32,667 bases of DNA from Solirubrobacteraceae bacterium (lineage in GTDB: Bacteria; Actinomycetota; Thermoleophilia; Solirubrobacterales; Solirubrobacteraceae), in the NCBI GenBank assembly GCA_017882425.1, contig JADGPM010000315.1:1-32667 (forward strand), read 5' to 3'. Positions 1 through 32,667 of the stretch are shown one piece after another. Each line of letters starts with the position of its first letter. Position 1 is the stretch's first letter. A program made the position numbers and the translations under genes. Below the pieces are notes generated by a model. It was not told the DNA's origin, did no database searches, and saw only the letters and a list, made by a program, of their open reading frames with translations.

Positions 1-304
1 ATCAACATCCTTCGTTCATTCCTTCTCGCATGCGTGGCGATCTCGACAGGGATACGGGCTGGTGCCCGGTCAGGAGCGTGCGTGCTCCGGTGGTTCGGCG
101 CTCGGCCCGAGGGCCAGGGTGCGGCGGCCCCTCACGGGGACCGACCGAGCGCCTAGCTAAATCGCCAGGAGGCGGGATAGGCGTAGCCGGAACCGGACAG
201 CGCGGCGCTGATCGCATACGTCGTGGCGCTGTGGGCCCTGCGGCTCATACGCATCGGATTCAAGCACATCGCCCGCCGGCTGTGAAGAACGAGCCCGCCC
301 GCCG

Positions 305-1402
305 TCAGACGAGGTCGCGCAGGACCGCCAGGAAGCGGGCGTTCTGGCCCTGGGTCCCGAACGACACGCGCAGCCATCCGGCGCGCCCGAGCGCGGCGCC
401 GGAGCGCACGAGGACGCCCGCGGCGGCGAGCCCGGCGAGCACCCGCTGCTCGGTCTCCTCGGTCGTCTCCCCGTCGCGGCGAGGCAGCTCGAACCACGTG
501 AAATTCGCCTGCGAGAGCATCGGCTCGATCCCCAGCTCGCCGAGGCCGTCCTCGAGCTCGACCCGCGCGAGCACGGCACGCTCGACGCGCTCGGCGACGG
601 CGTCCTGGTGGCGCAGCGCCTCGACCGCCGCGGCCTGTGCCGCGGCATTGCAGAAGAACGGCTGACGGACCTGGTTGACCGCCGTCACCGGATCGGGGGA
701 GCCGCACAGCGCGAACCCGATGCGGAGCCCCGCGAGGCCGTAGACCTTGCTGAACGTCCGGAGCAGGACGAGGTTCGAGTGGCGCTCCAGCAGGTCGAGC
801 GTCGCGTCTGGGTCGTCGAGCGTGTTGAACTCGCAGTAGGCCTCGTCGATCAGCACGCAGACGTTGCGCGGCACCTGCTGCACGAAGGCGGCGATGCGAT
901 CACGCGAGACGGCCGTCCCGGTCGGGTTGTTCGGGTTGCAGACGATCACCATCCGCGTCGCGACGGTGATCTGCTCGAGCATCGCATCGAGGTCGTGGAC
1001 ATCGCCTGCGGCCAGCGGCACGCGCACACCCGTGGCGCCGGAGGCGGCCTCGAGGTGCGGGTAGACCGAGAACGACGGCCAGGCGTAGACGAGCTCGGCG
1101 CCGGGCTCGAGCAGTGCCTCGCCGAGCGCCAGCAGGACGTCGCAGGAGCCGTTGCCGATCGCGACGCGCTCCGCCGGGACGCCGTAACGGCCCGACAGCG
1201 CCCCGCGCAGCACGGCGTTCGTCGGGTCCGGGTAGCGGTTGAGACCCCCCAGGACGCGGGTGATCGCCTCGACGACCTGCGGCAGCGGCGGGTCGGGCGA
1301 CTCGTTGGAGGCCAGCTGCGCGACGTCCTCCGGCATCGCGTAGGCGGACGCCGCCGGATAGGACGGGATGCGCTTGACGCGGGAGGAGTATTCGATCGCC
1401 AC
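305..1402 (-). CDS. hisC: Histidinol-phosphate aminotransferase family (PLP-dependent, fold type I)
   Basis: 365 aa; ASNESPDPPLP N-terminus, CNPNNPTGT, DEAYCEF and FSKVYGLAGLRIGF (PLP-lysine region) are typical of HisC-type aminotransferases; GTG start. Confidence 0.9.
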   Translation of the reverse strand: MAIEYSSRVKRIPSYPAASAYAMPEDVAQLASNESPDPPLPQVVEAITRVLGGLNRYPDPTNAVLRGALSGRYGVPAERVAIGNGSCDVLLALGEALLEPGAELVYAWPSFSVYPHLEAASGATGVRVPLAAGDVHDLDAMLEQITVATRMVIVCNPNNPTGTAVSRDRIAAFVQQVPRNVCVLIDEAYCEFNTLDDPDATLDLLERHSNLVLLRTFSKVYGLAGLRIGFALCGSPDPVTAVNQVRQPFFCNAAAQAAAVEALRHQDAVAERVERAVLARVELEDGLGELGIEPMLSQANFTWFELPRRDGETTEETEQRVLAGLAAAGVLVRSGAALGRAGWLRVSFGTQGQNARFLAVLRDLV

Positions 1403-1422
1403 GCCAGGGATTGTGCCGCACC

Positions 1423-1845
1423 TCAGTCGATCGGGCCGCCGGCGCGGTGCTCGCCCTCGGGCAGGTGCGCGTCACGGCCCACGTAGCCGCCCCTGCCCCC
1501 GACGATCAGCACGACGGAGTCCTCGTGTGCGACGTTGCGCAGGCGACGCACCGTCGTCGCGGCCACCCGCGCCAGCCCGCCGGGCCCCAGGCGCTGCACC
1601 GTGCCGTCGCCGAACTCCAGCTCGATCAGGCCGGCGTGCACGAAGTACAGCTCCTCCTGCTCGTCGTGGAAGTGGGCGCCGGCCTCGTAGCGCGGCGGCA
1701 GCACGAGCGCATTGACGCCGAACGCCTCGACGCCCAGGGCCTTGCGGATCTTGCGAAAGCCGTAGCCCTCGCCCAGCACGTCCAGCGGAGCGACGGTGTA
1801 CCCGACGCCCTCGACGACCTCTTCGACGATCTGCGGCTCGCTCAC
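1423..1845 (-). CDS. Cupin-domain protein
   Basis: Within ORF 1423..1989; likely GTG start at 1845 (VSEPQIVEEV...) overlapping the aroH stop (GTGA). Cupin motif GAHFHDEQEELYFVHAGLIELEFGDG. Confidence 0.8.
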   Translation of the reverse strand: MSEPQIVEEVVEGVGYTVAPLDVLGEGYGFRKIRKALGVEAFGVNALVLPPRYEAGAHFHDEQEELYFVHAGLIELEFGDGTVQRLGPGGLARVAATTVRRLRNVAHEDSVVLIVGGRGGYVGRDAHLPEGEHRAGGPID

Positions 1846-2222
1846 TGGGCACTCTCCAGGTCGGTGCGCAGGGCTCGCGCCTCGCGCAGGTAGACGTGGC
1901 GCGGCTCGTGCGCCGCATCGGCGTGGTACTGCATCAGGACACGGATCACGCGCGCCATCGCACCGGGCACGTCGATCTCGCGCACGCACAGCAGCGGGAC
2001 GCGCTCGAAGCCGATCGCGCGCGCCGCGACGGCCGGGAACTCGGCGTCCAGGTCGGCGGTCATCGTGAAGATGCAGTTGACGACGTCGTCCGGCGTCAGC
2101 GCGTTGCGATCGAGCAGCTCGCGCATCAGCTCGGTCGTGGCGGCGAGGATCGCCTCGCGGTCGTTCTCGTCGACGGTGATCGCGCCGCGCAGGGCGAAGA
2201 GACGCATGGCGCGCGGCATCAT
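1842..2222 (-). CDS. aroH: Chorismate mutase, AroH class
   Basis: 126 aa; LRGAITVDENDREAI, FTMTADLDAEFPAVAARAIGFERVPLLCVREIDVPGAMARVIRVLMQYH match the monofunctional AroH family. Confidence 0.9.
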   Translation of the reverse strand: MMPRAMRLFALRGAITVDENDREAILAATTELMRELLDRNALTPDDVVNCIFTMTADLDAEFPAVAARAIGFERVPLLCVREIDVPGAMARVIRVLMQYHADAAHEPRHVYLREARALRTDLESAQ

Positions 2223-2223
2223 G

Positions 2224-2946
2224 TCACTTCGACGGCTCGCCGCCGGAGGCCGCGCGCAGCGACTCGATCTCCTTCGGCGTCAGGCGCCGCGACGCGCCCT
2301 CGCGCAGCGGCCCGAGCTCGAGCGGGCCGAAGCGCACGCGCCGCAGCTCGCGCACGGGGTGCCCGAGCGCCTCGCACATGCGGCGCACCTGTCGCTTGCG
2401 CCCCTCGCGGATCGTGATCTCGAGCTCGTGGTTGGCCAGGCGCTTGACGCTCGCCGGCGCGGTGCGCCCGTCGTCGAGCTCGACGCCCTCGCGCAGCCGG
2501 CGCACGACGCCGTCGCGCAGCGACGGGCCGCCGACCGTGACGCGGTAGGTCTTGGGCACCTCGAAGCGCGGGTGGGTGAGCTTGTGCGCCAGGTCGCCGT
2601 CGTCGGTCAGGAGGATCAGGCCCGTCGAGTCGGCGTCGAGCCGGCCGATCGGGTAGAGCCGGCGCGAGCCCGGGGCGCGCACCAGGTCGACGACGGTCTG
2701 GCGCCCGTGGGTGTCGGCCGCCGTCGAGACGACGCCGTGGGGCTTGTTCAGCGCGTAGACGACGCGCACGGCGGAGATCGAGCCGACGCGCTCGCCGTCG
2801 AGCTCGATGCGCTCGCTGCCGGTGACGTCGCGCGCGGGGTCGGTGACGACCGCCCCGTCGACGGTGATGCGGCCGTCGAAGACGAGCTCCTCGGCCGCGC
2901 GGCGGGAGGCGACGCCCGCGTGGGCCAGATGCTTTGCGAGACGCAT
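2224..2946 (-). CDS. Pseudouridine synthase, RsuA/RluB family, with S4 domain
   Basis: ATG at 2946: MRLAKHLAHAGVASRRAAEELVFDGRITVDG (S4 domain), YPIGRLDADSTGLILLTDDG (catalytic GRLD motif). The ORF is open to 3198 but that extension overlaps rlmN. Confidence 0.9.
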   Translation of the reverse strand: MRLAKHLAHAGVASRRAAEELVFDGRITVDGAVVTDPARDVTGSERIELDGERVGSISAVRVVYALNKPHGVVSTAADTHGRQTVVDLVRAPGSRRLYPIGRLDADSTGLILLTDDGDLAHKLTHPRFEVPKTYRVTVGGPSLRDGVVRRLREGVELDDGRTAPASVKRLANHELEITIREGRKRQVRRMCEALGHPVRELRRVRFGPLELGPLREGASRRLTPKEIESLRAASGGEPSK

Positions 2947-2971
2947 GACCCTGCCACCATAGGAGACCGTC

Positions 2972-3961
2972 ATGGATCTCGACCTCCTCCAGAGCACGCT
3001 CGACGCCGAGGGCCAGCCGGCGTACCGCGCGCGCCAGGCCTGGGCCTGGCAGGCGCGTGGCGTCCGCGACTGGGACGCGATGTCCGACCTCCCCGAGGCC
3101 CTGCGCGAGCGCCTGTCGGACGCCGTGCCGTTCTCGACGCTGACGCTCGAGCACGAGGCCACGAGCCAGGACGGCACCGTGAAGGCGCTGTTCCGCACCC
3201 ACGACGGGCGCCCGGTCGAGGCCGTCCTGATGCGCTACAAGGACGGCCGTCACTCGCTCTGCGTGTCCTCGCAGTCCGGCTGCCCGCTGACCTGCACGTT
3301 CTGCGCGACCGGCGCGATGAAGTTCGGCCGCAACCTCACCGCGTGGGAGATCGTCGACCAGGCGCTGCACTTCCGGCGCATGTCGAAGGTCGACCACTGC
3401 GTCTTCATGGGCATGGGCGAGCCGATGATGAACCTCGACCACGTCCTCGCCGCGTGCCGGCGGCTGCCGGACCTGGGGATCACGAACCGGCGCACGGCGA
3501 TCTCCACGGTCGGCTGGCTGCCCGGGATCGACGCGCTCGCAGAGCAGGACATGCCGCTGCGCCTGGCGCTCTCCCTGCACGCGCCCGACGAGGATCTGCG
3601 CAGCAGGATCATGCCGGTCAACGAGCGCTGGCCGATGGAGGACGTGCTCGCGGCCTGCGAGCGCTACTACGAGGCCAAGCGCCGGATGATCTTCATCGAG
3701 TACGTGATGCTCGGCGGCGTCAACGACCGCTACGAGCAGGCTCTCGCGCTGACGAAGCTGCTCGACCGCAAGAAGTTCAAGGTCAACCTGATCCCCTACA
3801 ACCCGACCGACTCGATCTACGACGGTTCGACGCGCGAGGCGATCGGGGCCTTCAAGGCGGTCCTCGACAAGGCCGGCTTCAACGCCACCGTCCGGCTCAC
3901 CCGTGGGCGCGACATCGACGCCGCCTGCGGCCAGCTCGCGGCGAAGGCGCTGGCGGGCTGA
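2972..3961 (+). CDS. rlmN: 23S rRNA (adenine-2503-C2)-methyltransferase, radical SAM
   Basis: 329 aa; SQSGCPLTCTFCATGAMKFGRNLT (CxxxCxxC), FMGMGEPMMNLDHV, ALSLHAPDEDLR; SD-like AGGAG upstream. Confidence 0.95.
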   Translation: MDLDLLQSTLDAEGQPAYRARQAWAWQARGVRDWDAMSDLPEALRERLSDAVPFSTLTLEHEATSQDGTVKALFRTHDGRPVEAVLMRYKDGRHSLCVSSQSGCPLTCTFCATGAMKFGRNLTAWEIVDQALHFRRMSKVDHCVFMGMGEPMMNLDHVLAACRRLPDLGITNRRTAISTVGWLPGIDALAEQDMPLRLALSLHAPDEDLRSRIMPVNERWPMEDVLAACERYYEAKRRMIFIEYVMLGGVNDRYEQALALTKLLDRKKFKVNLIPYNPTDSIYDGSTREAIGAFKAVLDKAGFNATVRLTRGRDIDAACGQLAAKALAG

Positions 3962-3981
3962 CGCTCAGAACTCGCTGAGCG
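3962..3981. terminator. Hairpin across the rlmN/scpB convergent junction
   Basis: cgctcag-aactcg-ctgagcg, 7-bp perfect stem covering the 3-bp gap and the last scpB codons. Confidence 0.5.
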
Positions 3982-4594
3982 CCGCCGCGTCCTCGGCGGG
4001 CTGCTGCTGGGGGGCGGCCGCCGGCCCGCCGGACCGGGCCTCGCCCGCGCGGACGAGCCGTTCGCGCAGGTCGGCCTCCTCGTCGGGCGTCGGGTCCCAC
4101 TGCTCGGTCGCCGGCAGTTCGCTGAGCGAGCCGAGGCCGAAGAGCTTCAGGAACAGCGCCGTCGTGCGGTAGAGCACGGCGCCGAACTGCGAGCGCCCGG
4201 ACTCCTCGATCAGGCCGCGCTCGAGCAGCGTGCCGGCCGCCGAATCGGCGCTGACGCCGCGGATCCGCGTGATCTCCGGGCGCGAGACGGGCTGCAGGTA
4301 GGCGACGATCGCGAGCGTCTCGGCCTGCGCCGGCGTCAGCGGCGGGGTGCGCGGTCTGGCGAGCAGGCGCCGCGCGGCATCCTCGGTCTCCGGCGCCGTC
4401 GTCAGCGTCCAGCCGCCGGCGAGCTCGCGCACCACGAGGCCGCGCTCACCGGGCGCGAACGCGACCGCCAGCTCCTCGAGCGCGGCCGCCAGCTCGTCGG
4501 CCGAGCAGCCCGCGGCCTCGATGAGGTCCAGCGGCGCGACGGGCTCCGGGCTGAGGAACAGCAGCGCCTCGACGGTGCGGGCGAGCGGGCTCAT
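3965..4594 (-). CDS. scpB: Segregation and condensation protein B
   Basis: 209 aa; LARTVEALLFLSPEPV, ETLAIVAYLQPVSRPEITRIRGVSAD; ATGA overlap with scpA. Confidence 0.93.
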   Translation of the reverse strand: MSPLARTVEALLFLSPEPVAPLDLIEAAGCSADELAAALEELAVAFAPGERGLVVRELAGGWTLTTAPETEDAARRLLARPRTPPLTPAQAETLAIVAYLQPVSRPEITRIRGVSADSAAGTLLERGLIEESGRSQFGAVLYRTTALFLKLFGLGSLSELPATEQWDPTPDEEADLRERLVRAGEARSGGPAAAPQQQPAEDAAALSEF

Positions 4595-5355
4595 GCCGCA
4601 CCCCCCAGCGCGCGCAGCGCCACCGGCCCGCGCGCCACCGGCGCGATCGCGATCGGCCCGAACGGCTGGTCCTGCATCCAGGTCGCCTCACCCTGCTTGT
4701 AGAGCTCGAGCAGCGCGAACAGCGTGACGGCGACCGTCATGCGGTCCGCGCCCGCGACGGCGTCGTCGAACGAGAGCCCGCCGCGGCGCAGCAGCGCGCG
4801 CAGGTGCGTCAGGCGCTCGGCGACGGTCACGCGGGGGATCGCCAGGTGCCCGAGGTTGATCGGCGGCGGGACGCGCAGCAGGCCGCCGATCGCGGCGCCC
4901 AGCTGGGCCGGGTCGTAGACGGCGGCCGACTGGTCCAGCGCGACGCGGCGCAGGAACCCGGGCAGCGGCGCCGCCCGGAAGCGATGGCCGTCCTCGTCGG
5001 CGAGCCGATCGGAGAGGTACTCGGCCGCGTGGCGGTAGCGGCGCGCCTCGAGCATGCGCGCGAGCAGCTCCTCGGCGGCCTCGCCCGGCTCGAGGTCCTC
5101 GAACAGGTCCGCGTCGTCGCTGGGCAGCATGAGCCGCGACTTCAGCTCCAGCAGCGCGGCGATCAGGACCAGGAACTCGGTCGCCACCTCGAGGTCGAGC
5201 TCACCGCGCGCCTCGAGCACGTCGAGGTAGGAGACGACGACGTCGGCCAGCTCGACCTCGAGCAGGTCGACCTCCTCGCGCAGGACGAGCGTCAGGAGCA
5301 GGTCGAACGGACCTGTGAAGACCTCGAGGTCGAGCTCCAGCTCGGCGACGATCAC
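4591..5355 (-). CDS. scpA: Segregation and condensation protein A
   Basis: Within ORF 4591..6186; likely GTG start at 5355 (VIVAELELDLEVFTGPFDLLLTLVLREEVDLLEV), overlapping the MFS stop by GTGA. Confidence 0.9.
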   Translation of the reverse strand: MIVAELELDLEVFTGPFDLLLTLVLREEVDLLEVELADVVVSYLDVLEARGELDLEVATEFLVLIAALLELKSRLMLPSDDADLFEDLEPGEAAEELLARMLEARRYRHAAEYLSDRLADEDGHRFRAAPLPGFLRRVALDQSAAVYDPAQLGAAIGGLLRVPPPINLGHLAIPRVTVAERLTHLRALLRRGGLSFDDAVAGADRMTVAVTLFALLELYKQGEATWMQDQPFGPIAIAPVARGPVALRALGGAA

Positions 5356-6506
5356 GCGCTGGAACGTAGCGGTCGCGCCGGTCGGTAGGCCATCGCCGCA
5401 ACGCCCGTCCCAAGGCACAGCAGCGCTGCGAGCCCGTAGGGCAGCCAGTCGCCCACCGATTGGGCCATCGCGCCGCCGCCGGCCGAGCCGATCGCGACGC
5501 CACCGGCCCACGCGACGTTGTTGAACGCGAACGCCCAGCCCTGGTCGACGTCGAGCACTTCGGCGCGGCCGGCGACGAGCGTCCCGCCGGGCACCCACAG
5601 CGACCCGAGCGCCACGCCGGCAACGGTCAGCACGAGCGCCAGCCCGACCACCGTCGCCGGCAGCGCCAGCAGCGCAAGGCCGGCGGCCGCGCCGATCGTG
5701 CCGACGCGCACGATCACGAGCGCGCCGCGCCGGTCCGCGATCCGCCCCACGACGGGGCTGACCAGCGCCTCGAAGAACGCAGCGACGAAGAAGATCAGGC
5801 CGATCGCCAGCGCGGTCGCGCCCAGGACGTCCAGCCGCAGCGGCACGAGCACCTCGATGACGCCGAAGCAGATCGACGGCATGACCGTCAGCCACAGCGC
5901 GATCCGGAAGCGCCGGTCGCGCAGGATCGCCGAGGGCGGCGATCCCGCCTCGACCAGCGCGCCGGCGCCGTGCGGCGTGTTCAGCACGAACACGGCGAGC
6001 ACGATCCCGAGCACGGCCGCCCCGGCGAACGCGGCCTCGCGGCCGATCTGCGTCGCCAGCGAGCCCAGCGCCGGGCCGAACTGCGCCCCGAAGATGCCGG
6101 CACCGATCGCCAGCCCGAGCGCCTCGCCGCGGCGCTCGCGCTCGGTCTCCTGGGCGATCCAGGCGAGGCCGGCCGTCCAGGAGCACGCGCCGCCGAGGCC
6201 CTGGATGAAGCGCGCGACGTCCAGAGCGGGCAGCGACTGCGCGAACGCGAACGCCAGCCCTGCCGTCGACATCAGCGCCAGGCCGGCCAGGACCGCCGTG
6301 CGCGCCCCGAAGCGCGCCGCCGCCCAGCCGCCGGGGATCGCGCCGAAGAACGTCCCGAGCGCATAGGCGCCGACGAGCACACCCGCATCGCCCTTCGTCA
6401 GCCCGAGGTCGTGATGGAGCGAGGGCAGCAGCGGCGCGAGCGCCGCGTAGAACATCGTGTCGACGAGGATGACCGCGCCGACCAGGAAGAGCAGCGAGCG
6501 CCGCAT
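5352..6506 (-). CDS. MFS transporter
   Basis: Within ORF 5352..6770; ATG at 6506 (MRRSLLFLVGAVILVDTMFYAALAPLLPSLHHDLGL); many hydrophobic helices, MFS-like GGWAAARFGAR loop. Confidence 0.88.
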   Translation of the reverse strand: MRRSLLFLVGAVILVDTMFYAALAPLLPSLHHDLGLTKGDAGVLVGAYALGTFFGAIPGGWAAARFGARTAVLAGLALMSTAGLAFAFAQSLPALDVARFIQGLGGACSWTAGLAWIAQETERERRGEALGLAIGAGIFGAQFGPALGSLATQIGREAAFAGAAVLGIVLAVFVLNTPHGAGALVEAGSPPSAILRDRRFRIALWLTVMPSICFGVIEVLVPLRLDVLGATALAIGLIFFVAAFFEALVSPVVGRIADRRGALVIVRVGTIGAAAGLALLALPATVVGLALVLTVAGVALGSLWVPGGTLVAGRAEVLDVDQGWAFAFNNVAWAGGVAIGSAGGGAMAQSVGDWLPYGLAALLCLGTGVAAMAYRPARPLRSSA

Positions 6507-6517
6507 GCCGCCCGCCC

Positions 6518-7531
6518 TCAGACGACGGGGCCGACGCCCATCGCGCGGCGTACGTCCGCGAGCGTGTCCGCCGCGATCGCGCTCGCCCGATCGGCGCCGC
6601 GGCCGAGGACGCCCTCGAGGTGCGCCTCGTCGGCGCGCAGCGCCTCGTAGCGCTCGCGCACCGGCGTCAGCAGCTCGATCACGCCCGCCGCGACGGCGGC
6701 CTTCAGGTCCCCGTAGCCGCGCGCATCGGCCAGCGACGCCACGACCTCGTCGGGGGTGACCCCGCGGCACACGGCGAGGATGTCGATGAGGTTGGTGACG
6801 CCCGGCTTGTCGGGCCCGCGGCGGATCTCGTTCTCCGAGTCGGTCACCGCGCGCTTGAACTTCTTCTCGATCGTCGCGGGGTCGTCGAGCACGTACAGCG
6901 TCCCCTCCCCGGAGCCGCCCGTCGTCGACATCTTCTTGGCGGGCTCCTGGAGGTCCATGATCTTCGCGCCGATCTCCGGGATCCGGTGCCCAGGCGCCAC
7001 CAGCACCTCGCGGCCGGCGCCGAAGCGCGCATTGAAGCGGTCGGCGATGTCGCGCATCAGCTCGATGTGCTGGCGCTGGTCCTCGCCGACGGGCACCTCC
7101 GTCGCGCGGTAGGCGAGGACGTCCGCGGCCTGGAGCACCGGGTACAGGAAGAGGCCTGCGGAGACGAGCTCGCGCTGGGCGGCCGACTTCTCCTTGAACT
7201 GGTGCATGCGGTTGAGGTCACCGTGCGCGGTGACCGAGGACAGCAGCCAGCACAGCTCGGCGTGCTCGAGCACGTCGCCCTGGCGGAAGAACACGCAGCG
7301 GTCGGGATCCAATCCGGAGGCGAGCAGGATCGCCGCTGTGTCGTAGAGGCGCTCGCGGAGCACCGCGGGCTCGTACGGCACGGTCGTGGCGTGCAGGTCC
7401 ACGATGCAGTAGATCGCGAGATCACCGGCGGTGTGCGTGCGCTCCTGACCCTCGACGTAGTGGCGGATCGCGCCGATGTAGTTGCCCAGGTGCTTGCGCC
7501 CTGTGGGCTGGATGCCGGAGAAGATGCGCAC
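6518..7531 (-). CDS. trpS: Tryptophan--tRNA ligase
   Basis: 337 aa; MRIFSGIQPTGRKHLGNYIGAIRHYV, KMSTTGGSGEGTLYVLDDP (KMSKS-like); GTG start. Confidence 0.95.
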   Translation of the reverse strand: MRIFSGIQPTGRKHLGNYIGAIRHYVEGQERTHTAGDLAIYCIVDLHATTVPYEPAVLRERLYDTAAILLASGLDPDRCVFFRQGDVLEHAELCWLLSSVTAHGDLNRMHQFKEKSAAQRELVSAGLFLYPVLQAADVLAYRATEVPVGEDQRQHIELMRDIADRFNARFGAGREVLVAPGHRIPEIGAKIMDLQEPAKKMSTTGGSGEGTLYVLDDPATIEKKFKRAVTDSENEIRRGPDKPGVTNLIDILAVCRGVTPDEVVASLADARGYGDLKAAVAAGVIELLTPVRERYEALRADEAHLEGVLGRGADRASAIAADTLADVRRAMGVGPVV

Positions 7532-7608
7532 GGGCGCCGGAGGCTAGCCGGTGGGAGTCCTGGACGATCCTCAAGGTCCGGCGGGAACCTGCCGATACGC
7601 GCGGGGTA

Positions 7609-10600
7609 GTGATGCACTCCCCGCGGCCACGCGCGGCGGCCGGCGCAGCGGTCGCGGCCATCCTCCTTCTGTCCAGCGTCGGACTCGCCCGGGCGAGCCG
7701 TTCCGCGTCCGCCCCGGCCCGGCAGGGGGCGACCGCCGCCGGTCTCTTCCTCGTCCCGGACTCGGCCGCCGCCGGCCAGGCGCTGCGCGCGCCCGCGGTT
7801 CGCACCGTCGCCCGCTACGGTGCGTTCACGCTCGCCGAGGCCGCGCCCTCGGACGCCGGCCCGCTCGTCGCCGCCGGCGCCGTCCGCCGCGACGACATGG
7901 AGCGCGTCACGCTCCAGGGCCGCGCCGTCGACCCAGCCGCACAGGCCGCCGCGCAGGCGGCGAAGGGCTCGAGCCCGATCGCCGCCGGCACGGGGCCCAT
8001 CCTCGTCGTCGTGCAGTTCGTGGGCCCGATCAAGGACGACTGGCGCGCCCGCCTGCAGGCCACCGGCGTACGGGTCGTGACCTACCTGGCGCAGAACTCC
8101 TACCTCGTGCACGCCGAGGGCGCCGCGCGCGCCGCCCTCGCGGACTACGCCGACACCGCGCCCGAGGTCCGCGCGGCGTTCGCGCTCGATGCCGGCGACA
8201 AGCTCTCACCCGGACTGCCGGCCGCGGGAGCCGTGCGCGTCGCCGTCCAGACGCTGGCGGGCACCGACGGCGCGCCGGCACGCTCGCGCACCGGTGCGGT
8301 GCAGCAGGGCATCACGGGGCCCTCGACCGCCTTCGGCGGGCTGAGCACGCGGCACATCACGGTCGACGCCGCCGACCTCCCCCGCCTCGCGGCCGATCCC
8401 GGCGTCATCGCGATCGCGCTCGACGGCACGCCGCGCCTGCTGGACGAGCGCCAGGGCCTGATCATGGCCGACGGCTCGATCGGCTCGAGCCCCGGCGCGG
8501 GGTATCTCGCCGAGCACGACGCCGCGCTGTTCGGCGCGAGCGAGGTGCCGGGCACGCTGCCGTTCGTCGTCGACGTGACCGACGGCGGCATCGACAACGG
8601 GACCGACACGCCGGCCGGCGCCGACCTCTACGAGAACGGCTCGAAGGCCAACCCGGACCGCCTGGCCTACGTCCACAAGCTGACCTCGGACACGCTCGAC
8701 CCGCTGTCGATCCAGGGCTGCGACGGGCACGGGACGATCAACGCCAGCATCCTGGCCGGCTACAACACGAACGCTCCCGTGCCGGCGAACACCGACGCCA
8801 ACGGGTTCCACTACGGCCTGGGCATCGAGCCGCGCGCGCGGATCGGCGGCACCACCGTCTTCCGCTGCAACGGCCAGTGGGACACCGGCGGCCGCACCTT
8901 CGCCCAGATCGCGCAGGACGCCTACAACGCGGGCGGCCCGGGCTACGACGGGGCCCGCATCGAGAACAACTCCTGGGGCGAGGACAACGCGTTCGGCGCC
9001 TACACCGCGACCTCGCAGGAGTTCGACGCGATCGTCCGCGACGCCGCGCCGGACACCCCCGGCAACCAGGAGATGGTCGAGGTCGTCGCCGCCGGCAACG
9101 ACGGCCCGGGCGCGAACACGCTCTACGCGCCGGCGACCGCGAAGAACGTCATCGCCGTCGGCGCCTCAGAGGGTCAGCGCCTGTTCGGCACCGACGGCTG
9201 TGACACGACGAACGCCGAGGCCAACGACCCCGGTGACATCGGCGACTTCTCCAGCCGCGGGCCGACGACCGACGGGCGCATCAAGCCGGACCTCGTCGCC
9301 CCGGGCACGCACATCACGGGCACCGCCTGGCGCGTCACCGGCTCGGCGTTCGACGGCTCGGGCGTCTGCGGCATCTCGCCGCCGCCGTCGGTCGGCATCC
9401 CCTTCCCGGGCACGACCTACACCGCGAGCAGCGGCACGTCGCACTCCGCCCCGGCGGTCAGCGGGCTCGCCGCCGCCGCCCGCTGGGCCTACCACCGCGC
9501 ACGGGGAAGCTGGCCGTCGGCCGCGATGGTCAAGGCCATGCTGATCGGCGGCGCCACCCCGCTGACGGCCACGGACACCGGGCAGGCGCCCGACGGCGCG
9601 CAGGGCTTCGGGCTCGCGCGGCTGGCCGGCGCGAGCACCAGCGGGCGCTGGTTCAGCGACGACGAGCAGATCTTCACCCAGAGCGGCCAGACGTTCACCC
9701 GCACCTTCAACGTGACCGACCCCGCCCAGCCGGTGCGGGTCACGCTGGCCTGGACGGACGCGCCCGGGCCGCTGATCGGCGCCTCGCTCGTCAACGACCT
9801 GGACCTCGAGGTCACCGGCGACGGCGTCGTCTACCGCGGCAACCACCTCAGCGGCGGCGTCTCGCTGCCGGGCGGGGCACCTGACACGAAGAACAACGTC
9901 GAGAGCGTCGTCGTCCCCGCCGGCGCGCTGTCGTCGCTCGCGATCCGCGTGCGCGGGACGAACATCGCCGGCGACGGCGTGCCCGGTGGCGGCGTGACCG
10001 ACCAGGACTTCGCGCTCGTCGCCACGAACGTCGGCGCCCCGACCGGCGAGGCCGCCCTGGACCCCGTCGGCGCGACCGTCGTCGACGAGGACGGCGACGG
10101 GATCCTCGAGCCCCACGAGCCCTTCCAGGTGCGCACCTCGATCGCGAACACCGGCGAGGTGGCATCCGGCCAGGTCAGCGCGCACCTCACGACAGCGACC
10201 CCCGGGATCGTGCTCCAGCACCCTGACGCGACCTTCGCCGCGATCGCCGCCCACGAGCAGGTCACCCCCGCGGCCGACACCTTCGGCGGGACCCGCGGCT
10301 CGAACACCTGCGGGGCGACGCCCGTGGTGGGCCTGGACCTCGCGCTGAGCGCGCCCGGCACGATCGGCGCCGGCCTGCACCTGAGCGTCCCGGGCGAGGG
10401 CAGCTCCCCGATCCCCGCGAGCTTCTCCCCCGGCCTCACGATCCCCGACGGCGACCCCGCCGGCGTCAGCGCGCCGCTGACCGTCGACCGCGCGGGGACG
10501 ATCGACGACCTCGACGTGCGCCTCACGGCGATCGACCACACCTGGGTCGGCGACCTCGTGCTGAAGCTGCGGGGGCCCGACGGGACGACGGTCACGCTCA

Positions 10601-11511
10601 TGGACCAGGCGGGCGCGAGCGGGCACGACCTGCGCGACACGATCCTCGACGACCAGGCCGAGACCTCGATCCAGGACGTGACGGCCGCCGACGCGCCGTT
10701 CAGCGGGCGCTATCGCCCGGCCCAGCCGCTCAGCGCCTTCGCGGGCAAGCCGCTCGCCGGCACGTGGACGCTCGAGGCCACCGACGTCACGAAGCCCGAC
10801 GAGGGCACGATCCAGTCGTTCGCGCTGCTCGTCCCCGAATGCGACATCGCCCCCGACGCGGCGCTCTCGGCCACCCCCGCGAGCGTGACGGCCGGCGACC
10901 CGGTGACGCTCGACGCCGGCGCCTCCTTCGATCGCGACGACGCGATCGCCCAGTACGGCTGGGACCTCAACGGCGACGGCACCGTCGATCGCACGACCGG
11001 GACGACGCCGACCACGACCACGACGTTCGACACGGGCGGGCTGCAGCACCCGGCGGTCGTCGTCACCGACAGCCGCGGAGAGTCGACGCGGCGCAGCGCC
11101 GAGGTGCAGGTGCTCCCGGGCACCGGGCCGCCCGGCGGAGATGGCGGCGTGCAGCCACCCCCGACGACGCCGGGGCGCGGGACCACCGCCAAGGCTGCGC
11201 GCCTGGTCGTGCGCGGCCTCCCCGCCGCCGGGCGCTGCCCCCGCCCGAGCACCGCGCGCCTGCTCGTGAGCGCCACGCCGCGCACGACGCTGCGCTCGGT
11301 CTCGCTGATGCTCGGGCGCAGCCTGCGCGCACGCGCCGCCGGGACGGCCGGCGCCTCGAGGAGGCTGTGGCTGCGTCACCAGCCGAAGGGCGCGCACACG
11401 CTGAAGGTCGTCGCGCGCACGAAGGACGGGCGCACCCTGCGCCTCACCCGCGCCTTCCGCTCGTGCCTGCCGGCCGCCGGCAGGCACGCCGGCGGCCTGG
11501 CCGCCGGCTGA
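7609..11511 (+). CDS. Secreted S8 (subtilisin-like) serine protease with P-domain-like and PKD-like regions
   Basis: 1300 aa; signal peptide AAAGAAVAAILLLSSVGLARA; triad regions VVDVTDGGID, CDGHGTINASILAGY and SSGTSHSAPAVSGLAAAARW; ENNSWG oxyanion region; P-domain DHTWVGDLVLKLRGPDGTTVTLMDQ...LAGTWTLEATD; PKD-like TLDAGASFDRDDAIAQYGWDLNGDG. GTG 7609 or ATG 7612 start. Confidence 0.9.
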   Translation: MMHSPRPRAAAGAAVAAILLLSSVGLARASRSASAPARQGATAAGLFLVPDSAAAGQALRAPAVRTVARYGAFTLAEAAPSDAGPLVAAGAVRRDDMERVTLQGRAVDPAAQAAAQAAKGSSPIAAGTGPILVVVQFVGPIKDDWRARLQATGVRVVTYLAQNSYLVHAEGAARAALADYADTAPEVRAAFALDAGDKLSPGLPAAGAVRVAVQTLAGTDGAPARSRTGAVQQGITGPSTAFGGLSTRHITVDAADLPRLAADPGVIAIALDGTPRLLDERQGLIMADGSIGSSPGAGYLAEHDAALFGASEVPGTLPFVVDVTDGGIDNGTDTPAGADLYENGSKANPDRLAYVHKLTSDTLDPLSIQGCDGHGTINASILAGYNTNAPVPANTDANGFHYGLGIEPRARIGGTTVFRCNGQWDTGGRTFAQIAQDAYNAGGPGYDGARIENNSWGEDNAFGAYTATSQEFDAIVRDAAPDTPGNQEMVEVVAAGNDGPGANTLYAPATAKNVIAVGASEGQRLFGTDGCDTTNAEANDPGDIGDFSSRGPTTDGRIKPDLVAPGTHITGTAWRVTGSAFDGSGVCGISPPPSVGIPFPGTTYTASSGTSHSAPAVSGLAAAARWAYHRARGSWPSAAMVKAMLIGGATPLTATDTGQAPDGAQGFGLARLAGASTSGRWFSDDEQIFTQSGQTFTRTFNVTDPAQPVRVTLAWTDAPGPLIGASLVNDLDLEVTGDGVVYRGNHLSGGVSLPGGAPDTKNNVESVVVPAGALSSLAIRVRGTNIAGDGVPGGGVTDQDFALVATNVGAPTGEAALDPVGATVVDEDGDGILEPHEPFQVRTSIANTGEVASGQVSAHLTTATPGIVLQHPDATFAAIAAHEQVTPAADTFGGTRGSNTCGATPVVGLDLALSAPGTIGAGLHLSVPGEGSSPIPASFSPGLTIPDGDPAGVSAPLTVDRAGTIDDLDVRLTAIDHTWVGDLVLKLRGPDGTTVTLMDQAGASGHDLRDTILDDQAETSIQDVTAADAPFSGRYRPAQPLSAFAGKPLAGTWTLEATDVTKPDEGTIQSFALLVPECDIAPDAALSATPASVTAGDPVTLDAGASFDRDDAIAQYGWDLNGDGTVDRTTGTTPTTTTTFDTGGLQHPAVVVTDSRGESTRRSAEVQVLPGTGPPGGDGGVQPPPTTPGRGTTAKAARLVVRGLPAAGRCPRPSTARLLVSATPRTTLRSVSLMLGRSLRARAAGTAGASRRLWLRHQPKGAHTLKVVARTKDGRTLRLTRAFRSCLPAAGRHAGGLAAG
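11462..11508. terminator. Two adjacent perfect palindromes at the 3' end of the S8 protease gene
   Basis: cgtgcctgccggc-c-gccggcaggcacg (11462-11488) and gccggcggcc-t-ggccgccggc (11488-11508), ending at the S8 stop codon. Confidence 0.6.
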
Positions 11512-13095
11512 TCAGAGCGCCTGGCGGATGACCGGATGCTTCGCGGCGCCCGCCTCGTCGAGGCGGCGCACCGGCGTCGTGTAGGGCGCGTTCAGCGCGA
11601 TCTGGGGGTCCTCGCGCGCCTCGGCGACGATGGCGGCGACCGCGTCGGCGAACGCGTCGAGCGTCTCGCGGGTCTCGGTCTCCGTCGGCTCGATCAGCAG
11701 TGCCTCGTCGACGAGCAGCGGGAAGTACACCGTCGGCGGGTGGAAGCCGTGGTCGAGCAGCCGCTTGGCGAGATCCAGCGTGCGGATGCCGAGCTCCTTC
11801 TTCATCGGCGCGCCCGAGAGGACGAACTCGTGCATGCAGCGCTCGCCGAATGCGAGCGGCAGCGCGTCGCCCACGAGCTCGCGCAGGCGCGCGAGCAGGT
11901 AGTTCGCATTCAGCACCGCCGTCTCGCTCGCATCGCGCAGCCCCTCGGCGCCGAGCGAGCAGATGTAGGCGTAGGCGCGCACGAAGACCCCGTAGTTGCC
12001 CTGGAAACCGCGCAGCTTGCCGATCGACTGCGGGCGGTCCTCCTCGAGGTCGAAGACGGGGCCCTCGGGCGTCTCGGCGCGCGTGACGACCGGGCGCGGG
12101 ACGAACGGCTCGATGCGGCCTGAGACGGCGATCGGGCCCGAGCCCGGACCGCCCCCGCCGTGCGGCTGGGTGAAGGACTTGTGCAGGTTGTAGTGGACGA
12201 TGTCGAAGCCCATGTCGCCCGGGCGCGACTTGCCCATCACGGCGTTGAGGTTCGCGCCGTCGTAGTAGAGCGTCGCGCCGACGTCGTGCACGAGCCGCGC
12301 GATCTCCTCGATGTTCGCGTCGAAGACCCCGAGCGTGTTCGGGTTCGTGAGCATCAGACAGGCGACCTGGTCGTCGACCTTGCTGCGCAGGTCCTCGACG
12401 TCGACGCCGCCGTCGGCGTTCGTGCCGACCTTGACGACCTCGTAGCCGGCCATCGTCACCGTCGCCGGGTTCGTCCCGTGGGCCGTGTCGGGCGTCAGCA
12501 CCTTCGTGCGCTGCTCCCCGCGCGACTCGTGGTAGGCGCGCGTCAGCAGCACGCCCGCGAGCTCTCCGTGCGAGCCGGCCGAGGGCTGCAGCACGACGTG
12601 CGGCAGACCGGCGATCTCGCCGAGCGCGCGCTCGAGGTTCCACATGAGCTCCAGGGCGCCCTGGGCGCGGCGCGGGTCCTGCAGCGGGTGCAGGCGTGCA
12701 TGCCCGGGGAGTGCGGCGACCCGCTCGTGCAGGCGCGGGTTGTGCTTCATCGTGCACGAGCCCAGCGGGTAGAAGCCGCTGTCGAGGTCGAAGTTGCGCC
12801 GGCTGAGGCGCACGTAGTGGCGCACGAGCTCGGGCTCGGAGACCTCGGGCAGGCGCGCGGGCTCGCGGCGGCGCAGCGCGGCGGGCAGCAGCTCGTGGCG
12901 CTCGCGCGCGGGGACGCCGGGCTCCGGGCAGTAGAAGGCCCGCCGTCCCGGCGCGCCCTTCTCGAAGATCGTGACCGCGGGGTCGCGCTGCATCGGCGTC
13001 GCGCCGGCGCTCGTCACCGGGATCTCGTGGTGGGGATAGTGGCCCTCGATGCTCGGATCGGCGTGCAGGTGGTTGTCGTCGATCGGCGCGCTCAT
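11512..13095 (-). CDS. gcvPB: Glycine dehydrogenase (aminomethyl-transferring) subunit 2
   Basis: 527 aa; LGSCTMKHNPRLHERVA, LTPDTAHGTNPATVTMAGYEVV, DIVHYNLHKSFTQPHGGGGPGSGPI. Confidence 0.95.
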   Translation of the reverse strand: MSAPIDDNHLHADPSIEGHYPHHEIPVTSAGATPMQRDPAVTIFEKGAPGRRAFYCPEPGVPARERHELLPAALRRREPARLPEVSEPELVRHYVRLSRRNFDLDSGFYPLGSCTMKHNPRLHERVAALPGHARLHPLQDPRRAQGALELMWNLERALGEIAGLPHVVLQPSAGSHGELAGVLLTRAYHESRGEQRTKVLTPDTAHGTNPATVTMAGYEVVKVGTNADGGVDVEDLRSKVDDQVACLMLTNPNTLGVFDANIEEIARLVHDVGATLYYDGANLNAVMGKSRPGDMGFDIVHYNLHKSFTQPHGGGGPGSGPIAVSGRIEPFVPRPVVTRAETPEGPVFDLEEDRPQSIGKLRGFQGNYGVFVRAYAYICSLGAEGLRDASETAVLNANYLLARLRELVGDALPLAFGERCMHEFVLSGAPMKKELGIRTLDLAKRLLDHGFHPPTVYFPLLVDEALLIEPTETETRETLDAFADAVAAIVAEAREDPQIALNAPYTTPVRRLDEAGAAKHPVIRQAL

Positions 13096-14486
13096 GCCCG
13101 CACCTCCTCGCGGTCGGCGGAGCGTTCCGCGGCGACCGCCGCCCCGAGCACGGCCGCGAGCCGGTCGATCTGCTCCTTCGTGCGCTGCTCGGTGATCGCG
13201 ACGAGCAGCCCGGTCGGGTGCTCCTCGTAGTCGCGCCCGAGCGCGTAGCCGGGGTTGAGGCCGGCGTCCTGGCAGCGGGCGATGACACGCCGCACGGCCT
13301 CGAGGTCCTCGACGTCGAGCTGGACGGCGAACTCACGGACGGCGGGCTGCTCGTGCAGGGCGCTGACGCCCTCGACGGCCCCGAGCGCCTCGCGGGCGTA
13401 GGCGGTGCGCTGCAGCAGCAGCTCGGCGAGCTCGACGATCCCGGTCCGGCCGAGCCAGCTCAGGTAGACGACGCCCGCGAGCGCGTTCAGCGCCTGCGAG
13501 GTGCAGATGTTCGAGGTCGCCTTCTCGCGGCGGATGTGCTGCTCGCGCGTCTGCAGCGTCAGCACGAAGCCGCGGCGCCCGTCGACGTCCTTCGTCTCGC
13601 CGGCGATGCGGCCCGGCATCCGGCGCAGGTAGGCCTCCGTCGCGGCGAAGAAGCCGAACGACGGCCCGCCGAAGTCGAGGCGGTTGCCGAGCGTCTGGCC
13701 CTCGCCGACGGCCACGTCGACGCCGCATTCGCCGGGCGGGGCGAGGATCGCGAGCGGGATCGGGTCGTAGGAGCCGACGACGACCGCAGGCGAATCCTTC
13801 GCCGCCTGCGCGAGCGCTGCCGCATCCTCGACCGCGCCCAGGAAGTTCGGCTGCTGGAAGAAGACGGCGGCCGTGTCGTCGTCGATCGCCGCGGCCCACG
13901 CGTCGGGGTCGGTGACGCCGTCCTTCAGCGGCACCTCGACGACCTCGGTGCCGTAGCCGCGGGAGAGCGTGCGGAGCGTCTCGCGGCTGTGCGGGTGCAG
14001 CCCGCGCGAGACGACGAACCGGCGCTTGCCGTTCGCGAGCTTGGCCAGGTAGCCGGCGGCGCCGACCGCGCTCGGCCCCTCGTAGACCGAGGCGTTGGAG
14101 ACGGGCAGCGCCGTGAGCTCGCTGATCGCCGTCTGGTACTCGAACATCACCTGCAGGCCGCCCTGGCTGATCTCGGGCTGGTAGGGCGTGTAGGGCGTCA
14201 GGAACTCCGAGCGCCCGAGCAGCATGTCGATCACCGCCGGGACGTAGTGGTCGTACATTCCGGCACCGAGGAACGTCACCTCGTCCTCGGCGGAGGTGTT
14301 GCGGCGCGCGAGGTCCAGCAGGTGCGCGTAGACGTCCTGCTCGGGCATGCCCGCGGGCAGGTCGAGCTCCCGCCGCAGGCGCACGCCCTCCGGGATGGCG
14401 TCGAACAGCTCCTCGACACTCGACGCGCCGATCGCTTCGAGCATCGCCTTCAGGTCGTCTGCGGTGGTGGCGGTGTACCGGCTCAC
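13092..14486 (-). CDS. gcvPA: Glycine dehydrogenase (aminomethyl-transferring) subunit 1
   Basis: 464 aa; LGAGMYDHYVPAVIDMLLGRSEFLTPYTPYQPEISQGGLQVMFEYQTAISELT; TSNICTSQALNALAGVVYLSWLG. Confidence 0.95.
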   Translation of the reverse strand: MSRYTATTADDLKAMLEAIGASSVEELFDAIPEGVRLRRELDLPAGMPEQDVYAHLLDLARRNTSAEDEVTFLGAGMYDHYVPAVIDMLLGRSEFLTPYTPYQPEISQGGLQVMFEYQTAISELTALPVSNASVYEGPSAVGAAGYLAKLANGKRRFVVSRGLHPHSRETLRTLSRGYGTEVVEVPLKDGVTDPDAWAAAIDDDTAAVFFQQPNFLGAVEDAAALAQAAKDSPAVVVGSYDPIPLAILAPPGECGVDVAVGEGQTLGNRLDFGGPSFGFFAATEAYLRRMPGRIAGETKDVDGRRGFVLTLQTREQHIRREKATSNICTSQALNALAGVVYLSWLGRTGIVELAELLLQRTAYAREALGAVEGVSALHEQPAVREFAVQLDVEDLEAVRRVIARCQDAGLNPGYALGRDYEEHPTGLLVAITEQRTKEQIDRLAAVLGAAVAAERSADREEVRA

Positions 14487-14499
14487 GTGGTCCTCGTGG

Positions 14500-14883
14500 T
14501 CAGAGCGACGCTTCGTACGTCGCCGCGTCGAGCAGTGCGTCCTTCTCGGATACGTCGGTCAGGCGGACCTTGACCAACCACCCCGCGCCGTAGGGGTCGT
14601 CGTTGATCGCCTCCGGGCCGTCGCCGAGCGTGGCGTTGACCTCGACGATCTCGCCCGACAGCGGCGCGATCACGTCGCTGACGGCCTTCACGGATTCGAC
14701 CTCGGCGTAGGACTCCCCGGCCGTCGTCGTGGCCCCGACCTCGGGCGGATCGAAGAAGACGACCTCGCCGAGCGCGTCCTGGGCGAACCACGTGATCCCG
14801 AGCGTCGCGACGTCGCCGTCGATGCGCGCCCAGTCGTGCTCGGGGTGGTACAGCAGGTCGGTCGGGTAGCTCGGGTCTGCCAT
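14500..14883 (-). CDS. gcvH: Glycine cleavage system H protein
   Basis: ATG at 14883: MADPSYPTDLLYHPEHDWARIDGDVATLGITWFAQDALGEVVFFDPPEVGATTTAGESYAEVESVKAVSDVIAPLSGEIVEVN (lipoyl-lysine ESVKAVSD); AAGGAG upstream. Confidence 0.95.
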   Translation of the reverse strand: MADPSYPTDLLYHPEHDWARIDGDVATLGITWFAQDALGEVVFFDPPEVGATTTAGESYAEVESVKAVSDVIAPLSGEIVEVNATLGDGPEAINDDPYGAGWLVKVRLTDVSEKDALLDAATYEASL

Positions 14884-14924
14884 CTCGTCTCCTTGTGTGG
14901 GCGCCGGGCCGAAGTCCGCCGATC

Positions 14925-15995
14925 CTACGCCGTGGGCCGCTGGTAGAGCGGCCTCTCCGCGACGACCGCCGGGCGCACCGTCCCGCGCACGTCGATCTCG
15001 ATCGCCTCGCCCGTGACGGCGCGCTCGGTGGGGAGGTACGCCATGCCGATCCCGATGCCGAGCGACGGCGAGAGCGTCCCGCTCGTGACCTCGCCACCGC
15101 CGATGACCGGGTTGCCCTGGCGCGCGATGCCCGACCCCGTCAGCGTGAACGGCACCAGCCGCTCGGAGGGTCCGGCCTCGCGCACCGCGCGCACGGCGCC
15201 GGAGCCGATGAAGCCCGTCTCCTCCTTGCAGCACCAGCCCAGGCTCGCCTCGATCGGCCCGCGCGACTCCATCAGGTCGTTGCCGTAGAGGTGGTAACAG
15301 ACCTCCAGGCGCAGCGTGTCGCGCGCGCCCAGGCCCGCGGGCTCGGTGCCGCGGCGCACGGCCTCGTCCCAGATCGAGCCGGCGGCCTCCGGTGAGCAGA
15401 GGACCTCGACCCCGTCCTCGCCGGTGTAGCCGGTGCCGCAGACGAGCACCGTGTGACCGGCGAGCTCGCGCGTGGCGATCGTGAAGCGCTCGGGCAGCGG
15501 GGCATCGGAGAACGCCTGGACGTACTCGCGGGCGAGCGGACCCTGGATGGCGAGCATCGCCCAGTCGTCGAGCTTGTCCTCGATCACGACGTCGCGCCCG
15601 CCTGCGTGCTGCTGGAACCAGGCGAGGTCCTTGGCGTGGTTCGAGGCGTTCGTGACCGTCACGTAGTGGTCGGGCGCGAGGCGGTAGGTGAAGAGGTCGT
15701 CCAGGACGCCGCCGTCCTCGCGGCACAGGACGCTGTACTGCGCGCCGCCGACGACGAGCCTGTCGACGTCGTTGGAGAGCAGCTCCTGGAGCAGCGCGGT
15801 GGCATCAGGGCCCGTCGCCTCGATCTCGCCCATGTGCGAGACGTCGAAGATCCCGGCACGCTCACGGACCGCGGCGTGCTCCTCCCTGATGCCCGCGTAC
15901 TGGACCGGCATCTCCCACCCGGCGAAGTCGACGATCTTCGCTCCCGCGGCGACGTGACGGTCGAACAGGGGCGTGCGACGGGGCGTGGCGGCCAT
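14925..15995 (-). CDS. gcvT: Aminomethyltransferase (glycine cleavage T protein)
   Basis: ATG at 15995: [58 protein letters not shown]. Confidence 0.95.
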
Positions 15996-16026
15996 GCGGC
16001 CTGAGGCTAGCGCAGGGCCGCCGTGA

Positions 16027-16044
16027 TGGTCTGACAAGCAGACC
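16027..16044. promoter_or_regulatory. Palindromic operator-like site between divergent gcvT and cupin genes
   Basis: ggtctg-acaag-cagacc inverted repeat (16028-16044); TGGTCTGACAA (16027-16037) fits TNGTNNNACNA, the form reported for FadR-subfamily GntR operators. Confidence 0.4.
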
Positions 16045-16080
16045 TTTCGTGCGTCCCACAGCGCGTGCGACGATGCCGGC

Positions 16081-16551
16081 ATGCGCCGCGTCAGCATCAG
16101 CGACCCTGAGCTCACCTATGACCCGACGGATCCCGAGGGCTTCCGCTCGGGCATGTTCCGCGTTGGCCCGCAGCTCGGCGCCGAGCAGACGGGCACGAGC
16201 CTCTACGAGCTCCCGCCCGGTCAGGCCCTGTGCCCCTACCACTACGAGTACGGCGAGGAGGAGTGGCTGCTCGTCGTCGCCGGCACCCCGTCCGTCCGCA
16301 CGCCGGAGGGCACCGAGCAGCTCGCCCCGATGGACGTCGTCTTCTTCCCGCGTGGCCCCGAGGGCGCCCATCAGGTGCTCAACGAGACCGACGAGCCCGT
16401 CCGCATCCTGATGTGGTCGACGATCGTCATCCCGACGGCGACCGCCTACCCCGACAGCGACAAGATCGGCATCTGGACCGGGGACCGAACCGAGGACGCC
16501 ATGGTCCCCCGCTCGGCGAACGTCGACTACTTCCACGGCGAGAGGCGCTGA
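16081..16551 (+). CDS. Cupin-domain protein
   Basis: 156 aa; CPYHYEYGEEEWLLVVAGTPSVRTPEG and VVFFPRGPEGAHQVLNETDEPVRILMWS cupin motifs; divergent from gcvT. Confidence 0.82.
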   Translation: MRRVSISDPELTYDPTDPEGFRSGMFRVGPQLGAEQTGTSLYELPPGQALCPYHYEYGEEEWLLVVAGTPSVRTPEGTEQLAPMDVVFFPRGPEGAHQVLNETDEPVRILMWSTIVIPTATAYPDSDKIGIWTGDRTEDAMVPRSANVDYFHGERR

Positions 16552-16568
16552 TCAACCGAGCGCCAGCC

Positions 16569-16631
16569 GCCGCCGTCAGGCGGCACCTGTCGGCGAACAG
16601 GCGCCATCGCGGGAGCCGGCCGGCAGGCCGG
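16569..16631. terminator. Three consecutive hairpins between convergent cupin and ftsZ
   Basis: gccgcc-gtca-ggcggc (16569-16584), cctgt-cggcga-acagg (16586-16601), ccggcc-ggca-ggccgg (16616-16631). Confidence 0.6.
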
Positions 16632-16668
16632 GACCCACGAACCACCAACGCCCGAGCGGCGCCCCCAG

Positions 16669-17769
16669 CTACTTCAGGAACGCCGGGATATCGAGATCGT
16701 CATCGCCGATCTCGAGATCCGACTTCTCACTGCGCCCCACGCGCGGGCTGCGATCCCGGCTCGAGCGCTCGGCGCTCTGCCGCGTCTCCTCGCGCACGAC
16801 GCGCGAGCGCGGGCGCCCGCCGCCGTCGAAGCCGGTCCCGATGACCGTCACGCGGACCTCGTCGCCCATCGACTCGTCGATGACGGCGCCGAAGATGATG
16901 TTCGCGCTGCCGTCCGCGGCGCTGTGGATGATCTCCGCGGCGTCGTTGACCTCGAACAGCCCGAGGTCGCGGCCGCCGGTGATGTTCAGCAGGATGCCGG
17001 TCGCGCCGTTGATCGTGTCCTCGAGCAGCGGGCTCTCGATCGCGGCCTTCGCGGCGTCGGCCGCGCGCGACTCGCCGCTGCTCGTGCCGACGCCCATGAG
17101 CGCCGAGCCGGCGTCGGTCATGATCGTCCGCACGTCGGCGAAGTCGAGGTTGATGAGGCCGGGGATCGTGATCAGGTCGGTGATGCCCTGGACGCCCTGG
17201 CGCAACACGTTGTCGGCCTCGCGGAACGCCTCGAGGATCGTGGTGCGGCGCTCGACGCTGGAGAGCAGCCGCTCGTTCGGGATGACGATGAGCGTGTCGA
17301 CGACCTCGCGCAGGCGCTGGATGCCCTCCTCGGCGGAGCGCTGGCGCTGCGAGCCCTCGAACTCGAACGGGCGCGTCACGACGCCGACGGTCAGCGCGCC
17401 GATCTCGTTCTTGGCGATCTCGGCGATCACCGGCGCGGCGCCGGTGCCGGTGCCGCCGCCCTCGCCGGCGGTGACGAAGACCATGTCAGCGCCCTTGAGC
17501 GCCTCCTTGATGTCGTCCCGCGACTCTGCGGCCGCGCCGAAGCCGACCTCCGGGTTGGCGCCGGCCCCGAGACCCTTGGTCAGCTCGTGGCCGATGTTGA
17601 GCTTGATGTCGGCGTCGCACATCTGCAGCGCCTGGGCATCGGTGTTCGCGGCGATGAACTCCACGCCACGCAGACCCGCGTCGACCATGCGGTTCACCGC
17701 GTTGGTTCCGCCGCCTCCGACGCCGACGACCTTGATGACCGCGAGATATGTGCCGCTGCTTTCCATCAT
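16669..17769 (-). CDS. ftsZ: Cell division GTPase FtsZ
   Basis: [44 protein letters not shown] signature; C-terminal DLDIPAFLK. Start taken at 17769 (or ATG 17766) rather than the ORF maximum at 17868. Confidence 0.97.
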
Positions 17770-17838
17770 GCGAATGCGTCCGACTCTCAAGTTAGTGTCG
17801 AGGCTTTCGTCGCGCTGACGGGCCCCAGAAGCAATTCC

Positions 17839-17868
17839 ACGGTACGCATCGGCGTCCGCGAATGTCAA
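17839..17868 (-). promoter_or_regulatory. Candidate housekeeping-sigma promoter for ftsZ
   Basis: Minus strand TTGACA (17863-17868)-N18-TACCGT (17839-17844), fitting an actinobacterial TTGACA/TANNNT pattern ~70 nt upstream of the ATG. Confidence 0.65.
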
Positions 17869-17906
17869 CGACAGTCTACGACGGCAACATTCATTGCAGA
17901 AGCAGG

Positions 17907-17931
17907 AACCCTCGATTTTGAGGCGAGGGTT
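17907..17931 (-). terminator. Hairpin between ftsQ and the ftsZ promoter
   Basis: aaccctcg-attttgagg-cgagggtt: 8-bp perfect stem, 9-nt loop, downstream of the ftsQ stop; no strong U tract. Confidence 0.5.
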
Positions 17932-17969
17932 GTGGCCCTATCAACGCTCCAGGCGAAGTCGAGGTTGAG

Positions 17970-18890
17970 CTATGGCGTGGTCGTCGTCACCGCGGGCGGG
18001 CTCGTGGTGACCGGTGTCGTCGTCGTCGCAGCTGCGGTGGTCGTCGGGTCCGGCGTCGTCGTCGCACCGGCGCTGGCGACGGCGGCCGGGTCGGCGCTGG
18101 ACAGCGTCAGCGACTGCGGCGCCCCGCCCTGGGCGAGCGTGAGCCCGCCCGCGGCCGGACGCTCGGGAACGCGCACGTCGATATAGGTCGCGTCGACCGC
18201 GCCCGGGTCGGCCATGACGCGCTGGGCGGCGATCCACTTGGCGCGCAGCCGCCGGCCGTCGCCGAAGCGCACCTGCGGCCCGCTGTTGAGGAACGCGGTC
18301 AACCCGTGGCCGCCCAGCGTCACCTTCGTGACACGTGCTCGCAGCGCGACGGGAGCGGCGGCGAGCAGGTCGACCTTCGCCTGCGTGGGACGGTCGCCGA
18401 CGTGGTTGCCGCCCGGCGGCACCTTGACGATGATCAGCGGCAGGCCGCTCACCGGGATCTCACGCAGGAGCGTGCCGTCGTCGGCGACCGCGACCTGCTG
18501 GGAGCCGGAGTCGATGACGCCGACCGGCGTGCGCTCGTCGACGACGATCTTCAGGGCGTGCGGCGGGCTTGCATGCGCCTGCACGCCCTTGACGAGCGGG
18601 TAGCTCGCCACGGCGGCGCGCAGGGCCGCCTCGTCGACGTGCAGGGTCGTCATGTCCTGCGCGGCGGTCTCGAGCGCCGTCCGGACGGCCGGCGCGCCGA
18701 AGCCGTGCACGCCGGTGACGGTCACGCGCTCCACCCGCATGAGCGAGGAGTCGCGCAGCCACAGCCAGCCCGCGAAGAGCAGCGCGGCGCCGACGACCGC
18801 GGCGGCGACCAGCCGCGGCGAGATGCGCGGCAGCCGGGGCACGCGCGGAACGCGGAGCATGCGCGGGGCGGCGGAGCGCACAGACATCAC
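17970..18890 (-). CDS. ftsQ: Cell division protein FtsQ/DivIB (POTRA type) with Thr-rich C-terminal tail
   Basis: 306 aa; single N-terminal TM (LVAAAVVGAALLFAGWLWL), VERVTVTGVHGFGAPAVRTALE POTRA-like region; position between murC and ftsZ; tail ATTTPDPTTTAAATTTTPVTTSPPAVTTTTP. Confidence 0.88.
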   Translation of the reverse strand: MMSVRSAAPRMLRVPRVPRLPRISPRLVAAAVVGAALLFAGWLWLRDSSLMRVERVTVTGVHGFGAPAVRTALETAAQDMTTLHVDEAALRAAVASYPLVKGVQAHASPPHALKIVVDERTPVGVIDSGSQQVAVADDGTLLREIPVSGLPLIIVKVPPGGNHVGDRPTQAKVDLLAAAPVALRARVTKVTLGGHGLTAFLNSGPQVRFGDGRRLRAKWIAAQRVMADPGAVDATYIDVRVPERPAAGGLTLAQGGAPQSLTLSSADPAAVASAGATTTPDPTTTAAATTTTPVTTSPPAVTTTTP

Positions 18891-18900
18891 CGTGCACTTC

Positions 18901-18918
18901 GACGGCGGGCCCGCCGTC
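18901..18918. repeat. Perfect 18-bp palindrome between murC and ftsQ
   Basis: gacggcgggcccgccgtc; 9-bp arms with no spacer, in a 44-bp gap. Confidence 0.6.
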
Positions 18919-18934
18919 CCTGCCCCCCGCGCGC

Positions 18935-20272
18935 CTAGGCCACGAGCCGCTCGCCGAGCGAGCGGACATCCCCCGCGCCGAGGACCAGCAGCAGGTCCCC
19001 CTCACGCAGGCGCGCGCGCAGCACGCGCTCGGCGTCGTCGAACGAGGGCAGCCACAGGACCTCCCGGCCCGGCGCCGCGTCGACGACCGCCGCGGCGATC
19101 GTGCGCCCGCTGATCCCCGGGAAGTCCGCGGCGCGCTCGCGCGCCGGGTAGACGTCGAGCACGCACACGACGTCGGCGCCCGCCAGCGCGCGCCCGAACG
19201 CGCCGGCCAGGTGCTGGGTTCGCGAGTACAGGTGCGGCTGGAAGACGGCGACGAGCCGCCGGGGGCGCAGCGTGCGGGCGGCGGCGATCGTGGCGGCGAC
19301 CTCGGTCGGGTGGTGGGCGTAGTCATCGACGACCTGCACACCGCTCGCCGCCTGGCCGAGCGTCTCGAAGCGCCGGCCCGCGCCGGCGAACGTCGCGATC
19401 GCCGCGACCGCCGCCTGCGGATCGACGCCGGCGAGCGCCGCGGCCTCGAGCGCCGCCGCGGCATTGCGCGCGTTGTGCGCGCCGGGCACGCCGAGGCGCA
19501 CCTCGAGGCCGCGCCAGGCGAAGCGCGAGCCGGTCGGCTCGAGCACGGGGTCGGCGACGTCGAACGGGACGACGGGCGCATCGCCGCGCAGCTCGAGCAG
19601 CTCCGGGCGGTCGAGGATGACCGCCTGCGGCGGCCCGTCGAGGAACTCACGGAAGACGTCACGGACCTCGTGCAGCGAGGCGTAGTTGGCATGGTGGTCG
19701 AGCTCGACGTTCGTGACGACCGCGATCTCCACCTCGAGCGCGAGCATCGACCGGTCTGACTCGTCGGCCTCGACCACGAGCCAGTCGCCCGAGCCCCAGG
19801 CCGCATTGCGACCCGTCGACCCGAGGGTCCCGCCGATGAGATAGCCGGGGTCCATCCCGCAGCCGAGCAGCACGTGGGCGGCCATGCTCGTCGTCGTCGT
19901 CTTGCCGTGCGCGCCGGCGACCGCGATCGTCCGCTTGAGCGAGGTGAGCTCGCGGAGCAGCTCGGCGCGCGCCATCACGCGCAGGCCGCGCTCCCGCGCC
20001 AGGGCCAGTTCGGGATTGTCTGCGGGAACCGCCGTCGAGTAGACGACCTCGACGTCCTCGCCGGCGGGCAGGTTCGCCGCCGCGTGCCCGGCGTGGACGT
20101 CGGCCCCCCGCGCGCGCAGCGTCGCCAGCGCCTGGGAGTCCGCACGGTCCGAGCCGCTGACCCTCGCCCCGAGCTCGATCGCGACGCTCGCCCACCCGCT
20201 CATGCCCGCGCCGCCGATCCCGACGAAGTGCAGGGTCCGGCCGTTCCAGGGCCCGGCAGGAGCGATGCTCAT
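18935..20272 (-). CDS. murC: UDP-N-acetylmuramate--L-alanine ligase
   Basis: ATG at 20272: MSIAPAGPWNGRTLHFVGIGGAGMSGWA; VAGAHGKTTTTSM; ATGA overlap with murG. Confidence 0.95.
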   Translation of the reverse strand: MSIAPAGPWNGRTLHFVGIGGAGMSGWASVAIELGARVSGSDRADSQALATLRARGADVHAGHAAANLPAGEDVEVVYSTAVPADNPELALARERGLRVMARAELLRELTSLKRTIAVAGAHGKTTTTSMAAHVLLGCGMDPGYLIGGTLGSTGRNAAWGSGDWLVVEADESDRSMLALEVEIAVVTNVELDHHANYASLHEVRDVFREFLDGPPQAVILDRPELLELRGDAPVVPFDVADPVLEPTGSRFAWRGLEVRLGVPGAHNARNAAAALEAAALAGVDPQAAVAAIATFAGAGRRFETLGQAASGVQVVDDYAHHPTEVAATIAAARTLRPRRLVAVFQPHLYSRTQHLAGAFGRALAGADVVCVLDVYPARERAADFPGISGRTIAAAVVDAAPGREVLWLPSFDDAERVLRARLREGDLLLVLGAGDVRSLGERLVA

Positions 20273-21354
20273 CGCGCGGCCTCCCCCGCGCGCACGAGCT
20301 CGCCGGCGATCTCGCGAGCGGCGTCCGGGCGGGCGAGCCCCTTCGAGGCGGCGGCCATCGCCGCCAGTCGCGCGGGGTCGTCCAGCAGCGCCGCGACCTC
20401 CCGCGCGAGGCGCTCGGGTGTGAGCTCGCCGTCCGGAACGACGACGGCCGCCCCGGCACGCTCCATCCAGCGGGCGTTCGCGGCCTGGTGGTCCCCGGCA
20501 GCGAAGGGATAGGGCACGAGGATCGCCGGCCGCCCCGCCGCGGCGACCTCGAAGATCGAGCCCCCGGCGCGCGCGACGACCAGGTCCCCCGCGAGCAGCG
20601 CATCGCCGAACCCGTCGACGAAGCCGCGCAGGTCGTAGTGCCCGGCCGGTGCCTGCGCCAGGCGCTCGCGCAGCGCCGCCAGGTCGCGCTCGCCCGCGGC
20701 GTGCAGCACGTGGAGGTCGTCCGCTCGGGCGAACGCCTCGACGGCGGCATCGTTGATCGTGCGCGCACCCAGCGAGCCGCCGAAGACGACGAGCACCCGC
20801 TCGTCCGCGGCGATGCCGAAGCGCTCGCGCGCCGCGGCCCGGTCGGCGGCGGGCGCCGGGACCGGCCGGCCCGTGACGCGGTAGCGCTCCCCGTCGCGCC
20901 CCTCGAGCGGGAACGCCAGGCAGACGCGGCGCGCGAACGGCGCGAGCATGCGGTTGGCGACGCCGAGGTGGCTGTCGGCCTCGGTCAGCACGAGCGGGAT
21001 CCGCCGCAGCACCGCCGCGAGCCCGACCGGCCCGGCGACGTAGCCCCCGCCGCCCATCACCGCGCCCGGCCGCAACTCGCCGAGCAGGCGCCATGCGGTG
21101 AGGACCGCGCCCGCGGCCTTCGCCATCGCGCGCAGCGCCTTCAGGGGATTCGTGCGGCTGAGGCCCTCGACCGCGATGACGCGCAGCTCGTAGCCGGCGG
21201 CGGGGACGAGGTCGCGCTCGGCGCGCTCGCCGCCGATGAAGACGACGCGCGGCGGGTGCGCGACGTCAGCCCGCAGCGCGTCGGCCACCGCCAGCGCCGG
21301 AACGACGTGCCCCGCCGTCCCTCCCGCTGCGATGACGTAGGTCTGCGTCTCCAT
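20269..21354 (-). CDS. murG: UDP-GlcNAc:lipid I N-acetylglucosaminyltransferase
   Basis: 361 aa; AAGGTAGHVVPALAVADALR; VMGGGGYVAGPVGLAA; VARAGGSIFEVAAAGRPAILVPYP. Confidence 0.95.
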   Translation of the reverse strand: METQTYVIAAGGTAGHVVPALAVADALRADVAHPPRVVFIGGERAERDLVPAAGYELRVIAVEGLSRTNPLKALRAMAKAAGAVLTAWRLLGELRPGAVMGGGGYVAGPVGLAAVLRRIPLVLTEADSHLGVANRMLAPFARRVCLAFPLEGRDGERYRVTGRPVPAPAADRAAARERFGIAADERVLVVFGGSLGARTINDAAVEAFARADDLHVLHAAGERDLAALRERLAQAPAGHYDLRGFVDGFGDALLAGDLVVARAGGSIFEVAAAGRPAILVPYPFAAGDHQAANARWMERAGAAVVVPDGELTPERLAREVAALLDDPARLAAMAAASKGLARPDAAREIAGELVRAGEAAR

Positions 21355-22549
21355 CGGCCCGTGATCGTGCCTGATCGCGCGCGCCGCTGACGGCCCGCAG
21401 GTGCACGGACCCGCCGCGCGCGATGTTCATGAGCAGCCCGACGCCCGCCAGCAGGACGACGAGGTTCGTCGACCCGTAGGAGATGAAGGGCAGCGGGACG
21501 CCCGTCAGCGGGGCGATGCCCAGGACCACGAAGACGTTGAGCATCGCCTGACAGAGCACGAGCGAGGTCAGCCCGGCGGCGAGCAGCGCGGCGTAGCGAC
21601 CCTTCGCGCGCTGGGCGATCCGCAGCCCGGCCCACGCGACGACGCCGTAGACGACGAGCAGGCCCAGCACTCCGACGAGGCCCAGCTCCTCACCGATGAC
21701 CGCGAGGATGAAGTCGGTGTGCGCCTCCGGCAGGTAGAAGATCTTCTGGACCGACTCGCCGAGCCCGCGTCCGAACAGCCCGCCGGAGCCGAGCGCGATC
21801 TGCCCCTGCACCGCCTGAAAGCCCGTGCTGCCGGCGTGATGCCAGGGGTCGAGGAACGACGTGAGCCGGTCGCGGCGGTAGGGCGCGCTCATCGCGTACA
21901 GCAGGACGAACGTGCCGCCGACACCGGCTGCGCCGCCGAGCCAGCGGATCGGAACGCCCGCCGCGATCAGCATCGCCGCGATCGTGAACGCGATCACGAG
22001 CGCCGTCCCGAGGTCCGGCTGGGAGGCGACGAGCAGCGCGGCGAGACCCGCCACGAGCCCGAGTGGGACGAGCTCCTGCCAGCGCCGGAACCCGCGCGGG
22101 CGCTCGGCGAGGAACTTCGCCGCGTACATGACGAGCGCGAGCTTGGCGATCTCGCTGGGCTGGAAGGTGAGAGGGCCCGCGCCGAGCCAGCGGCGGGCGC
22201 CGTTGACCGAGACGCCGAAGCCCGGCAGTCGCACGAGCACCAGCAGGCCGAAGGAGATCGCCAGCAGCGGGCCCGTGAAGCCGAGGATCCGCTGCAGCGG
22301 CATCCGCGCGATCGCGGACATCGCGATGAACCCGGCCGCGCCGTACATGACGTACTTCACGAGGAACGCGGTGCCGTCCCCGCCGCCCTTGATGACGGTG
22401 CTCGCCGACGACGCGCTGTACACCATGACCGCCCCGAAGGCGACGAGGCACAGCACCGCCGTCAGGAGGACGTCCTCCTCGATCGGGCGCGTGCGTCCGC
22501 GCCGCGCGGGCGCGGGCGGGGCAGCGGCGCGGGCGGCAGCGCGGGCCAT
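21266..22549 (-). CDS. ftsW: SEDS-family peptidoglycan polymerase FtsW
   Basis: 427 aa; GARRWLGAGPLTFQPSEIAKLALVMYAA, HTDFILAVIGEELGLVG, GIAPLTGVPLPFISYGSTNLVVLLAGVGLLMNIAR. The frame stays open to 21266, inside murG. Confidence 0.94.
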   Translation of the reverse strand: MARAAARAAAPPAPARRGRTRPIEEDVLLTAVLCLVAFGAVMVYSASSASTVIKGGGDGTAFLVKYVMYGAAGFIAMSAIARMPLQRILGFTGPLLAISFGLLVLVRLPGFGVSVNGARRWLGAGPLTFQPSEIAKLALVMYAAKFLAERPRGFRRWQELVPLGLVAGLAALLVASQPDLGTALVIAFTIAAMLIAAGVPIRWLGGAAGVGGTFVLLYAMSAPYRRDRLTSFLDPWHHAGSTGFQAVQGQIALGSGGLFGRGLGESVQKIFYLPEAHTDFILAVIGEELGLVGVLGLLVVYGVVAWAGLRIAQRAKGRYAALLAAGLTSLVLCQAMLNVFVVLGIAPLTGVPLPFISYGSTNLVVLLAGVGLLMNIARGGSVHLRAVSGARDQARSRADGDADLRHRSGRDGGARRSGAGGGRRAAG

Positions 22550-22621
22550 CCCGGCCCCCTTCGCTGTGCTGACCGCGAATCCTGCCGGGCGTGCGTGCAG
22601 GGAGACGCCACGTGGACCCTC

Positions 22622-23965
22622 TCACGAGGACGTCACCAGCGTCTTGAAGTGCGCCCCCCGCTCCTCATAGCCGCCGGGGTACTGGTCGAAGCTCGCGCAG
22701 GCCGGGGAGAGCAGCACGACCTCGCCGGGTTCGGCAGCGGCGCGGGCGGCGGCGACGGCCTGCTCGAGGTCGCCGCTGCGGATCAGTTCGGCAGCGTCGC
22801 CGAGCGCGCCGGCGATGGCGCCGGCGTCCTCGCCGACGAGGTATGCGGCCCGGACGTGGATCGCGACCGCGTCGCGCAGCGGCGCGAAATCCTGGCCCTT
22901 GCCCTGGCCTCCGAGGATCAGGTGCACGGGGGCCGTGAAGGCGTCGAGCGCCACGAGGGTGGACGCGACGTTCGTCGCCTTCGAGTCGTTGACCCAGAGA
23001 ACCCCGCCGACCTCTGCGACGTCCTCGATCCGGTGCTCGACCCCCGGGAAGGTGCGCAGACCCTCGGCAACGGCCTCCGGCTCGATGCCGGCCGACAGCG
23101 CGGCGGCGGCGGCGCCCATCGCGTTCTCGAGGTTGTGGGCCCCGCGGATGCGCACGTCGGAGGCGCGCATCACGTCAGCCCCCTGCCAGGTGATGATCCC
23201 GTCGCGCAGCGCGAGGTCGACGTCCCAGTGTGGGCCGAAGGTGACCCGCCGGCCCTCGCCGCCGGCCTGCGCGAGCAGCTCCGGCGGCCCGATCGCCACG
23301 TGGTCGGACCCCTGCCGCGCGAAGATCCGCAGCTTGGCGGCGAGATAGTCCTCCATCGTCCCGTGCCGGTCGAGGTGGTCGGGCTGGACGTTGAGGATGA
23401 GCGCGACGTCGGGCGCGAACGCGACGGTGTCCTCGAGCTGGAACGAGCTGGCCTCGCAGATCACCGTCGCGTCGCCCTCGCGATCGGCCGCGAGCGTGCT
23501 GACGGCGAGGCCGACATTCCCGGCGACGTCGACGGGCCGGCCCGCCGCCCGCCAGATCGCGCCGAGCAGCTCCGCGGTCGTCGTCTTCCCGTTCGTTCCC
23601 GTCACGGCGACGAACGGGCGCTCCACGAGCCGCCACCCCAGCTCCAGCTCGCCGTAGACCGACACGCCCCGCCGCCGCGCCTCGACGATCACCGGCGCCT
23701 CGCGCGGCACGCCGGGGCTCTTCACGACCGCCCGCGCACGGCGGAGCTCCACGAGGCCATCGACCCCGGTCCACACCTCCATGCCCAGCGCCCGCAGCGC
23801 CTCGGCCTCCGGCGGCTTCCCGGAGTCCACGCACACCACGGCCTCGCCCCTCGCCCACAGCGCCCGAGCGGCCGCAGCACCGGACCGCCGCAGGCCCACC
23901 ACCAGCCAAGGACCAACCGGAATCGGGGGACGCCGTCGAGGAATCACAGAACCCTCCACAAGCAC
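22622..23965 (-). CDS. murD: UDP-N-acetylmuramoyl-L-alanine--D-glutamate ligase
   Basis: 447 aa; VAVTGTNGKTTTAELLGAI, LNVQPDHLDRHGTMEDYLAAK, LGGQGKGQDFAPL; GTG start at 23965 or 23947. Confidence 0.94.
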   Translation of the reverse strand: MLVEGSVIPRRRPPIPVGPWLVVGLRRSGAAAARALWARGEAVVCVDSGKPPEAEALRALGMEVWTGVDGLVELRRARAVVKSPGVPREAPVIVEARRRGVSVYGELELGWRLVERPFVAVTGTNGKTTTAELLGAIWRAAGRPVDVAGNVGLAVSTLAADREGDATVICEASSFQLEDTVAFAPDVALILNVQPDHLDRHGTMEDYLAAKLRIFARQGSDHVAIGPPELLAQAGGEGRRVTFGPHWDVDLALRDGIITWQGADVMRASDVRIRGAHNLENAMGAAAAALSAGIEPEAVAEGLRTFPGVEHRIEDVAEVGGVLWVNDSKATNVASTLVALDAFTAPVHLILGGQGKGQDFAPLRDAVAIHVRAAYLVGEDAGAIAGALGDAAELIRSGDLEQAVAAARAAAEPGEVVLLSPACASFDQYPGGYEERGAHFKTLVTSS

Positions 23966-23983
23966 GACCGATGGATCGTGGAT

Positions 23984-24052
23984 GCCTGAGGCCGCACGCG
24001 GGCCGGGTGCTGTGGCAGAGCCACTGCCCCGGCCCCGCGGGTGGCCTCAGGC
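23984..24052. repeat. 69-nt near-perfect inverted repeat (long hairpin) in the murD/mraY gap
   Basis: GCCTGAGGCC...GGCCTCAGGC outer arms; inner CGCGGG/CCCGCG, CCGGG/CCCGG, GC/GC, GTGGC-AGA-GCCAC. About 30 paired positions with two mismatches and two 1-nt bulges. A second hairpin gcgcc-acga-ggcgc follows at 24051-24064. Confidence 0.85.
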
Positions 24053-24071
24053 GCCACGAGGCGCGGTCGCA

Positions 24072-25040
24072 TCATCGGATTGACGCTCGATAGAGCGTGA
24101 ATCCGATCGCCGCGCACACGATGGCGATGATCCAGAACCGCAGGATGATCTTCGTCTCCGACCATCCCCGCATCTCGAAGTGGTGGTGGATCGGGGCCAT
24201 CAGGAACACCCGCCGGCGCCACGTCTGGAACGTGAACACCTGGATGATCACGCTCAGCGCCTCCATCACGAAGATGCCGCCGAGCAGCACGAGCAGGAAC
24301 GACGTGTTCGTCATCACCGCCATCCCGCCGATCGCTCCGCCGAGGCCCAGCGAGCCGGTGTCCCCCATGAAGATCGTCGCCGGGAACGCGTTGTACCAGA
24401 GGAATCCCACGCAGGCGCCGACCACGCACGCGCTCAGCAGCGCCAGGTCGGACTCCCCCGTCGTCAGGTACGTGATGCCGATGTACGCGAGCATCACGAT
24501 GCCCGCGCAGCCCGCGGCGAGGCCGTCGAGGCCGTCGGTCAGGTTCACGGCGCTCGTCGTGCCCGCGATCACGAGGTAGACGAGCACCGGGAAGAAGACC
24601 CCGAGGTCGACGCTCGCGTCGACGACCCGCAGGCGCACGGTCGTGGAGATCCCCGCCTTCTGCGTGGCGACCCACCACAGCGCGAGCGAGATGATCACGG
24701 TGAGGACGAGCTTCGTGCGCCCGCGCAGGCCGAGCGAGCGGCGCCGCACGATCTTCGTGTAGTCGTCGGCGAACCCGATCCCCGCGCACGCCACGGCCGT
24801 GCCGTAGACGCCCACCGCGCGCCACTCGTAGTTCGAGAGCACGAGGAACGGCACCGAGATCGCCAGGAAGATGATGATCCCGCCCATCGTCGGCGTGCCG
24901 GCCTTCGTGTGGTGGCCGGCCGGGCCCTCTTCGCGGATCGTCTGGCCGAACTCGCGGTCGTGGAGGAAGGCGATGAAACGCGGGGACAGGAAGACGCAGA
25001 GCAGCAGCGCGACCGTCCCGCCGATGAGGACCTCCCCCAT
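24072..25040 (-). CDS. mraY: Phospho-N-acetylmuramoyl-pentapeptide-transferase
   Basis: 322 aa; GTPTMGGIIIFLAI, FADDYTKIVRRRSLGLRGRTKL, NLTDGLDGLAAG, FMGDTGSLGLGG, APIHHHFEMRGWSETKI. Confidence 0.97.
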   Translation of the reverse strand: MGEVLIGGTVALLLCVFLSPRFIAFLHDREFGQTIREEGPAGHHTKAGTPTMGGIIIFLAISVPFLVLSNYEWRAVGVYGTAVACAGIGFADDYTKIVRRRSLGLRGRTKLVLTVIISLALWWVATQKAGISTTVRLRVVDASVDLGVFFPVLVYLVIAGTTSAVNLTDGLDGLAAGCAGIVMLAYIGITYLTTGESDLALLSACVVGACVGFLWYNAFPATIFMGDTGSLGLGGAIGGMAVMTNTSFLLVLLGGIFVMEALSVIIQVFTFQTWRRRVFLMAPIHHHFEMRGWSETKIILRFWIIAIVCAAIGFTLYRASIR

Positions 25041-26368
25041 CAGGCGCGCTCCGCCTGCACGCCCGGGGCGTCGGCGAGCGCCTCGGCGACGACCTCGAGC
25101 CCGACTCCGCGCGAGGCCTTGACGAGCACCGTGTCGCCGTCGCGCAGCAGGCCCGGCAGCGCCCGCGCGGCGTCCGCGGCGCCCGCGAGCGCTGTCGCAC
25201 CCGCACCGAACGCCTCGGCGGCGGCCTGCGCGAGCGGACCGACGGTCACGAGCAGCTCGACCCCGGCGGTGCGGGCGTGCCGGCCGAGCTGCGCGTGGAA
25301 GGTGCGCTCCTGCGACCCGAGCTCGAGCATGTCGCCGAGCACGGCGACGCGTCGCGCGCGCGCCGTCTCGGCCAGGTCGTCGAGGGCGGCCCGCATCGAC
25401 ATCGGATTGGCGTTGTAGCAGTCGTTGATGACGACGATGTCGCGCCCGAGCTCGATCCGCTGCCCGCGCATGCGCGAGAGCGCGACGCGGACCGCACCCG
25501 CGGGCTCGACGCCAATCGCCCGCGCGGCGGCCAGCGCGGCAAGCGCGTTGAGGCGCATGTGGGCCGAGTCGAACGGCAGCGTGAGGCGCTCGGGCAGGGT
25601 GTCGACGTCGCCGCCGGGCCCGAAGGTCACGGTGATGACGTCACCGCGGGCGTAGGGGTCCAGCAGCGCCTCGCCGGCGGGGACGACGGCCGTCCCGCCC
25701 GCGGGCAGCGCGCCCAGCAGCTCGGCCTTCGTGCGGGCGATCGCCTCGATGCTGCCGAGCAGCTCGAGATGCACGGGGCCGATGTTCACGACGACGCCCA
25801 CGTCGGGGCGCGCGATCGCCGCCAGCTCGGCGATCTGGCCGCCGCCGCGCATCGCCATCTCCAGGACGAGCACCTCCGTGCCGGCGGGCGCGCCGAGGAT
25901 CGTCAGCGGCAGGCCGATCTCGGTGTTGAGGTTCTGCTCGGTCGCCACCACCCGGCGGTAGGGCTCGAGCATGCCGCGCAGGATGTCCTTCGTCGACGTC
26001 TTCCCCGTCGAGCCGGTGATGCCGATCACCGCGCATCCGAGCTCCTGGCGCCATGCGGTCGCCAGGCGCTGGAGGGCGGCCAGCGGGTCGGGCGCGGCGA
26101 GCAGCGCCCCCGGAGCCGTCCCGCTCGCCGCCGCGGCGTGCTCGGGCGAGGCCAGCGCCCCCCAGGCGCCCGCGGCGAGCGCCGCGGCGGCGAACGTCCC
26201 GCCGTCGGCGTGCACACCGGGCAGGCCGACGAAGAGGTCCCCGGGCCCCGCGTCGCGCGAGTCGATGACGACCCGCTGCGGGCCGCGGTCCCCGGGCCCG
26301 GCGGATGCGGGCGCGACCAGCCGGGCGCCCGCCTCCCGGGCGACGCGCTCCGCGTCCCAGCCGCGCAT
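25040..26368 (-). CDS. murF: UDP-N-acetylmuramoyl-tripeptide--D-alanyl-D-alanine ligase
   Basis: ATG at 26368 (MRGWDAERVAREAGARLV); IGITGSTGKTSTKDIL; VVINDCYNANPMSMRAALDDL; TGATG overlaps on both sides. Confidence 0.95.
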   Translation of the reverse strand: MRGWDAERVAREAGARLVAPASAGPGDRGPQRVVIDSRDAGPGDLFVGLPGVHADGGTFAAAALAAGAWGALASPEHAAAASGTAPGALLAAPDPLAALQRLATAWRQELGCAVIGITGSTGKTSTKDILRGMLEPYRRVVATEQNLNTEIGLPLTILGAPAGTEVLVLEMAMRGGGQIAELAAIARPDVGVVVNIGPVHLELLGSIEAIARTKAELLGALPAGGTAVVPAGEALLDPYARGDVITVTFGPGGDVDTLPERLTLPFDSAHMRLNALAALAAARAIGVEPAGAVRVALSRMRGQRIELGRDIVVINDCYNANPMSMRAALDDLAETARARRVAVLGDMLELGSQERTFHAQLGRHARTAGVELLVTVGPLAQAAAEAFGAGATALAGAADAARALPGLLRDGDTVLVKASRGVGLEVVAEALADAPGVQAERA

Positions 26369-27798
26369 CAGCCGCGCACCGCCTGCAGCGCCGCGCGCGC
26401 GACGGCGACGTCGTCGAACTCGAGCTTCACGCCATCGGCCAGCTCCTGGCCCTGCTCGTGGCCCTTGCCCGCCACGACCACGACGTCGCCGGCCACGGCG
26501 AGCTCGACCGCGCGGGTGATCGCGGCGCGGCGGTCCTCGATCGCCTCGACCTCCGCCGCCGCGCCCGCCGGGATCCCCCCGAGGATCTGCGCGATGATCG
26601 CGTCCGGGTCCTCCGAGCGCGGGTTGTCGGAGGTCACGATCGCGACATCGGCCTCCTGTGCGGCGATCGCGCCCATCAGGGGACGCTTGCCGCGGTCGCG
26701 GTCCCCGCCGCAGCCGAAGACGGCGATGACGCGCCTGCCCGCGATCCCGCGGGCAGCCCGCAGGACGTTCTCCAGGGAGTCGGGCGTGTGCGCGTAGTCG
26801 ACGAGCAGGGCGAAGTCCTGGCCCTCCTCGACGGGCTCGAAGCGCCCCGGCGCGCGCCCGGCGTCCGGCAGCGCGGCCGCGATCGTCGCGTCGTCGACGC
26901 CGAGCGCGCGTGCCACGGCGATCGCGCAGAGAGCGTTCAGCACGTTGAAGCGGCCCGGCATCGACGTGCGCAGCGCGAGCCCCGCGGCGGTGAACGACGA
27001 CCCCGACAGGCCGGTCTCGACGTCGGTGGCGCGCAGCGCGGCGTCGGCGCTGTCGATCCCGACGGTCAGCGCATCCGGGAACTCCTCGGCCAGTCGGCGC
27101 CCGCACGGGTCGTCGAGGTTGACCACGCGCAGCGCGGGATCCTCGAGGAAGAGCCGGCGCTTGGCCTGGAAGTACTCCTCCATCGAGGGATGGAAGTCGA
27201 GGTGGTCCTGGGTGAGGTTCGTGAAGACGGCGGCCGCCCAGTGGATCGCGTCGGCACGGTGCAGCGAGAGCGCATGCGAGCTGACCTCCATGACGCAGGC
27301 GCGGTCCCCGCCGGCGAGCATCTGCGCGAAGGTCGCCTGCAGGTCGACCGCCTCGGGTGTCGTGCGCACCGCGGCGGAGCGCTCCCCGGCGACGATCTGC
27401 GCCACCGTGCCGAGCAGGCCGGTCTGCATGCCGCCGGCCTCGAGCAGCGAGTGCAGCAGGAAGGCGGTGGTCGTCTTGCCGTTCGTGCCGGTGATCCCGA
27501 CGACCTTCAGGCGGGCCGTCGGGTCGCCGGCCAGGCGAGCGGCCGCGGGCGCCATCGCCGCGCGCGCGTCCGGCACGAGGATCTCGGGCACCCCGAGCCC
27601 CAGCGGGCGCTCGACGACGAGTGCGACGGCCCCCCGCGCGATCGCGTCGGGCGCGAAGTCGTGCCCGTCGCGCGTGAACCCCGGGACGCAGACGAACGCG
27701 GTGCCCGGGGCGACGACGCGGTTGTCGTAGGCGAGGGCGCGGACCTCGACGCCGGGCGCGTCGGGCGCAGCATCGCCGAAGAGCTCGCGCAGCGTCAT
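26368..27798 (-). CDS. murE: UDP-N-acetylmuramoyl-L-alanyl-D-glutamate--diaminopimelate (meso-DAP) ligase
   Basis: ATG at 27798 (MTLRELFGDAAPDAPGVEVRALAYDNRVV); VVGITGTNGKTTTAFLL; TSDNPRSEDP (DNPR motif associated with meso-DAP use). Confidence 0.95.
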   Translation of the reverse strand: MTLRELFGDAAPDAPGVEVRALAYDNRVVAPGTAFVCVPGFTRDGHDFAPDAIARGAVALVVERPLGLGVPEILVPDARAAMAPAAARLAGDPTARLKVVGITGTNGKTTTAFLLHSLLEAGGMQTGLLGTVAQIVAGERSAAVRTTPEAVDLQATFAQMLAGGDRACVMEVSSHALSLHRADAIHWAAAVFTNLTQDHLDFHPSMEEYFQAKRRLFLEDPALRVVNLDDPCGRRLAEEFPDALTVGIDSADAALRATDVETGLSGSSFTAAGLALRTSMPGRFNVLNALCAIAVARALGVDDATIAAALPDAGRAPGRFEPVEEGQDFALLVDYAHTPDSLENVLRAARGIAGRRVIAVFGCGGDRDRGKRPLMGAIAAQEADVAIVTSDNPRSEDPDAIIAQILGGIPAGAAAEVEAIEDRRAAITRAVELAVAGDVVVVAGKGHEQGQELADGVKLEFDDVAVARAALQAVRG

Positions 27799-27830
27799 CG
27801 CCTCGGAGCGTACCCGCGCGCCGGGCGCGA

Positions 27831-29492
27831 TCAGTGCGGCGGGATGCGCAGGTAGGGGAGCGCGAACTGCGCGATCTTCTGGAAGGCGGGCGCCGCGACC
27901 TGCCCACCGTAGATCGCGCCCTGCGGCTCGTCGACCATCACGGCGACGAGCACGCGCGGGTGTGCCGCGGGCGCCATCCCGACGAACGAGGCGACGTACT
28001 TCTGGTCGGAGTACTTGCCGGTCGCCGTGTCGAACTTGTTCGCCGTGCCGGTCTTGCCCGCGAGCTGGTAGCCCGGGATCGAGACCTCGCTCGCCGTGCC
28101 CCCGGGCGCCAGGACGCCCTCGAGCATCTTGCGCACGTCCGCGGCGACGCTGCCGGAGATGACGCGGTGGCCCACCGGCTCCCGCACGGCCCTGCCGTTG
28201 ATGGCCGAGATGATGTGCGGCTTGCGCAGGATCCCGCCGTTGGCGATCGCCGAGTACGCGGCGGCCATCTGGATCGGGGTGACGAGCTCGCCCTGGCCGA
28301 TCGGGAGGTTGCCCATCGACGAGCCGGAGTACTTGTTCAGCGGGAGCACGAGCCCCTGTTCCTCGCCGGGCAGATCGACGCGTGTCTGCGTGCCGAACCC
28401 GAACGTGCGCACCCAGTGGTCGAAGCGCCGGGCGCCCAGGCGCTGGCCGATCATGATCGCGCCGACGTTGCTGGACTTCGCGAGGATCCCGGCGGTGTCG
28501 AGCGTCTCCCAGCCGCGGGCCTCGGCGTCGTGGATCGTGCGGTCGGCGACCTGGATCTGCGGCGGCAGGTTGAACGACGTGGTGGGGGTGACGGCGCCGT
28601 CCTGCAGCGCACCCGCGACGGTGAAGGCCTTGAAGGTCGAGCCCGGCTCGTACGGGAAGCCGACGGCGCGGTTCTCGAGCGCCCACGACGGCGCGGAGCC
28701 CGGCCTGTTCGCGTTGACGCGCGGCCAGTTGGCCATCGAGAGGATCTCGCCCGTGCGCGGGTCCATCACGATCGCGGTCGCGCCCTTGGGCCGGTAGGTC
28801 TCGCCGACGCCCTGGAGGACCTCCTCGGTGCGCTCCTGGAGCTGCGCATCGAGCGTCAGGCGCAGCTGCTCGCCGGGGGCCGCGCGGTGCACGTCGCGCA
28901 CCTGGATGGTCTGCCGGCCGCCGTCGAGGACCGAGCGCTGCACGCCGTCACTGCCGTGCAGGAGCTTGTCGCGCGCGTACTCCAGGCCGAACAGCCCCTT
29001 CCCGTCGACGCCGACGGCGCCGACCACCTGGGACGCCAGCATCCCGCGCGGGTAGGTGCGCAGCGAGCCGGGCGTGAGGTCGATCCCCGCGATGCCGAGC
29101 GCCTTGACGCGGTCGGCGGTCGAGGCGGGAACGCGCCGGCCGAGGTAGACGAAGCCGGTGTCGCGCCGCGCGAGCTCCTGGGTGAGCTGCGCGACGGGGA
29201 CGCCGAGCACCGGCGCGATCTTCGCCGCGGCGCGGACCGGGTCCCTGACGAGGTAGGGGGTCGCCGAGATGTCGTCGGCGGGCTCGGACGTGGCCAGGGG
29301 GACTCCCCCCCGGTCCACGATGGAGCCGCGGCGCGCCGGCAGGGTCTGCTGGGAGACCTGCTGCGATGACGCGGCGCTGGAGAGGCTGCCGCCCCTGATG
29401 ACGCCCATGTACGTCGCGCGCAGCGCGGCGATCGACAGCAGCGCGAGGAACGCGGCGAAGAGCAGCCCGATGCGGCGTTCGACGAGCGCCAC
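27831..29492 (-). CDS. ftsI: Division-type class B penicillin-binding protein
   Basis: 553 aa; N-terminal TM, PARRGSIVDRGGVPLATS, EPGSTFKAF (SxxK), AKSSNVGAI (SxN), LAGKTGTANKF (KTG); no PASTA seen. Confidence 0.95.
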   Translation of the reverse strand: MALVERRIGLLFAAFLALLSIAALRATYMGVIRGGSLSSAASSQQVSQQTLPARRGSIVDRGGVPLATSEPADDISATPYLVRDPVRAAAKIAPVLGVPVAQLTQELARRDTGFVYLGRRVPASTADRVKALGIAGIDLTPGSLRTYPRGMLASQVVGAVGVDGKGLFGLEYARDKLLHGSDGVQRSVLDGGRQTIQVRDVHRAAPGEQLRLTLDAQLQERTEEVLQGVGETYRPKGATAIVMDPRTGEILSMANWPRVNANRPGSAPSWALENRAVGFPYEPGSTFKAFTVAGALQDGAVTPTTSFNLPPQIQVADRTIHDAEARGWETLDTAGILAKSSNVGAIMIGQRLGARRFDHWVRTFGFGTQTRVDLPGEEQGLVLPLNKYSGSSMGNLPIGQGELVTPIQMAAAYSAIANGGILRKPHIISAINGRAVREPVGHRVISGSVAADVRKMLEGVLAPGGTASEVSIPGYQLAGKTGTANKFDTATGKYSDQKYVASFVGMAPAAHPRVLVAVMVDEPQGAIYGGQVAAPAFQKIAQFALPYLRIPPH

Positions 29493-29508
29493 TAGTGCCC
29501 CTGCGCCA

Positions 29509-30354
29509 TCAGCCGCCGACCGGAGCGGACACGCCGCCGCTCCCCGTCGTCGCCGGGGCCGCGGCCGGAGCGGGGGTCGGCGCCGGCGCGGAGGTGGGCG
29601 CCGTCACGCCCTGCGGCTGGGCGGGCGCCTGCGCCGTGGGCGCCGTGCCCTGGGTCTGGGTCGCCGGCGCCTGGGTCGCGGTGCTCGGGGGGGTGGCGGT
29701 CGCCGGCGTCGTGGTCCCCGTCGTCTGAGCGCTCGGCTGGCCGGTGTCGACGACGGCGGCGCCCGTCGGGGCGGGTGGCGCCGTCGTCTGCGCGGGGTCG
29801 GTGGCGGTCGACGCGGCCGCGGCGTCGCCGCCGGAGCAGGCGCCATGGGTGCGGGCGTCGAGGTAGCAGACGGCCCCCGCCCCCGGCATGACCATTCCGA
29901 GGGCCCCGGCGACGTCCTGGATGCGCTGACCGGCGTCGAGCTGGGCCAGCGATCCGCGCAGCCCTGCGTTGTCGCGCTCGAGCGCCTGTGCACGCTCGAC
30001 GTTCAGGCTGATGCCGGAGTTGAGCTTCAGCAGCGAGACCTGCAGGAAGACGAGCCCGAGCAGCAGGCCGGCGAACACGCCGATCCACATGCGCCCGCCG
30101 ACGAAGCCGCCGAGGCCGATGCGCCGCGTGACGGCGCTGAGCGACGGGCGCGGAAGGCGCAGCTCGATGCGCGGAAGCGCGGGAGCGGCGATCCGCCCGG
30201 TGACCGCGGTGGCGCGCATCGAGCTGCCGGAGATGCGCCGTGCGGCGCGCGGCGAGAGCGACCGGCGCAGGGTCCGGCGATGGCCGGGCTGCGCGGGCGC
30301 CCGGCGAGCGGTGCCCAGACGAGCGGCGGCCGTCGCGGCGGGGGGCGGCGTCAT
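29509..30354 (-). CDS. ftsL: FtsL-like septum protein with basic N-terminus and long low-complexity Thr/Pro/Ala/Gln tail
   Basis: 281 aa between rsmH and ftsI; single TM MWIGVFAGLLLGLVFLQVSLLKLNSGISLNVERAQALERDNAGLRGSLAQLDAG (TM plus short coiled coil); tail STATDPAQTTAPPAPTGAAVV...GGVSAPVGG; ATGA overlap with rsmH. Confidence 0.7.
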   Translation of the reverse strand: MTPPPAATAAARLGTARRAPAQPGHRRTLRRSLSPRAARRISGSSMRATAVTGRIAAPALPRIELRLPRPSLSAVTRRIGLGGFVGGRMWIGVFAGLLLGLVFLQVSLLKLNSGISLNVERAQALERDNAGLRGSLAQLDAGQRIQDVAGALGMVMPGAGAVCYLDARTHGACSGGDAAAASTATDPAQTTAPPAPTGAAVVDTGQPSAQTTGTTTPATATPPSTATQAPATQTQGTAPTAQAPAQPQGVTAPTSAPAPTPAPAAAPATTGSGGVSAPVGG

Positions 30355-31316
30355 GCGGGTGATGCCTCCGTGGTGGGGAGCTTGAGCGCGCCGCGCAGGC
30401 GGGCGGAGCGCGAACGGGGGTTGGCGGCGAGCTCGTCGGCGCCGGGGGTCGCCCCGCCGCGGGCGAGCAGTTCGGCGCGCGGCTCACGGCCGCAGACGCA
30501 CACCGGCAGGTCGGGCGGGCAGATGCAACCGCGCTCGAGCTCGGCCAGGAAGCGCTTCACGCGACGGTCTTCCAGGGAATGGAACGAAATCCCTGCAAAG
30601 CGGCCGTTCTCGCGCAGCAGCTCCCAGGCCGCCGGAAGGGCCTCGTCGATCTGATCGAGCTCGTCGTTGACCGCGATGCGCAGCGCCTGGAAGACGCGCT
30701 TGGCCGGGTGGCCGGCGGCGAACCGGGCCGGGGTCGGGATCGCGTTCGTGACGACGTCGACGAGCTCGGTGGTGGTCTCGATCGGGGAGCGCTCGCGCTC
30801 GCGCACGATCGCGCGCGAGATCTGGCCGGCGTAGCGCTCTTCCCCGTACTCGCGGAAGACGCGCGCCAGGCGCCGCGCGTCCCACGAGGCGATGAGCTGG
30901 GCAGCGGTCGGGCCGGTGGTCGGGTCCATCCGCATGTCGAGCGGCGCGTCGGCGACGTAGGAGAAGCCGCGCTCTGCGGTGTCGATCTGCATCGACGAGA
31001 TCCCGAGGTCCAGGTAGACGATGTCCGCCCGCATGCCGTCCGCGCCGAGATCGGCGAGCGCCTCGGCGAACGGCGCGTGCACGAAGCGCGTGCGGCACGG
31101 GGCGCCGGCGGCGAACTCGGTGAACCGGCGCTCGGCCTCGGGGTCGCGGTCGATCGCGATGAGCAGGCCGTCCTCGCCGAGCCGCTCTGCGACCAGGCGC
31201 GCGTGGCCGCCGGCGCCGAACGTCGCGTCGACGGCCACCTCACCGGGCTGCGGGTCGAGCAGCGCGACGAGCTCGGCGGCCAGAACGGGAACGTGGTCGG
31301 CGGTCATGAGCGCCAT
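30351..31316 (-). CDS. rsmH: 16S rRNA (cytosine(1402)-N(4))-methyltransferase
   Basis: 321 aa; HVPVLAAELVALLDPQPGEVAVDATFGAGGHARLVAERL; YLDLGISSMQIDTAERGFSY; GISFHSLEDRRVKRF. Confidence 0.96.
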   Translation of the reverse strand: MALMTADHVPVLAAELVALLDPQPGEVAVDATFGAGGHARLVAERLGEDGLLIAIDRDPEAERRFTEFAAGAPCRTRFVHAPFAEALADLGADGMRADIVYLDLGISSMQIDTAERGFSYVADAPLDMRMDPTTGPTAAQLIASWDARRLARVFREYGEERYAGQISRAIVRERERSPIETTTELVDVVTNAIPTPARFAAGHPAKRVFQALRIAVNDELDQIDEALPAAWELLRENGRFAGISFHSLEDRRVKRFLAELERGCICPPDLPVCVCGREPRAELLARGGATPGADELAANPRSRSARLRGALKLPTTEASPA

Positions 31317-31750
31317 CAGCTCGGCAGGCCGAACGCCGCGGTGATGTCGACGACGTCGGCGGTCAGGCGCTCGCTCTCCTGCGCCCAGCGCTCGCGGTTC
31401 CAGATCTCCAGGCAGGTGTCGTTGCCGTTGACGACGACGTCCTTGGTCACGCCCGCGTGCTCGAGCAGCTGCGCGGGCACCATGACCCGCCCGGCCCCGT
31501 CGATCGGGGTGAGGAAGGCGTTCGCGGAGAAGTAGCGGCGCAGGTTGCGCGCCTGCGGGGAGAGCGGGTTGAGCTGACCGAGCGCCGCCTCGACGAACGT
31601 GTCGTAGGCCTCCGGCGTCCAGACGCCGACGCAGGGCTCGATCGCCTTCGCGAGGACGACCTGGTCACCGAGCAGCCCGCGGAACCTCGAGGGAACCGTC
31701 AGCCGGTTCTTCGCGTCGAGGGTGTGGGGGTAGGTGCCGAGTAGTGCCAT
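31316..31750 (-). CDS. mraZ: Transcriptional regulator MraZ
   Basis: ATG at 31750: MALLGTYPHTLDAKNRLTVPSRFRGLLGDQVVLAKAIEPCVGVWTPEAYDTFVEAALGQ; second half FSANAFLTPIDGAGRVMVPAQLLEHAGVTKDVVVNG. Confidence 0.96.
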   Translation of the reverse strand: MALLGTYPHTLDAKNRLTVPSRFRGLLGDQVVLAKAIEPCVGVWTPEAYDTFVEAALGQLNPLSPQARNLRRYFSANAFLTPIDGAGRVMVPAQLLEHAGVTKDVVVNGNDTCLEIWNRERWAQESERLTADVVDITAAFGLPS

Positions 31751-31789
31751 GGCGCTCGCCGCTGCCCCGGGGCGAGAAGGAGATGCGGG

Positions 31790-31826
31790 CCGAGGTGGAG
31801 GAGTGGGAGGAGCCCCTCCACCCCGG
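31790..31826 (-). promoter_or_regulatory. Hairpin in predicted mraZ 5' leader
   Basis: Inverted repeat ggtggagg (31794-31801) / cctccacc (31815-31822), extended outward with one mismatch. Confidence 0.4.
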
Positions 31827-31839
31827 TCCGCGTGGGGCG

Positions 31840-31868
31840 AACCTAACCCACTTCCTCCCACTACGCAA
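31840..31868 (-). promoter_or_regulatory. Candidate mraZ/dcw promoter containing tandem MraZ-type boxes
   Basis: Minus strand TTGCGT (31863-31868), 17-nt spacer, TAGGTT (31840-31845). GTGGG boxes at 31847-31851 and 31857-31861 are exactly 10 bp apart and lie within or at the edge of the spacer. Confidence 0.6.
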
Positions 31869-32081
31869 CCCCAGCCGCACAAATTTTCCCACGGCCCTCC
31901 CCGACGGGCCACTCCGCCTCCCGCGCGCGGCCCGAAAACCCCGATGCCGACGGGGGTCGCGCCGGGCCGGCGCCCCGCCCGCGCAGACCCCGCCCGGCGC
32001 AGCCCCGCTTGCAGGACGGCGTTCCGCAGTGCGAATTGCAGGCCGGGCTGGCGTCCGTCCGCCTGCTGTGCATCGGCGTGG

Positions 32082-32099
32082 GAGGCCGTGGGAGGCCTC
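32082..32099 (-). terminator. Hairpin at the 3' end of the T2SSF-like gene
   Basis: gaggcc-gtggga-ggcctc, 6-bp perfect stem overlapping the stop codon. Confidence 0.4.
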
Positions 32100-32667
32100 A
32101 GTGCAGGCCGGCGAGCATCCCGGCGGCGACCAGCAGCAGCACCGCGGGCACGAGCAGCAACGCGACGACGAGCTGGATCTTCGGCGCCGCGCGTTGGGCG
32201 CGCTCGTGGATCCGGCGTCCGCGTTCGGCGCGCGTCGCCTCCGCCAGCGCGGCCAGCGCCGGCCCCAGCGGCGCGCCGTGACGATCCGAGCGCGCGAGCG
32301 CGGCCGCGAGCGCATCGACCTCCGCCAGCGGGCACCGCCGGCGCAGCCGCGCCAGCGCGTCGGCCCGTGAGACGCCGAGCTCCGCTGCCGCCGCGAGTGC
32401 GCGCAGCTCCAGCGCCAGCGGCCCGCGACCGTGGCGCCCGGCCTCGTCGATCGCGCGTGCGGGACTCAGGCCGGCGTCGACGGCGAGTCGCAGCCGGTCC
32501 AGGACGTCCGGCGCCTCGGCGCGCAGCCGCTCCTGCAGGACCGCCGCGGCCTCCAGCACCCGGCCGGCGTTGCGAAAGCTCGTCGACAGGAGCTTCACCG
32601 GCGCCGGATAGCCTGCCGCGCCGGGCCGGAACGGCCGCGGCAGCACCGGGAAGTCCTGGGCGAAGCG
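32098..32667 (-). CDS. Type II secretion system F / TadC-like membrane protein, C-terminal part, truncated by the window edge
   Basis: Frame open to the window end; RLRLAVDAGLSPARAIDEAGRHGRGPLALELRALAAAAELGVSRADALARLRRRCPLAEVDALAAALARSDRHGAPLGPALAALAEATRAERGRRIHERAQRAAPKIQLVVALLLVPAVLLLVAAGMLAGLH resembles the T2SSF repeat plus C-terminal TM. Confidence 0.65.
   Translation of the reverse strand, partial: RFAQDFPVLPRPFRPGAAGYPAPVKLLSTSFRNAGRVLEAAAVLQERLRAEAPDVLDRLRLAVDAGLSPARAIDEAGRHGRGPLALELRALAAAAELGVSRADALARLRRRCPLAEVDALAAALARSDRHGAPLGPALAALAEATRAERGRRIHERAQRAAPKIQLVVALLLVPAVLLLVAAGMLAGLH

What the first reader, a model, noticed from the sequence alone, without database searches (positions are those of the whole stretch)
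23984..24052. Long hairpin in the only wide gap within the mur block (murD/mraY)
murE-murF-mraY join by 1-nt overlaps and murG-murC by 4 nt, but mraY and murD are separated by ~106 bp filled by a 69-nt inverted repeat: ~30 paired positions, AGA loop on plus (TCT on minus), two mismatches and two bulges, plus a second small hairpin at 24051-24064. There is no U tract, so a classical intrinsic terminator is not the obvious reading. Alternatives are a dispersed palindromic (REP/MITE-like) element, an RNase III processing site, or a structured element tuning expression downstream of mraY. The compensated stem with internal symmetry looks selected rather than random, but that is inference.
Basis: partly seen in the sequence, partly recalled or inferred. 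Interest (0 to 1): 0.7.

Follow-up and report, generated by a model that had tools for sequence, protein, structure and literature searches.

The report
Dispersed DNA hairpin after stop codons
The hairpin between mraY and murD is one copy of an apparently undescribed family of about 105-base palindromic repeats, scattered through Solirubrobacterales genomes almost always directly behind the stop codon of a housekeeping gene and in one fixed orientation; it looks like a small mobile DNA element rather than a terminator or a dedicated RNA switch.

Summary
The hairpin is real and larger than described: 23965-24069, about 105 nt, filling the space between the mraY stop and the murD ribosome-binding site (RNA fold z = -9.6 and -6.7 on the two strands). 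It is a repeat: the same genome holds 8 full-length copies plus deleted remnants. A covariance model finds it in 29 of 232 genomes of the order inside its own family (Solirubrobacteraceae by matching public contigs) and 3 outside. In 15 same-genus relatives mraY/murD lacks it (14 have only a short spacer), so the window copy is a lineage-specific insertion. In the own genus 32 of 38 sites begin -2 to +17 nt from a stop codon, all with the gene's orientation (hppA, sufB, sepF, rpmB, guaA, metK, ftsZ and others), often inside operons; two sit behind tRNA-Lys. Stem pairs covary strongly, but G-U pairs are rare and no commoner than A-C mismatches, unlike an RNase P control, so the palindrome seems kept at DNA level. 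No U tract, Rfam match or RAYT transposase. The same core also sits at the centre of ~170-nt TA-flanked MITE-like elements in other genera. Best reading: a non-autonomous mobile palindromic element, REP/ERIC/MITE-like, with unknown mobiliser.

The parts
23965..24069 (-). Full-length copy of the dispersed palindromic element (sense strand = minus strand, co-oriented with mraY and murD)
   Evidence: Folding; CM hit G000:C96:23965-24068, 105.9 bits; BLASTN copies elsewhere in the genome
23984..24016 (-).
   Evidence: Inverted repeat I1, 82% complementary
24020..24052 (-). 5' half of the main stem (sense)
   Evidence: Inverted repeat I1
24050..24060 (-). Conserved 5' core motif CTCGYGGCGCC
   Evidence: Invariant or near-invariant in the copies aligned first; recognisable in most others
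23974..23984 (-). Conserved 3' core motif CATCCRCGATC
   Evidence: Invariant or near-invariant in the copies aligned first; recognisable in most others
24064..24069 (-). Outer arm CGACCG, pairs with CGGTCG at 23965-23970; diverged from other copies in a complementary way
   Evidence: Fold; comparison with other copies
24072..25040 (-). mraY, upstream gene; stop TGA at 24074-24072, 2 nt before the palindrome
   Evidence: ORF; Pfam PF00953, PF10555
23952..23957 (-). Likely Shine-Dalgarno GGAGGG of murD, downstream of the element
   Evidence: Sequence, 4-5 nt before GTG 23947; inference
22622..23947 (-). murD, downstream gene (ORF could be extended to 23965)
   Evidence: Pfam PF08245, PF02875, PF21799

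Best explanation
The hairpin is a copy of a non-autonomous mobile palindromic DNA element, about 105 nt, with a conserved bulged core and a variable tip, found so far only in Solirubrobacterales. Shown: it is dispersed and multicopy; the copy between mraY and murD is an insertion that relatives lack; copies lie directly 3' of stop codons (or of a tRNA), in one orientation; their arms covary; the pairing is kept about equally on both strands. Inferred: it spreads as a DNA hairpin recognised by some enzyme acting in trans (no partner gene was identified), and survives where it falls between a stop codon and the next ribosome-binding site. At this locus it most likely leaves mraY and murD intact (murD keeps its own Shine-Dalgarno) and acts on mRNA only as a passive 3' barrier or spacer that breaks the stop-start closeness seen in relatives.
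For: Copies in the own genome: 5 further full ones at 73-85% identity plus partial ones, and 8 full-length by CM. Empty site: 14 of 15 relatives with a readable mraY 3' end have a short mraY/murD spacer and no hairpin. sepF/proC shows the same: in G009 the stop is followed by CGACG then CCGGGACACG, and in G000 the element lies between that stop and the same CCGGGACACG. Orientation and position: and, as a test on ten copies not used before, (10 of 10). Tandem arrays in G003 and internal-deletion copies. Covariation: 188 double-change cells against 52 +/- 6 in shuffles and at most 38 in slid controls; 134 against 44 in other genera. Strand symmetry: G-U 28 and A-C 30 of 1045 pairs, 18 and 35 of 632, against 28 and 4 of 369 in RNase P RNAs of the same family. 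No U tract, no Rfam family.
Against: No transposase or other mobiliser found; the RAYT/Y1 family PF01797 is absent from G000, G003, G021 and G023, which carry many copies. No target-site duplication could be established for the stop-adjacent class. Strict orientation and near-flush placement behind all three stop codons is more than simple survivorship predicts and could mean function. Some copies appear retained by descent at the same gene across genera (hppA 0.68-0.75 identity, lepB 0.84, against a background of 0.575). The G-U/A-C test is mixed within the own genus when restricted to well-conserved pairs (20 against 8), though G-U is still only 2%.
Confidence: 0.72

Rival explanations
1. 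A functional mRNA 3'-end element: a protein-bound or exonuclease-blocking hairpin, kept by selection behind the stop codons of well-expressed housekeeping genes to stabilise or delimit their mRNA segment inside operons.
For: Strict sense orientation and closeness to stop codons; recurrent use of the same genes in different genomes and genera: hppA, guaA, sufB, sepF, rpmB, lepB; conserved mismatches in the stem.
Against: G-U pairs are rare and about as common as A-C mismatches, unlike RNase P RNA. Absent at the same genes in most relatives, where ordinary short hairpins or nothing follow the stop. At several shared genes the copies are no more alike than unrelated copies.
Confidence: 0.18
2. 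Transcription terminator of unusual form (hairpin without U tract, possibly bidirectional).
For: Long stable hairpin directly after stop codons; in other genera core-bearing longer palindromes lie between convergent genes.
Against: No U tract. It lies inside co-directional pairs that are normally co-transcribed: mraY-murD, sufB-sufD, sepF-proC, mIHF-gmk (downstream names read from the sequences). In G058 the hppA copy is followed by a separate ordinary terminator-like hairpin.
Confidence: 0.05
3. A chance or locally evolved palindrome maintained only by replication template switching (quasipalindrome correction), not a family.
For: Template switching can create and maintain hairpins with compensatory changes (PMC8794818, abstract seen), and outer arms do change in a complementary, locus-specific way.
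Against: Conserved core sequence shared by copies at unrelated loci and genera. Template switching may shape the arms but cannot explain the dispersal.
Confidence: 0.03

Closest known systems
REP elements (GTAG- and CGTC-tagged, RAYT-associated; PMC3733652)
   Same: Dispersed, palindromic, mostly downstream of coding regions; CGTC REPs also lack a dedicated transposase
   Different: REPs are 20-40 bp with an unpaired GTAG/CGTC tag; this element is about 105 nt, bulged, without such a tag at its foot, and no Y1/RAYT gene is found in the genomes richest in it
ERIC (127-bp enterobacterial repeat) and similar small mobile sequences (PMC2229807)
   Same: Similar length, imperfect palindrome, intergenic, within transcribed regions, no known transposase (partly from own knowledge)
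   Different: Different phylum; no sequence relation seen, though ERIC was not aligned; here orientation and distance to the stop codon are nearly fixed
TA-flanked MITEs with terminal inverted repeats (RUP, Correia and similar; from own knowledge)
   Same: Elements in other genera carrying the same core have 34-nt inverted arms and TA-type flanks, some in identical copies
   Different: The class found in the window has no arms of that kind and no recognisable target duplication
Integron attC sites (from own knowledge)
   Same: Conserved bulged basal hairpin with a variable tip, behind stop codons in fixed orientation, pairing conserved as DNA
   Different: No GTTRRRY / RYYYAAC boxes seen; genes are chromosomal housekeeping genes, not cassettes; integron integrase not searched

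Membership tests
REP element | 20-40 bp palindrome with unpaired GTAG or CGTC tag at one end | tested here: not met
   Copies are about 93-115 nt; no GTAG or CGTC tag at the foot in the aligned copies, by inspection
REP element | RAYT (Y1 transposase) in the genome or flanking | tested here: not met
   PF01797 has no hit in G000, G003, G021 or G023; G000 is only about 81% complete
MITE | Terminal inverted repeats shared with a transposon | tested here: inconclusive
   Present as 34-nt arms in the longer class of other genera; not in the window's class; no parent transposon was found (the one candidate examined, L225, was not an IS)
MITE | Target-site duplication | tested here: inconclusive
   TA/TNA flanks in the longer class; none demonstrable for the stop-adjacent class
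ERIC | Sequence homology to the 127-bp enterobacterial consensus | not tested
   ERIC consensus was not aligned; one copy has no match in the plasmid or phage collections
Intrinsic terminator | GC hairpin followed by a U tract | tested here: not met
   No terminator-like site in 22400-25200
Known structured RNA | Match to an Rfam family | tested here: not met
   0 matches at gathering threshold in the window
Integron attC site | R' and R'' boxes GTTRRRY / RYYYAAC | tested here: not met
   By inspection of aligned ends
Integron attC site | IntI-type integrase | not tested
   Not searched

The most novel reading that the evidence does not exclude
A mobile DNA hairpin that is placed, by a still unknown enzyme, in fixed orientation flush against gene 3' ends, repeatedly at the same housekeeping genes in different genera, and whose core also colonises the tips of unrelated MITE palindromes: a small module that goes to hairpin tips or gene ends rather than to a sequence motif.
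Probability: 0.25. Interest if true: 0.8.

Novelty: new variant of a known kind. Interest (0 to 1): 0.6.

Why it matters
Bacterial palindromic repeats are usually explained as RAYT-driven REPs or transposase-driven MITEs. This family has neither partner visible, yet sits with almost fixed orientation and spacing behind stop codons, even inside essential operons such as the mur/fts cluster. It gives a clean case for asking how such elements choose gene ends, and a caution that covariation in a palindrome can reflect DNA-level pairing rather than an RNA structure.

Tried and rejected
REP/RAYT mobilisation: no PF01797 in the genomes richest in copies. Intrinsic terminator: no U tract. Known RNA: no Rfam hit. 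Insertion of the core into pre-existing terminator hairpins: attractive because some arms are locus-specific, but at mraY/murD the relatives have no hairpin and in G058 the element lies upstream of a separate terminator-like hairpin; kept only as a possibility for MITE tips, where core-less palindromes with similar arms exist. L225 (G049) first looked like an IS bounded by the MITE arms; the sequence and ORFs showed only a half arm behind the stop of a gene whose start runs off the fetched piece. A pattern hit in a Kiritimatiellaeota MAG (L030) shows no palindrome on reading and is taken as chance. tRNA control for G-U content gave nothing usable, replaced by RNase P.

Full report
Observation. 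The hairpin is present and far beyond chance. The best inverted repeat of the window is 23984-24016 / 24020-24052, and folding extends it to 23965-24069, z = -9.6 on the plus strand and -6.7 on the minus strand, 0 of 200 shuffles as good (ssDNA z = -7.4). The mraY stop is 24074-24072 and the likely murD start is GTG 23947 behind GGAGGG, so the element occupies the space between a stop codon and the next ribosome-binding site. mraY and murD identities are supported by Pfam. The murD/ftsW gap (72 nt) is also wide but unstructured.

It is a repeat. A search of the same genome (3.09 Mb, 351 contigs, about 81% complete) finds five more full copies at 73-85% identity and several partial ones. They share CTCGYGGCGCC near the 5' foot and CATCCRCGATC near the 3' foot of the sense strand, which is the minus strand here. 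A pattern scan of public genomes found matching contigs in Solirubrobacteraceae MAG Prado029. A covariance model built from nine copies gives 8 full-length copies in the own genome, 12-17 in G003, 16 in G006 and smaller numbers in many genera. Of 232 genomes of the order, 29 in the own family and 3 outside it have matches at E <= 1e-4. In a phylum sample of 198 genomes only two genomes, both of the own family, match. No match in the plasmid or phage collections with one copy as query. No Rfam family.

It moved into this site. In the same-genus relatives whose mraY 3' end could be read, 14 of 15 have a short mraY/murD spacer without a hairpin; in G006 murD lies about 0.77 kb further on, again without the element. 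At sepF/proC, G009 has the stop followed by CGACGCCGGGACACG, while G000 has the element between the stop and CCGGGACACG. G003 carries tandem copies about 107 nt apart. One copy (L010) has lost the whole inner hairpin.

Position and orientation. In the own genus (G000, G003, G006, G013) 38 sites were examined. In 32 a gene with the same orientation ends -2 to +17 nt from the element start, mostly within 8 nt. Two lie about 7 nt behind a tRNA-Lys gene. Two genes read into the element and by inspection end at the TGA of the core. Two lie too near contig ends to score, one of them with a TAG 14 nt upstream. None is reversed. Ten G006 copies fetched afterwards as a test all obey the rule. Among copies of other genera one reversed case was seen (L157). 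The upstream genes are housekeeping genes: hppA, sufB, rpmB, guaA, lepB, secG, ftsZ, mIHF, sepF, metK, ahcY, purH. TGA, TAG and TAA all occur, so a single stop-codon motif is not the target. Many copies lie inside co-directional gene pairs. Gene calls here rest on open frames and third-position G+C, not on a gene finder.

Structure is maintained, apparently as DNA. On 32 copies of the own genus 91.7% of cells are paired, with 188 double changes against 52 +/- 6 in shuffles and at most 38 in slid controls. Twenty copies from other genera give 134 against 44. These alignments are fitted to the model, which favours pairing. If the sense RNA were selected, G-U should exceed A-C. Observed G-U: A-C is 28: 30 and 18: 35; restricted to pairs that are mostly Watson-Crick it is 20: 8 and 4: 16. 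Four RNase P RNAs of the same family give 28: 4, with G-U at 7.6%. So pairing is about strand-symmetric, as expected for a DNA hairpin or for replication template switching (PMC8794818, abstract only), and less so for an RNA element. The within-genus filtered count is the weak point of this argument.

A second class. In other genera the core lies at the centre of elements about 170 nt long with 34-nt inverted arms of several unrelated sequences (GATGRYTGATTCCACG, GGGYCCGTSCAAGAACAA, AGAACCTGTTTCA, GGGAGCGTCTCTCAACAAG), flanked by TA-type sequences and often between convergent genes. Identical copies occur in G021 and G059. Palindromes with the same kind of arms but no core, and with other inserts at the tip, exist in G046 and G051. 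Whether the core was inserted into them or deleted from them is not decided.

Descent or re-insertion. Copies behind the same gene in different genera are on average slightly more alike (0.624) than unrelated ones (0.575). hppA copies across three genera (0.68-0.75) and lepB (0.84) look inherited, whereas sepF, rpmB and most guaA pairs are at background. Concerted evolution within genomes (0.705) could blur this.

Explanation. The most likely account is a non-autonomous mobile DNA palindrome. Dispersal, lineage-specific insertion and covariation are shown; the mobilising enzyme, the reason for the fixed orientation and any effect on mraY/murD expression are inferred or unknown. RAYT is not the mobiliser on present evidence. 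It resembles REP, ERIC and MITE elements but fails or cannot be shown to meet their defining features. The literature library held no description of such a family in Solirubrobacter; the closest surveys are PMC3733652 and PMC2229807. That search covers only open-licence papers, so novelty is provisional.

Noticed in passing
L222 (G046:C556:6979-7033), L221 (G051:C17:46073-46130), L223, L224: Core-less MITE palindromes of about 55 bp (TA-GATGGTTGATTCCACGGCC...), and copies with other hairpins nested at the tip, in genomes where similar arms carry the core.
   Followed up: partly
L075, L076, L079, L080, L081 (G003): Tandem arrays of 2-3 copies with about 107-nt period and a G/T-rich spacer (GGGGCGTTGG-like) behind sepF, guaA, secG, rpmB and one further gene.
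   Followed up: partly
L113 (G006:C6): mraY and murD are separated by an extra stretch of about 770 nt in this relative.
   Followed up: no
L002, about 1615-1655 (G000:C239): A perfect palindrome GATCATTCCGATCATCACGTGATGATCGGAATGATC spans the hppA stop codon just before the element.
   Followed up: no
L072 and L073 (G003): The upstream reading frames seem to run into the element and end at the TGA in its core GCGCCTGA, so the element may supply the stop codon.
   Followed up: partly
L090, L091 (G013): Two related genes ending CYTCTSCGNNTGCG, each followed flush by a near-identical diverged copy of the element.
   Followed up: no
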